From an uncultured Clostridia bacterium (GTDB taxonomy: Bacteria > Bacillota > Clostridia > Oscillospirales > Ruminococcaceae), in NCBI GenBank assembly GCA_946567425.1, contig CAMNXF010000001.1, positions 1 through 64,000 on the forward strand: a stretch of DNA of 64,000 nucleotides. Reading direction: 5' to 3'. Shown in pieces: positions 1-64,000 of the stretch. Position numbers and translations under genes: made by a program. The notes beneath the pieces were generated by a model. The model did not search any database and was not told where the DNA came from. It saw only the letters and a program-made list of their open reading frames with translations. Numbering within the stretch: position 1 is the stretch's first letter; every line of letters starts with the position of its first letter.

Positions 1-61
1 CACCGAAGCGAAACGCAACAGATTTACAGTCTGCCCCCTTTGGCCACTCGGGAACGCGCCC
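1..61 (-). tRNA. tRNA-Tyr (GTA), truncated by window start
   Basis: Reverse complement GGGCGCGTTCCCGAGTGGCCAAAGGGGGCAGACTGTAAATCTG: anticodon stem-loop AGA-CTGTAAA-TCT with anticodon GTA; long variable arm runs off the window edge. Confidence 0.85.
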
Positions 62-77
62 ATATATTAAAATAGAA

Positions 78-153
78 TGGAGCTGGTGAACGGACTCGAA
101 CCCCTGACCTGCTGATTACAAATCAGCTGCTCTACCAACTGAGCTACACCAGC
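78..153 (-). tRNA. tRNA-Thr (TGT)
   Basis: Reverse complement GCTGGTGTAGCTCAGTTGGTAGAGCAGCTGATTTGTAATCAGCAGGTCAGGGGTTCGAGTCCGTTCACCAGCTCCA: full cloverleaf, anticodon TGT, encoded CCA. Confidence 0.93.
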
Positions 154-574
154 GTTTTCTCCATATCGCTATCAGCGACTAATATATTATAGCACGTTCG
201 ATTGTATTTGTCAAGCGGTTTTTTTAAAAAAATTTTGAGCGGAGAAAGGGCGAAGATGCTCTGATATGGCATAAAACGCCTTGTACAGCCATTTCGCGAG
301 TTTAGTCAAGATAAAAAATTTTTTTTATGTTTTTAGCATAAGAAAGTTGTATAACGCGAGATTGTGTATTATTCCCAATGGTTAGTTGCGGCTATCACAA
401 GTGGGTGTTTGGCAAACAAGTGGCAACCAAAGCAACCGCAAGATAAGGTATGCCGAAGACACATGACCACAAAGATATAGAGATAAAGTTTGTACAGTTT
501 AGACCTTGCAAATCTCTGTCAATAAGAGTTATAATAGCACCAGCAAAGCAAAAGAAAGACAGGAGGCTATGATA

Positions 575-1249
575 ATGAGGACACAGACGCTCAGGGTTGA
601 GCGTGAAATGACGGGTATCACGATAAAGACAGCATAAGAGGTTGCGGCTGCGTACTTCGGCACAGCAAGCGAGTACATAAGAAGCGGTTATGACAAATAT
701 GCCGCGAATGACGGCATGGGTCGGCTTTGGTGCTTTGTTTCGGATTTGTCCATTCATGTTGAGAGCAAAAGCGGTGGTCGAGCACAGGCGGGCAAAATGG
801 TAACGCCAATTCTGCACTATAAGGACATTGAAACCTTGCAGGAGCTTGTCTGCAAGCTGCGCAAAGCGGGCGCGATGGTAAATACAAGCTGCGGTATTCA
901 CATTCACATCGGCGCGGATCAACATAGCCCGAAGTCATTGTGGAACTTGGTAAAAATCTTCACGAATAAGCAGGACATTATTTTCAAGGCTTTAACGGTG
1001 GACTTCAATAGGCAAAGCTTCTGCAAGAAGTTGGAGAACAGGCTCTCCGAGAACTTAAACATGACGCGACCGAGCAGTATGAACAAGGTTGTGGATATCT
1101 GGTATAGAGGGTATTCCGGCGACAGAAACGCTCATTACAATTTAAGCCGCTATCACGCTGTAAATCTTCATTCAGTATTTACAAAGGTCACAGTCGAGTT
1201 CCGCTGCTTTAATTCCACACTTCCAAAGGGATTCCCAACAAGCCCGTAG
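575..1249 (+). pseudogene. Amidoligase-family (Amidoligase_2-like) pseudogene
   Basis: Frame from ATG 575 reads MRTQTLRVEREMTGITIKTA*EVAAAYFGTASEYIRSGYDKYAANDGMGRLW... and continues to CGIHIHIGADQH...YHAVNLHSVFTKVTVEFRCFNSTLPKG. In-frame TAA at 635-637; truncated C-terminus. Confidence 0.7.
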
Positions 1250-1973
1250 GAAACGGACAGCACGGTACGGCGAGGTATGCAACCAAAGGGGAAGTTGCCA
1301 AGTCCTACAAACATATTCCCTACTCTCGTTTCGCCGCTTTTGCTTCTTCACTTAGTGCCATTTTGTACCACTTCTTTCCGTTTTTTATAATATCACAAGC
1401 GAGGCAACTTTTCAATTTGCCCAAAATTACAAAACCACGTTGCTATGCGGTTTTATAGCATATTTGTGTGCAAGCGATACGTGATATTTTTGCAAAATGA
1501 CCATTGTGTAGAAAATTGTGTTCTTTATGCATTGTTAACCAAATAACTTTTCGCAATTTTTCTGCGCTTGCTTTTTTTTGCAAAACGTGATATAATATAC
1601 CTAAACCAATTAGAGAAGGGAATACCTATTATGTTTAAGTTTGGTGGCGAAGACTGCCTGACTTCGGAAGACTTTCTTCTCGAGAGCTAAAAGGAAATTC
1701 ATCAGTGGCGGAACTGAAAAACACGCGGAACTCTACTGCAAGGAAATCAGGAGTGGTACGAGATAAGGGAATGGAGATACTTAATGTTGTTAAAGGTATT
1801 TTCCGATCCGATGCTCATACTCCCGCATAGAAAGAATATAATACCAAAAAGATAGCAAAGAGTATTGCAAGTTTTTGGGATATGACGCTAAAGACAACCC
1901 GGCTATAAACAAAGACAGCGGTGGTATTAAGATACCCAGGTCAAAAAACAATTGGGTAGAGAGGTGCTAAACT

Positions 1974-2204
1974 ATGCTTAATCTGAAAAACACTTCAATC
2001 GCGGCAAACATTATCTCAGCACTTGTTCTTATCGAATGTGACGAGAATAGAGCATATGAACTGCCCGTTGATGCGAGCACCGAGTGGTATTTGGTAGTAA
2101 AGACGAATATTCCTACCGATGACAGAATATATGAACGTCAAGCTAAAACGGCATTACGGCAATACAAAGGCAAAGACATACCCGGTGAAATCGTATCTGC
2201 GTAG
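1974..2204 (+). CDS. Small hypothetical protein in decayed accessory segment
   Basis: 76-aa ORF; no family recognised; surrounding frames look degraded. Confidence 0.3.
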   Translation: MLNLKNTSIAANIISALVLIECDENRAYELPVDASTEWYLVVKTNIPTDDRIYERQAKTALRQYKGKDIPGEIVSA

Positions 2205-2426
2205 GTTTAAGATGTCTACCCAAGCAGCCATTTGGCGATTTTACATGCTTTACAAGCGAGCGAAAAAAGGACTTTAAACGGTGTAGATAAAGGAAACCGT
2301 CAAGGAGAAGCCCGCCTTGATGATTTTGCTGTAAGTCATAGTACCTTATAGCTTTAGATCATACGGCGCGTCTGAGCCGCGCACGGGAAATTCAGATATG
2401 AGCGGTGAATTTTGAAGGGAGAAATT

Positions 2427-3497
2427 ATGAAAAATCAATGTCCGCAGTGCGGAAGAATAATTCGGTATAACGGGCTGTGCGCTAAATGCCGAACGGAAAA
2501 CGAGGAAAAGGAGATACTCGCGCTGAACGGCGAGGAGCTTGCGGCAAAGACCGCCGAGGTTATATCTAACGGATTTGACGAGGATATGTGCTGTAAGCTC
2601 ATACGGCTTCGCGGCATAAACACAGAGCAATTGGCTAAAGTGGCTTGGGAGAAAAGGCAGCTCAACTTCGCGCCTGTGTATAAGGACGCGTCGGAAAGCG
2701 TAACGTCCGAGATGATAGCAGAGCTTTTCCGCGACGATACGGACAGCCGGACAGCAAACAATCTGCTTGTGTGTCTTGCGCACAGGAGCGGAGATACCGT
2801 GCTTAAGGCGTTCCGCGAGCTTGAGGAAAATCCGCGCGAGTGGAGAAAAAAACTGTACGTCGACCCGCACGTTTACGCGAACGAGGGCGGCTGGACGTTT
2901 GACGGGAACGGCAAGGTCACCGAAACGGTGTTCCGCAAGTGTTATCCCGTTGTCCGCAAAACCACCGAGGAACGCGAAAAAAGTCCCGTTAAACTCATAA
3001 CGCCTGCCGAGGGAACGTGCGCAGGCTGCGGAACAAAGCTTGTAAATCTGATCGAACTTGACGGACACGACGAACGGCTTAAATTTCTCGGAATAGACGG
3101 AAAAATCGCGCTGAAGGGCTGCCTGAACTGTATTCCGTATAACGAGAACGGCTTTGTGCGTTTCGATCTCAACGGTTGGAGCGAGATAGTTCCGGAAAAG
3201 TGTTACGCCGAGGAAGCGGACGAACCGAATTGGACGGACGAGCTCACCGAAAATACGTTCGCGCTTGCGGACAGCCCCATGCCCGAGTACTTCCCGTTTT
3301 GTTGGGATACGGGTTCGGCGGTAGGCGGTTTCCCGTTCTGGATACACGACTGCATTATCAAGGATTGCCCCGACTGCGGAAAGCCGATGATATGTCTGGC
3401 GCAGCTCGGCGAGGACGCTCACGGCTACGACGCGAACGTAATAATTGAGGTGTGCCGCGAATGCAAGGTGGCGGCGGTGCTGTATCAGCAGACATAA
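2427..3497 (+). CDS. Hypothetical zinc-ribbon protein with several CxxC knuckles
   Basis: ORF with RBS aagggaga before ATG 2427; CPQCG..CAKC, CAGCG, CLNC, CPDCG, CREC motifs. Confidence 0.75.
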   Translation: MKNQCPQCGRIIRYNGLCAKCRTENEEKEILALNGEELAAKTAEVISNGFDEDMCCKLIRLRGINTEQLAKVAWEKRQLNFAPVYKDASESVTSEMIAELFRDDTDSRTANNLLVCLAHRSGDTVLKAFRELEENPREWRKKLYVDPHVYANEGGWTFDGNGKVTETVFRKCYPVVRKTTEEREKSPVKLITPAEGTCAGCGTKLVNLIELDGHDERLKFLGIDGKIALKGCLNCIPYNENGFVRFDLNGWSEIVPEKCYAEEADEPNWTDELTENTFALADSPMPEYFPFCWDTGSAVGGFPFWIHDCIIKDCPDCGKPMICLAQLGEDAHGYDANVIIEVCRECKVAAVLYQQT

Positions 3498-3529
3498 ACA
3501 CGGCTTTTTTTCTTAATGTAGGGAGAAAT

Positions 3530-4273
3530 ATGATGAAACACAAAATTATTTTATTGACAGCAATAGCCTTGGCAGCCGTATTATCAAGCGCTTGTTCGCT
3601 TTACAGATATACGGACAAATCCGAGACATCATCTGAAACGCACTCCGAAAGCTCAAGCTCGACGTATTCGGAGCCTATCCCCGTAGGCGGCATTGTTATT
3701 CCGACCGAATTCGGCAGTGACGATCTGTTTTTGCAGGATATTCTTATACAAAAAGCGCCGTTCGCCGTCGAATGCGCGATAACGTGGTTCAGCGGTATGA
3801 CCGCCGACTATATCGGCGAATGTGAGCTTATGGATTTCATTTTCGAGGGAAGTACCACGCCCGCGCCCTACTATTGTCTTGCGGAGACGTTTCCGCAAAC
3901 TGCCGAAGAAATGGAAAAGTATCTGAAACAATTTTTCACGTCAGAGGTTACGGCGCGATTTATGAAAAACGTGAGCCGCGGCACAATGATGGAAAATGCC
4001 GACGGCACGTATGCCGTTAAGATCGACGGCGGAGAAAGCCCCACACGGTTTATCGGGATAGACGGAAAGATGTATTGCTCCGAAAGCACCGCCGGCAGCG
4101 GACTGACCGCTAGCTATTGGAACACTGCCAAGGTCACTTCCCGCACGGACGATACGATCACCTTTACGTACATTTACGCCTATTACGGGGAACTGACCGA
4201 GGGCAAGGGATCGTTAAAAAAGGAAGACGGCGATTGGAAGTTCGAGCGCTGCGAATGTTGGCTGACGGATTAA
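3530..4273 (+). CDS. Putative lipoprotein
   Basis: MMKHKIILLTAIALAAVLSSAC lipobox signal peptide followed by Ser/Thr-rich linker. Confidence 0.75.
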   Translation: MMKHKIILLTAIALAAVLSSACSLYRYTDKSETSSETHSESSSSTYSEPIPVGGIVIPTEFGSDDLFLQDILIQKAPFAVECAITWFSGMTADYIGECELMDFIFEGSTTPAPYYCLAETFPQTAEEMEKYLKQFFTSEVTARFMKNVSRGTMMENADGTYAVKIDGGESPTRFIGIDGKMYCSESTAGSGLTASYWNTAKVTSRTDDTITFTYIYAYYGELTEGKGSLKKEDGDWKFERCECWLTD

Positions 4274-4296
4274 ATTACCGACCCACTCAAAAAATA

Positions 4297-4333
4297 TACC
4301 TCCCGAGCCGCGGCACGGGAGGTAATTTTATTT
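4297..4333 (+). terminator. Intrinsic terminator (possibly bidirectional)
   Basis: TACCTCCCG-N10-CGGGAGGTA stem followed by attttatttt. Confidence 0.7.
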
Positions 4334-6214
4334 TATGCTCATACAACGCATAGCGTTAAGTATCGCGATGACCGAAACTCCCACGTCAGCGAAAACCGCC
4401 GCCCACATATTACCTAAGCCGAATACCGTAAGCACAAGTACCGCGAGCTTAACACCGAGCGCGAACACAATATTTTCGGTCACGATATGGCGCGTCTTTC
4501 GCGCTATGCGCACGGCAAGCGGAAGATTTTCGATGTTGTCGTTCATCAGCACGATATCCGCTGCCTCTATAGCCGCGTCCGAGCCGAGACCGCCCATTGC
4601 GATGCCGACGTCCGCGCGGGCGAGCGACGGCGCGTCGTTCATTCCATCGCCGACGTATGCAAGCGTGGAACCCGCAAGCTTATCACGGTAAAGCTCCTCA
4701 ACCGCCTTGACCTTGCCGTCCGGCAGAAGCTGCGACTGCACCTCATCAACGCCGACCGCCTTTGCAACGGCGTTCGCGGTGATCTTACGGTCGCCCGTCA
4801 GCATAACGGTGCGCTCCGCTCCGAGACGCTTCAGCTCAGCGAGCGCGGGCTTGGCGTTTTCCTTTACCTCGTCCGAGACCGTGATATATCCGCAGTACTT
4901 CCCGTCAACGGCGCAGTGAACTATCGTTCCCGCGCTTTTTTGTTCGGTGATCTTCGCGCCGATCTTCTCCATTAACCGCGCATTGCCGACCGCGATCTCT
5001 CTGCCGTCTATGACCGCTCTCACGCCGAAACCCGCGATCTCCTCCGCGTTATCCGCTTTGGGAACGCCGCCGAAAGCTTTTGCGGCATTGATGATCGAAA
5101 CGGCGATAGGGTGATTGGAGATCTGCTCCGCCGCCGCGCAGTATGACAGAAGCTCATTCTCCGAAATGCCCTGCGGACACTTTTCCGATACCGCAAAGCT
5201 GCCTTTTGTAAGCGTTCCCGTTTTGTCGAAAACGAACGTCTGCGCTTTCGCGAGAGCCTCCAGATAATTCGCGCCCTTTATCATAATTCCGTGCCGCGAC
5301 GCTCCGCCAATGCCGCCGAAATATGACAGCGGCACGGAGATCACCAGCGCGCACGGACAGCTCACAACAAGGAACGTCAGCGCCTTGTATATCCAGTCGT
5401 TCCACAACCCGCCGTTCATTCCGCTCGAAAGTCCGATAACAAGCGGCGGAACAACAGCCAGCAGCAACGCCGAGATAACCACGATAGGCGTGTACACTCT
5501 CGCGAAACGTGTGATAAAGTTTTCCGTTTTCGCCTTGTTGTCAGAGGAATTTTCGACAAGCTCCAGTATCTTCGAGACCGTGGAATCGGAGTACGGCTTG
5601 GAAACGCGTATCTTCAGCAGACCGTTCGTGTTGACGCTGCCGCTTATCACCTCGTCGCCGACCGCGACCCCGCGCAGCGCGCTCTCGCCCGTCAGCGCGG
5701 CAGTGTTCAATTCGCTTGCTCCGAAGATCACCTCGCCGTCCAGCGGAACACGCTCGCCCGGCTTGATAACAACTGTTTCGCCAACCTTCACCTCGTCCGG
5801 CTCGACCTCGGTGATTTCACCGTCACGCTCGACGTTCGCGTACTCGGGATTGATGTCCATCATGTCCGAAATGTTTTTGCGAGATTTGCCGACCGCCACT
5901 GACTGGAACAGCTCGCCGACCTGATAAAAGATCATTACCGCGACGCCCTCGGAATATTCGCCGATTATCATTGCGCCTATCGACGCTATCGCCATAAGGA
6001 AGTTCTCGTCAAAAACCTGTCCGTGCGCGATGTTGCGGACGGCTTTCCAGAGGATATCCCAGCCCGCCGCAAAATACGCGCCGAGGAACACCGCAAGCCG
6101 CACGAACCACAACACCGAGAACGTTTCTTCCGTTTCGGGAATAAACAATCCCGCCGCGAAAACGACTGCCGCGATTATTATACGGACAAGCATTTTCTTT
6201 TGTTTTCTGCTCAT
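4328..6214 (-). CDS. cadA: Heavy-metal translocating P1B-type ATPase (Cd/Zn/Co type)
   Basis: SCPCAL transmembrane motif, DKTGTLT phosphorylation motif, GDGMNDAPSL hinge, HP locus SNHPIA. Confidence 0.9.
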   Translation of the reverse strand: MSRKQKKMLVRIIIAAVVFAAGLFIPETEETFSVLWFVRLAVFLGAYFAAGWDILWKAVRNIAHGQVFDENFLMAIASIGAMIIGEYSEGVAVMIFYQVGELFQSVAVGKSRKNISDMMDINPEYANVERDGEITEVEPDEVKVGETVVIKPGERVPLDGEVIFGASELNTAALTGESALRGVAVGDEVISGSVNTNGLLKIRVSKPYSDSTVSKILELVENSSDNKAKTENFITRFARVYTPIVVISALLLAVVPPLVIGLSSGMNGGLWNDWIYKALTFLVVSCPCALVISVPLSYFGGIGGASRHGIMIKGANYLEALAKAQTFVFDKTGTLTKGSFAVSEKCPQGISENELLSYCAAAEQISNHPIAVSIINAAKAFGGVPKADNAEEIAGFGVRAVIDGREIAVGNARLMEKIGAKITEQKSAGTIVHCAVDGKYCGYITVSDEVKENAKPALAELKRLGAERTVMLTGDRKITANAVAKAVGVDEVQSQLLPDGKVKAVEELYRDKLAGSTLAYVGDGMNDAPSLARADVGIAMGGLGSDAAIEAADIVLMNDNIENLPLAVRIARKTRHIVTENIVFALGVKLAVLVLTVFGLGNMWAAVFADVGVSVIAILNAMRCMSIK

Positions 6215-6237
6215 AAATTACCTCCAAGCAGCATAGA

Positions 6238-6459
6238 TCACTTCACAACGATCTCGCAGTCGGGCTCTACCTTTTTGCAGACCTTGACCGCCTCCCTTAC
6301 AATATCGTCAAAGCGCGCGTCGTCCGCTTCGATAGTCATTTTCTGACTCATAAAGCTAACCGACGCGTCGGTAACGCCGTCGATCTTTTTGATCGCGGTC
6401 TCCATTTTTGCGGCGCAGTTTGCGCAGTCCAGATCGATCAGTTTAAATGTCTTTTTCAT
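6238..6459 (-). CDS. Heavy-metal-associated (HMA) domain protein
   Basis: LDCANCAAKMETAIKKIDGV: CxxC HMA motif in a 73-aa protein. Confidence 0.85.
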   Translation of the reverse strand: MKKTFKLIDLDCANCAAKMETAIKKIDGVTDASVSFMSQKMTIEADDARFDDIVREAVKVCKKVEPDCEIVVK

Positions 6460-6472
6460 ATCGGTACCCCTT

Positions 6473-7081
6473 TCAATCTTTTATAATTACCGCGTAACAA
6501 CACGGCACAGTGCCCTTTATCAGCTTGCTTTTGACCTCGCCTACATTGCAGTTTTTCAGCATTTCGACGTATTCCCCGGGAGAGTACTCCGTGTTTGGAC
6601 TGAACCCCAGCTTGCCGTACACCTTTAACAGCGTCTCCGAAATCGCCGCCTTATGCTTTGTCATAAAGGTCGGCAGCAGAATTTTCCCACCGCACTTGGT
6701 TACACGGCAAAGCTCACGAACCGCTTTTTCGGGATCGTTCAGCAAATGCAGAACGTTCCCCGCGATGACGATGTCGAACGTTTCGTCCGCATAGTCAAGG
6801 CGGAAAATATTCGCGCGCTCGAACTCTATATTAACAAATCCGCGTTTTTTCGCCTTTTTCCGCGCGACGTTAAGCATCTCTTCCGAATAGTCGGTGCAGA
6901 CGACGCTTTTTGCTTTTCTCGCGGCGGCAAGCGAAAGCTCACCCGTACCCGCCGCGCAGTCAAGAACAGCCGCTCCATGCGGAACGAGCCGCAGCGTAAC
7001 GCTCACCATTTCACGGTAGACCTTGCCGTTGAGTGCCTCGGCAACATCGTAAAATCTCGCAAACGTACTCCAGAAATCCAT
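6473..7081 (-). CDS. Class I SAM-dependent methyltransferase
   Basis: VLDCAAGTGELSLAAA motif I, FDIVIAGNVLHLLNDPEKAVRELCRVTKCGGKIL. Confidence 0.85.
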   Translation of the reverse strand: MDFWSTFARFYDVAEALNGKVYREMVSVTLRLVPHGAAVLDCAAGTGELSLAAARKAKSVVCTDYSEEMLNVARKKAKKRGFVNIEFERANIFRLDYADETFDIVIAGNVLHLLNDPEKAVRELCRVTKCGGKILLPTFMTKHKAAISETLLKVYGKLGFSPNTEYSPGEYVEMLKNCNVGEVKSKLIKGTVPCCYAVIIKD

Positions 7082-7083
7082 AA

Positions 7084-7443
7084 CTACTCCTCGTTTATAT
7101 GCTCAAAGCCCTGCTCCAGAATGGTGTTGACATGACCGTCCGCAAGCGAATAAAACACTGTTTTTCCCTCGCGGCGAAAGCTCACAAGCTCCGCGTTTTT
7201 CAGAATTTTCAGCTGATGCGAAACAGCGCTGCTCGTCATTCCGACCGCCGTTGAAATATCACAGACACACAGCTCTCCGCCCGAAAGCGCGCTCAATATC
7301 TTAATGCGCGTCGAGTCGCCGAACACCTTGAACAGCTCCGCAACATCAATAAGCGTGTCGTCGTCCGGCATATTCGCCGTGATCTTTTCAATTGTATCGG
7401 GGTGCGCGTGCATAAATTCGCAATGCGGAATATCGTTTATCAT
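7084..7443 (-). CDS. ArsR/SmtB-family metal-responsive repressor
   Basis: ELCVCDIS metal-site motif, winged HTH SSAVSHQLKILKNAELVSFRREGKTVFYSL; ATG 7443 preceded by GGAG. Confidence 0.9.
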   Translation of the reverse strand: MINDIPHCEFMHAHPDTIEKITANMPDDDTLIDVAELFKVFGDSTRIKILSALSGGELCVCDISTAVGMTSSAVSHQLKILKNAELVSFRREGKTVFYSLADGHVNTILEQGFEHINEE

Positions 7444-7469
7444 AAAAACTCCTTTCATTCGCTTTTCGA

Positions 7470-7501
7470 TCAAACAATTGAACAACTGTTCATTTGTTTG
7501 A
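7470..7501 (-). promoter_or_regulatory. ArsR/SmtB-type operator palindrome
   Basis: TCAAACAATTGAACA-AC-TGTTCATTTGTTTGA: 15-2-15 inverted repeat with one mismatch, core TGAACA-N2-TGTTCA. Confidence 0.85.
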
Positions 7502-7505
7502 CTGT

Positions 7506-7534
7506 ATTATACACCCTTTACGAAATTTTGTCAA
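7506..7534 (-). promoter_or_regulatory. Sigma70/sigmaA promoter of the metal operon
   Basis: Minus strand TTGACA-17 bp-TATAAT, perfect consensus, directly upstream of the operator. Confidence 0.9.
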
Positions 7535-7831
7535 GGGGTTTTTTGAAATTTTTTTAATTATTTCCGAAAGTTTTCAGTACTAAGAGCATGTGTTCATAGA
7601 CGTTTTAAGATGGAGAAGGCATGAGAAATAATAACCATGCACTCAGCAGAGCATGAAGAAACTTCATAATCTTTGGATAATCTGCTTAAAAGGTTTATTC
7701 AAGCAAAAGTTTGTTCAAGACCTAGGCACTCTGGAAAATTTTGTGTAAAAGCAAATCCGAAAATAATTAAATCGGTTAACGATAACGACTTCACCATCCA
7801 ACACTTCTTGTGTTGCTTTTAAAATAACAAA

Positions 7832-7852
7832 AGCTCCCCGTTACGGGGAGCT
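7832..7852. repeat. Direct-repeat copy 1 of target hairpin AGCTCCCCGTTACGGGGAGCT flanking the IS
   Basis: Identical 21 bp in the same orientation (central GTTAC) at 9385-9405. Confidence 0.85.
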
Positions 7853-9384
7853 CAGCCTGTCGAAAAAGTCAGCCGAAAGGCTGGCTTTTTTAATAGAGAT
7901 GAAGTATAATAGAAATAGAGGTGAAGAGAAATGTTGAGCAAGAATAGGAAAGAAACAAAACAGGGAGAGATAGTGTTTATAGAGGATTTGGTACCGGAGG
8001 AACATCTTCTGCGAAAGATAGAAGCAGCGGTAGATTTCACAAAAAATATATGACATAGTCGGCGGGTTATACAGTGCGAACAACGGCAGACCAAGCACCG
8101 ACCCTGTTGTGCTGTTCAGGAGTGCAATAATTCAGCACATCTATGGTATTCCATCACTGCGACGAACCGCGGATGAAATCAGCTTGAATATTGCATATCG
8201 GTGGTTTCTTGGCTATTCGCTTACAGAGAAAACACCGCATTTCTCAACGTTCAGCTACAATTTCAGCCACCGATTCACCGAAGAGATTGTGCAGCAGGTG
8301 TTCGATTGGATTTTGAACGAAATTAACGACGCAGGCTATTTGTCACCCGAGACTGTATTCATTGACGGAACACATATCAAAGCGAATGCCAACATCAAAA
8401 AAGCTATTCGTAAAGCGGTTCCCGAGGCTTCAAAAATCTATTCCGAGCAGCTTCTGAACGAGATAAATCAAGACCGTGACGACCACGGCAAAAAGCCGTT
8501 TGACGGTGGCAGAGAGCCGAAAGAAAAGGTTATCACCGAATCCAAAACCGACCCCGAATGCGGAGTTTTTCACAAGGGAGAGCACAAGAAATGCTTTGCT
8601 TATGCGGCACAAACCGCTTGTGATAAAAACGGATACATACTTGATGTAACAGTCAATCCCGGCAATGTTCATGACAGCGTGGCTTTTGACGGATTCTACG
8701 AACGTCTGAAACGGTTTGCGGCAATGCGTTATGTGGTTGCAAACGCAGGATACAAGACCCCTTGGATATGCAAAAGAGTGATTGACGACGGTAAAATCCC
8801 TGTTCTTCCATACAAGCGACCCATGGGAAAAGACGGCTTTTTCAGACCCTATGAGTACATTTTCGATGAATATTTTAACTGCGTTTTATGCCCTGAAAAT
8901 CAAGCTTTAAGCTATTCCACAACCACTCGTGAAGGTTACCGAGAATTCAAAAGCTGTCCTCAAATCTGTGAAAACTGCCCCTCGCTCAGCAAATGCACCG
9001 AAAACAAAATGCACATAAAAACCGTTCAAAAACACATTTGGTTAGATTACCTTGAGCTTGCCGAGGATTACCGCCACATTCCCGAGCTTCGCAAGCTTTA
9101 TGATCGGCGCAAGGAAACGATTGAGCGTGTTTTTGCCGACGCAAAAGAAAAGTGCGCAATGAGATTTACATATCTTCGCAGCTTGACTCGTGTCACTAAT
9201 TGGGTCAGGCTTAAATTTGCTGCTATGAATCTCAAAAAGTATGCGATACACAAGTGGCATCGCTTGCTTTTTTCACTTTTGCGTCCTCTTTTTCTTCGCA
9301 ACGATTTTTCTTTGTTGATTTCCGCCGCTTAAATATCTAAACCGCCGTTTCCACGAGAGAAAATGACCGTTTTTCGACAGACTG
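7853..9384 (+). mobile_element. IS1182-family-like insertion sequence (~1.53 kb)
   Basis: Transposase plus terminal inverted repeats CAGCCTGTCGAAAAA (7853-7867) and TTTTTCGACAGACTG (9370-9384), 14/15 match. Confidence 0.88.
7931..9332 (+). pseudogene. IS1182-like transposase, frameshifted
   Basis: N-terminal MLSKNRKETKQGEIVFIEDLVPEEHLLRKIEAAVDFTKN stops at TGA 8051. Continues in the +1 frame as IYDIVGGLYSANNGRPSTDPVVLFRSAIIQHIYGIPSLRRT... to RRKETIERVFADAKEK. Confidence 0.85.
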
Positions 9385-9405
9385 AGCTCCCCGTTACGGG
9401 GAGCT
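9385..9405. repeat. Direct-repeat copy 2 of target hairpin
   Basis: AGCTCCCCGTTACGGGGAGCT; lies just downstream of the 9426 stop codon on the minus strand. Confidence 0.85.
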
Positions 9406-9425
9406 TTCAGTCAGTAAAACCCGAT

Positions 9426-11339
9426 TTAATCCACCGCGACGACATGATACCTGTCCGTGCGCACGCCGTCTATCGCGTTGAGAAAATCGGAGAACCGCGC
9501 GTAACCGTACTCCGCGAAATCAAAGCCCTGAAAGTTTTTCTTGATCTGCGCGCTGAGCGCCTTTATGCTGTGGCTGCCCTCACTGCGCGCAAAGTCGTTG
9601 ACGAACTGCTCTATCCGCTCGGTACGTTCAAGGAAATCCTCGTCGATAACGACGACATTGTTCTTCACGCTCACGCCGATAACGGACGCGATGAGCTTTT
9701 TCATCGTCGTGAACCCAAGCTCTTTCAGATAACCTCTGCCGTACTTTTTCGTGAAATACCCTCCCAGAACGGCAAGCGAACCTTTGTTCTCGTTCTGCAC
9801 CGCAAACGCGTGAACCTCGCGGATAATGGAGCATATATCGGGTTTTTGCGGCGCGGCGGATCCTTCGGGCTGTTCGGTTTCGACAACCTCAACAGGAATT
9901 TCAACGGGCTTTTCCTCGGTTTTCGCGGACTGCTCAACGTTTTTGGGCTTTCTGCCGCGCTTTTTGGGCTGATTTTCGGAGCTCTCGATCTTTTCGGTCT
10001 TTTCGGTTTTTTCGGCAATCACGGGTTTGTCGGCGATTTTCGCCTTTTCGGGCTTTTCAACTTTAGCCGTGTACACGAGATTTTTCTTCGCGGTTACTCC
10101 CGAAACGGACGCTACCGCCGCCGCAAAATCGGCAAATCCAAGCTCCGCAATGTAATTCTTCCCGTACTTGTCGAGCAGCATATTGTTAAGCTGACCGAGA
10201 TTTCCTCCGTTCGGCATATTCTCCGCAGCGTACTTCTGCACCTCCATGGTGAATATCTGCGGATTTATGTGTATCGTCTTAACAGGAGCGCTCGGAGCGG
10301 CAGAAGCGGCAACGGGCTTGGGCTGCCTTTTCGCGATCTTCTCGACGATCTCCTCAATAGGCTTGCCCGATATTTTCTCGACGAGCTCGACGGGCTTTTC
10401 GGGAGCTTTCTCCGTCTTTTCGGGAACGCTCTCCGCGGTATTCAGTGCAACCGTATTGTTGACGCGCTTCAACGCGGACTGCTTGTCGATAAACTTCGCG
10501 AAACGCTTAGAGCCGAACCGCGAAAAGTCGATCTTCCCGAAGCTGCGCGTAACGTGCTCCGCGACGCGTGAAATATCGTCTCTGCCGCCGTTCTGCCGTC
10601 CGAGGTATTCAACGATAACGTTGGTGATGTCCTTTTCCGCGGGAACATTCTCGGCGGCAGCGGGTTTTGCCTTGACCGCCGCGCCCTTGCGGAGTGTAAC
10701 GTAGTTGCTGTTGCGGCGAAGCTCGGGAAAGCTGCTTATAAACATGGACAGCCGATTGTAGCCAAGTGCCGCATAGTCGATGTTCCCGTAGCGCGATGTA
10801 AGATAGGAGTCGATCTTCATAAGGTCGAGCCGTCCATCGTCGTTCTCGCGGACAAAATCCAGCACCGCCCTGCGGAGCGTTTTCTCGTCGTATTCATCGC
10901 CGACGTTCGCGCAAATACGGTTGAGGTAGCTGAACTTATGGCAGCTCGACGTAAACGCGAGCGGCGTTTTCACCTCGCCGATACCGATAACCAGCTTTCC
11001 CGCCTCGCGCAGACGGATAGCGAGCCGCGTGAAGTCGCTGTCGCTCGTAACCAACACAAAGCCGTCGACGTTATAGGTATACAGAATATCCATAGCGTCG
11101 ATTATCATCGAGAAATCCGTGGCGTTCTTACCCGCAATATAGCTGTTCTGCTGAACGGGCATAATGGAGTTGTTCATGGCGGGTATTCTCCAGCCCGTGT
11201 TGTTCTTTTCCCAGTCTCCGTAAATGCGCTTTATCGTCAGCTCGCCGTACTTCGACGCCTCCTGGACGATAAACTGCGCGTACTTCGCGGAAACATTGTC
11301 GCTGTCTATAAGCAGCGCTAATTTTTTTTCTTCCGACAT
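9426..11339 (-). CDS. NYN (LabA/DUF88-type) domain protein with multiple OST-HTH/LOTUS domains
   Basis: LALLIDSDNVSAKYAQFIV...GDWEK...DFSMIIDAMDILYTYNVDGFVLVTSDSDFTRLAIRLREAGKLVIGIG, then five similar ~60-aa repeats ending in GY/F-x-xF-x-x-F/L. ATG 11339. Confidence 0.88.
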   Translation of the reverse strand: MSEEKKLALLIDSDNVSAKYAQFIVQEASKYGELTIKRIYGDWEKNNTGWRIPAMNNSIMPVQQNSYIAGKNATDFSMIIDAMDILYTYNVDGFVLVTSDSDFTRLAIRLREAGKLVIGIGEVKTPLAFTSSCHKFSYLNRICANVGDEYDEKTLRRAVLDFVRENDDGRLDLMKIDSYLTSRYGNIDYAALGYNRLSMFISSFPELRRNSNYVTLRKGAAVKAKPAAAENVPAEKDITNVIVEYLGRQNGGRDDISRVAEHVTRSFGKIDFSRFGSKRFAKFIDKQSALKRVNNTVALNTAESVPEKTEKAPEKPVELVEKISGKPIEEIVEKIAKRQPKPVAASAAPSAPVKTIHINPQIFTMEVQKYAAENMPNGGNLGQLNNMLLDKYGKNYIAELGFADFAAAVASVSGVTAKKNLVYTAKVEKPEKAKIADKPVIAEKTEKTEKIESSENQPKKRGRKPKNVEQSAKTEEKPVEIPVEVVETEQPEGSAAPQKPDICSIIREVHAFAVQNENKGSLAVLGGYFTKKYGRGYLKELGFTTMKKLIASVIGVSVKNNVVVIDEDFLERTERIEQFVNDFARSEGSHSIKALSAQIKKNFQGFDFAEYGYARFSDFLNAIDGVRTDRYHVVAVD

Positions 11340-11404
11340 AATGTCCTCTTTTCCCGTAATTGTGTTCTTTTCAAATGCTGCCTTTAAACAGTCCTTGAAC
11401 GGCA

Positions 11405-12232
11405 TCATATTGCGACGGGAATAGTCTCGTCAAACTCATGATACCGATAGTTCTCCGCCGTAAAGCTGTAACGCGTGAACCTGTAAAAATCCGTGATATC
11501 CTCCACTCTCATTTCGGGGGCGGGAAACGGCTCTTTTTCGATAAGACGCTTTATAATATCGACGTGACGGTCGTAAATATGCGCGTCAGCGATAACGTGC
11601 ACCAGCTCGCCCGCCTCCAGTCCGCTCGACTTCGCAAACATTATCAGCAGCGCCGCGTACTGGCAGACATTCCAGTTGTTCGCCGCCAGCATATCCTGCG
11701 AGCGCTGATTAAGTATCGCGTTGAGCCTGCCGCCGCTCACGTTCAGCGTGAACGAATATGCGCACGGAGCAAGCGCCATTTCGTTCAGGTCGGCGTAATT
11801 GTACATATTCAGCATTATCCGCCTTGAAGCAGGGTCGTTTTTCAGGTCGTGCAGCACTTTGTCGACCTGATCCATTTTGCCCTCGGGGAAATTATGCTTA
11901 ACGCTCATTTGATAGCCGTAAGCTTTGCCGATAGAGCCGTTTTCGTCCGCCCAAGCATCCCAGATATGCGTTGTCAGCTCGCGGACGTTGTTGGACTTTT
12001 TCTGATATATCCACAGCACCTCGTCTATCGCCGAGCGGTAGTACACGCGCCGCAGGGTCATAAGCGGAAATTCCTTGCCGACGTTATACCTGTTCACCAC
12101 GCCGAATTTCTTTACCGTATGTGCGGGCGTGCCGTCCTCCCAGTGAGGGCGGACGTTCATATCCGCGTCGGATACGCCGTTCTCCAGAATTTCACGGCAA
12201 TTCTGTATGAAGACGTCGTCTGCTCTGCTCAT
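11405..12232 (-). CDS. thyA: Thymidylate synthase
   Basis: MALAPCAYSFTLNV catalytic Cys region, LNQRSQDMLAANNWNVCQYAAL, HVIADAHIYDRH. Start ATG 12232; longer track ORF is an upstream extension. Confidence 0.92.
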   Translation of the reverse strand: MSRADDVFIQNCREILENGVSDADMNVRPHWEDGTPAHTVKKFGVVNRYNVGKEFPLMTLRRVYYRSAIDEVLWIYQKKSNNVRELTTHIWDAWADENGSIGKAYGYQMSVKHNFPEGKMDQVDKVLHDLKNDPASRRIMLNMYNYADLNEMALAPCAYSFTLNVSGGRLNAILNQRSQDMLAANNWNVCQYAALLIMFAKSSGLEAGELVHVIADAHIYDRHVDIIKRLIEKEPFPAPEMRVEDITDFYRFTRYSFTAENYRYHEFDETIPVAI

Positions 12233-12249
12233 AAGATCTCCTTTCAGCG

Positions 12250-13230
12250 TTATTTGAAAATTTTCTGCCTTTCCTTTTCCTTTTTGTCGAAATACTTCCG
12301 CAGCTTTTTTGCTGTTCGCGTATCTCCCGCGCGCTCCGCAGCGGCAAGCAGCACATCGCGGTTTGCGGGAGCGACCATGCCGTTCTTCATATCGGTGTTT
12401 ATATGCGGCAGAATATCCGCCCATATCCTTTCGGAAGTGTCCGCGCCGTCCTCGATAAGCCGCGCGCCGAGCGTGTAAAAACTGCGCTTGTTCCAACTAA
12501 GCCGCTCCTTATGCTCATTAAAAACCGAAAGCGCGTTTGCGGTCTCGCTCTTTTCAAGCAGCGTTTCCGCATAGTCGTATACCGCGTAAAACACGTCCTG
12601 TTCGTCAAACATTTCCGGCGATTTTTGAAATAATTCGTATATTTTTGTTGCGGCATATTCTTTATCGCCCGGGCGTTTAGTGTGCCATTTCGCGATAGAC
12701 TTCACTTGCTTAAGCCCTTTAAGGTTAAGCTCTCCGCTTTTGAATTCGTCGGTCAGCCTGCACGCGCACTCGGTCTCCCCGAGGTCGGACAGAGTGTATA
12801 TACATTCGTAAGGCGTAAATTCGTCAAGCGGAACAGGCTTGATAACGCGCGGCTCATAGCCGCACGCGCAGTCGAAATTCGCGTTTTTTGTGCGGACGAA
12901 AAGTTCGCTTTTAAGCGGTTCGCCAAGCTCCACGAGCATACTCGTCAGCATTTCGAGATTATCCCCGATACCCTGAAACGAGTTTGTTTCGCGATCCTTC
13001 AGCTCCTCCTCAAACAGCTCGCGCACGAGCGCCGCCTTGTCGGGAACCTCGCATACATTATAATACAGCGCGTAGCAAAGCCGCATACGGCGCGCGTAAT
13101 TTTTATCGGACGTTCCCCATTCCTCGGAATGCTGTTCGCAGTAAACGTAGTCTGCCTTATCGCCCGACAGGTATTGCCGCACATCGGCGGCGTACCCGAA
13201 AATAACGCGCTTAAGTTCCCCGACATACAT
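12250..13230 (-). CDS. Hypothetical protein
   Basis: 326-aa ORF overlapping the end of the aspartate kinase gene by one base (translational coupling). Confidence 0.75.
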   Translation of the reverse strand: MYVGELKRVIFGYAADVRQYLSGDKADYVYCEQHSEEWGTSDKNYARRMRLCYALYYNVCEVPDKAALVRELFEEELKDRETNSFQGIGDNLEMLTSMLVELGEPLKSELFVRTKNANFDCACGYEPRVIKPVPLDEFTPYECIYTLSDLGETECACRLTDEFKSGELNLKGLKQVKSIAKWHTKRPGDKEYAATKIYELFQKSPEMFDEQDVFYAVYDYAETLLEKSETANALSVFNEHKERLSWNKRSFYTLGARLIEDGADTSERIWADILPHINTDMKNGMVAPANRDVLLAAAERAGDTRTAKKLRKYFDKKEKERQKIFK

Positions 13231-14561
13231 TATTTCTCCCCCTGTTCGCTCAGTATGAACATATCGTAAATGACGCGGATAGCCTTTTCAAAGTCCTTTT
13301 CGTCAATGCCGACAATGATGTTCAGCTCGCTTGAGCCCTGATCGATCATTCTGATGTTGATATCCGCGTGAGAGAGCGCCGCGAAGACTCTTGTCGCCGT
13401 GCCCTTTGCGGACTTCATTCCGCGGCCGACGACCGCTATCAGCGCCAGTCCGTCGATTATCTCGAAATGGTCGGGACGCGCCACCTCTTTCAGCCGCTGA
13501 GCGAGCTTCTCGCGCTGCCCGTCAAGCTCGTGCGAATTTACGACAACGGAAACCGTGTCAATACCCGTCGGCATGTGCTCGGGGAAAATGCCGTGGTTCT
13601 CGAGAACCTGCAGCATTCTGCGCATAAAGCCCTTTTCGGAGTTCATTCTGTCCTTTTCGATCGAGATTACCGAAAAGTCCTTTTTACCCGCGATACCCGT
13701 TATCAGATACTTTGCGGGAGCGTTCTTCGCGCTCGGAACAATCAGCGTTCCCGCGTCGTCGGGAGCGTTGGTGTTCTTGATGTTGATCGGAATATTCGCG
13801 CTTCTTACGGGGAATATCGCGTCCTCGTGGAGCACGCCCGCGCCCATGTACGACAGCTCGCGCAGCTCCGAGTATGTGATGACCTCGATGCCCTCGGGCT
13901 TGTCGACTATCCTCGGGTCGGCAACGAGAAAGCCGCTTACGTCCGTCCAGTTTTCGTACAGCGAAGCCCCCGCCGCCTTAGCGACTACCGAGCCCGTGAA
14001 ATCGCTGCCGCCGCGCGAAAACGTCTTGATCGAGCCGTCGGGCATTGCGCCGTAAAATCCCGGAATGACCGCTTTTGGGGTTTTCTCGAGGATAGCACCG
14101 AGACAAGCGTTTGTGATATCGCTGTCGAAATTGCCCTTGTTGTCGAAGAAAATGCCCTTAGCCGCGTCGACGAACTTGTAGCCGAGGTAATCCGCGAGGA
14201 TAATGCCGTTGAGGTACTCGCCGCGTGAAGCCGCGTAATCGCGGTTTGCGCCGTTTCGGAAATCTGTGCCGATCTTGACGTACTCCTCCTCAAGCGAGAG
14301 CGACAGACCGAGCTCTGCGATAATGCCGTCAAAACGTTCGCGGACGGGCTGAAACGCCTTTGCGAAATCCTCTCCCGTGAGTGTGCGCTCATAGCACTGA
14401 TACAGCAGGTCGGTGACCTTTGTGTCGTCCGAGAAGCGCTTTCCGGGCGCGCTCGGCACGACGTAAACGCGCTCGGAGTCGGCACGGATAATGTCCGCGA
14501 CTTTCTTGAACTGCTTTGCGTCGGCAAGCGAGCTGCCGCCGAACTTAACTACTTTACTCAT
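13230..14561 (-). CDS. lysC: Aspartate kinase
   Basis: MSKVVKFGGSSLADAKQFKKV, FSRGGSDFTGSVVAKAAGASLYENWTDVSG, C-terminal ACT-type repeats. Confidence 0.92.
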   Translation of the reverse strand: MSKVVKFGGSSLADAKQFKKVADIIRADSERVYVVPSAPGKRFSDDTKVTDLLYQCYERTLTGEDFAKAFQPVRERFDGIIAELGLSLSLEEEYVKIGTDFRNGANRDYAASRGEYLNGIILADYLGYKFVDAAKGIFFDNKGNFDSDITNACLGAILEKTPKAVIPGFYGAMPDGSIKTFSRGGSDFTGSVVAKAAGASLYENWTDVSGFLVADPRIVDKPEGIEVITYSELRELSYMGAGVLHEDAIFPVRSANIPINIKNTNAPDDAGTLIVPSAKNAPAKYLITGIAGKKDFSVISIEKDRMNSEKGFMRRMLQVLENHGIFPEHMPTGIDTVSVVVNSHELDGQREKLAQRLKEVARPDHFEIIDGLALIAVVGRGMKSAKGTATRVFAALSHADINIRMIDQGSSELNIIVGIDEKDFEKAIRVIYDMFILSEQGEK

Positions 14562-14710
14562 AAAACCATACCTTTCAGATAATATATACATTTTATTGTA
14601 CCATAAATCGCGTTAAATTGCAATAGGTTAAAGAAAAAAAGCACCCGTGAGCGCTTTCGGTGTTCGGTGACAATTTCCGACAAATGTGGTATAATAAAAA
14701 TACCGCTATG

Positions 14711-14825
14711 CGGGCGCTGATTTGCCTGTGTGAGCATCGACTGATCTGCCTGCTTCCGAATATTGCACTTTATGCAGTTCATCATCTCGCTTGCCATATC
14801 GGTGCCGCGGATGTTGGACTCTGCC
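14711..14825 (-). pseudogene. Flagellin C-terminal fragment (remnant)
   Basis: Minus strand encodes AESNIRGTDMASEMMNCIKCNIRKQADQSMLTQANQRP, clearly homologous to AESNIRDTDMASEMMNYTKYNILQQAAQSMLAQANQQP of the intact flagellin. Confidence 0.88.
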
Positions 14826-14837
14826 CCGGTCAGTGCG

Positions 14838-14871
14838 TTTCAGTTGTGTTGTACTTGCGGCACAACTGAAA
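14838..14871. terminator. Strong hairpin, possible terminator
   Basis: TTTCAGTTGTG-N12-CACAACTGAAA, 11-bp perfect stem. Confidence 0.45.
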
Positions 14872-15014
14872 ATAACACAAAAAACACTATCTCTAACCGT
14901 TGAAGAAATGTACATTTCTTTGCATTTTGTGATTCTTCAAATCAAAACAAGGCTATATTATAATAGGAAACAATGAGAAAACTTAAAAAATCCAAAAAAA
15001 TTTCAGAAAAAAGC

Positions 15015-15041
15015 TAAAGTTTCTGAAAAATGAGCCGATAT
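15015..15041 (+). promoter_or_regulatory. Sigma28/sigmaD (flagellar) promoter
   Basis: TAAAGTTT-N11-GCCGATAT upstream of flagellin, matching sigma28 -35/-10 consensus and spacing. Confidence 0.9.
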
Positions 15042-15164
15042 AATATTTGTGACAGCTGAAAAGCTGAAATTCCTTAAGTCGACAACAAGGAAAAAACCAT
15101 TAAAACATGCCCTTCGGAATGATTCCGTAATACGGGGCAACCAAATTCAAGGAGGATTTTTACT

Positions 15165-16688
15165 ATGGGAATGGTAGTACAACACAACCTTAACGCGTTG
15201 ACCGCGTACAACAAGCTGAACACCAACGTAGCAGGTCTTAAGAAGAGCTCCGAGAAGCTCGCTTCCGGCTACAGAATCAACCGTGCAGGCGACGACGCTG
15301 CAGGTCTGGCTATTTCCGAGAAGATGAGATCTCAGATCCGCGGTTTGAACCAGGCAGTTCGTAACTCTCAGGACGGTATCAACATGATCCAGACCTACGA
15401 GGGCGCTGCTCAGGAGACCCAGAACATTCTTCAGAGAATGAAGGAGCTTGCTTCCGAGTCCGCTAACGGTACTTATGATAACACCACTGACCGTGATGCT
15501 ATCCAGCTCGAGTTCGATCAGCTCAACGACGAGTTGAACCAGATCGCTGACACCGACTTCAACGGTCGTCTCGCTCTGAACGGCGGTACTATGGCTGACG
15601 GTTCTGTTGCTGCAAACAATAAGACTATTGCAGGCAAACCCGCTGTTGCTACAAATGCTGTTGACGATCCCGCTTCCGCTGTATCCTATAAGGGCGGCGT
15701 AAACGGCTTTGTTGACTGGGGCGGAAACGGTACCATCAACGTTGACGGCGTTTCGATTACTGTTAAGGGCGGTCAGTTCCAGACAGTTACCAACGGTACG
15801 CTGACAAACGGCACTGTTTCAGTTGGTGATACAACTTATTCTGCTACAACAGCTATTTCTGCTACCGGCAGCACTCTCGCTCAGGGTGGCGTTATTTGGG
15901 CTGGTGCAATTACAGCAACCACAAAGCTGGCTATTAATGAAGACACCTCTGAGGTTACAATTTATGGTCAGAAATTCAACGTTCAGTGGAAGAACGATGG
16001 TACAATAAGTGCTATTGTTAATGGAACCGGTAGTGCTATGACAACTATGGACACCGGTGCTAAGATTACATTTGGCGGTACTGCAACCGGCGGATTTAGC
16101 GTTGTTGTTGCCCAGACATATCACTTGGGTACCGGCGGCGTTGTAACTGCTGGCGGTATTACAGCGACCGCTCCGGTTGTTGGTCATATCAACCTTAAGA
16201 AGGGCGTTTCTGTTTCCGATGCATTTGAGCACGGCAGACGTAACCTCACCTACTCCGACAGCATTACTCTCCAGACAGGCGCTCGCTCCAAGGACGCTGT
16301 TGACTTTACGTTCGAGTATGTTACCTCCGGTATCGGCGATTTGAACGCTGACCTCGATATCTCCGCTCGCGGTCTTGGTACTGCACAGCTTTCTCTTGTA
16401 ACTGCTGAAAAGTCTAACGAAGCTATTGACCACATTGATAACGCTATCAATAAGGTTTCTATGGTTCGTGCTACATTCGGTGCTATGCAGAACAGACTTG
16501 AGCACAAGATCGACAACCTGACCACGACTGCCACCAACCTGCAGGAAGCAGAGTCCAACATCCGCGATACCGATATGGCATCCGAGATGATGAACTACAC
16601 CAAGTACAACATTCTGCAGCAGGCTGCACAGTCTATGCTCGCACAGGCAAATCAGCAGCCGCAGAGCATTCTTCAGCTCTTGGGTTAA
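15165..16688 (+). CDS. fliC: Flagellin
   Basis: Conserved N-terminus (VVQHNLNALTAYNKLNTN...SSEKLASGYRINRAGDDAAGLAISEKMRSQIRGLNQA) and C-terminus (LQEAESNIRDTDMASEMMNYTKYNILQQAAQSMLAQANQQPQSILQLLG); variable Ser/Thr/Gly-rich centre; RBS aaggagg. Confidence 0.97.
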   Translation: MGMVVQHNLNALTAYNKLNTNVAGLKKSSEKLASGYRINRAGDDAAGLAISEKMRSQIRGLNQAVRNSQDGINMIQTYEGAAQETQNILQRMKELASESANGTYDNTTDRDAIQLEFDQLNDELNQIADTDFNGRLALNGGTMADGSVAANNKTIAGKPAVATNAVDDPASAVSYKGGVNGFVDWGGNGTINVDGVSITVKGGQFQTVTNGTLTNGTVSVGDTTYSATTAISATGSTLAQGGVIWAGAITATTKLAINEDTSEVTIYGQKFNVQWKNDGTISAIVNGTGSAMTTMDTGAKITFGGTATGGFSVVVAQTYHLGTGGVVTAGGITATAPVVGHINLKKGVSVSDAFEHGRRNLTYSDSITLQTGARSKDAVDFTFEYVTSGIGDLNADLDISARGLGTAQLSLVTAEKSNEAIDHIDNAINKVSMVRATFGAMQNRLEHKIDNLTTTATNLQEAESNIRDTDMASEMMNYTKYNILQQAAQSMLAQANQQPQSILQLLG

Positions 16689-16781
16689 TCAAATTGAATT
16701 GTTACGCAATTCAAACCTCGCGTTTTGTTTCGCAAAATGCGGTTATCATAGCTGCATAGCGGCGTGATAGTTTGACAATTG

Positions 16782-16810
16782 CGCCCTCTCCTGCGGGGGA
16801 GGGCGTTTTT
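16782..16810 (+). terminator. Intrinsic terminator of flagellin
   Basis: CGCCCTCTCC-TGCG-GGGGAGGGCG followed by TTTTT. Confidence 0.9.
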
Positions 16811-16854
16811 GTGAAATTATCATACTAAATTATCATATTTTCAGGGAGGATATT

Positions 16855-18951
16855 ATGGTACTGTCGATAGGAATGATTGTCAAAAATGAGGAGAAGTATC
16901 TGGAGCAGTGTCTGACTGCTTTACAGCCGCTCCTTAACGCAGTTGACAGCGAACTTATTATTGCCGATACAGGCTCGACCGACAGAACTGTTGAGATAGC
17001 AAAAAAATTCACTGATAATGTTTTTCATTTTGAGTGGATAAATGATTTTGCAGCCGCGCGCAATTCCACATTTGACAGAGCGCAGGGCGAATGGTATATG
17101 TTTATCGATGCAGACGAGATCGCGCAGGATTGCTCGGGCATTATCAGGTTTTTCAAAAACGGAGAATATATGCGGTATCAATCGGCCACCTACCTGATCC
17201 GTTCTTTGGGAACCGAGGGAGCAGATAACGCATACTTGGATTTTCATGCCAATCGGCTTACAAGACGCAATGGCGTGACCAGATTTGTTCACGCTATCCA
17301 CGAGGGTCTTTACCCGTTTATGGAACCCGTAAAAAAACTTGACTTTTCTGTTGTGCATTACGGATATGTGTATGCAAAACAAGACGGCACTCCTACGGAT
17401 TTGGCGCATAAAAAGGTTCAAAGAAACCTTGAAATGCTGTTTGACGAATTGGATAATCCTCCTTCAACGGGCGTAAATCAGCTTGTTTATGATCAGATTG
17501 CGGACTGCTATGATGTTATAGGCGAAATTGATAATTCATTGAAATACCTGAATATAGGTCTTGAAGAAATATCTCACGAAAACTATCCGATTATTGCTTA
17601 TTACACGCATAAACTTAAAATTCTGGTTTTAAAAGAGGATTTTAACGGTATAATAGATCTGGCGCATGAATATTTTGACAAAACTGTCAATCCGTTTCAC
17701 ACAAAAGATTTTGCCAACGACTGTTATATCAGGGCTTGGGAGGGATACTCGCAATATAAAAAACATCTATATGCCGATGCTGTTGACACTTTAGCGGAAT
17801 TTATCAGACTGTACAGCAGATATAAAAATGGTCGTTTGGAAACTTACGATTTAACATTAGGTCCCTTTAGATTAGAGCAGACAACTATTCAAGCGGATTA
17901 TGACATTTTCTTCCGCTGCTGTTACCATGAGAAAAAGTTTGGATTGGCAAATGAATACGCACGTGCAATTCATCTCAAAGACTATTTTGGCAACGAAAGT
18001 TTTATGAGAAATCATTTGAATATCCGCATGGAGATCATGGAAAATGTCGGATACAACGGTTGGAACTCGCTTTACAAAGAGTTGGATGATTTTGGAAAAG
18101 GTCATCTTCTTTCGCGAACCCGCAGCAAACTTTTTACCACTACTCCTGAAAAACGAACAATTTTATTGAAGAAGATGGCCTCAGTTGGTGGAATCGGAGC
18201 AGAACTTGCGGAATTTTATGCGGGATATTTTAACGGCAAAACAGATTTTGAGATGATTACGGCATTTCTGGAAAAACACGGTTCGGAAAACAGTGAGGAC
18301 ATGCTGTATATTCTGCTTGAAAAACAAGCTGATATCACGCCTTTTTTGCTGACACACGACTTTTTCGCAGACAGAGCCGTGCAAATGCTGCTCGGAAATT
18401 ATCCGGGAGCGGACGATTTGTTGGAACGCTATAATATAAATGTTATTTCAAACGAGGGATTGCTTAATGCGGTAAGCGTTTACGGGTGGGTTATGCTGAG
18501 ATTTGCTGAACATAACCGAACAGTTTCGAAGGTGTTTGAAATGTACGGACAACTCGGTATGATGTGGCGAAAAGCATTCTCGGATGAAGCGAATATACCC
18601 GGAGATATTCGCGCGGCAACTATGGTTTACAACGTAGCGGTTGAAAGGGCAAAAGGCGATTATGCTTTGTTCAAAGCAGCTATTAAAAAACTTACAGATA
18701 ATGTGAGGGATATATCACCCGTTGCCGGAACGTACGAAAGAGAAAACAGAAGCAAATTTAAGGCACGGTATCTTAATCCGGAAATGCAGCGGCTTGCGGA
18801 TCAGGCGAAACAAAACATCCGCAATTTAATTAGCGATGGGCATTTGGTTGCTGCTCAGTCTCTTGTGGACGAACTTGAGGGCATAAGCCCCTGTGATCCT
18901 GAAATTTCGGAACTTCATGAAGAAATTGAAAGGCAAAACGCTCTTCAATAA
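16855..18951 (+). CDS. GT2-family glycosyltransferase with long C-terminal helical/TPR-like region
   Basis: MVLSIGMIVKNEEKYLEQCLTAL...ELIIADTGSTDRTVEIAKKF...NDFAAARN...FIDADEI. Confidence 0.88.
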   Translation: MVLSIGMIVKNEEKYLEQCLTALQPLLNAVDSELIIADTGSTDRTVEIAKKFTDNVFHFEWINDFAAARNSTFDRAQGEWYMFIDADEIAQDCSGIIRFFKNGEYMRYQSATYLIRSLGTEGADNAYLDFHANRLTRRNGVTRFVHAIHEGLYPFMEPVKKLDFSVVHYGYVYAKQDGTPTDLAHKKVQRNLEMLFDELDNPPSTGVNQLVYDQIADCYDVIGEIDNSLKYLNIGLEEISHENYPIIAYYTHKLKILVLKEDFNGIIDLAHEYFDKTVNPFHTKDFANDCYIRAWEGYSQYKKHLYADAVDTLAEFIRLYSRYKNGRLETYDLTLGPFRLEQTTIQADYDIFFRCCYHEKKFGLANEYARAIHLKDYFGNESFMRNHLNIRMEIMENVGYNGWNSLYKELDDFGKGHLLSRTRSKLFTTTPEKRTILLKKMASVGGIGAELAEFYAGYFNGKTDFEMITAFLEKHGSENSEDMLYILLEKQADITPFLLTHDFFADRAVQMLLGNYPGADDLLERYNINVISNEGLLNAVSVYGWVMLRFAEHNRTVSKVFEMYGQLGMMWRKAFSDEANIPGDIRAATMVYNVAVERAKGDYALFKAAIKKLTDNVRDISPVAGTYERENRSKFKARYLNPEMQRLADQAKQNIRNLISDGHLVAAQSLVDELEGISPCDPEISELHEEIERQNALQ

Positions 18952-19017
18952 AACGTGACTGTACGAACAGACCTACTCAATATCAAAGCGGTTGATTATA
19001 ACTATTTGGAGGCTTTT

Positions 19018-20544
19018 ATGCATGAGATATATGAAATAAATATTGATACAAAAACTTACTCCGACGAGGCTGCCTCGTTATATAAAGAACGCATAAAAGT
19101 TTCCGAGTTAGTTGCGTCCTCCAAGAAATATTCGTCGGAAGTTTCAATCGTGGTAACGGCTTATAACCGACTTGACAAAACAAAAGAATGTGTGGAAAGC
19201 GTTTTGAAATACTCGCAAAATGTGGATTTTGACCTTATTCTTGTAGATAACGGATCAAGCGATGGCACATTTGAATACTTTAGATCCGTACCGCATAATA
19301 AAGTCCGAATTGTCAGGATTTCCAAAAATGTTGACCAGCGTTTTGCATTATGCTGTATTGAACTAAACTGGATCTCACAATATGTCGTGCTTGTTCCAAA
19401 CGATATTATCGTTACCGAAAATTGGCTTTATAATTTGCTTGCCGTTGCGAAATCTGACCCGAAAATCGGAATGGTAAATCCGGTTTGTTCTAATGTCAGC
19501 AACTTACAGCAGGTAGATTTGGATTTTCAAAACCGTGAAGAAATGCAGAAAAAGGCTGCCGCTTACAATAAGACCGATCCGGCAAAATGGCACGAGCGAC
19601 TGCGGCTTATTACCCTTGGAACGCTGTTTAAAACAGCTTGCCTGTATGCTGTCGGAATGCCGCTTTTTGACGTAGGCTTTGTTCATGATTTTGCAGACGA
19701 CGACATAACATTTCGAGTTAGACGAGCAGGCTACAAGGCTGTTCTTGCGGGGGATACATGGATCCACCATAACCATGATTTTAGAAATATGGAGGATAAA
19801 GATCCCCAAAAATTTATGGAAACGCTTCAAGCGGGAAGAAGTTATTTCAAGGAAAAGTACTACGGAATTGACGCTTGGGATGATGTAAATGAATACATTT
19901 GTAACTATTTATGTGACAGCATTACACCTCCCGTTAAAAAAGAAAACGTTAAAATTCTGGGAATTGAAACGAAATGCGGAACGCCTGCTCTTGACATAAA
20001 GAATGTTATCAGAAGATACGGTATTTATAATGCTCAAATTTCCGCGTTTACGAGTGACGCGAAATATTACACTGATCTAAAGACGATCTGTGAGGGAAAC
20101 GTGGTCTGCGCCAATATTGAATTGCTGCGCAGCAGTTTTCAACCGGATCATTTTGATTATATAATTATACATAAAAATATAAATGAGTTTAATAATTATG
20201 AGGAGGTTATAGAGACCGCCTTATCGTTGCTGAAAAAAGGAGGCCAGCTCTTTTTACCGCTCAAAAACGTGTATGACGTTAACGCCATTCTTTTAATGTT
20301 CGGGTATAACGACCAAACTTCAGCAAACGCGTTTGCTTTAAGCGAGGAACAATTTGTTCAGCAGGTCAAAGGACTTGGAGTTAAAGCCGTTCATAAGGTT
20401 GCCGTTATTCCTTATCAGGTTGCGGAAGATGTTATGGAATTTATAAACTTGCTGGTCGATTCTTCAAAAGAGACCAGCATATCGACACAAAAGCTTGTCG
20501 GTAATCTTCTGACCGAAAAAGCCTTTTTTAAAATTATTAAATAA
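19018..20544 (+). CDS. GT2 glycosyltransferase fused to degenerate methyltransferase-like C-terminal domain
   Basis: SIVVTAYNRLDKTKECVESVLKYSQNVDFDLILVDNGSSDGTFEYF; C-terminus ILGIETKCGTPALDIKN...FDYIIIHKNINEF...LLKKGGQLFLPLKN. GGAGG before ATG 19018. Confidence 0.85.
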   Translation: MHEIYEINIDTKTYSDEAASLYKERIKVSELVASSKKYSSEVSIVVTAYNRLDKTKECVESVLKYSQNVDFDLILVDNGSSDGTFEYFRSVPHNKVRIVRISKNVDQRFALCCIELNWISQYVVLVPNDIIVTENWLYNLLAVAKSDPKIGMVNPVCSNVSNLQQVDLDFQNREEMQKKAAAYNKTDPAKWHERLRLITLGTLFKTACLYAVGMPLFDVGFVHDFADDDITFRVRRAGYKAVLAGDTWIHHNHDFRNMEDKDPQKFMETLQAGRSYFKEKYYGIDAWDDVNEYICNYLCDSITPPVKKENVKILGIETKCGTPALDIKNVIRRYGIYNAQISAFTSDAKYYTDLKTICEGNVVCANIELLRSSFQPDHFDYIIIHKNINEFNNYEEVIETALSLLKKGGQLFLPLKNVYDVNAILLMFGYNDQTSANAFALSEEQFVQQVKGLGVKAVHKVAVIPYQVAEDVMEFINLLVDSSKETSISTQKLVGNLLTEKAFFKIIK

Positions 20545-20650
20545 AGCAGCAAATCTGCTAAGGCATTCTTAATTATTACAATGTATATTTTGATGGTAAG
20601 AGCAATTTGAGCGACTGATTTTGTCGGAACTTTTCGAAATGAGGCCGGAA

Positions 20651-21571
20651 ATGAAAAGAATTATTATAACAGGCGCTAACGGATTTATCGGACGTTGGTT
20701 GGTAAAGAGCTTTGCATCGGACGGGTATGAAGTTATTGCGGTTGTCCGCAATAAATCATCTGATGTTTCTGCCATTGAAAATATAAGCGGCGTAAAAATT
20801 TGTTATTGTGAACTTAATAAAATCGAAATGCTTCCGGAAATAATTTCGGAAAAATGTGATTTGTTTTTACATTTTGCATGGAAAGCGACAGTCGGTGCGG
20901 ATCTAAGCAACTTTGATGTTCAAACAGAAAATTATTCAGCAGCTTGTGCAGCGGTCAAAGCAGCAAAAAAAATCGGTTGTCAACGATTTGTGACCGCAAA
21001 CAGTATTAAATCATACGAAGCAAAAGAGTATGTGCTGAATGATAAAGCAGTGCCTTCCCCTGCATATTGTTACAGTATTACAAAACTCATGGTTTCAATG
21101 ATGACAAAAACATTGGCGGCGTCATTGGGCATTGAACATATTGATGCCGTAATATCCAATTGTTACGGTACAGGAAAGAGTGCTCCCTTTTTTATGAATC
21201 GCCTGGCGCGCTCTATAATCAACAACGAACATCTGAAACTCACAACCTGTGAACAACTTTATGATTTCGTATTTGTTTCAGATGTTGCAGAAGCAGTAAA
21301 GATCGCCGCTATAAAAGGCGAACCATTCTGTATGTATTATATTGGCAATGAGGAGCAATATCCGTTAAAGCAGTTTGTGTTGGAAGCAGCCGAAATTCTT
21401 AATCCTGATGTTAAGATTGATTTTGGAGCTGTTCCGTTTAACGGCATTTATTATAATTACCACAGCCTGTTTGATACATATAAGCTTTCAAAACTCGGCT
21501 TTCAACCGAAAGTTAGTTTTCGAGAGGGAATTAAAATGCTTGCAGATGAGATACGGGGGAGTAAAAAATGA
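20651..21571 (+). CDS. NAD-dependent epimerase/dehydratase or 4-ketoreductase (SDR)
   Basis: MKRIIITGANGFIGRWLVKSF Rossmann motif, YCYSITKLM active-site YxxxK. Confidence 0.85.
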   Translation: MKRIIITGANGFIGRWLVKSFASDGYEVIAVVRNKSSDVSAIENISGVKICYCELNKIEMLPEIISEKCDLFLHFAWKATVGADLSNFDVQTENYSAACAAVKAAKKIGCQRFVTANSIKSYEAKEYVLNDKAVPSPAYCYSITKLMVSMMTKTLAASLGIEHIDAVISNCYGTGKSAPFFMNRLARSIINNEHLKLTTCEQLYDFVFVSDVAEAVKIAAIKGEPFCMYYIGNEEQYPLKQFVLEAAEILNPDVKIDFGAVPFNGIYYNYHSLFDTYKLSKLGFQPKVSFREGIKMLADEIRGSKK

Positions 21572-22347
21572 AAGTCGTATTGCTTGCCGGCGGATACGGA
21601 ACGCGGATTTCCGAAGAATCAAGTATAAAGCCGAAACCAATGATTGAGATCGGCGGAATGCCGATTTTATGGCACATTATGAAAGAATATTCCTATTATG
21701 GGTTTAACGAATTTATCATATGCGCGGGTTATCGGCAACATATGATAAAAGAATGGTTTGCAGATTATTTTCTGTATACTTCTGATGTAACCTTTGATTT
21801 TACAGAGGAAAACCGCACAGAAATTCACGACAGACGTACCGAACCATGGCGTGTGACAATCGTTGATACCGGACTTGAAACAATGACGGGCGGGCGTATT
21901 AAGCGAATACAAAAATACACGGAAAACGAGCCATTCATGATGACCTATGGTGACGGCGTTTGCGACGTAAATATTGCAGAACTTGTTAAGTTTCACAAAA
22001 GCCATGGGAAAATTGCTACCCTGACGTCCGTTATTCCCAAGCAGGAAAAGGGTATTCTGGAAATAAGCGCGGACAATTCCGTACACTCCTTCCGTGAGAA
22101 AAATGCGACAGACAGTGCGCCGATAAACGCGGGATATATGGTGCTTAACCCTGAAGTTTTTGATTATATCAGCGATGATAACACAATTTTTGAGCGCGCT
22201 CCGCTTGAAAAGCTGGCAGAGGAAGGCGAGCTTATGTCTTATGCCCACAACGGCTTTTGGCAATGTATGGACACAAAGCGCGAAATGGAAATGTTGGAGC
22301 GACTTTATTCATCAGGTCAAGCGCCATGGAAAAAGTGGAAGGATTAA
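21568..22347 (+). CDS. rfbF: Glucose-1-phosphate cytidylyltransferase
   Basis: MKVVLLAGGYGTRISEESSIKPKPMIEIGGMPILWHIMKEYSYYGFNEFIICAGYRQHMIKEWF signature. Confidence 0.93.
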   Translation: MKVVLLAGGYGTRISEESSIKPKPMIEIGGMPILWHIMKEYSYYGFNEFIICAGYRQHMIKEWFADYFLYTSDVTFDFTEENRTEIHDRRTEPWRVTIVDTGLETMTGGRIKRIQKYTENEPFMMTYGDGVCDVNIAELVKFHKSHGKIATLTSVIPKQEKGILEISADNSVHSFREKNATDSAPINAGYMVLNPEVFDYISDDNTIFERAPLEKLAEEGELMSYAHNGFWQCMDTKREMEMLERLYSSGQAPWKKWKD

Positions 22348-22351
22348 AAAG

Positions 22352-23419
22352 ATGAATTTGGCAGAATTCTATAAAGGAAAAAATGTTCTTATAACAGGAC
22401 ACACCGGATTTAAAGGTGCTTGGTTGTGTGAAATTTTAAAGTTGCTTGGTGCGGCTGTCACGGGCTATTCGCTTGAGGCCCCGACTGAGCCGTCTATGTT
22501 TAATCTTTGCGAAATCGAAAAAGGCATGACTTCTATAATCGGCGATATACGCGACTTAAACAAGTTGAGATCCGTTTTTGAACAATATAAACCGGAGATT
22601 ATTTTTCACCTTGCTGCACAGCCGATCGTTCGCGAGGGCTACAAAAATCCCGTGCAGACTTTTGAAACAAACGTTATGGGTACGGTAAACGTGCTTGAAT
22701 GCGTTCGGCAAACAGAATGCGTAAAATCATTATTAAACGTCACTACCGACAAGGTTTACCGTAATAACGAATGGACTTGGGGGTACCGCGAAAACGACGA
22801 ATTGTGCGGCAGCGACCCATATTCAAATTCAAAATCCTGCTCGGAGTTGGTGACCTTTTCATATATGAAAAGTTTTTTGTCAAACGATAAAAAAGCAGTT
22901 TCAACAGCACGCGCAGGAAACGTTATCGGCGGAGGAGATTTTGCGGCTGACAGAATCATCCCGGACTGCGTGAGAGCTGCGCAAAACCGCAAAGATATAA
23001 TTGTACGAAATCCAAAATCCACAAGACCGTACCAACACGTTTTGGACGCGCTTTTCGGGTATCTTTTGATTGCTCAGAAACAATTTGAGGATATTTCATT
23101 TGCCGATAACTATAACATCGGTCCCGACAACGACGGGTGCTGCGAAACCGGAAAATTGGTCGATTTGTTTGCGGAAAAATGGGGTGGTTTAAAACGAATC
23201 GACAAGTCTGACAATTGGTGTCACGAAGCTAATTTCCTTAAACTCGACTGCTCAAAGATCAAAGCGAGATTAGACTGGAAACCTGTGTGGGGCTTGGAAA
23301 CTGCGATTACAAAAACGGTTGAGTGGAGCAAGCTGTTCGTGGACGGCAGTTCAACTGATAAATTAAAGGTTTGCGCCGACAAACAAATTAACGAATTTAT
23401 TTTGGCGGGAGGGCATTAA
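22352..23419 (+). CDS. rfbG: CDP-glucose 4,6-dehydratase
   Basis: YKGKNVLITGHTGFKGAWLCEILKLLGA...AAQPIVREGYKNPVQTFETNVMGTVNVLE...TTDKVYRN. Confidence 0.93.
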   Translation: MNLAEFYKGKNVLITGHTGFKGAWLCEILKLLGAAVTGYSLEAPTEPSMFNLCEIEKGMTSIIGDIRDLNKLRSVFEQYKPEIIFHLAAQPIVREGYKNPVQTFETNVMGTVNVLECVRQTECVKSLLNVTTDKVYRNNEWTWGYRENDELCGSDPYSNSKSCSELVTFSYMKSFLSNDKKAVSTARAGNVIGGGDFAADRIIPDCVRAAQNRKDIIVRNPKSTRPYQHVLDALFGYLLIAQKQFEDISFADNYNIGPDNDGCCETGKLVDLFAEKWGGLKRIDKSDNWCHEANFLKLDCSKIKARLDWKPVWGLETAITKTVEWSKLFVDGSSTDKLKVCADKQINEFILAGGH

Positions 23420-23420
23420 A

Positions 23421-23984
23421 ATGCAAAATTTCTCTTTTGAAGAAAATCCGCAAATCGAAGGACTTAAAATTATTGCTCCATTCGTTTTTAACGATGAACG
23501 CGGTTGTTTCCGCAAGACTTACGAGCATAATATTTTTAAAGCAAACGGCTTGGATCTGGAAATATCGGAGATTGACGAGTCGGTTTCCCAAAAAGGCGTT
23601 TTACGCGGAATGCACATGCAGCATACCGCACCGCAGCACAAGCTGATACGATGCATAAGCGGCGAGATTTTCGATGTAGCGGTGGACGCACGAAAAGGTT
23701 CTCCTACATTTGGAAAGTACGCGTCGGTCATTCTAAGCGCGGAAAATCAAAAAATGTTCTACATTCCCGCAGGTTTTTTTCACGGGTTTCTGGCGCTTCA
23801 GGATAATACCGTTGTGAATTATGTGTGTTCGGGAGATTATATAAAAGAATTCGACAGCGGCATTTGCTATAATGATAAAGATATTGATATAGCTTGGCCT
23901 TTGGACAAGGTCGATAAGTTAATTATCTCTGATAAGGACAAAAAAGCACTAACACTTAGGGATTTTTGTGAAAAATATTTGTAA
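23421..23984 (+). CDS. RfbC/RmlC-like NDP-sugar 3- and/or 5-epimerase
   Basis: ERGCFRKTYEHNIF...GVLRGMHMQ...KLIRCISGEIFDVAVDARKGSPTFGKY...FYIPAGFFHGFLAL. Confidence 0.88.
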   Translation: MQNFSFEENPQIEGLKIIAPFVFNDERGCFRKTYEHNIFKANGLDLEISEIDESVSQKGVLRGMHMQHTAPQHKLIRCISGEIFDVAVDARKGSPTFGKYASVILSAENQKMFYIPAGFFHGFLALQDNTVVNYVCSGDYIKEFDSGICYNDKDIDIAWPLDKVDKLIISDKDKKALTLRDFCEKYL

Positions 23985-23999
23985 TAACAGGAGGTTGTT

Positions 24000-25553
24000 A
24001 TGAAGTCATTTGAGGTAGAGCCTATAATTTATGAACGTGCGTACGACGATGAACTGCAGCCCATAAATTCAACCAACAGAACTTATGTAGCACATGAAGT
24101 ATACATGGCTTCAAAACCGAAAGGCGCGCCAAAGCTCAGCATTTGCGTACTTGCTTATCATCATCTCGATCAAACCAAACGCTGCATTGACAGCATTTTG
24201 CGTTATATTGACGACGTAGATTATGAGATGATTTTGGTGGACAACGCTTCCAACGATGATAACGCAACACTTGATTTTTTTCAGTCGGTTCCCGTATCAC
24301 GCAAAAAAATCATACAAGTCGCAAAACCGATCGGCAGATATTATGGAGCTATATTTGGTTCTCAGCTGATGTTTCATTATGCTTCGGGAGATATCTTTCT
24401 GATGGTAATGAATGATGAAATATTTACCAAAAACGCAATTCAGAATTTGATCGCATGTTTGGATTCAAGTCCGGACATTGGCTCTGCAACTCCTATGGCG
24501 TCAAATACTTGGATGCTGCAAAATCCCGGGATCCCCTATAACAGCTATGAAGAAATCTTTGAGATAGGAGAAAAAGTAAATCATCACGACCCGCGAAAAT
24601 GGGAAGAACGAATGATCGTTACACTGATAGGCACTGCATTCAAACGAGAAGCGTTGCTGTCCTTTGGTTATTACGACTATTTCTGGGGAGGCGATGAATG
24701 CGTTTCAAACCGTCTGCGGTTAAGCGGCTATCGAAATATGTTTTTGGGTGATACTTGGATCTGCCATGACCATATTACCGGAGAGAAAAAAGACAATCAC
24801 GGATTACACGATCAGACCGATATAGGGCGTATGATGAAAAAAAATCGCACGGCTATGCTCGAAGAGACGCTCGGCGGGATGGATCAGTTTGGCGACGTTT
24901 TGCACTTTGAAAAAGAATTGACAGGCATGCTTGCCGAAAATCTATCACGAAAAGAGAATCCGGATATTCTTGCCGTTGATGTAAGATGTGGGCAAGGACT
25001 GTTGGATGTGAGAAACAGACTGCGTAATTTTGGAATTTTTTCAACCAATTCCACAGCGTTCACCTCAAAGTTCAAATATGTCAAACACCTAGATTCGGTC
25101 GCAGATGAGGTTTTTTGTGACAGAATCGAATTTATAGACGATAGCCTTGCAGGATGCCGGTTTGACTACATTATTGTCGGAGAACCGATAAATATGTATA
25201 TGGAACCCATAAAAGTCCTGGAAAGACTTTTATCATATCTTTCGCCCAAAGGGCAAATGTTATTTAAGATCCGCAACACCACAGATTTGCAGGCTCTGAG
25301 AAAAATGTTTGGGCAAGATCGTAATGTTGATCCGGAAATGCCGGTGCATATCACCGTTTACAGTGTTCTTGATTGCCTTAAGTTAATGGGAATAACAAAC
25401 GTCAACGTGGTAAAAGTGATCAACCAGTTGCCTCCTGAAACCGAGCAGCTTCTCTTATCAACCATTAAATCACTGGGAATGACACAAAATATCAACGAAA
25501 CAGCCACAGACATTTTAACGCAGGATTATCTGGTTCATATAATAAACGAGTGA
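24000..25553 (+). CDS. GT2 glycosyltransferase fused to degenerate methyltransferase-like C-terminal domain (paralog of 19018-20544)
   Basis: KLSICVLAYHHLDQTKRCIDSILRYIDDVDYEMILVDNASNDDNATLDFF; C-terminus ILAVDVRCGQGLLDVRNRLRNFGIF...FDYIIVGEPINMY...LSPKGQMLFKIRN. Confidence 0.87.
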   Translation: MKSFEVEPIIYERAYDDELQPINSTNRTYVAHEVYMASKPKGAPKLSICVLAYHHLDQTKRCIDSILRYIDDVDYEMILVDNASNDDNATLDFFQSVPVSRKKIIQVAKPIGRYYGAIFGSQLMFHYASGDIFLMVMNDEIFTKNAIQNLIACLDSSPDIGSATPMASNTWMLQNPGIPYNSYEEIFEIGEKVNHHDPRKWEERMIVTLIGTAFKREALLSFGYYDYFWGGDECVSNRLRLSGYRNMFLGDTWICHDHITGEKKDNHGLHDQTDIGRMMKKNRTAMLEETLGGMDQFGDVLHFEKELTGMLAENLSRKENPDILAVDVRCGQGLLDVRNRLRNFGIFSTNSTAFTSKFKYVKHLDSVADEVFCDRIEFIDDSLAGCRFDYIIVGEPINMYMEPIKVLERLLSYLSPKGQMLFKIRNTTDLQALRKMFGQDRNVDPEMPVHITVYSVLDCLKLMGITNVNVVKVINQLPPETEQLLLSTIKSLGMTQNINETATDILTQDYLVHIINE

Positions 25554-25763
25554 AACCAAACAATATAAGTGGTTGTGTATTTAAAATTAGCACATGATTT
25601 TTCAAACACGTTTTATGCACATCTTTTCAAATTGACGTGTACAATTCATAAAACATATGCGTTTATAAGGTTTCCTATATTCTGATATTTGGATAAATCT
25701 CTCAGGAAGCGTTTCTATGCTGTAAATTGAAAGGCATTATCGACCGTTCAAAAAGGAGAAATT

Positions 25764-27155
25764 ATGTCAAACACTGTTTTACGTCAACTGATAAAATCGT
25801 GGAAAACCGTATTTACAGACTCCGAACGCCAAAGAGTTCTTGAATGGATCTCAGAGAAAAATCAAAGTATAAAAACTGTTATAAAGAAAATACCTTTATC
25901 AAAAAGCGGCTTTTGGTTTTATGACGAAGAGCGGGGCGAGATCCGAAATAAAAACAATTCCTTTTTCCAGATTACAGGTCTGCAAAAATATAATGGTGGG
26001 GAGATAGTTGCCGAGCAGCCGATCATAATTCAAAAGGAAATCGGTTTCCTGGGAATATTATGCAAAGAGATCGACGGCGTTTTGAAATTTCTTGTGCAGG
26101 CAAAAATTGAACCGGGAAATGTTAATAAAATTCAAATTTCCCCTACTATTCAAGCGACAAAAAGCAACTTTCTTCAAAGGCACGGCGGGTCTAAACCTGC
26201 ATATTTAAACTATTTTCTGAATGCAGAAAACAGCACTGTCATTGTCGATCAAATTCAATCCGAGCAGTCCTCGCGTTTTTTGGGTAAACGCAACCGCAAC
26301 ATCATTATAAAGACCAATGACGATATCGAAGTACTGCCCAGTCACATGTGGCTTACATTGGGACAACTGAAAGAGCTCCTGAAAATTGATAATCTTGTAA
26401 ACATGGACACACGAACGGTTATTTCGTGTTTGCCGTTTTCAATGTTTAATCTTGACGAATCTGAAAAGGAGGAACTTCAGCAATCATTCCGTGACAAAAC
26501 TCTGTTTCATTCAATATTTGACGAACCCGAATACAATGATTTTGTCTGTGCATATCGATACGTAAATGATTACAAAATGTTTCAATGCTGCGAAAACCGA
26601 TTGGTTCCGCTTAAAGAGTTAAAATCATGGCACTTTACGGATGAGGAAATCTCACATCAAGAACAAAAGAACTTCTGCGTGATATTCTGCGATATCCAAA
26701 TAGAGGGGCGAGAGGTCTCGCATTGGTCACAGCCGATGTTTGAGGCTCTTGGCAGTGCAGTTTTCGGACTGATAACCGCTGAGATAGACGGCAAAAAAAA
26801 GTTCCTGGTTCACGCGCTGCCGGAATCGGGATGTTTTGACCAGATCGAATTTGCGCCAACTGTTCAAATTGAACCCGGTGAAATGCCAAAGCATTTTGAC
26901 CCGATAGCAAAACTGTTTTTTGAACTTCTTGAAAATAAATCTTACGTTAAAGCTGATATAATCCTTTCGGAAGAGGGCGGGCGCTTTTATTGCGAACAAA
27001 ACCGCAACATAATTCTTGACGTTCCGAAACAAGCAGTCAAAGAACTTCCCGCAGGTTATTTCTGGCTGGATTTCAAAACGTTGAATCGAATGGTGCAATT
27101 TAATAATTGTTTGAATATTCAACTGCGAAATCTGATATCATTATTGGAGATATAA
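25764..27155 (+). CDS. NDP-hexose 2,3-dehydratase (EvaA/TylX3-like)
   Basis: 463 aa with two internally similar halves: FLGILCKEIDGVLKFLVQAKIEPGNVNKIQISPTIQATKSNF...GG...YLNYF and AVFGLITAEIDGKKKFLVHALPESGCFDQIEFAPTVQIEPG. Confidence 0.85.
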   Translation: MSNTVLRQLIKSWKTVFTDSERQRVLEWISEKNQSIKTVIKKIPLSKSGFWFYDEERGEIRNKNNSFFQITGLQKYNGGEIVAEQPIIIQKEIGFLGILCKEIDGVLKFLVQAKIEPGNVNKIQISPTIQATKSNFLQRHGGSKPAYLNYFLNAENSTVIVDQIQSEQSSRFLGKRNRNIIIKTNDDIEVLPSHMWLTLGQLKELLKIDNLVNMDTRTVISCLPFSMFNLDESEKEELQQSFRDKTLFHSIFDEPEYNDFVCAYRYVNDYKMFQCCENRLVPLKELKSWHFTDEEISHQEQKNFCVIFCDIQIEGREVSHWSQPMFEALGSAVFGLITAEIDGKKKFLVHALPESGCFDQIEFAPTVQIEPGEMPKHFDPIAKLFFELLENKSYVKADIILSEEGGRFYCEQNRNIILDVPKQAVKELPAGYFWLDFKTLNRMVQFNNCLNIQLRNLISLLEI

Positions 27156-27157
27156 TT

Positions 27158-28168
27158 ATGGAGAGAATTAAAATAGGCGTGCTTTGCCCGTCGGAAATTG
27201 CATTCCGCAGGTTTATGCCGGCACTAAGGAAGCTCGACGAATTTGAATATGTTGGTATTGCCGTTGCATCTAAAAACGAGTGGAATGGAGATATTTCCGA
27301 CGACATGGTTTCAAGGGAACATGAAAAAGCCGAAAAATTCGTTTTGGAATACGGAGGAAAAATATTTAACAGTTATACGGAACTAATAACTTCTGACAAG
27401 GTAACTTCGGTTTATATCCCCCTGCCGCCCGCGCTGCACTATGAATGGGGAAACCTTGCACTGAAAAACGGAAAACACGTTTTGCTTGAAAAGCCCTTTA
27501 CAACCAATTTAAACGATACAAAAACGTTAATTGATACCGCCGCAAGTAATAATCTTGCGGTTCACGAAAATTACATGTTTGTTTTTCATTCTCAGTTGGA
27601 TTTTATCCGAAAGCAAACCGATAGTGGTATAATCGGAGACGTTCGGCTCATACGATCCGATTTCGGATTTCCTTTTCGCGGTGCAGATGATTTTCGCTAT
27701 GACAAAAAACTGGGCGGCGGGGCGTTGCTGGACTGCGGCGGATACACGCTTAAACTTGCGTCGTTATTGCTCGGAAATACGGCAAGAGTCACAACATCAC
27801 AGCTTAATTTTCTGGGAAACTTTGAAACGGATATTTACGGAAGCGCAACACTTGTAAATGACAGCGGATCAACCATGCAAGTCTCATTCGGTATGGATAA
27901 CAGCTATCGATGCAGTCTCGATATTTGGGGCAGCAGAGGATCAATCTACACCAATAGAATTTTAACTGCTCCGGAGGGATATGAGCCGATTATCGAAGTA
28001 AAAAATGCAGACGGCGAAAGACATATAAACGTCCCTCCTGATGATACGTTCAGAAAATCTCTTGAAAAATTCGAGCGTTGCATTGCAGATAAACATGAGA
28101 GAAATAGCAACTACAGTGATATTTTGCGACAAAGCGAATTACTTGACGAATTTGAAAGGAGATCGTAA
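27158..28168 (+). CDS. Gfo/Idh/MocA oxidoreductase, probable NDP-hexose 3-ketoreductase (TylC1/SpnN-like)
   Basis: IKIGVLCPSEIAFRRFMPALRKL...VYIPLPPALHYEWGNLALKNGKHVLLEKPFTTN...VHENYMFVFHSQ...GGGALLDCGGYTLKLA. Confidence 0.87.
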   Translation: MERIKIGVLCPSEIAFRRFMPALRKLDEFEYVGIAVASKNEWNGDISDDMVSREHEKAEKFVLEYGGKIFNSYTELITSDKVTSVYIPLPPALHYEWGNLALKNGKHVLLEKPFTTNLNDTKTLIDTAASNNLAVHENYMFVFHSQLDFIRKQTDSGIIGDVRLIRSDFGFPFRGADDFRYDKKLGGGALLDCGGYTLKLASLLLGNTARVTTSQLNFLGNFETDIYGSATLVNDSGSTMQVSFGMDNSYRCSLDIWGSRGSIYTNRILTAPEGYEPIIEVKNADGERHINVPPDDTFRKSLEKFERCIADKHERNSNYSDILRQSELLDEFERRS

Positions 28169-28170
28169 AA

Positions 28171-28725
28171 ATGCCGTTGCCTAAAGTGACAGAATTAGAA
28201 CTGAATGAAATCAAAATAATTGAACCGAAAGTTTTTTGTGACGCAAGGGGCTATAGCTGTGAAATGTTTTCAAGCGCAGATTTGAAAGCTGTCGGAATTG
28301 ATTGCAAGTTCGTTTTGGACTATCAATCATACAGCGAAAAAAAGGGAACTTTGCGTGGAATACATTTTCAGAACGCACCAAGTGCACAAGCGAAAATAAT
28401 GCGCGTTCTTACCGGCAGCCTGCGTGATGTGGTGGTGGATCTGAGGAAAAATTCACCTAATTACGGAAAATGGACAAGCATCGTTCTTTCTGCTTCGGAT
28501 TTTAAACAGATTTTTATCCCGCGCGGTTTTGGTCATGGCTTCGTAACACTTGAGGATAACACGACCGTACTTTATAAACTTGATGACTATTATAATTCGG
28601 AGACGGCGCGTACAATCAGATGGAACGATCCGGAAATTGCAATAAACTGGCAAATTGATAAACCCATAATTTCTGAAAGAGATGCCAATGCCGTCTCTTT
28701 AAATGAGTGCGACATTTGTTTTTGA
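28171..28725 (+). CDS. RmlC-like NDP-sugar 5-epimerase (TylK/EvaD-like)
   Basis: DARGYSCEMFSSADL...KKGTLRGIHFQ...RVLTGSLRDVVVDLRKNSPNYGKW...FIPRGFGHGFVTLEDNTTVLYK. Confidence 0.88.
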   Translation: MPLPKVTELELNEIKIIEPKVFCDARGYSCEMFSSADLKAVGIDCKFVLDYQSYSEKKGTLRGIHFQNAPSAQAKIMRVLTGSLRDVVVDLRKNSPNYGKWTSIVLSASDFKQIFIPRGFGHGFVTLEDNTTVLYKLDDYYNSETARTIRWNDPEIAINWQIDKPIISERDANAVSLNECDICF

Positions 28726-28738
28726 AAGGAGAATTATC

Positions 28739-29968
28739 ATGAATAGAAAATGCAGATTTTGCGGAAAAGAATTGGAAACAGATTTTGCTGATTTGGGTCT
28801 GTCTCCTGTTTCAACGGAATACCTTTCCGTTGAAAACAGCCTTAAGGGCGAGATGTTTTATCCGCTTCACGTTAGAGTATGTTCGGAGTGTTTTTTAGTT
28901 CAGGCCGATGTGTATTCGTCACCGGAAAAGATATTTAACGACTACAAATATCTCAGCTCAAACTCGCAGGCGTGGCTTAAACACGCGGAAACGTACGTTG
29001 ATATGATAACTGAAAAGCTGGCGCTTAATGAAAATTCCCTGATAACCGAAATTGCCTGCAACGACGGATATCTTTTGCAGTACTTTAACAAACGCGGTTT
29101 AAAGAACTATGGCGTGGAACCCGCGGAAAATGTTGCTGATATTGCAAGAGAAAAAGGCGTTGATGTCGAATGTGAATTTTTTGGAGCCGACTTTGCCAAA
29201 GAACTTGTTCAAAAGCGCGGCAAATCCGACCTGATCCTGGGAAACAATGTGCTTGCTCATGTTCCCGATATAAACAGCTTTGTTGAGGGAATACAAATTC
29301 TTTTAAAGAAATCCGGAACTGTTACAATGGAATTTCCGCACTTGTTGAATTTAATCAAGCAAATGCAATTTGACACGATTTATCACGAACATTTTTCGTA
29401 TTTTTCGTTATATACGGTTATAAACATTTTTAAAAGTCACAATCTGAAAATTTACGACGTTGAAAAGCTGAATACTCACGGAGGCTCACTGCGCATTTAC
29501 GCGGCGCATTCGGATAACGACGAGTTAAACATAAGTTCCCGTGTGACAGATCTGATTGATGAGGAAAAGGCGTTTGGAATTTCTGACATTAAAACATACG
29601 AGGGCTTTCAAAGAAAGATACGTGCAATAAAATACAACACGCTCAAAACGTTGTCGGAGTTGGTTCTTGACGGGAAAAAAATAATAGCTTACGGTGCGGC
29701 GGCAAAGGGAAACACGTTTCTAAACTATTGCGGCTTGGGAAAAGAGTTTTTTGAATGTATTGTTGACGTTACTCCGGAAAAGCAAGGTTTAAAGCTTCCC
29801 GGAACGTTGATCGACATTGTAGGCGAGGAAGTCATTGAGAAAATTCGTCCGGATTATATTGCCGTTTTGCCATGGAACTGGAAAGATGAGATAACCAAAA
29901 GGCTGGAATTCACAAGAAAATGGGGCTGCAAACTGATTACGTTTATCCCTGAGATAAATATATTCTGA
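28739..29968 (+). CDS. NDP-sugar C-3 methyltransferase (TylC3/EvaC/TcaB9-like)
   Basis: 409 aa; N-terminal CRFCG...CSEC zinc ligands, FADLGLSPVS, TEIACNDGYLLQYF, FDTIYHEHFSYFSL signature, THGGSLRIYA, YGAAAKGNTFLNY. Confidence 0.9.
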   Translation: MNRKCRFCGKELETDFADLGLSPVSTEYLSVENSLKGEMFYPLHVRVCSECFLVQADVYSSPEKIFNDYKYLSSNSQAWLKHAETYVDMITEKLALNENSLITEIACNDGYLLQYFNKRGLKNYGVEPAENVADIAREKGVDVECEFFGADFAKELVQKRGKSDLILGNNVLAHVPDINSFVEGIQILLKKSGTVTMEFPHLLNLIKQMQFDTIYHEHFSYFSLYTVINIFKSHNLKIYDVEKLNTHGGSLRIYAAHSDNDELNISSRVTDLIDEEKAFGISDIKTYEGFQRKIRAIKYNTLKTLSELVLDGKKIIAYGAAAKGNTFLNYCGLGKEFFECIVDVTPEKQGLKLPGTLIDIVGEEVIEKIRPDYIAVLPWNWKDEITKRLEFTRKWGCKLITFIPEINIF

Positions 29969-29983
29969 TATTGGGAGTTGATT

Positions 29984-30889
29984 ATGAAAAAAGCAATAAT
30001 CACCGGTGCAGGCGGATTTATCGGTAAAGCTCTTACCCAAAGACTGCTCAAAGAAAACTACGAGGTCTGGGGAATTGATGTTAACCCCAACTTATTTAAG
30101 GAACAGGACTGTCCGGCGAACTTTCATTACTTGATCACCGCTATGCCAAATTACATGGATGTTTTGGAAAAGCTCCCGCGCGGTACGGATCTTTTTTACC
30201 ATTTTGCATGGGAGGGAATTTCCTCAAGGAAATACGACGAATTGGATCTTCAGCGGCGCAATTTTTTGGCGGCAACAAACGCCGCCGAAATGGCTGTGAA
30301 AATTGAATGCAAAAAGTTTATCTTCATTGGAAGCAGCCATGAAAATCTTGTTGGCATAAATACGGTTGACAGCAGTGAAACAAACGGAAACATATACGGG
30401 GTTGCCAAAAAGTGCGCACGTATTTTCTGCGAATTTATATGTAAGGATAAAATCGCATTTAATTCCACAGCATTTACAAACGTTTTCGGTGAGGGCGACT
30501 ATTCTAAGAGAACAACAAACACGTTTATTCATAAGATGCTTTTAGGCGAGACAATAGATCTCATTGAGGGCGACAATTTGTACGATTGGGTATATATTGA
30601 CGACGCGGTTGAAGGTTTGTATCTGGTAGGAATTAAGGGCGTTGGTTCAAAGCAGTATTATATTGGAAGCAAACGACCTCGCACGTTCAAATGCATAATA
30701 TCGCAGGTCAGAGATATCGTAAACCCAAGCGTAGAATTGCGTTTCGGAGCATATTCCGATAATACGTATATTGACTACTCTAAATTTGATCTGGACGCTT
30801 TGCGAAAAGATACCGGATTTGAGTTTAGGTGCGATTTCAGGGGAAGCATTCTTAAAACGGCAGAATGGATAAAAACTTTAAGTTTTTAA
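29984..30889 (+). CDS. SDR-family NDP-sugar epimerase / 4-ketoreductase
   Basis: MKKAIITGAGGFIGKALTQRLL; IYGVAKKCA (YxxxK). Confidence 0.85.
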   Translation: MKKAIITGAGGFIGKALTQRLLKENYEVWGIDVNPNLFKEQDCPANFHYLITAMPNYMDVLEKLPRGTDLFYHFAWEGISSRKYDELDLQRRNFLAATNAAEMAVKIECKKFIFIGSSHENLVGINTVDSSETNGNIYGVAKKCARIFCEFICKDKIAFNSTAFTNVFGEGDYSKRTTNTFIHKMLLGETIDLIEGDNLYDWVYIDDAVEGLYLVGIKGVGSKQYYIGSKRPRTFKCIISQVRDIVNPSVELRFGAYSDNTYIDYSKFDLDALRKDTGFEFRCDFRGSILKTAEWIKTLSF

Positions 30890-30917
30890 CATACAATTTA
30901 CATTTGGAGGATTTACT

Positions 30918-32034
30918 ATGGATAAGAAAAATGAAACAATTCTGAATTTAATTTCAGAGAAGACCTGCAGGCAAAATGAATTGATCAACGAACTGAGAGT
31001 CGCTCAAACCCATATATATATATATATATATATATGGGGCGGGTATGATCGCGGGAGAAGCAGCGCGTGTGCTTAAAGAAAACGGAGTGAGTTATGAATG
31101 TATGCTCGTTGACAATGAATATGGCTGTGACGGTGAAAAGGTAAAGCATTTAGATGATGTGCTTGGATCGGCTCATGAAAAAGTTAATGTCATTGTCGCG
31201 TTTAATTATTTTGACAACTCCAAACTTGATAGATTTTCCAATGTGATAAATAAGGTTTATTATTTTGAAACTGGTTTGGGAAACAACACCATCGATGGCG
31301 AATATATGACGTTTAATTGGGTAACCTCACATTCCAATGAACTTCAAACTTTTTACAATGAGCTTAGTGATGAAATATCGCGAAGAACATTGCTTGCTTT
31401 TTTAAATCAGCGTATCTCAAGATTAAGCGGTTTTGTCGCCATGGTTAAAAGCGCAAATAATCAATATTTTGAACCCGATATCATAAAACTCACAGATGAT
31501 GAGGTTTTTGTCGACTGTGGCGCATATACCGGCGATACCGCATCAATATTTATAAACGAGCTGAAAAAGAGGGGCATAGATTTGCCGACCAAGATCGTTT
31601 GTTTTGAACCGGATGAGAAGAATTTTCGTAAATTGGTTGAGCGAAAAATTCCAAACGCGGTGTGCCTGAAAAAGGGAACGTCCGATAAAGCCGAAACGGT
31701 ACATTTTTCACAAAAAGGCACCAGCGCAAGTATGGTTTCCGATGATGGCGACATAGTCATCGAAACAGACACGATCGACAATGTTCTTGACGGAAAAAAG
31801 GCGACTCTTATAAAAATGGATATTGAGGGCGCGGAACTTTCGACTTTAAAGGGCGCAGCGAAAACCATAAAAAAGTATAAACCATCTCTTGCAATCTGCA
31901 TTTATCACAAAAAAGCGGATCTGTACGAAATTCCGCAATATATACACAGCCTAGTTGCAGAGTACAGATTTTATGTGAGAATATATTCGCACAATTCGCA
32001 CGAACTTGTATTATACGCAATTCCTCAAAAATAA
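30918..32034 (+). pseudogene. FkbM-family methyltransferase, out of frame at (AT)12; candidate phase-variable gene
   Basis: RBS ggagg + ATG 30918 opens frame 0, which ends at TAA 31074. The rest (YGAGMIAGEAARVLKENG...EVFVDCGAYTGDTASIF...CFEPDEKNFRKL...KMDIEGAELSTLKGA) lies in frame 1 immediately after the AT tract. Confidence 0.85.
31012..31035. repeat. (AT)12 dinucleotide microsatellite
   Basis: 24 nt of uninterrupted AT inside the FkbM reading frame. Confidence 0.97.
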
Positions 32035-32051
32035 CGAATGAAGGTGATTTG

Positions 32052-32930
32052 ATGAAAGGCATAATTCTGGCAGGAGGGCGCGGCACAAGGCTCTATCCGA
32101 GCACAATAGCCGTAAGCAAGCAGCTTCTTCCGATATACGACAAACCGCTGATATATTATCCGCTTTCGGTGTTGCTGCTAGCGGGAATAAATGATATAAT
32201 GATAATATCAACGCCCGATGATACGCCGATATATGAAAAACTGCTTGGCGACGGCAGCCGCATAGGAATACATATCGAATATAAAGTTCAGGATAAGCCT
32301 CGCGGTCTTGCAGACGCGTTTATTCTGGGAGAGGATTTCATAGGCAGCGACAGCGTTTGCCTGGCGTTGGGCGATAATATTTTTTACGGACAAAATTTCA
32401 GCGAGATTTTGCAAAACGCACAAAATCGTGTTAAAAACGGAGGAGCGGCAATTTTCGGTTATCCCGTAAAAAATCCGACGGAATTCGGTGTTGTTGAATT
32501 TGACGAAAATCACCGCGTAATTTCGATTGAGGAAAAACCGCATAAACCAAAATCAAACTATGCGGTGCCGGGACTCTATTTTTATGACAATGAGGTCGTC
32601 ACGATCGCCAAAAACGTTAAGCCGTCCGCACGGGGAGAAATAGAGATAACGTCAATAAATAACGATTATCTGAAACGCGGAAAATTGTCCGTAAGTCTTA
32701 TGGGGCGCGGCATGGCATGGCTTGATACAGGTTCGCCGCGCGGAATGTTAAAAGCATCGGAATTTGTTCATACCGTTCAGGATATGCAGGGCTTTTACAT
32801 ATCTTGCATTGAGGAATTGGCTTGGCGGCGCGGTTTTATAACTACAAAGCAACTGAGAGAATTGGGCGAAGAATTAAAAATGACAGATTACGGTAAATAT
32901 ATTATTTCGCTTGCGGAGGATACAAAATGA
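32052..32930 (+). CDS. rfbA: Glucose-1-phosphate thymidylyltransferase
   Basis: [46 protein letters not shown]. Confidence 0.95.
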
Positions 32931-33928
32931 AAATAATCGTAACAGGCGGCGCGGGTTTTATAGGCGGAAATTTTGTGCATTATATGTTAAAGAAGTATCC
33001 CGATTACAAGATAATTTGCGTTGACTGCCTTACTTACGCAGGTAATCTGGAAACATTGAAGACGGTTATAGATAATCGGAATTTCCGCTTCTGCAAAATT
33101 GATATAACTGACCGGGAAAGCATTTACGGGTTATTTGAGGAAGAATGCCCCGATATAGTTGTAAATTTTGCGGCAGAAAGCCATGTTGACCGCTCGATAG
33201 ATGATCCGGAAATATTTTTAAAAACGAACGTAATCGGTACGGGAGTTTTAATGGATGCCTGCAGAAAATACGGAACAGTACGTTTTCATCAAGTGTCAAC
33301 TGACGAGGTATATGGCGATTTACCGCTTGACAGACCCGATCTTTTTTTCACGGAAACAACTCCCGTGCACACCAGTTCTCCGTATTCCGCTTCAAAGGCA
33401 GGAGCCGATCTTTTGACGCTGGCATACCACAGAACGTATAACTTACCCGCTACAATTTCTAGATGTTCAAATAATTACGGAGCGTATCAATTTCCCGAGA
33501 AGCTGATCCCGCTGATGATTTCAAACGCTCTGAACAACAAGCCGCTGCCTGTTTACGGCAAAGGAGAGAACGTGCGGGATTGGCTTTATGTCGATGATCA
33601 TTGCCGCGCAATTGACTTGATTATTCATAAGGGAACGATCGGAGAGATATATAATATCGGCGGTCATAACGAGATGAAAAATATTGATATCGTGAAAATA
33701 ATCTGTCAGAAGCTTGGCAAACCCGAAAGCCTGATAACTTTTGTCACCGATCGAAAGGGGCACGATATGCGTTACGCAATTGACCCGTCAAAAATACATA
33801 ACGAACTCGGATGGCTGCCCGAAACGAAATTTGCGGAAGGGATCGAAAAAACAATAGATTGGTATCTTGACAACAGCTTATGGCTTGAAACAATAAAAAG
33901 CGACAAGAATAAAAAGGAGAACTTATAA
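32927..33928 (+). CDS. rfbB: dTDP-glucose 4,6-dehydratase
   Basis: [21 protein letters not shown]...[25 protein letters not shown]...[11 protein letters not shown]. Confidence 0.95.
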
Positions 33929-34953
33929 TGTACTTTAATCTTGTTGTTCCCGCTTATCAGAACAATACCACAACAAATTACAAAATTAACATCGGCAACA
34001 AACAATTTAAGACCCTAACAATCGGCAAAGACAGTTATATTGTAGGTGCAAACGTCGAAACAGGATTGGGCATTGACGGCGAACTGTATCGGAACTATGG
34101 ATGCTATAATCTTCAAATAGGAAAGTACTGTGCTCTTGCCGAGGATATTTTGTTTATGATAAATATGAACCATGATTTTAATTCGGTTGCGCAGGGCTGC
34201 TTTACAGAGTTTAAAGAAAAGCCTATACCAACAAAAATTAAACGCAAGGGGCAAGTTATCATTGAAAACGATGTGTGGATCGGTCACGGCGCAACGATTA
34301 TGAACGGCGTAACAATACACAACGGCGCTGTTGTCGCGGCGAATTCGGTTGTAACAAAGGAAGTGCCGCCTTACGCGATAGTGGGTGGAAATCCCGCAAA
34401 AGTAATACGGTACAGATTTCCAGAGGATATAGTCGAAAAGCTGCTGAAGATATCGTGGTGGAATTGGACCAGTGAAGAAATTTCCTCTCGGTATGAAGAT
34501 TTTGCAGGTGATACGGTCGCTTTTACCGAAAAATACTTTCCTGCTGCCGAAGAAGAATTTCTGCGCGCAAAATCAGCGCAGACACCAGTAGAAATGAAAA
34601 GCGGAGAAAACTTTCTTTTTGCCATTGACTATGACGATGAATTTCCGCTTTATAAAAAGATTATTCGTGAGTTCTGCAACATGAACAACAAAACACAAAA
34701 CCAACTGATATTGATGTTAGACGGTGATGAAATTACAGTAAAGAAAATGTTTAATGAGATAAGCAAAGAACTTGATAAATATAACGAAAAAGACGTTTTT
34801 ATTTATATTTACACCGGCTTGCCCGAAAATCTGGTGCCGCATATCGATACTTATATAACAGGGCGGATAAACACGAATATTTATCTTATGGAACTTGCAG
34901 AGAAATTCGGCAAGAGAATTATATCCGGTGTAGATCTGCCGCTATTTAATTAA
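33928..34953 (+). CDS. XAT/CatB-type hexapeptide O-acyltransferase with unknown C-terminal domain
   Basis: [51 protein letters not shown], followed by ~120 aa not belonging to the hexapeptide fold. Confidence 0.87.
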
Positions 34954-34975
34954 AGCGCCGTCAAACAAAAAGCTT

Positions 34976-35000
34976 GAAGCTCCCTCTTTCAGGGAGCTTC
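34976..35000 (+). terminator. Intrinsic hairpin ending the glycan locus
   Basis: GAAGCTCCCT-CTTTC-AGGGAGCTTC. Confidence 0.75.
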
Positions 35001-35016
35001 CTCATTTAAAACAAGT

Positions 35017-35871
35017 CTAAAATTCCAAAGCCTCGCCGCCGCCCAGATACAGTATTCTGTCGCCGAGCATTTCGTCCATGATATCGAAACCGCGCAGTCC
35101 CGTGCAGTGGCAGGTGTAGACCTTTTCCGCGCCCGAGAGCTTTATCGCGCGCGACTGCGCGGTAATATACTCGGCGGAACAGTTGATCGACTTGGGATTG
35201 CTCCCCGCGAAATGAAACCCTCCGATGACCGCGAGTATTGGAATATCATGCCAGCGCCGCTGAACCGTCTCTAACATATTCGCCGCGCCGCAGTGGAAGC
35301 AGCCGCCGATAAGCACTAACCCGTCCGCCTTGCGCTTTTTCGGGAAGATGACCGCAAAGCTCTCGTCCGAAAAGTCAAACGGCTGCGGCTTTTTCTCTTC
35401 CTCGGAATTTACGAAATAGCTGCGGTCGGGATTGACGCTCTTTTCGTCGAAGTCCTCGCAGCTCGCCAGATAAAAGCCCTCGCATATCTCGGAAAAGCTG
35501 TTGAATAAAATCAGGTTGTCGGCGTACTTTTTAAAGAAACCTTTGCCCTGACCCACGGGCGTTTTAAACAGACCGTTTTTCTTAAACACCTCGCGCTTCG
35601 CCCCCGCGCGCAGATAGATCTCCGCCCGCGGATTGAGCTTCATGACCTGATCGATGCCGCCCGTATGCGCCAGATGACTGTGCGTAAGCACGACCGCGTC
35701 AATCTCGTTTATCGGCAGCCGCATACGCTTCGCGTTCTCGACCGCCTTTCCCGTAAGCCCGGTGTCGATAAGGTAATTTCTGCCGCCGTATTCAACAAAC
35801 AGCGACAAACCCTCCTCAAAAAACAGCTTGTCGTTAGCTGCCGTGTTTTCGATAAGACAAATTATCTTCAA
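35017..35871 (-). CDS. MBL-fold metallohydrolase
   Basis: NYLIDTGLTG, VVLTHSHLAHTGGID, IGGCFHCGAANMLE; probable TTG start 35871 with GGGGGA upstream. Confidence 0.82.
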   Translation of the reverse strand: MKIICLIENTAANDKLFFEEGLSLFVEYGGRNYLIDTGLTGKAVENAKRMRLPINEIDAVVLTHSHLAHTGGIDQVMKLNPRAEIYLRAGAKREVFKKNGLFKTPVGQGKGFFKKYADNLILFNSFSEICEGFYLASCEDFDEKSVNPDRSYFVNSEEEKKPQPFDFSDESFAVIFPKKRKADGLVLIGGCFHCGAANMLETVQRRWHDIPILAVIGGFHFAGSNPKSINCSAEYITAQSRAIKLSGAEKVYTCHCTGLRGFDIMDEMLGDRILYLGGGEALEF

Positions 35872-35888
35872 AAAGCATTCCCCCGATT

Positions 35889-37235
35889 TTATGGATTTGT
35901 GACCTTGCCTAAAAATACTATCTGATTTTCCGTACTGTCGTAGATCATAAACGCGAACGGACGGTCGAGCGTGACTTCCCTTTTCTCGCGCTCCTCGGGC
36001 ATTGCGCACGTATCTGCCGTTATCACGGTTGCCGCAGCCGCCTTTGTTCCGTTTTCGTCAAGCTCCAGCTTGGTCTTTTGCAAAACGTCCGAAACGAACA
36101 TCGGCACATCCGAGATACCCGAAAGATCCGCCTTATAACGGTCAAAAATATCCGACAGCCCGAACGCTTTCAGCGCGTTTGTGAGCGGAATATCTGTCTC
36201 AAAATTCAGTCTCGGCATGCTCACACTAACATCGTATTGATAGCACTCGCTCTCGAGCAGAGACGGAATATCCAAGCTCTCGATAGTAAAACCGCCCGTC
36301 TCCTTCGGCAGTATACCGATAAACTCCAGCCCGTTCAGATAACCGCACCCGAAAGCCGTCGCCGCGTCGTTTTCGTAGTAATTATTGACGACATTATGCA
36401 TAAGCGGTATTTCCTTGGCCGAGCCGTCGGGCAGCGTAAACGGCTGCGTCATATTCTCGTATATCGACCACTCGTCTCGCCACGCCGATTCAAAGTATAT
36501 TGTGTTGATGAGCACCGCCGCGATATCGTCCGAATAGTCATCAAGTGCCTTCGGTATCATCCTGTGCGTTTTGTCGCTCACCCAGCCGTTTATCTCGCTG
36601 AGCGCCTTTTCCTTGTCGGCGAAGTCAAGATTGCGCACCTCCGCCTTGAACTTCTCCGCCAGAGTGTTCCCGTAATCCTCCTTGAACGGCAAATTCTTAT
36701 TCGCCCAAAACGAATTGGCGATCTCGAAAACGTTCTTCCAGCCGTCGCTATAATCCGAAACATAGTTGTAGCGGCTCTCGACTATCTGCATATAGCCGTT
36801 CGCAAAGTCCGAATAATTGTCCGTGCCTAGGTACTTGTCGAGCGCCTCTTTTGAAGCGCCGCCTGCGCCCTCGGCAAGCAGTCCGAGCGCCATATTCAGT
36901 GACAGCGGACTGAACATACTGTTCTCCTTGTCCCCGCTGATAACGTCGAACAGCTTCACGGAGGTCAGCATATTATCGGCGGTTATCTCAACAGGAGGAA
37001 TATCAACATTTTCAACGCTGCTGCCCACCTCGACGGTAGACTGCGAGCTGCTCTCCGTTGAGGACAAGCTTTCGGGTTCTGAGCCGCTCTGCAAACCGGT
37101 CGAATCGGTTGAACTTGTGGAACTGTCGGACGATTGTTCGCCGTTAGCCGTCGAGCCGCCGTTATCCGAGCACCCCGTCAACATTGCGACCGCAAGTAAA
37201 AACGCAAACGCGGAAATAATTCTTTTTTTCATCAC
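35889..37235 (-). CDS. Serpin (serine protease inhibitor), lipoprotein
   Basis: Lipobox LTGCS; NSMFSPLSLNMALGLLAEGAGGAS; VLINTIYFESAW; hinge ENGTKAAAAT; DRPFAFMIYD. Confidence 0.92.
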   Translation of the reverse strand: MMKKRIISAFAFLLAVAMLTGCSDNGGSTANGEQSSDSSTSSTDSTGLQSGSEPESLSSTESSSQSTVEVGSSVENVDIPPVEITADNMLTSVKLFDVISGDKENSMFSPLSLNMALGLLAEGAGGASKEALDKYLGTDNYSDFANGYMQIVESRYNYVSDYSDGWKNVFEIANSFWANKNLPFKEDYGNTLAEKFKAEVRNLDFADKEKALSEINGWVSDKTHRMIPKALDDYSDDIAAVLINTIYFESAWRDEWSIYENMTQPFTLPDGSAKEIPLMHNVVNNYYENDAATAFGCGYLNGLEFIGILPKETGGFTIESLDIPSLLESECYQYDVSVSMPRLNFETDIPLTNALKAFGLSDIFDRYKADLSGISDVPMFVSDVLQKTKLELDENGTKAAAATVITADTCAMPEEREKREVTLDRPFAFMIYDSTENQIVFLGKVTNP

Positions 37236-37244
37236 TATCCCCCC

Positions 37245-38480
37245 TTAAGGCTCTGTTACCTTGCCCAGAAATACTATCTGATTTTCCTCGCTGTCGTAGA
37301 TCATAAACGCGAACGGACGGTCGAGAACGACCGTTCTCTTCTCGCGCGGCATACCCGCCCCCGCAGCAAGTTCAGCCGTTACAGCCGAGGCTCTTGTTCC
37401 GTATTCATCAAGCTCCAGACTTGTTTTTTGCAGAACGTCCGAAATATAAAGCGGAAAAGACGGAACGTTGGCAATACGCGTAAGGTCGACTTTATCGACA
37501 TCGAACAGCTCCGACAATCCCGCCGCCGAAAGCGCTTCCGTAAGCGGCAGATTTGTATCGAATTTCAATCTCGGCATACGTGCGTATACGTCGTAATCGT
37601 ATGTCTCGCTCTCCAACAGCGACGGAATATCAAGGCTTTCTACCGTAAAATCTCCCGTTTCTTTCGGCAGTATCCCGATAAAGTCCAGCCCGTTTTGGTA
37701 TCCGTATCTGAACGCGGTAGCCGCGTTATTCTCAAAGTAGCTGTAAACGTGCTGCCGCATAAGCGGAAGCTCCTTTGACGAGCCGTCAAGCATAGTGAAC
37801 GTTTCCTTGTCGTTTTCAACGACTGTCCACTCGCTGCCCCAGCGTGATTCAAAATATATCGTGTTAATAAGCACCGCCGCGATAATCTTCTCGTCATAAT
37901 CGCTGATTATAGACGGTATCATTTTATGCGTTTTTTCCTTGACCCAGCCGTTTATTTCTTTGAGCGTACCGTTTTTGTCAGCGAAGTCGATATTACGCAC
38001 CTCCGCGCCAAATTTCTGCGTTATATCACTCTTGTAGCTCTCGTTGAACGTAATATTCTTATTCGCCCAGAACGAATTGGCGATCTCAAAGACGTTCTTG
38101 TATTTGTCCTCGTAGCCCGAGGGAGCGTTGTAATCGCTGATAACTTTCATATAGCTTTCGGCGAACGCTCCGTAGTCGTCCGTACCAAGATACTTGTTAA
38201 GCGCCTCCTTTGAAGTACCACCCGCGCCCTCGGCGAGCAGTCCGAGCGCCATATTCAGCGACAGAGGACTGAACATACTGTTCGCCATGTCCTCGCTCAC
38301 CGCGTCAAAAACGCGTATCGAATTTTGAACATTGTCGTCTGTTATCTCGATTGGCGACAGCACTGTGAACTTTCTTTGTCCGATAACCATATCTCCCTCT
38401 TTCGAGCCTCTCTCCGAACAGCCCGTCAATATCGCGAACGCAAGCGAAATCGCAACCGCGGAAATAATTCTTTTTTTCAT
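37245..38480 (-). CDS. Serpin, lipoprotein
   Basis: Lipobox LTGCS; NSMFSPLSLNMALGLLAEGAGGTS; hinge DEYGTRASAVT; DRPFAFMIYD. Confidence 0.92.
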   Translation of the reverse strand: MKKRIISAVAISLAFAILTGCSERGSKEGDMVIGQRKFTVLSPIEITDDNVQNSIRVFDAVSEDMANSMFSPLSLNMALGLLAEGAGGTSKEALNKYLGTDDYGAFAESYMKVISDYNAPSGYEDKYKNVFEIANSFWANKNITFNESYKSDITQKFGAEVRNIDFADKNGTLKEINGWVKEKTHKMIPSIISDYDEKIIAAVLINTIYFESRWGSEWTVVENDKETFTMLDGSSKELPLMRQHVYSYFENNAATAFRYGYQNGLDFIGILPKETGDFTVESLDIPSLLESETYDYDVYARMPRLKFDTNLPLTEALSAAGLSELFDVDKVDLTRIANVPSFPLYISDVLQKTSLELDEYGTRASAVTAELAAGAGMPREKRTVVLDRPFAFMIYDSEENQIVFLGKVTEP

Positions 38481-38492
38481 AGAAGTACCTCC

Positions 38493-39731
38493 TTACGGCT
38501 CAGTGACCTTGCCCATGAACACTATAAGCTCCTGTGCGGGGTCGTATATCACGAACGCAAACGGACGGTCAAGAAATACCTCTTTGCGTATTCTCAACTC
38601 CTCGGACGGGGCGGCACTGCCGTTCATCATTATCCCCGTAGCCGCGGCAGCCTTTGTCTTGTGTTCGTCAAGCTCCAGCCGCGTCTTTTGCAGAACGTCC
38701 GACACCCAAAGCTCCTCGTCGGACATACCCGAAAAGTCCGCTTTACCGCTATCGAATATCTCCGACAGCCCCGCCGCCGAAAGCGCATTGGCAAGCGGTA
38801 GCTCGGTATCGAACGTCAACTTCGGCATACGCGCGTAAACGTCGTAGTCGTAGGTCTCGCTCTCCAGCAGCGACGGAATATCCAGCCCCTCAAGCGTAAA
38901 TTCGCCCGTCTCTTTCGGCAGTATCCCGATAAACTCAAGCCCGCTCTTGTAACGGCTGCTGAAAGCGGTCGCCTTATCGTTCTCAAAGTACGCGCCGCCG
39001 CTGTTCCGCATAAGCGCAAGCTCCTTTACCGAGCCGTCGGGGAGGGTAAACTCGTCCTTGCGGTCGGCATCGTAATCCCAATCTTCTGTCCAAGCGCTCT
39101 CGAAATAAAAGGTGTTGACGAGTATCGCGGCGGTCCCGTCGGCAACATCATTGAGCATTCTCGGTATCATCTTATGGGTCTTGTCAGACACCCAGCGGTT
39201 GACCTCGCCGACCACCCTGCTCTTGTCGCCGAAGTCCATATTGCGTATCTCCGCGCCGAATTTCTGCTTCACCGCGTCCGTGTAGTCGCGCTTGAATGGG
39301 AAAGCGTCGTCGCCCCAGAACGAATTCGCGATCTCAAAATAATTCTCGTCCTTGCCGCCTTTGCCGTTGTAGTTTTCTTTCGCGAGCTTCATATAGCTCT
39401 CGGAGAACGCTCCATAATCGTCCGTGCCGAGATACTTACCGAGCACCTCTTTTGTGCTGCCCTCCGCGCCCTCGGCGAGCATTCCGAGCGCCATATTCAG
39501 CGACAGCGGACTGAACATACTGTTCGCCTTGTCCGCGCACACTGCGTCAAACAGCCGAACGGAATTAAGCACGTTGTCCTCCGTCACCTCGATAGGCGAC
39601 AGCATATTCCGCTCGCGAATGCCCGCGACCATTCCGCCGCTCCCGGTGTTTTCACCGCAATCGGTACTGCAAGCCGTAAGCGACAGCAGCGAAAGCGCCG
39701 CCGTCACTGCCGCGATAATACTCTTTTTCAT
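38493..39731 (-). CDS. Serpin, lipoprotein
   Basis: Lipobox LTACS; NSMFSPLSLNMALGMLAEGAEGST; hinge DEHKTKAAAAT; DRPFAFVIYD; start ATG 39731. Confidence 0.92.
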   Translation of the reverse strand: MKKSIIAAVTAALSLLSLTACSTDCGENTGSGGMVAGIRERNMLSPIEVTEDNVLNSVRLFDAVCADKANSMFSPLSLNMALGMLAEGAEGSTKEVLGKYLGTDDYGAFSESYMKLAKENYNGKGGKDENYFEIANSFWGDDAFPFKRDYTDAVKQKFGAEIRNMDFGDKSRVVGEVNRWVSDKTHKMIPRMLNDVADGTAAILVNTFYFESAWTEDWDYDADRKDEFTLPDGSVKELALMRNSGGAYFENDKATAFSSRYKSGLEFIGILPKETGEFTLEGLDIPSLLESETYDYDVYARMPKLTFDTELPLANALSAAGLSEIFDSGKADFSGMSDEELWVSDVLQKTRLELDEHKTKAAAATGIMMNGSAAPSEELRIRKEVFLDRPFAFVIYDPAQELIVFMGKVTEP

Positions 39732-39773
39732 TCGGTATACCCCCTTCATATATGGAAATACCGACAATAAGAG

Positions 39774-40163
39774 CTATTTCGGCATTCCCTCTCCGTGCTT
39801 ATGCACGTACTTCTTTATCGCCGCATAGCTCTCTGCGCTGAGGCAGTGCTCGATCCGGCACGCGTCCTCAGCCGCTATATCCTCGGGAACTCCCATTGAG
39901 GTAAGCCAGCTCGTAAACAGCAAATGCCGTTCGTAAACGCGCTCCGCGATCTCTCGCCCCGTTCTCGTAAGCGTGATATACCCGTTTTTGTCAACAGAGA
40001 TGCACCCCTCCTCGCGGAGGTTCTTCATTGCGACGCTCACCGACGGCTTAGAAAATTCCATTTCTGCGGCAATATCAACCGAGCGCACCTCGCCGTTGCG
40101 ATTATGCAAAATCAAAATCGTCTCAAGATAATCTTCCTTGGATTCAAAAATTCTGTCTTTCAT
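39774..40163 (-). CDS. DtxR/MntR-family metal-dependent regulator
   Basis: KEDYLETI, HTH SVDIAAEMEFSKPSVSVAMKNLREEG, YERH, EDACRIEHCLS: residues aligning with the MntR metal ligands. Confidence 0.9.
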   Translation of the reverse strand: MKDRIFESKEDYLETILILHNRNGEVRSVDIAAEMEFSKPSVSVAMKNLREEGCISVDKNGYITLTRTGREIAERVYERHLLFTSWLTSMGVPEDIAAEDACRIEHCLSAESYAAIKKYVHKHGEGMPK

Positions 40164-40201
40164 AGTTCCGCCTTTTCATAGATAGTCTTTTGCTTACACT
40201 T

Positions 40202-40230
40202 ATTGTACCACTTTTCAGCAAATTAGTCAA
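40202..40230 (-). promoter_or_regulatory. Sigma70/sigmaA promoter upstream of the DtxR-like gene
   Basis: Minus strand TTGACT-17 bp-TACAAT. Confidence 0.75.
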
Positions 40231-40274
40231 GTGTTGTCGGGATCGTTGTATGAAATCGGCGAATTGCGCTCTTG

Positions 40275-40435
40275 GAACTTGTTCTCATAGCCGCTCAACG
40301 CTTGTCTTGCAGCAAATTATTCCGATTACGTCGTCAAAACTCCTTGACGTACATAAAGTACGTCTGCGAACTTTTCCTCGTACTCGAGAAAATTTGCTTT
40401 GCAATCCGAGCATTTCGGGCTATGAGAACAAGTTC
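40275..40435. repeat. MITE-like / large imperfect hairpin element
   Basis: Perfect 18-bp terminal IR GAACTTGTTCTCATAGCC / GGCTATGAGAACAAGTTC; arms pair imperfectly to a central perfect hairpin GACGTAC-ATAAA-GTACGTC. Confidence 0.75.
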
Positions 40436-40540
40436 TTACAACTAAAACCCGATAACTTACGAAAATGCTGCACAAATATGCAGTTTTTTAAAAAATTTCG
40501 CGCCGCTTTCTTCAATTCACGGAAAGCGGCGCGTAACGCA

Positions 40541-43500
40541 TTATTCCACCGACTTTAAGGATTCAACCATGCTTATTTTTTTCAGAACCCTTGTCATTAT
40601 CAGATTAACGATCAGCGAAAACGCCACGGTCACGAGCAGCGCCCAGATATAGCTCGGAAAATGAATACTTCGCCCGAACATTACCTCGTCAATCTCCGCC
40701 GTCTGAATGACGAACATACAAAGCGCGTACCCGAGAAACAGCCCTACAAAGCCGCCCATTACCGACAAAACGATATTTTCGCGAAACACATAGCTCGAGA
40801 CCTCCGCGTCATAAAAGCCGAGAACCTTAAGCGTCGCAATCTCCCGAATGCGTTCGGTAATGTTTACGTTTGTGAGATTATACAGCACCACAAACGCCAG
40901 CGCCGCCGCCGAGACGATAAGCACCACCGTCACAAGGTCCATAATTTGCAGCGTATCATTCACGCTTGACAGAGAACTTGCGTTCATGATGACGGCAAGA
41001 ACGTTTTCATTTTTAAGGACGTGCTCCGTAAAGCTGTTCTGTACGTCCTTGTCGCGGGAGATCCCGTTGTCAAAATACAACATATTGTAGTACGGTTCGC
41101 CGCCGAAAACCTCCTTGTACAAGTCCTCGGCAATGTACAGGTAGTGGCTTGTGTATTGCTCGGTAATGCCTGCTATTTTCACCTTTCTGTTTACACCGTC
41201 GCTCACCTGAACCGTTATCTCATCGCCCACGCCCGCGTTCAGCAGCTTTGCCGCTTTTTCGGTGATCACTGCGCCGCCGTTCAGCGTCAGCTTTTCACGC
41301 GAAACGCGCTCGTGCAGATCGACAAACGTTTCAAACAGTTCCACGTTCTCCACAGCGGTAACATACACCTGAACGCTGTTCCCCGAAAATTCCGTGCCGT
41401 ATTGCTTTATCAGCGCACGGGTGTATTTTGTGTTCCCGTCATAATCGAGAAGAGTATCGTAAATGCTGTTCAGCTCTGAAGGCTTTATTTCGTCATCGAA
41501 CGCAAGATAGCCGCTGTATTTGTATATCTGATTATATTGCAGGTCAACTATATCGGTAATCGAATTTTTCAGTCCGAAGCCCGTCAGCGAAAGCGCCGTG
41601 CAGCCCGCAATGCCGACAATCGTCATAAACATTCTGCGCTTGTAGCGGAACAGATTACGTCCGCTCACCTTTGCGAAGAAATTCATATTGTTCCATAGGA
41701 ACGGTATTCGCTCGATAAGCACGCGCTTTCCCGCCTTGGGAGCCTTTGGTCTCATAAGCGACGCAGGAGTTTCCTGCAAAGCCTTGTTGCAGCTGAAGAA
41801 CACCGTAGCCGCAATAGCAAGAACCATAGAGCCTATCGATACTATCATATTTTCGGGAGTGAACAGGTAGTGTATATCGGTGATTATGTACATCATCGAA
41901 TACGCGTACACGATAACGCTCGGGAAAAGGAAGCAGCCGCCAATCGCACCGATAATTCCTCCCGCCGCCGCGCCCGATACCGCGTACGTCATATAGTGCC
42001 GCATGATCGCGCTGTTCGAGTAGCCGAGAGCTTTCAGCGTTCCGACCTGAGTTCGCTGTTCCTCGACCATTCTTGACATGGTCGTAAGGCAGACCAATCC
42101 CGCAACCAGCAAAAAGAACACCGGAAAGATCGCCGCTATCTTGTTGATACGCTCAGAATTTGAGTCGTATTCTGCGTAGCCCGTGTTGTCGTCGCGCTTG
42201 AAGATATACCACTCTGCGTTGCCGATGTCGGATATCTTCTCTTTCGCGTCCACGATTTTTTTCTCCGCGTCTGCTATCTCCCTATTGAATGTATATACAC
42301 CGTCCTCGTAGTCGCGCAGACCATCCTCGTATTTCCTCTTCGCGTCCTCGATCTCGATAAGCCCTTGCTCGTACTGATCGACGCCGTCATCGAGTTCGCC
42401 GCGCTTTTCGTTGAGCGTGAGCATACCCTCGTAATATTGCTTCTCGCCGTCTTCTATCTTGGCAAGACCGTCGGTGTACTGCTCCAGACCGTCCAGATAT
42501 TCCCGCAGACCCTCGTCATATTCACGTCTGCCGTCTGCGAGCAACTCCGCGTTTTTAATGTATTCCGCGAGGCCTTCCTCATACTGCGCCTTGCCCTCTT
42601 CGAACGTTTTCCTGCCCTCGTCAAGCTGCTGCTGTCCGTCCTCGAGCTGTTTTTCGCCGTCCGCAAGCTGTTTCAGACCGTCGTCGATCTGTTTCTGCGC
42701 CTCCGCAAGCTGAGCCTCTCCGTCCGCGATCTTCTCCTCGTTTACAGCAATCTCCCGCTCGCCCGCCTCCAGTTGAGCCAGTGCGTTGTCAAGTTGCGTC
42801 TTGCCCTCGTCAAGCTGCGTTTTCATCTGCGCCAACGCATCGCGCGAAGCCTGTATCGCCTGCTGCATAACGGTCAGCCATTCGCTGTCGGGATTTTCCG
42901 CCGCAAATTTCTCATACTCCTCCTCCGCTCTGCTGAACAGCTCGGCGGCTTGCTCGTACTGCTCCAGACCTGTTTCGTATTCTTCCAGACCGCTGCGGTA
43001 TTGCTCCCAACCGTTTGCAATCTCCACTTTCGCAAGCTCTATCTGATTTTTTCCGTCCTCAAGCTCCGCCTTGTTTTTGTCTATTTCCGCTTGACCGTCT
43101 TCGAGCAGCTTACGGTTCTTTTCGATCTCTGTGCGGGAATCGTCCAGCAGCTTTTGCGAATCTTCGATCTCCTTTTGCGACTCGTCAATCTGAACCTTGG
43201 CTTCATCGAGCGTTTTCTTTCCGTCCGCGAGCTGCCGTTCGCCATCCTCTATCTCCTTTAACGCGTCCTCTAACTGTTTCTTCGCGTCGTCGAGCGTCGG
43301 TTTGTTTTCGGCAAGCTCGCGCTTACCATCCTCTATTTCCTTTTTTGCGTCGGCAAGTTCCTTTTCCGCATCAGCAAGCTGAACCTTTCCGTCCGCGATA
43401 TCGTCCTTTGCTTCTTGAAGTTCGCGTTCGCCGTCCTCGATCTGCTGCTTTGCGTCGTCAAGCTGCTTCTTCGCGTCGTCAAGCTCCTTTTGCCCGTCCG

Positions 43501-44320
43501 CCTTTGCCTCGGCGAGCTCTTTTTCTCCCTTGTCTATCTCCGCCTGTGCGTCGCCGATAACCTCGTTATAACGAATGACGCTCCTGTCTTTTCCGAGACT
43601 TTCCAGCTTGTCGGAAATTTCGTCGCGCAGTGTTTTGTATTCGTCGGAGTAGCTTTGCAAATTTTTTAGTTTGTCCGACTTTATATATATCTCGGTGTAC
43701 ACCTCTTGTGTAAAATGCTCCTCGGGAACTATCATAAACGCGTCCAACGCGCCGTCGCCGATATTGGTGCTGCCGCGCTGCGTTTTGGAAATGTACATTG
43801 GGGTGTTGTATATACCGACGACCTTGTACTCCGTCCGCTTTAACGGAAACTCCTCCGCTTCTGTAAGATCCGTAAGCGTTACTGTATCGCCGACGCTTAT
43901 TCCTCCTCCAAGAATATTGTAGCTGACGATACATTCATCGTCCGCGGACGGAGCTTCGCCCTCGAAAATGTCAACGGTATTGATCTCATCGGACGTTTTT
44001 GAGTAGACGCGCGTTAAATATTCCTTTTCGTTATCATGCATGGCAAGGTCGGTATACTTCGACGTATACACTCCGTCAACGCCGTCCGTTTCCGCGATAG
44101 CCTTTGCGTCGTCATCCGTCAACCCGAAAGTCGACAGCACACGCAGGTCGAACAAGTTATGCGCGTCGTAGTAATCGTCCGCTGTGACCTTCATTATTTC
44201 ACAGGTCGCGCGCACTCCGCTGAAAAATCCCACACCGATCGCGCATATTAGAAATATCGACAGAAAACGGTTTCTCGATTTGGATATTTCGCGGATCGTA
44301 TTTTTATTGACAGCTCTCAT
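40541..44320 (-). CDS. FtsX-type ABC transporter permease with very long coiled-coil insertion
   Basis: N-terminal TM + extracytoplasmic region, ~450-aa L-x-D/E-G-rich coiled coil, two C-terminal FtsX-like TM regions. Confidence 0.88.
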   Translation of the reverse strand: MRAVNKNTIREISKSRNRFLSIFLICAIGVGFFSGVRATCEIMKVTADDYYDAHNLFDLRVLSTFGLTDDDAKAIAETDGVDGVYTSKYTDLAMHDNEKEYLTRVYSKTSDEINTVDIFEGEAPSADDECIVSYNILGGGISVGDTVTLTDLTEAEEFPLKRTEYKVVGIYNTPMYISKTQRGSTNIGDGALDAFMIVPEEHFTQEVYTEIYIKSDKLKNLQSYSDEYKTLRDEISDKLESLGKDRSVIRYNEVIGDAQAEIDKGEKELAEAKADGQKELDDAKKQLDDAKQQIEDGERELQEAKDDIADGKVQLADAEKELADAKKEIEDGKRELAENKPTLDDAKKQLEDALKEIEDGERQLADGKKTLDEAKVQIDESQKEIEDSQKLLDDSRTEIEKNRKLLEDGQAEIDKNKAELEDGKNQIELAKVEIANGWEQYRSGLEEYETGLEQYEQAAELFSRAEEEYEKFAAENPDSEWLTVMQQAIQASRDALAQMKTQLDEGKTQLDNALAQLEAGEREIAVNEEKIADGEAQLAEAQKQIDDGLKQLADGEKQLEDGQQQLDEGRKTFEEGKAQYEEGLAEYIKNAELLADGRREYDEGLREYLDGLEQYTDGLAKIEDGEKQYYEGMLTLNEKRGELDDGVDQYEQGLIEIEDAKRKYEDGLRDYEDGVYTFNREIADAEKKIVDAKEKISDIGNAEWYIFKRDDNTGYAEYDSNSERINKIAAIFPVFFLLVAGLVCLTTMSRMVEEQRTQVGTLKALGYSNSAIMRHYMTYAVSGAAAGGIIGAIGGCFLFPSVIVYAYSMMYIITDIHYLFTPENMIVSIGSMVLAIAATVFFSCNKALQETPASLMRPKAPKAGKRVLIERIPFLWNNMNFFAKVSGRNLFRYKRRMFMTIVGIAGCTALSLTGFGLKNSITDIVDLQYNQIYKYSGYLAFDDEIKPSELNSIYDTLLDYDGNTKYTRALIKQYGTEFSGNSVQVYVTAVENVELFETFVDLHERVSREKLTLNGGAVITEKAAKLLNAGVGDEITVQVSDGVNRKVKIAGITEQYTSHYLYIAEDLYKEVFGGEPYYNMLYFDNGISRDKDVQNSFTEHVLKNENVLAVIMNASSLSSVNDTLQIMDLVTVVLIVSAAALAFVVLYNLTNVNITERIREIATLKVLGFYDAEVSSYVFRENIVLSVMGGFVGLFLGYALCMFVIQTAEIDEVMFGRSIHFPSYIWALLVTVAFSLIVNLIMTRVLKKISMVESLKSVE

Positions 44321-44330
44321 ATCCCCTCCG

Positions 44331-45032
<702 letters not shown>

Positions 45033-45123
45033 AATCTGCTCCTCACTTAAAACAAGACTTTTCGCAGCCGATACTTCCGCACGGGCAATCGCCGGCGGCA
45101 CACGGAACGTGCCGAAAGCGGAA

Positions 45124-45262
45124 GGCGTTTCGTCGGCTGCTCCTACGGAGCGACCTCCGAAACGCCGCGGCTTGCCCGCCTTTTCCGCTGACGCGGAAAA
45201 GCGCCGTTCGCTGCACTCGCGGCGAATTCGCTCACTATGTTCGCGAATTGCGGGCAAGCCGC
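45124..45262. repeat. Multi-hairpin intergenic element
   Basis: Perfect stems GGCGTTTCG/CGAAACGCC, GCTCC-tac-GGAGC, CTTTTCCGC-tgac-GCGGAAAAG and outer GCGGCTTGCCCGC/GCGGGCAAGCCGC. Confidence 0.75.
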
Positions 45263-45416
45263 CGTCTTTACAGCGATACAGCCGCATTTAACGAAACGGA
45301 AACGGCACCGCACAGCTGTACGGTGCCGAATGGATCATTTCAGCTACATATAATTATTGTACATTTTCACACCGAAAATTATGTGTTGCTTTGTTGAATT
45401 ATGGGTGAAAAAGAGC

Positions 45417-46697
45417 CTATCCACCTATTTTGTCCTTGCCGCCCATATACGGACGGAGCACCTCGGGAATGTTGACCGTGCCGTCCGCGTTGAGGTTGTT
45501 CTCAAGGAACGCGATAAGCATTCTCGGCGGCGCGACAACGGTATTGTTTAGCGTGTGCGCGAAGTACTTGCCGTCCTTGCCGTTCACGCGTATCTTCAGA
45601 CGGCGCGCTTGCGCGTCGCCGAGGTTTGAGCACGAGCCGACCTCAAAATACTTCTTCTGGCGCGGCGACCAAGCCTCAACATCATAGCTTTTAACCTTAA
45701 GATCTGCAAGGTCTCCCGAGCAGCACTCAATAGTGCGCACGGGAATATCCATGCTGCGGAACAGATCAACGGTGTTCTGCCAGAGCTTTTCAAACCACAT
45801 TGGCGACTCCTCGGGCTTGCAGACCACAATCATCTCTTGCTTTTCAAACTGGTGAATGCGGTACACGCCGCGCTCTTCAATACCGTGCGCGCCTTTTTCC
45901 TTGCGGAAGCACGGAGAGTAGCTCGTAAGCGTTCTCGGCAAAGTATTTTCATCTAAGATTGTATCAATGAACTTACCTATCATCGAATGCTCGGAGGTAC
46001 CGATAAGATACAAATCCTCACCCTCAATTTTGTACATCATAGCATCCATTTCCGCAAAACTCATAACACCCGTAACGACATTGGAGCGAATCATAAACGG
46101 CGGTACGCAGTAAGTGAATCCTCTGTCAATCATAAAATCGCGCGCATACGAAATTACTGCGGAATGCAGCCGCGCGATATCGCCCATAAGGTAGTAAAAT
46201 CCGTTGCCCGCAACCTTACGCGCCGAATCCAGATCGATACCGTTCAGTCTCTCCATAATATCGCTGTGGTACGGAACTTCAAAATCGGGCACAATAGGCT
46301 CGCCGTAGCGCTTTATCTCGACATTCTCGCTGTCGTCCTTGCCGATAGGCACGGACGGGTCGATAATGTTCGGGATAGTCATCATAATTTTATTGATCTT
46401 TTCATCAATTATCGGCTCTTGTTTTTCAAGCTCCGCAAGCTCCTTTGCGAACTCCGCGACCTGCGCCTTTGCCTTTTCCGCGTCGTCCTTTTGACCGTTC
46501 GCCATAAACTTGCCTATCTCCTTGGAAATGCGGTTCTTGTCAGCGCGGAGAGCCTCTGCGCGCTGCAATGTCTTTCGGCGCTCAAGATCGAGCTCGATCA
46601 CCTCATCGACCAGCGGCAGCTTGCTGTCCTGAAACTTCTTCTTGATGTTTTCCTTCACCGCGTCGGGATTTTCCCTTAAAAATTTAATATCAATCAT
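45417..46697 (-). CDS. serS: Seryl-tRNA synthetase
   Basis: MIDIKFLRENPDAVKENIKKKF; class II motifs FRKEKGAHGIEERGVYRIHQFEKQEM, EVGSCSNLGDAQARRLKIR. Confidence 0.96.
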   Translation of the reverse strand: MIDIKFLRENPDAVKENIKKKFQDSKLPLVDEVIELDLERRKTLQRAEALRADKNRISKEIGKFMANGQKDDAEKAKAQVAEFAKELAELEKQEPIIDEKINKIMMTIPNIIDPSVPIGKDDSENVEIKRYGEPIVPDFEVPYHSDIMERLNGIDLDSARKVAGNGFYYLMGDIARLHSAVISYARDFMIDRGFTYCVPPFMIRSNVVTGVMSFAEMDAMMYKIEGEDLYLIGTSEHSMIGKFIDTILDENTLPRTLTSYSPCFRKEKGAHGIEERGVYRIHQFEKQEMIVVCKPEESPMWFEKLWQNTVDLFRSMDIPVRTIECCSGDLADLKVKSYDVEAWSPRQKKYFEVGSCSNLGDAQARRLKIRVNGKDGKYFAHTLNNTVVAPPRMLIAFLENNLNADGTVNIPEVLRPYMGGKDKIGG

Positions 46698-46709
46698 TGT
46701 TCCGTCTCC

Positions 46710-47570
46710 TTAATTTTCCTGAAAATGCCTGAGTATCCCCTCAAGCTGTTCCTTATCGCCAAAGCTGATCTGCAGCGTATTCCCGCTTTTGCCCTCAGAA
46801 ATCTTGACCTTTGTGCCAAGCTGTTCCGCAAGGCTTACCTCGACCTCGGTGTAGTAGGTCATACGCGGCTTTATATCACGCGGTCTGTTCTCGAGTTCCT
46901 CTTGTAAGCGCTTTGTTTCACGCTTTGCAATCGCCTCCACCTGACGCACCGAAAGCTCGCCCTCGGCGGTCTTGTGGGCAAGCTCTATCATCAGAGCCTC
47001 GTCCTTTATCTTTTTAAGCGCCTTGCAGTGCCCCGCCGACAAGCTTCCGTTCCTCAAAAGCTCCTGTACGCCGTTCGGCATCGCCAACAAGCCCAAACTG
47101 TTCGCAATTGATGAACGCGCTTTGCCGAGCGCCTTTGCCAGCTTGTCCTGCGTCATATCGTACTTGTCGATAAGTTCTTTGTAGCCGAGCGCTTCTTCGA
47201 TCGGATTGAGGTTTTCGCGCTGCAAATTTTCAATCATCGCGATCTGCATTGCCTGTTCCTCAGAAATATCATCGCGCACAACAACGGGTATTTCGGAAAG
47301 CCCCGCCATTTTTGCCGCTCTCCAGCGGCGCTCCCCCGCGATTATCTGATAATTTCCGCTCGACAATGAGCGCACGATAAGCGGTTGTATAACTCCGTGC
47401 TCTGTTATCGACTCGGCGAGCTGTTTAAGACCTTCGCTGTCGAAGCTCTTGCGCGGCTGATCCTTATTCGGCTCGATCTCGCTTAACCGCAGCATTGTGC
47501 CGTTCTCCGCGCTTTCAACGCTGTTGTCGAAGAACAGATCGTTAAAGCTGCTTTCAGTTTTTCTTGACAT
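46710..47570 (-). CDS. parB: Chromosome partitioning protein ParB (Spo0J)
   Basis: QPRKSFDSEGLKQLAESITEHGVIQPLIV; GERRWRAAKMAGLSEIPVVV; HTH KLAKALGKARSSIANSLGLL. Confidence 0.93.
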   Translation of the reverse strand: MSRKTESSFNDLFFDNSVESAENGTMLRLSEIEPNKDQPRKSFDSEGLKQLAESITEHGVIQPLIVRSLSSGNYQIIAGERRWRAAKMAGLSEIPVVVRDDISEEQAMQIAMIENLQRENLNPIEEALGYKELIDKYDMTQDKLAKALGKARSSIANSLGLLAMPNGVQELLRNGSLSAGHCKALKKIKDEALMIELAHKTAEGELSVRQVEAIAKRETKRLQEELENRPRDIKPRMTYYTEVEVSLAEQLGTKVKISEGKSGNTLQISFGDKEQLEGILRHFQEN

Positions 47571-48351
47571 TTACTTTCTCCATTTCACGGCATTTTGTTA
47601 ATACTTCCTTTGACAATTTCGCGTAGGTCTCCGCACCCTTTGAGCTTTTATCGTAAAAGATTACAGGTTCGCCGTGGCTTTGCGCCTCGGAAATGCGGAC
47701 GTTGCGCGGTATCTCTGTCTTGAAGATCGCCTTTTTATCAAACGCCGATTTAATATCGTCTTTTATTTCGCTTGAAGAAAGAAGGCGCTTATCCACCATT
47801 GTAAACACAATTCCCATTATCGTCAGATCGCGGTTGTACTTCTGCTTGACGTTTTTTATCGTATACATAAGCTGCGCCAGACCCTCGCGCGCGAAATGCT
47901 CGCAAACCATAGGCACGATAATCGTATCGCACGCCACCAAAGTATTCACCGCCAATACGCCAAGCGACGGCAGACTGTCAACGATGATTATGTCGTACTC
48001 GCTGCGTATCTGCAATACCGCCTTACGAAGCTGCATATTTTTCTGCTCCATATTTGTCAGCGCGGGCTCTGCGTCGCTGAGTTTAGGATTAGCAGGCATT
48101 ATCCAGATATTCTTGTAGCGCGTTGGAATTATTGCCTCGGCGGGACGGCAATTTCCCGTAACGACATCGTATGTAGTATAGTCGAGCGTTTTCTTTTTAA
48201 TTCCAAACCCCGTCGTCGAATTGCCTTGCGGATCAAAGTCGATCAGCAGAACCTTTTTTCCGAGCGCTCCCAGACCTGCGGCAATGTTCACGGCAGTTGT
48301 CGTCTTGCCGACGCCTCCCTTTTGATTTACAACTCCAATTACTATTCCCAA
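47554..48351 (-). CDS. parA: ParA-family ATPase (Soj)
   Basis: GVVNQKGGVGKTTTAVNIAAGLG deviant Walker A. Confidence 0.95.
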   Translation of the reverse strand: MGIVIGVVNQKGGVGKTTTAVNIAAGLGALGKKVLLIDFDPQGNSTTGFGIKKKTLDYTTYDVVTGNCRPAEAIIPTRYKNIWIMPANPKLSDAEPALTNMEQKNMQLRKAVLQIRSEYDIIIVDSLPSLGVLAVNTLVACDTIIVPMVCEHFAREGLAQLMYTIKNVKQKYNRDLTIMGIVFTMVDKRLLSSSEIKDDIKSAFDKKAIFKTEIPRNVRISEAQSHGEPVIFYDKSSKGAETYAKLSKEVLTKCREMEKVNVKKN

Positions 48352-48433
48352 GTTTTTTCCCCCTCATTCAGAAAATTAACCTGTCTTTATTATATCACAC
48401 TTATTTATAAAATAAAAGCCCTTTTTAAAAAAA

Positions 48434-48449
48434 TGTTCCACGTGGAACA
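48434..48449. promoter_or_regulatory. parS-like site
   Basis: TGTTCCACGTGGAACA, embedded in a 28-bp perfect palindrome (48428-48455). Confidence 0.9.
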
Positions 48450-48474
48450 TTTTTTCGGCGAATTGACCGAAAAA

Positions 48475-48490
48475 TGTTCTACGTGGAACA
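48475..48490. promoter_or_regulatory. parS-like site (one substitution)
   Basis: TGTTCTACGTGGAACA, ~41 bp centre-to-centre from 48434-48449. Confidence 0.85.
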
Positions 48491-48515
48491 TTTGATAATT
48501 GATATTGTATAATTT

Positions 48516-49328
48516 TCAGATATTTATTGGGAATTTTATCGTATACTCATAGAACATTTCCGACTTTTCGGTTGTAAGTTCGCACGGAACCTTGTCCTCT
48601 TTAATGCGCTTAAGCAGCGCATTCAGCGAGTTCATGTACAGTCTGGGCGGCGCGGTTATCGGCAGCTTTTTGCGTTGTATTTTCTCACGCTTTACCGTTC
48701 CTTTAACCACCTGTTCAACAAGCTCTTCCGTCTGCTTCAGGTCGAGATTTTTTGTAACTACCCTTTCGATCGTGTTTAACCGCAGTTGCACGTTCTCTAT
48801 ACGGACAAGCGCGCGAGCCTGTCGTTCGTTAAGATTACCCATTAGCAGCATACGCCGCTCCGTGTCGGTAAACTTTAGAAGCCGCAGCTTATTTGCAATT
48901 GTGGATTGCGCCTTTCCAAGACGAGCGGCGGCACTCTCCTGAGTTAATCCATAGTAGGTAATCAACTTTTCAATAGCCAAAGCCTCCTCAAAGTAACTCA
49001 GGTCTTTGCGCTGAATATTCTCAATGAGCGCAAGCACCGCCGATTGCTCGTCATCAACCGTCATTACAATACACGGAACTTCATTTAACCCTGCAAGCCG
49101 AGCCGCACGTGTTCTGCGCTCGCCGCTGATTATTTCGTAAACAGCCCCTTTCTTCCGCACGCATATCGGCTGGATTATACCGTTCTCCTTGATACTTTGC
49201 GAGAGCGATAAAAGCTGCTCCTCGCTGAACTCTCGGCGCGGCTGCGACTTATTCGGGGTAAGCTCGTTTAGTTCAAGCATAACAATCTGCCCCGCAACCT
49301 TCTCCTTTTGTTTAAAAAAACTTGTCAT
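48516..49328 (-). CDS. noc: Second ParB-family protein (Noc-like nucleoid occlusion)
   Basis: QPRREFSEEQLLSLSQSIKENGIIQPI; GERRTRAARLAGLNEVPCIV; located between rsmG and parA as in Firmicutes. Confidence 0.82.
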   Translation of the reverse strand: MTSFFKQKEKVAGQIVMLELNELTPNKSQPRREFSEEQLLSLSQSIKENGIIQPICVRKKGAVYEIISGERRTRAARLAGLNEVPCIVMTVDDEQSAVLALIENIQRKDLSYFEEALAIEKLITYYGLTQESAAARLGKAQSTIANKLRLLKFTDTERRMLLMGNLNERQARALVRIENVQLRLNTIERVVTKNLDLKQTEELVEQVVKGTVKREKIQRKKLPITAPPRLYMNSLNALLKRIKEDKVPCELTTEKSEMFYEYTIKFPINI

Positions 49329-49436
49329 AATTTCCACCTCCTGTAAACCTATTGTAACACAGTCGGGAAATTATTTCCACAGTGACTTATCGCATTTCCC
49401 GACACCAACCACTTCGGAGCAACAAAAAAAGCCCCC

Positions 49437-50129
49437 TCAAAGAGGCTTTTTTGTGATATTGGCGTAGCTGCGCGGATATTTTGTCGGAGTCTGCGATATT
49501 TTTCTGACAACGACCAGTCGTCTGTCATCTCCGTTCGGGAGCTTGTAATTGAGCGACATTTTTTGTTTGCCGCCCAACAGCTTAACCGCGTTCTGTGCTG
49601 CGAAAGTGTCCTCATTTACGGATTTCAGTGCGATAAACTCCCCACCTACTTTAACAAACGGCAGACAAAGCTCCGTTAAAACGGGGAGCGCCGCAACAGC
49701 CCGCGCCATTGCGAGGTCATACTGTTCGCGCCGTTTACGTCCAAGCTCCTCGCCGCGCGCGTGAATTATCTCGGGGCTTACTCCGATTTTGCCACACGCA
49801 AGCTCCAGATAGGTACACCGTTTCCCGAGACTGTCACAAAGCGTACCTTTAAGCGTCGGATACATTATCAGCAGCGGCAATGAAGGAAAACCCGCGCCTG
49901 TTCCCACATCAATAAAACTCGCGGTCTCATCCAATTCAAGCATAGTAAACGGAAGAACGCTGTCAACAAAGTGCTTTATCACAACGTTGTCAAATTCGGT
50001 AATAGATGTTAAATTCACGTTTCTGTTATACTCGATCATAAACTCATACAGCACACGGAATTGCTCAGCCTGACGCTCCGAAATTTCTATCTCCGCAGAC
50101 TTGAAAACCTTGATTATCTTAGTTTCCAT
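49437..50129 (-). CDS. rsmG: 16S rRNA (guanine527-N7)-methyltransferase RsmG
   Basis: [60 protein letters not shown]. Confidence 0.93.
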
Positions 50130-52002
50130 TGCGCTCCCCCTTCCCCGCAAGCCAGATCAGCAGCACCTGAACGTCCGCGGGATTTACTCCCGAAATGCGC
50201 CCTGCCTGTCCGACATTCAACGGCTTGTGCTTGTTGAGCTTCTCCTGAGCTTCCAGCCGTAACCCTTTTATCGTCTTGTAGTCAATGTCCGTTGGAAGCT
50301 TTTTCTCCTCCAGACGACGCATTTTCTCGATCTGTTCAAGCTGAATTTTAATATATCCCGAGTACTTCATCTCGATCTCCAGCTTATTTATCAGCGAGAA
50401 TTTCAGCTTAGGACGCTCCGTGTCAAACTCTGCGAAGTCCAAATAATTGAGTTGCGGACGTTTCAATAATTCATAAAGGCGAATTCCCGCAGTAATTGGA
50501 GAAGTACCCTTTGCGGTGAGCAACGCGTTGACTTCTTTGGTCGGGTGAATTGTAACTCCCTTGATACGCGCCAACTCATCATCTACGGCTTTGCAATCCT
50601 CCTTAAAACGTTTAAAACGCTTGTCGGAAACCAGACCGACCTCATGACCTATAGGCAAAAGCCTTTCGGGCGCATTATCCTGCCGAAGGACCAACCGATA
50701 CTCGCTGCGCGAAGTCATCATACGGTACGGCTCGGAACAGCCCTTAGTCACCAGATCGTCAATAAGTGTGCCGATATAGCTTGTTGCGCGGTCAAGAATT
50801 ATCGGCTTTTTTCCCGTTATCTTCCGCGCGGCGTTTATCCCCGCGATAATTCCCTGCGCTGCTGCTTCTTCGTAACCCGAGGTACAGTTGAATTGTCCCG
50901 CGCCGTACAATCCCGAGATTTTCTTAAATTCCAATGTTGGCAAAAGCTCCAGCGGATCGCAGCAATCGTATTCGATAGCGTACGCCGGGCGCATTATCTC
51001 CACATTTTCCAAGCCCTTTATCGTCCTTAGAAATTTTATTTGAACGTCCTCGGGCAAGCTGCTGCTCATTCCCTGTAAATAATACTCATCAGTGTCCAGA
51101 CCCATAGGCTCAACAAAAAGCTGATGCCGCTCCTTGTCCTTAAAACGCACAATCTTGTCCTCAATACTCGGACAATAACGCGGACCAACACCCTCAATTC
51201 TCCCTGAATATAACGGCGAGCGGTCAAGATTTTCCAGAATAACGCGGTGAGTTTCCTTGTTCGTATAAGTAACGTAGCACTCGGCAGCGTTCCGCATTTC
51301 GCGCGTATTGTCGAACGAAAATGGGATAATATCTTCGTCGCCCTCCTGTTTCTCCATAACCGAAAAATCTATCGAGCGCTTATGAACACGCGCAGGAGTT
51401 CCCGTCTTGAACCGCCGCATTGATACCCCGAGAACTCTTAAACACTCGGTTAGCTCCGTGCTGGGCAGTACATTATCGGGACCAGCCGCATAATTCAGCT
51501 CACCGATATGAATTTTTCCGTTAAGATACGTTCCCGTTGTAATTACCGCCGCCTTGCACGGATAAATCGCTCCAAGCTTTGTCCGAACGGCGATCACTCT
51601 CCCGTCCTCAACGTCAACAGCCGTCACCTCGGCTTGCTTGATGAATAAATTCGGCGTATTTTCCAACGTCTGCTTCATATATGTGTGATATTTCACGCGG
51701 TCGCTCTGCACACGCAGACTGTGGACAGCGGGACCTTTTCCGCGGTTTAATATCCGCGACTGAATAAAAGTTGTGTCCGCTGCTCTGCCCATTTCGCCGC
51801 CAAGCGCATCAATCTCACAGACGATTTGCCCCTTAGCCGAGCCGCCGACACACGGATTGCACGGCATATTTGCGATACAGTCCAGCGAAAGCGTAAACAC
51901 CACGGTTTTCAGCCCCAACCGAGCCGCCGCCAAAGCCGCTTCGCACCCCGCATGACCCGCACCGATCACACAAACATCATATTCTTCAAGATAATAGCTC
52001 AT
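50119..52002 (-). CDS. mnmG: tRNA uridine 5-carboxymethylaminomethyl modification enzyme MnmG
   Basis: [71 protein letters not shown]. Confidence 0.96.
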
Positions 52003-52005
52003 AGC

Positions 52006-52464
52006 TTAACTCCACTCCGCCTTATTGCTCCCCGTCTCATAACTAAACGGAGAGATATGCGGATAATTATCCTCGTCGTCATTATGCTTCAATGCCCAAG
52101 CTCTTGCGGGAACATATAAGATCGCCTCAAACTCGTAATTCCAAATATCCTTATCAGCTTTGCCCTTAAGCGCTTTTTTATAAAATCCCTCGCCGTTTAT
52201 CAACGCAACACATCTCGAATACAAAAAAGAATCATCTGAGCAGTACTTTTCGTATTTTGAAGCAACATCAAAATTTCTCTTTGTATCAAGAGCATATAAA
52301 AGCTCTGCCATAATATCGTCAAAAGCAAATATATCCTCGTCCGATAATTTTGACAAATACTTTATCAAAGGCGCAAGCACTTTTTCATCATTTCCCTGCT
52401 CGTCCCAATTGCATATATCCATAATACAGTCAAAAAATTTCTGTCTGTCCATAAAAACCTCCAT
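52006..52464 (-). CDS. DUF4240-like protein
   Basis: MDRQKFFDCIMDICNWDEQGNDEKVLAPLIKYLSKLSDEDIFAFDDIMAELLYALDT resembles DUF4240 N-terminus. Confidence 0.65.
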   Translation of the reverse strand: MEVFMDRQKFFDCIMDICNWDEQGNDEKVLAPLIKYLSKLSDEDIFAFDDIMAELLYALDTKRNFDVASKYEKYCSDDSFLYSRCVALINGEGFYKKALKGKADKDIWNYEFEAILYVPARAWALKHNDDEDNYPHISPFSYETGSNKAEWS

Positions 52465-52521
52465 AGAAATATTAAGAATGCTTAACAGTGAACTGCTTCA
52501 CGTGTAAATTTACTTTGTAAA

Positions 52522-52537
52522 TGTTCCACGTGGAACA
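52522..52537. promoter_or_regulatory. parS-like site
   Basis: TGTTCCACGTGGAACA within a perfect 32-bp palindrome TTTGTAAATGTTCCACGTGGAACATTTACAAA (52514-52545). Confidence 0.9.
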
Positions 52538-52594
52538 TTTACAAATACGCAAAAATTTTTCCCGAACCACAGCTCGGGAAAAATTACAGTCGGA

Positions 52595-55225
52595 TCACTC
52601 CTCCTCGTTGTTGGCGTTGTCCTCGCCGCCGTCCTCAGGTTCATCATCAGCGGGCTCGTCATCCGGAATAACCTCGGCAGCCTCCTCTTTGAGCGAAGCC
52701 TCAACTTCCTCCTCGGAAACAACCTCAACCTCCTCGGTCTTTTCCTCATCGTCATGCTGAGTGCGCGAGAACGTCACAACTCTGTCCTCCGCGCCCAACC
52801 TCATAACGCGAACGCCAGAAGCGGTACGTCCCATAACGCGCAAATCGTTCGCACGGATACGGATAATAACGCCGTCCGCGCTTATCAGAATAACGTCGTC
52901 GTCTGGACCGAGCGTGCGAATACCGATAACCGCGCCCTTTTCCTCAGAAACGGGATAATTCTTTAACCCCATTCCGCCGCGCCGCTGTAAACGATAGCTT
53001 GCCGCCGCGCATCGTCTGCCCATTCCGCGCTCGGTAACGGTAAGTATCGTCGCGTTCTCGTCAAAGATCTTGGTAGCGCCGACAATATAGTCATTGCCGC
53101 GGAACTTTATCGCACGAACTCCGCGCGCCGTTCTTCCCATAACACGGATATCGTCCTCGTCAAAACGGATAGCCGCACCGTTCCGTGTCGCCGCCATGAC
53201 TGTGCAGTCGCCCTCGGTAAGAAAGCCGCCGGCAATCTCGTCACCGTCCACAAGCGTAATAGCGCGCAGACCCCCCCTGCGTATATTTTTAAACTCCGAG
53301 AGTTTAGTGCGCTTTACAAGACCGTTCTTGGTAAGGCAGATAAAGTATTTGTTCTCGGCAAAGTCGACAGTCGTCATCATCGCCGCGACTTTTTCTTCCT
53401 CGGCAAGCTGCAACAGATTAACAATATTCATCCCACGCGACTGCTTGCTGCCCTCGGGTATCTGATAGCATTTCAAGCGGAACATATTGCCCTTATTCGT
53501 GATAAACAGTATATTCTCATGTGAGCTTGCAATGAACATACTGTCCACAAAATCCTCGTCACGCTGCTTCATTCCAGAAACTCCGCGCCCGCCGCGTTTT
53601 TGGATATTGTAGACCTCGGCGGGCTGGCGCTTGATGTAGCCCATATTCGTAAACGTTACAACGCAGTCCTCCTCGGGGATAAGATCCTCAATATCGACCT
53701 CACCGCTAACAGGCTCGATAGCCGTGCGGCGCTCGTCGCCGAACTTCTTCTTGACTACGGAAAGCTCCTCGCCTATAAGGTGCAGCAGCTTGCTTCTGTC
53801 CGCGAGCAACTCCTCCATGGACTTTATAAGCTCGCGCTTCTCCATAAGCTCGTCGAAAACCTTACTCTTCTCCATACCCGTCAAAGCACCCAGCGTCATC
53901 TTGACGATAGCATCAGCCTGAACTTCGGTAAGCGAATACGTTGCCGCAGGGAAAATTCCCGTTGAGGAAACATCAACATCCTTAAAACGCTCAATAAGCC
54001 GTTCTTTACCCTCGGGAATATTCTTGCTTGAACGCATGATAGCGATAACCTCATCGATAAAGTCTATCGCGATCATCAAGCCCTCGAGAATATGCTCGCG
54101 TTCCTTTGCCTTGTCAAGATCGTACTGCGTGCGGCGCGTAACCACTTCAATCTGGTGATCGAGGTAGTATTTGAGCATATCCATAAGCGTAAGCGTCTTG
54201 GGCTGTCCGTCAACAAGCGCTATCATAATAACGCCGACCGTATCCTGCAATTGAGTATAGGTAAACAGCTTGTTCAGCACCACGTTCGCGTTTGCGTCGC
54301 GCTTAAGCTCGACAACTATGCGCATACCGTTTCTGTCCGACTCGTCGCGGACAAACGAAATGCCGTCAATGCGCTTGTCGCGGATAAGGTCGCCGATATT
54401 CGCAAGCATACGCGCCTTGTTCACCATATACGGAATTTCGCTTATGATGATACGCGTGTGGTTGTTTTCCTCAACTATTTCGGTACGACCACGCAGAATT
54501 ATCTTTCCGCGCCCCGTATAATACGCCGAGCGAATACCGCTGTAGCCCATAATAATGCCGCCCGTCGGGAAATCGGGTCCCTTAATGCAGCCCATTACCT
54601 CCTCAATAGTCACCTCGGGGTTATCTATCATAAGCAAAAGCGCGTCGATAACCTCGTTGAGATTATGCGGCGGAATATTCGTCGCCATGCCGACCGCGAT
54701 GCCGTTTGAGCCGTTCACCAGCAAATTCGGGAAACGCGACGGAAGCACCTTAGGCTCAAGCAGTTTATCGTCGTAATTCGTCTGAAAATCAACGACCTTT
54801 TTCCCAATATCCGAGGTCATCTCATTCGCAATTTTTGCCAACCGAGCCTCCGTGTAACGGTAAGCCGCGGGCGGGTCGCCGTCGATAGAACCGAAGTTTC
54901 CGTGACCGTCAATAAGCGGATAGCGCATTGAAAACGTCTGCGCCAGACGAACCAACGCGTCATAAACGGACGCGTCACCGTGCGGGTGGTATTTACCGAG
55001 AACCTCTCCGACCGTATACGCGCACTTGCGGAACGGCTTGTCCGAGGTATTCCCCGCCTCGTTCATCGTGTAAACGATACGGCGGTGAACGGGTTTAAAG
55101 CCGTCGCGCACGTCGGGGAGCGCTCTCGATGTGATTACCGCCATCGAGTACTCAATAAACGATTTTTTCATCGTTTCTTCAAGACCGATGTCATGAAGCT
55201 TTTCCAAACTGAAATCTATATCCAA
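52595..55225 (-). CDS. gyrA: DNA gyrase subunit A
   Basis: [43 protein letters not shown] and GRTASGVR repeats; acidic C-terminal tail. Confidence 0.97.
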
Positions 55226-55239
55226 TATTTACCTCCGTT

Positions 55240-55809
55240 TTAACTCTCGTCGCTTTCCAGCTTCTTGTAAAGGAAATCGCGTACAGTGTTCTCCTGTTCC
55301 TTGGTCAGACAGCGTTTCGGAAAACAATAGAACTGTCTGCGGTTAAAGATCAGCAAAAGCGAATCCTCGTTCTCCGAAAAATTGAGCAGATCGTCGCCGA
55401 ATTTGAAAACCGTTTTCAGCGGCGTGATTATTTCCTCGTCCTTCTCCTCGTCGATTTTTACGTCGACCTCGTTTTCTTTCGGCTTAATTATCGTTTCCAG
55501 CTCTATTTTTTCGGGATAGATCGTGCAGTGATATTCCTCGGGATTCATATCCTTTAACGTGTTGATTATCTTTTTACGGGTACGTTTCTTATCCGTCAGA
55601 GTATACGCCATTCCCAGAATGCCGAAAACCAGCGCTATATATAACGGCACGGCGGTCGGGTTCATAACGATACCGATAACCACCGCCAGAAGCAACAGCG
55701 AATAAGCCGCAACCGACAGCCCGCTCCTTTTCTTCGCGAAACGCTGCTGAAAGCTTTTCATTGCTCCGTCGGTCTCGTCAAGGGTGTTGTCGTAGCTGAA
55801 GCTCGCCAA
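55240..55809 (-). CDS. YcxB-like membrane protein
   Basis: Two TM segments then KKIINTLKDMNPEEYHCTIYPEKIELETI...FKFGDDLLNFSENEDSLLLIFNRRQFYCFPKRCLT. Confidence 0.7.
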   Translation of the reverse strand: MASFSYDNTLDETDGAMKSFQQRFAKKRSGLSVAAYSLLLLAVVIGIVMNPTAVPLYIALVFGILGMAYTLTDKKRTRKKIINTLKDMNPEEYHCTIYPEKIELETIIKPKENEVDVKIDEEKDEEIITPLKTVFKFGDDLLNFSENEDSLLLIFNRRQFYCFPKRCLTKEQENTVRDFLYKKLESDES

Positions 55810-55881
55810 AGGCTCTCCCTTTTTTGCTGTCTGTTCCTTATTAAGATCCGGTAATAAACTGCTTGAAATAACTATCCCCCC

Positions 55882-57864
55882 TCAGATATCAAGATTTTCG
55901 GCGAGCTTGGCGTTCGCCTCGATAAACTCGCGGCGCGGCTCAACCTTGTCGCCCATAAGAATTGTCATAATTTCGTCCGCCTTTGCCGCGTCCTCAACCG
56001 AAACACGCAGCATCGTGCGGGTCTCGGGGTTCATTGTTGTCTCCCAGAGCTGAATGGGATCCATCTCACCAAGACCTTTGTAGCGCTGAACGTCCACCTT
56101 TCCTCCATCTCCGCCAAGCTCGGCGATGTACGTGTCACGCTCCTCGTCGGAAAACGCGTAGCGCACCTGCTTGCCCTTCGCCACCTTGAAAAGCGGCGGC
56201 TGAGCGCAGTAAACGTGTCCTTGCTCTATCAGCGGTCTCATAAAGCGGAAGAAGAACGTCAGCATAAGCGTGCGGATATGCAGACCGTCAACATCGGCAT
56301 CCGCCATTATTATAACGCGCCCGTAGCGCAGCTTGGATATGTCAAATTCGTCCGCGATACCCGTGCCCAGAGCCTTAACGACGGGCAGCAGCTTTTCATT
56401 ATTGTAGACCTTGTCGACGCGCGCCTTTTCAACGTTCAGCATTTTACCCCAAAGTGCAAGAATAGCCTGAAAACGTCTGTCGCGCCCCTCTTTCGCGGAA
56501 CCGCCCGCCGAGTCTCCCTCGACGATATATATTTCGGTGTGAGCGGGATCGCTCTCCGAGCAGTCCGCGAGCTTTCCGGGCAAGCCGTTGCTGTCCATTA
56601 TGGACTTGCGCTTTGCCTCCATTGCCTTTTTGGCAGCGTCGCGCGCCGCCTGAGAATTTGCCGCCTTGTTGACGATTATCTGCGCGGTCTCGGGGTGCTC
56701 CTCAAAATAGTAGGTGAGCTGCTCTGTCGCAATTTTGTAGACCGCGGGCTGAACCTCGGGATTTCCGAGCTTGCCCTTTGTCTGCCCCTCAAACTCGCAT
56801 TTGTGGAGCTTCACGGCGATAACCGCGTTTATCGCCTCGCGGATAGCCTCGCCGCTGTAACCCGTAAAAGGCTTTTCCTCCTCGCCCTTTTTAACGGGCT
56901 TTTTCTTCGACTTGGACTTATCGTTTTCCTTATACGTCTTTGCAAAATCGTTGACTACCTTGCTCAGAGCGCGCTTAAATCCAAGCTCGTGCGAGCCTCC
57001 CTCGCCCGTGTGGATATCGTTCGCGAACGAACGGAAAACCTCGCTGTTGAAATCGGTGGTGTACTGAAACGCGACCTCCACCATAATATCGTCCGCTTTT
57101 CCGCTGATATAGATAATATCGGGGTGCAGAACCTCCGCGCCGCGCTTTTTATTGAGCCACGAAATATACTCGCGTATACCGCCCTCGTAGCACATTGTTT
57201 CCTCTTGAACGTTATTTTCATCGCGCAGATCGTGCAGCGTTATCTTCAGTCCCGCGTTTAGGAACGCCTTTTCGCGCATACGTTCATTCAGTGTTTCATA
57301 GCTGAATACCGTAGAATGGAATATCTCACCGTCGGGCTTGAACGTGACCTGCGTTCCCGTGTGGTCGGTCTCGCGTACTATCTTGATAGGCTCTTTATAC
57401 TCGCCGCGTTCAAAGTGCTGAAAATGCACGTTTTTGCCGTCGTGTATCTCGACCTCCAGCCACTCGGACAGCGCGTTTACAACTGACGCTCCGACGCCGT
57501 GCAGACCGCCCGAGACCTTATAACCGCCGCCGCCGAATTTTCCGCCCGCGTGAAGTATGGTGAAAACCATTGTCGCGGCGGAAATTCCCTCCGCGCGGTT
57601 TATTCCCGTAGGAATACCGCGTCCGTTGTCGATAACGCGGATAACGTCTCCTGGAAGTATAGACACGTCTATTGCGGTACAGTACCCCGCCAGCGCCTCG
57701 TCGACGGCGTTATCCACTATTTCGTAAACGAGATGATGAAGTCCGCCCTCACCCGTAGAACCTATATACATACCGGGGGTCTGCCGCACAGGTGCCAGAC
57801 CCTTAAGAGCTTGTATATCGTCCGCGCCGTAATTGCCGTCCTGAACCTTTTCTTCTTCTGCCAT
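55882..57864 (-). CDS. gyrB: DNA gyrase subunit B
   Basis: LAPVRQTPGMYIGSTGEGGLHHLVYEIVDNAVDEALAGYC; EGDSAGGSAKEGRDRRFQAILALWGKMLNVEKAR; ATG 57864 with GGAGG. Confidence 0.97.
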   Translation of the reverse strand: MAEEEKVQDGNYGADDIQALKGLAPVRQTPGMYIGSTGEGGLHHLVYEIVDNAVDEALAGYCTAIDVSILPGDVIRVIDNGRGIPTGINRAEGISAATMVFTILHAGGKFGGGGYKVSGGLHGVGASVVNALSEWLEVEIHDGKNVHFQHFERGEYKEPIKIVRETDHTGTQVTFKPDGEIFHSTVFSYETLNERMREKAFLNAGLKITLHDLRDENNVQEETMCYEGGIREYISWLNKKRGAEVLHPDIIYISGKADDIMVEVAFQYTTDFNSEVFRSFANDIHTGEGGSHELGFKRALSKVVNDFAKTYKENDKSKSKKKPVKKGEEEKPFTGYSGEAIREAINAVIAVKLHKCEFEGQTKGKLGNPEVQPAVYKIATEQLTYYFEEHPETAQIIVNKAANSQAARDAAKKAMEAKRKSIMDSNGLPGKLADCSESDPAHTEIYIVEGDSAGGSAKEGRDRRFQAILALWGKMLNVEKARVDKVYNNEKLLPVVKALGTGIADEFDISKLRYGRVIIMADADVDGLHIRTLMLTFFFRFMRPLIEQGHVYCAQPPLFKVAKGKQVRYAFSDEERDTYIAELGGDGGKVDVQRYKGLGEMDPIQLWETTMNPETRTMLRVSVEDAAKADEIMTILMGDKVEPRREFIEANAKLAENLDI

Positions 57865-58078
57865 TTTTTTCCTCCAATAATACATATATCTCAAATCACA
57901 TATATTATATATAGTATACCACAAAACGGTAAAAATTTCAAGCGTTTTACGGTTTTTTTGAAAGTTTTTAGGTTTATTTTTGCCTTTTGTCAAGCCAAAT
58001 TCCGCAATTTTTCGTGTCGTTTTCCGAGCTTTCATTCAACTGTTTTTTTAACATAAAACTTCCGATTTTCAAGAACAC

Positions 58079-58108
58079 TTGACTTTTGATATTCAAATAT
58101 GATATAAT
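58079..58108 (+). promoter_or_regulatory. Promoter P1 of RHH gene
   Basis: TTGACT-18 bp-TATAAT, spacer TTTGATATTCAAATATGA. Confidence 0.82.
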
Positions 58109-58136
58109 TATGTAGGACAAAAGTGAGGTGTATAAA

Positions 58137-58307
58137 ATGAGCCCTAGAACAGGCAGACCGACAGATAATCCAAAACCGTACAGAGTAAATGCACGTCTTG
58201 ATAAAAAGTGTAAAGAAATTCTTGATAAGTATTGTAAACAGGAAAATATTCCACAAATGGAAGCAGTAAGACGAGCAATAAAAAAACTTGAAGAAGATTT
58301 AAAATAA
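58137..58307 (+). CDS. Small ribbon-helix-helix-type DNA-binding protein (56 aa)
   Basis: MSPRTGRPTDNPKPYRVNARLDKKCKEILDKYCKQENIPQMEAVRRAIKKLEEDLK; below the ORF-track size cut-off. Confidence 0.82.
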   Translation: MSPRTGRPTDNPKPYRVNARLDKKCKEILDKYCKQENIPQMEAVRRAIKKLEEDLK

Positions 58308-58319
58308 TATAACAAAATA

Positions 58320-58351
58320 GCGCTTTGCAAAATTGCAAGGCGTTTTTTTGT
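58320..58351 (+). terminator. Intrinsic terminator of RHH gene
   Basis: CGCTTTGCAA-AA-TTGCAAGGCG followed by TTTTTTT. Confidence 0.88.
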
Positions 58352-58371
58352 AAAAAAAATTTAAAAAACTA

Positions 58372-58401
58372 TTGACTTTTGGCAGTCAAATATGTTATAA
58401 T
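58372..58401 (+). promoter_or_regulatory. Promoter P2, near-duplicate of P1
   Basis: TTGACT-18 bp-TATAAT, spacer TTTGGCAGTCAAATATGT. Confidence 0.82.
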
Positions 58402-58456
58402 ATTTTTGACATTCAGAATTAAGAAAGTAACTTAAATCTGAATATAAAACAAAAAT

Positions 58457-58491
58457 AAACCGCTGTCCCCCTACCAAGTCGACAACGGTTT
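58457..58491 (+). other. Leader hairpin upstream of 58581 gene
   Basis: AAACCGCTGTC-N13-GACAACGGTTT, 11-bp stem with one mismatch. Confidence 0.75.
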
Positions 58492-58580
58492 ATACAGAAA
58501 GGACAAGAAAAACTTATCCAAATCTATTATACTATGGAAAAGGCTTTCTTGTCAAGTACATTTTGAAAGGAAGTTTTATT

Positions 58581-58817
58581 ATGACAGTCTGGAGTATGAT
58601 TTACAACCGCTATTGCGAGGGAGACCTTGAGATAAAGCCGCCCCTGCATTCGGTATTCAACGATCTGCGGCTTAGGAGGCTCGAAAACGAATTAGGCGTA
58701 TTCGGCGACAAGGCTCACGAAAAGCTCGAAAATGAAGTAGCAAATATGTGTATCGACGCGGAAAGACGAGGGTTCTACGCCGCCGTAAAGATAATGCTCC
58801 GTCTCATTTCCGAGTGA
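58581..58817 (+). CDS. Small conserved-looking protein (DUF6809-like, tentative)
   Basis: 78 aa, MTVWSMIYNRYCEGDLEIKPPLHSVFNDLRLRRLENELG; RBS gaaagga. Confidence 0.7.
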   Translation: MTVWSMIYNRYCEGDLEIKPPLHSVFNDLRLRRLENELGVFGDKAHEKLENEVANMCIDAERRGFYAAVKIMLRLISE

Positions 58818-58849
58818 GAAGTGCGCACAAAGTACATAAACCGGGATCT

Positions 58850-58896
58850 CAAAGGGATCGGTCCCTTTGGCGGGGGCACGGGGGCAGAGTCCCCGC
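58850..58896. repeat. Double-hairpin intergenic element
   Basis: CAAAGGGA-TCGG-TCCCTTTG followed by GCGGGG...CCCCGC. Confidence 0.7.
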
Positions 58897-58916
58897 ACTG
58901 ACTTTTCCAACTGAAA

Positions 58917-58943
58917 AAACGCCGCCCATAACAGGCGGCGTTT
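58917..58943 (-). terminator. Intrinsic terminator (bidirectional shape) downstream of secDF
   Basis: AAACGCCGCC-N7-GGCGGCGTTT. Confidence 0.85.
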
Positions 58944-58973
58944 AAAGTTTTCAACATTCAACAGTTAAAAATG

Positions 58974-61379
58974 TTAAATATCTGCTTTTGCAGGCTTTGC
59001 GGGAACGGACTTGCTGCCTGACTTGCGCTCCTGCCACCAGATCCACAGCGGACCCGCGAGACAAAGCGACGAATAGAAGCCTACCAGCATACCGATAGCA
59101 AGCGGTATCGCAAAGGACAAAATCGACGTTACTCCCATAATCGAGCATACGATCGCGATAGATATCATCGCGGTTACGGTTGTCGCCGTTGTGATTATCG
59201 AACGCGAGAGCGTCTGATTTATCGAGAGATTTACCAGCTCGCGGTCGCCCGTTTTGCCGCCGTGCTTTGCGCGGTTTTCGCGGAGACGGTCGTAAATGAT
59301 GATAGTGTTGTTGATTGAGTAACCGAGCAGCGTCAATATTACCGCCATAAAGTTGGAGTCGAGCGCCATTCCCGTGAATACATACACCGCGTAGGTGAGT
59401 ATTACGTCGTGGAGCAGACAGCATATCGCGATAATACCCGCGCTCCAACCGCCTATCTTCTTGAAGCGGAACGCAATATAAATTACAAGCAGCACAAACG
59501 CGATAACAACCGCGATCAGACAGGATACGAAGAACTGCGAACCCGAGGACGCGGATACGTTGGTGGTGTCAACGCTCTTGATATCGTTATCGGGATAGGT
59601 CTCGATAAGCTTGTCCGTTACCTTTTGCAGAACCTCGTCGTTCATCTTTTCGTCTTGAGCGAACGAAACGCTTATTGTATTAAGTCCGCCCGTGAAGCTC
59701 GTACCCGTGGTTACGGTCGCGATAGGCGTGCCAACGGATTCCACCGTCGATTTGATGTCATTCGTGCTTACCTCTCCCATGTACGAATAGGTAAGAATAG
59801 TACCGCCCTTAAAGCGGATATCAACGTTTACTCCGATAATGAACGTGCACAGAACCGTTACCGCGATAAGCGCCGCGGAGATGATAACGAACACCTTTCT
59901 TCTGCCCACGAAATCAACGTCGGTCTTAGCCTTGACCTCGATATTCTGAACGGTATCCTTGCCCTTTTCGGTGTCGCCGACGATCTCAGCCTTGGAAACG
60001 CCGAACAGCGAGGGCTTTCTGAAGCACTTGAATTTCGAGAGCGAAACCGTCATAAGACGCGTCGCCCAGCAAGCCATAATAAAGTTCATGATAACGCCCG
60101 CCAGCAAGGTGTAGCCGAACGAGTAAACAGTACCCTCGGTGCTCGCGCCGAACCATGTGCCGAATACCGCCATAAGGATAAGCGCAACGATAATTACCGT
60201 AAGGTTGGAGTCGAGTATCGCGGTAAAGCCGCGCTGAAAGCCGTTCTTTACAGCGCCGTCTATGGTGCGTCCCGCTTTAAGCTCTTCTTTGATACGCTCG
60301 GCGGAAATTACGTTCGCGTCAACGCCCATACCTATCGACAGGATAATACCCGCGATACCGGGCAGCGTAAGCGACGAGGCGTTGTTGAAACCGAAAAATC
60401 CCGTAATAGCCGCGAACATTCCCGCAACCTGACCCGTAAGTGCGATGACCGCGACAAATCCGGGCAGACGGTAGTAAGCTATCATAAATATCGCGATAAG
60501 AATAAACGCGATAAGTCCCGCGAGCGCCATCGCGTTGCGCGCACCCGTACCCAGAATTGGCGATATAGTGGACAGAGTGTCAATCTCCAGCTTGAACGGA
60601 AGCGCGCCGCCGTTTATCTTGTTGGCGAGGTCGTTCGCCTCCTCCGCCGTGAAAGAACCCTCGATCTGGGCGCTGCTGTCGTTTATCTTCTTGCTGACGG
60701 TCGGGTGGCTTATGCACACGTCGTCCATCCAGATAGAGAGAACGTTGTCCGTGCCGTTGACGTTCTGAGACAGCTTTTCGGTTGCCTCTGCAAACTTGTC
60801 CTTACCCGAGTCCTTGAAGTTAAGCTGAACTATATACTGTCCCGAGGAGGAGCCGTCGCTCTTGATATAACCCGCCTTGGCACTCTCAACGTCCGCGCCC
60901 GTGAGGACTATGTTATCCTTGGTAACACCCTTCGGAAGTCCGTTTTCGTCTATCTCGTACTTCTCGCGGAAGGTAAGCATTGCGGTCTCGCCTATCTCGC
61001 GGACAGCCTGCTCCGGGTCGAACGACGTATCGTCGCTCTGCCACGGGAACTGCACGATTATCGAATTTGTCGCCGAGTCAACATACACATCATAGTCGTT
61101 GATGTTTTTATTGACGAGACGCTGCTCTATCATTGATTTCGCGCCGTTGAGGTCGTCCTCGGTTATCGTGTTTTCCTCTTCGTAATCCGCGGGAGGTTTG
61201 AATGTAACGTTCACGCCGCCGCGGATATCGATACCCCATCTGATGTCGTCAATTCCCCATATCCATGAAGTTTTGATATCGCCGTAATATGTGCGTATTC
61301 CCACAGTGGACAATAACGTAAATACTACGATCAGGAAAAAGACGATAAAAAACACGGGCTTTGTAATTTTGCTTTTCAA
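58974..61379 (-). CDS. secDF: Protein translocase SecD-SecF fusion
   Basis: WGIDIRGGVNVTF (SecD) and VDIRFKGGTILTYSY (SecF) in one 801-aa ORF with two sets of RND-type TM helices. Confidence 0.95.
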   Translation of the reverse strand: MKSKITKPVFFIVFFLIVVFTLLSTVGIRTYYGDIKTSWIWGIDDIRWGIDIRGGVNVTFKPPADYEEENTITEDDLNGAKSMIEQRLVNKNINDYDVYVDSATNSIIVQFPWQSDDTSFDPEQAVREIGETAMLTFREKYEIDENGLPKGVTKDNIVLTGADVESAKAGYIKSDGSSSGQYIVQLNFKDSGKDKFAEATEKLSQNVNGTDNVLSIWMDDVCISHPTVSKKINDSSAQIEGSFTAEEANDLANKINGGALPFKLEIDTLSTISPILGTGARNAMALAGLIAFILIAIFMIAYYRLPGFVAVIALTGQVAGMFAAITGFFGFNNASSLTLPGIAGIILSIGMGVDANVISAERIKEELKAGRTIDGAVKNGFQRGFTAILDSNLTVIIVALILMAVFGTWFGASTEGTVYSFGYTLLAGVIMNFIMACWATRLMTVSLSKFKCFRKPSLFGVSKAEIVGDTEKGKDTVQNIEVKAKTDVDFVGRRKVFVIISAALIAVTVLCTFIIGVNVDIRFKGGTILTYSYMGEVSTNDIKSTVESVGTPIATVTTGTSFTGGLNTISVSFAQDEKMNDEVLQKVTDKLIETYPDNDIKSVDTTNVSASSGSQFFVSCLIAVVIAFVLLVIYIAFRFKKIGGWSAGIIAICCLLHDVILTYAVYVFTGMALDSNFMAVILTLLGYSINNTIIIYDRLRENRAKHGGKTGDRELVNLSINQTLSRSIITTATTVTAMISIAIVCSIMGVTSILSFAIPLAIGMLVGFYSSLCLAGPLWIWWQERKSGSKSVPAKPAKADI

Positions 61380-61602
61380 ATGTTTTTCACTCCGTTCCTT
61401 TTTTGTGAATTGTGAATGGCATACACTGCCATTTTATAATCTACATCTATTTATTATAATACAAATCGGTAAAATAGTCAAGAGCTATTTGCGTTTTTAA
61501 TATGTATTTTTTCTGAAAATATATTTTTTGCTTGAATTATACAGCATTGTATGATATAATTAAAGTGTAAAGATATGCGTTTTCACAGGAAAAGGAGTTT
61601 AT

Positions 61603-63627
61603 ATGAACGATCCCAATAATCACAGCAGTCAAGGATATCCTCAATATCAACAACAATATCCGCAGCCGTCTCAACCCGTTTCTCAGAAAAAAGGCGCGGT
61701 CTCGGGCGGGGAGATGTTTGTCGGGATAAATCTTCTCAGCAAGATCGGCGTTATATTCATAATCATCGGCGTTATCGCGTTTTCCGCGGCGTCGGAGGGA
61801 TTTATCCACATCGGGATACGAATGACCATGGTCATACTGCTCGGATTTATTATGCTGGCGGCGGGCGAGCTGTTTTACCGTAAAGGCTCAATAGTATTTG
61901 CGAACGCGCTTATCTTCGGAGGGGTCGCCGAGCTGTTCATCTGTTCGCTTATCGGATATCACGGCTTCGGATTGTTGAGAAGCATCGACTCTATCGGCAT
62001 AGGACTTGGAGCGGCTGCTGTCGGAATGCTGCTCTCGATACGCTACAAATCGCAGGGACTACTTATCGTCACGACGCTTTTTTCCGTGCTGCCGATATTC
62101 GTCGGAATGAATATGACCTCGCTTTGCGCCTCAGCCGTGTATTTTACTATCGTACACTGTGCCGCAGCAATAATCGCGCGTAAAAACAGCTATAACGCCG
62201 CATACGTCATCGGCATAATAACGGCGGTCATCGAAACTTTGCTCCTCGACGCAGCCTCGGGAAGTCTGGATACGGTCTACAGCTGGGCGAGAGCGTTCGT
62301 TATCGTTCTGTTTATTATATGCTGCTCAATGTGCTATGTCGGAGGTCTGATACTGAACGCTGTCCAAGAAAACGGAAAGCTCACATCCGCAGAAATTGTG
62401 ATCATCTGCATTATGCTCGGCTTTACCGTGCTTTTCGGGAACTCGTGCTTAAGCAATAACGCGTCGGAGCTTACCGCGGGTATCGCCATGCTCACCTTAG
62501 CCGTGATCTTTACTATAATCGTTATCGGCATATCTCTGCGCTTCGGTGACGACTGCGTGGCGGCGAACGTTTTGTTCAACTTTATATTTATAACGGTATT
62601 TTTCTCGCTGTTCAGCTTCTTCGGCGAGCTTGTAATACGGTACGCGGCTATTCATATTTTCGGTGCGGCGGCGCTTATCGCGGGACTTATATATAACCGC
62701 AGACTTTTTAACGGCTGGGGAACAGCGATCACCGCTTTTGCGGAATGTATGTTTCTCGGCGTGCTGTTCACAGTCGAACTTTCGGGCGGCGGACTGTTCG
62801 CAATAATCGTAAATCTTATACTGTGGTTCGGGATTATGGCTGTGTATATCGCAAAAAAGAAGCACGACACCTCGTTTTTCCGAGCATACACATTCGCAGT
62901 GCTGCTTAATACTGGAATAGTCTGTTCAAATCTGATAACTCGTTACATCACCAATCTTATTATAGTGAGAGAATTATGGAATAACGCGGCTGAACGCATT
63001 GCATTTTCCTCGCTGCTGTGTACAGTGCCTTGGCTCATTCTCGGATTTGTCGCGGGTAAGCTGAGATATATGAAAAAGCTTGCAATGATATCGTCGTTTA
63101 TTTTTTACGGAATAGGTTTTATTTGCCTTTTAACCGCAAACAACGTAAATTATATTAACGGAATGGTCGGCAAATACGAGCTTGGACTTGCCGCTGTTAT
63201 CGCAACAATCGCTGTAAACGCCGCTTCGGTGCTGCCGGTACTGGATATGGCGCTTCAAATTCAGAAAAGGGCTCCGAAATTTACAAAGGCGGTCGGGCTT
63301 ATCGTTTCGGGATACGCGCTTATGTCGCTCACCACTATACTCGGCACAAACGATTTTGTAACGTTCACCAGCTTTATCATCAGCATAATTTATATCGTCA
63401 CTGCGGCAGTCTGGATAATTATCGGCTTTAAACGGCTTAACGCGCTGCTGCGGTACTTCGGTCTGGCGCTCGCGCTGCTCTCCTCGGCTAAGCTGTTTCT
63501 GTTCGACTTCTCCAATATCAACGATATGGGCAGAACGCTGCTGTTTATCGGTTTCGGTATAACGCTGCTCTGTATTGCGTTCGGTTACGGTATTGCGGAA
63601 AAGAAGCTGAAAGAAAACAACAAATAA
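61603..63627 (+). CDS. Multi-spanning membrane protein, DUF2339-like
   Basis: Pro/Gln-rich N-terminus then GINLLSKIGVIFIIIGVIAFS...; many TM helices. Confidence 0.78.
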   Translation: MNDPNNHSSQGYPQYQQQYPQPSQPVSQKKGAVSGGEMFVGINLLSKIGVIFIIIGVIAFSAASEGFIHIGIRMTMVILLGFIMLAAGELFYRKGSIVFANALIFGGVAELFICSLIGYHGFGLLRSIDSIGIGLGAAAVGMLLSIRYKSQGLLIVTTLFSVLPIFVGMNMTSLCASAVYFTIVHCAAAIIARKNSYNAAYVIGIITAVIETLLLDAASGSLDTVYSWARAFVIVLFIICCSMCYVGGLILNAVQENGKLTSAEIVIICIMLGFTVLFGNSCLSNNASELTAGIAMLTLAVIFTIIVIGISLRFGDDCVAANVLFNFIFITVFFSLFSFFGELVIRYAAIHIFGAAALIAGLIYNRRLFNGWGTAITAFAECMFLGVLFTVELSGGGLFAIIVNLILWFGIMAVYIAKKKHDTSFFRAYTFAVLLNTGIVCSNLITRYITNLIIVRELWNNAAERIAFSSLLCTVPWLILGFVAGKLRYMKKLAMISSFIFYGIGFICLLTANNVNYINGMVGKYELGLAAVIATIAVNAASVLPVLDMALQIQKRAPKFTKAVGLIVSGYALMSLTTILGTNDFVTFTSFIISIIYIVTAAVWIIIGFKRLNALLRYFGLALALLSSAKLFLFDFSNINDMGRTLLFIGFGITLLCIAFGYGIAEKKLKENNK

Positions 63628-63632
63628 TAAAA

Positions 63633-63666
63633 TCCCGAAAGGCATTCACCTTTCGGGAATTTTTAT
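63633..63666. terminator. Intrinsic terminator between convergent genes
   Basis: TCCCGAAAGG-CATTCA-CCTTTCGGGA followed by ATTTTTAT. Confidence 0.88.
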
Positions 63667-64000
63667 ACAGTAATATAATCATGGATAGCCTCAAATATTA
63701 TCTCGTCTATCCCGCTGACGCGTTTTATATCATGAATGTTGACAAAATCGCCGTAACGCTCGCGGTATTCGATTATCGCCGCAGCTTTGTCCTCGCCTAT
63801 TCCCCAGAGAGTTTGCAGTTCCTCCGAGGACGCCGTGTTTATGTTGACAATATCGGGCTCGTCCGGTTCGATAAGCGGCGCGTCATTGGTTGATACGTCA
63901 GTCGATTGTACGGGCGGCTCGGACGTTGACGAAGATAAGGGTGCGCTTGTTGAAGTTGAGGATACGGTCGAACTCGACGAAGATATTGAAGAACTTACTG
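63663..64000 (-). CDS. comEA: ComEA-like helix-hairpin-helix protein, C-terminal part (runs off window)
   Basis: Minus strand reads ...EPDIVNINTASSEELQTLWGIGEDKAAAIIEYRERYGDFVNIHDIKRVSGIDEIIFEAIHDYITV* after a Ser/Thr-rich linker; absent from the ORF track because the start lies outside. Confidence 0.85.
   Translation of the reverse strand, partial: VSSSISSSSSTVSSTSTSAPLSSSTSEPPVQSTDVSTNDAPLIEPDEPDIVNINTASSEELQTLWGIGEDKAAAIIEYRERYGDFVNIHDIKRVSGIDEIIFEAIHDYITV

Follow-up and report, generated by a model that had tools for sequence, protein, structure and literature searches.

The window analysed here, a stretch of 64,000 nucleotides from an uncultured Clostridia bacterium of the Ruminococcaceae (contig CAMNXF010000001.1), contains three tandem serpin genes, S1, S2 and S3, lying between a dtxR-family gene and a gene for a metallo-beta-lactamase-fold (MBL) hydrolase (Table 1). 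The array is a genuine and well-preserved feature. Serpins of this kind are already known from gut bacteria, and the distinct points of this locus are the conserved multi-copy array, its location within a dtxR-MBL pair and a serpin lineage with a fixed P15 Lys. We regard it as fairly probable that S1-S3 are surface inhibitors of exogenous elastase-like proteases, probably co-transcribed with dtxR and the MBL gene, in an array that stems from a single serpin entry. In the proposed mechanism they would act as suicide substrates, anchored to the outside of the cell membrane through an N-terminal lipid. Cleavage of their exposed reactive loop by a foreign protease would be followed by insertion of the loop into beta-sheet A, trapping the enzyme.

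Table 1. Features of the dtxR-serpin-MBL unit in order of transcription
Feature	Position	Strand	Details
Promoter-like site	40202..40230	-	Single for the unit; TTGACT-17-TACAAT, TG preceding the -10 hexamer; 10/12 match
dtxR	39774..40163	-	First gene; 129-aa DtxR/MntR-family metal-dependent regulator; PF01325 + PF02742
Serpin S3	38493..39731	-	Lineage A; PF00079 E 1.2e-73; hinge DEHKTKAAAAT, P15 Lys; loop GIMMNGSAAPSEELRIRKEVF
Serpin S2	37245..38480	-	Lineage C; PF00079 E 2.1e-72; hinge DEYGTRASAVT; loop AELAAGAGMPREKRTVV
Serpin S1	35889..37235	-	Lineage B; PF00079 E 2.2e-78; hinge DENGTKAAAAT; loop VITADTCAMPEEREKREVT
MBL-fold hydrolase	35017..35871	-	Last gene; PF00753; TTG start
Intrinsic terminator	34976..35000	-	10-bp stem and T-rich tail, after the MBL gene

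Serpin genes and the unit that contains them

Each of the three products matches the Pfam Serpin profile (PF00079) at 244.8-264.5 bits (cut-off 27 bits; E 2e-72 to 2e-78) and covers profile positions 7-370 of 370, placing it in the serpin superfamily and bearing out the first-pass annotation of three tandem paralogous serpins at 35889-39731, whose strings for the core, hinge and loop all occur in the sequence exactly as given. The order of transcription is S3, S2, S1, and a search of the 2.9-Mb genome found no serpins besides these. The lipoprotein anchoring that had been proposed also holds, pattern matching in the first 35 residues having identified a signal peptide with the lipobox of bacterial lipoproteins in all three (LTGC in S1 and S2, LTAC in S3). 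In S1, a long Ser/Thr-rich linker lies downstream of the lipobox.

The serpins interrupt a dtxR-family/MBL gene pair, and the resulting unit of five genes has a single promoter, of sigma-70 type, and a single, strong terminator. The dtxR product has an N-terminal helix-turn-helix domain and a metal-binding dimerisation domain, both above the Pfam cut-off, which identify it as a DtxR/MntR regulator, and its nearest solved structure is MntR (2h09). The MBL-fold hydrolase has a solved relative in 2p4z (E 4.7e-40); the start codon of its gene is preceded by a G-rich ribosome-binding site, and a longer ORF of this gene, reaching 36009, overlaps S1 in a different frame. Given the short gaps between dtxR, S3, S2, S1 and the MBL gene (42, 12, 9 and 17 nt), their common strand, the one conserved promoter and the one terminator, the five genes are probably co-transcribed as a single transcript. 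The promoter is credited because of its conservation in relatives, a near-identical sequence being present 5′ of dtxR in genomes G004 and G029 and comparable sequences in many others, and not because of site count, as the number of promoter-like sites in the whole region shows no excess over shuffles. With co-transcription with a DtxR-family regulator being probable, expression of the serpin operon may respond to metal through this gene, judging from gene order. No conserved inverted repeat suggestive of a DtxR operator was identified in the aligned upstream regions. A non-exhaustive search of the literature, partial in its coverage, found no description of serpins inside a dtxR-MBL unit.

Beside the unit lies an FtsX-type ABC permease (40541-44320) with a very large coiled-coil insertion (approximately residues 205-700), adjoined by the FtsX ATPase (44331-45287); most genomes of the genus keep this permease next to the dtxR unit. 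G004 (L066 3888-6268) has two extra genes between ftsX and dtxR, judged by eye to be a D-Ala-D-Ala carboxypeptidase-like gene and a deacylase, and where these lie the window has some 380 nt with inverted repeats (40163-40541), which suggests a deletion. There are also two ParB-family genes (46710-47570 and 48516-49337) flanking a ParA gene, close to gidA and gyrA, a cluster which looks like a replication-origin neighbourhood.

Origin of the array

Within the genus, 22 genomes that lack a serpin at this site have the dtxR and MBL genes side by side, their aligned ends -12 to 97 nt apart, and in 16 genomes the two genes enclose one, two, three, four or five serpins; at the dtxR-serpin-MBL locus of G017 the MBL gene is inverted. 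Four more genomes of the genus possess dtxR with no MBL gene beside it. In G160, which belongs to a different genus within the family, the pair abuts with no serpin between. When the dtxR+MBL tree is rooted with G160, a minimum of three changes is required, namely one gain followed by two losses, with moderate support for the gain node (80/70). By parsimony this would correspond to a single serpin entry into a pre-existing dtxR-MBL pair, and the array serpins form one clade (support 99/99).

Within this clade S1, S2 and S3 each cluster with genes of other species and not with one another. Lineage A, to which S3 belongs, occurs in five genomes, while lineage B (S1, with orthologues in G004, G029 and, in two copies, G028) and lineage C (S2, with orthologues in L061, G028 and G029) occur in four each; a fourth lineage, D, is found in some relatives and is absent from this genome. 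The order of the serpin genes is conserved across the related species with orthologues of S1-S3. The local duplication originally proposed is thus not species-local, and the duplications predate the species; losses would have followed.

Gene conversion was not seen within the window array, where the longest exact tracts shared by paralogues (24-35 nt) are no longer than those between orthologues; the only unusually similar stretch is formed by the 3′-terminal 25 codons of S1 and S2. The two lineage-B serpins of G028 (L065 6148-8665) share 650 identical nt in the core and differ at both ends and in the loop (loop identity 53%). Gene conversion of the core has probably occurred in this pair, the alternative being repeat collapse during assembly; the sequence is from a single metagenome assembly. 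In G004, an identical tract of 169 nt proved to be an artefact of overlapping reading frames and was discarded.

Serpins also occur elsewhere in the group. Several array-free genomes (G037, G033, G011-G013, G030, G034, G040 and G041) have a different serpin at another locus (hinge EKGT[RK]AGA[AV]T), and no MBL gene was found in G030, G034, G040 and G041. G138 and G332, of another genus in the same family, each have at least six serpins spread over several contigs, several of them in long open frames of 500-670 aa, which amounts to a more extensive expansion of serpins in another part of the family.

Hinges, reactive loops and likely targets

The hinges of S1 and S2 follow the inhibitory pattern (P17 Glu, P15 Gly, P14 Thr/Ser and small residues at P12-P9) and are close to the inhibitory hinge motif given in PMC8233489; the P9 Val of S2 is found likewise in 36 of the serpins read. 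The assignment of inhibitory hinges to all three genes therefore stands for these two, but the KTKAAAAT of S3 is non-canonical in having Lys and not Gly at P15. Of the 86 serpins readable at this position (one more was unreadable), 81 have Gly and five have Lys, the latter being S3 and its four orthologues, the whole of lineage A. In S1-S3 and their orthologues Gln replaces His334, which weighs against the inhibitory reading, and among the serpins read there are 46 with Gln and 39 with His.

S3 is a serpin, but its P15 Lys makes it the least certain inhibitor of the three. It may have lost inhibition and now serve as a decoy substrate, binding protein or chaperone, with S1 and S2 still inhibiting; the restriction of P15 Lys to S3 orthologues indicates that the change is old and has been kept, as this alternative would have it. 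However, the hinge is otherwise intact (P14 Thr, Ala at P12-P9, P8 Thr), and in the AlphaFold2 model of S3 (mean pLDDT 83) P15-P3 form a strand, with latent, cleaved and polymeric forms among its best structural matches to solved serpins. Nothing in the model therefore suggests that P15 Lys blocks insertion, although it cannot show inhibition. The S2 model, with P15 Gly (mean pLDDT 85), is similar, the hinge being at least partly strand in both, so the models do not separate an inhibitory from a non-inhibitory S3 and were rejected as a discriminator of the P15 effect. Overall, loss of inhibition by S3 is considered somewhat unlikely.

The reactive loops were compared with the cores over all orthologue pairs by the Nei-Gojobori method. 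Between the window serpins and their own orthologues, dN is 0.105-0.166 in the core and 0.25-0.49 in the loop, approximately two to four times higher, which agrees with the rapid loop evolution initially proposed. Over a loop of only about 20 codons, the dN/dS of the loop relative to orthologues is 0.16-0.69 in S3, 0.17-0.47 in S1 and 0.28-0.33 in S2. The loop-versus-core comparison suggested in the first-pass annotation thus gave the higher loop dN but a dN/dS below 1 in every pair involving this genome; values of 1 or above occur in just two orthologue pairs, neither with this genome, so that positive selection on the loop is not shown. In lineages A and B the loop is more variable than any 21-column stretch of the core, while in lineages C and D a few core stretches are as variable. 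Some loop motifs persist across species, for example a central N-G and a terminal R-[KR]-E-V-F in lineage A, and A-M-P-x-E-R-E in most members of lineage B, which suggests constraint.

The loops of the paralogues are 18-44% identical compared with 60-67% for the cores. The statement that they differ completely is nonetheless too strong, and they have in common a small residue at the canonical P1 (Cys in S1, Ala in S2, Ser in S3) and Pro at P3′. None has Lys or Arg near the scissile region, and across the group Lys or Arg is present at P6-P2′ in just three of the 50 loops read. This points to proteases which prefer small residues and not to trypsin-like ones, with the P1 assignment provisional because siropins of Eubacterium siraeum are cleaved after Val, N-terminal to the canonical P1 (PMC5127057). 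The loops have Val in S1 and Ala, Leu, Ile and Met in S2 and S3, from which the cleavage site is not predictable.

With small P1 candidates throughout, the selection for different protease targets that had been read into the loops is unsupported. Diversification of the array under positive selection, each serpin acting against a different protease class, would accord with the low loop identity of the paralogues, with orthologous loops being the fastest-evolving stretch in two lineages and with the G028 copies, which are alike in the core yet not in the loop. It is nonetheless unlikely, as the loop dN/dS values, the conserved lineage motifs and the rarity of Lys/Arg all stand against it, and the 650-nt tract of G028 derives from a single metagenome assembly. 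A broader scheme is judged quite improbable, namely a metal-controlled surface array whose cores are kept similar by gene conversion while its loops are free to diverge, giving the operon a shifting set of baits for proteases and, in one lineage, using a P15-Lys hinge that has not been described in inhibitory serpins.

For inhibition of exogenous proteases, the reading preferred here, elastase-like enzymes are predicted as targets given the small residues around the scissile region, as in siropins; these might be neutrophil elastase/proteinase 3-like or other exogenous proteases preferring small residues. That neutrophil proteases are found near this bacterium is an assumption, and lipoproteins below a thick cell wall may not necessarily meet every extracellular protease. 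It is quite improbable that the serpins instead restrain the bacterium's own secreted proteases, since neither a subtilase nor a papain-like protease is present in this assembly (91.7% complete) and the sole S1 protease (the protease type, not the serpin) of the genome is HtrA-like, a type that is not a known serpin target.

The locus offers a natural comparison, with the same gene pair enclosing none to five serpins in closely related species, and its orthologues allow loop change to be separated from core change. Together with their orthologues in other species, S1, S2 and S3 are a matched set for the study of loop targets in bacterial serpins and of the need for P15 Gly.

Comparison with known serpins

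Siropins 1 and 2 of E. siraeum, like S1-S3, are paralogous serpins of gut Clostridia (60% identical, with loops 48% identical) and by description have hinges rich in Gly and Ala as in this array; with purified protein they were shown to inhibit HNE and PR3 (PMC5127057). Neither a lipoprotein array nor a dtxR-MBL unit is reported for them, siropin 1 is predicted to be intracellular, and P15 Lys, seen here in S3, is likewise not reported (PMC5127057). The best PDB sequence match of S1 is tengpin of Thermoanaerobacter tengcongensis (2pee, 2pef, 2vh4; E 4e-39), which is also one of the top structural matches to the S3 model (approximately 27-28% identical in structural alignment), but this serpin comes from a thermophile. 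Miropin of Tannerella forsythia is reported to be a bacterial serpin with a broad protease range and several usable loop bonds; it belongs to a different phylum and is more distant (5ncs against S1, E 1e-30). The Bifidobacterium serpins (B. longum BL0108, B. breve) are also from gut bacteria, act on elastases and belong to a regulated operon (PMC8012564). However, a single serpin gene was studied there, compared with the three-gene array here, and its control is by LacI-type or protease-induced two-component systems (PMC8012564), in contrast to the DtxR-family gene of the present unit.
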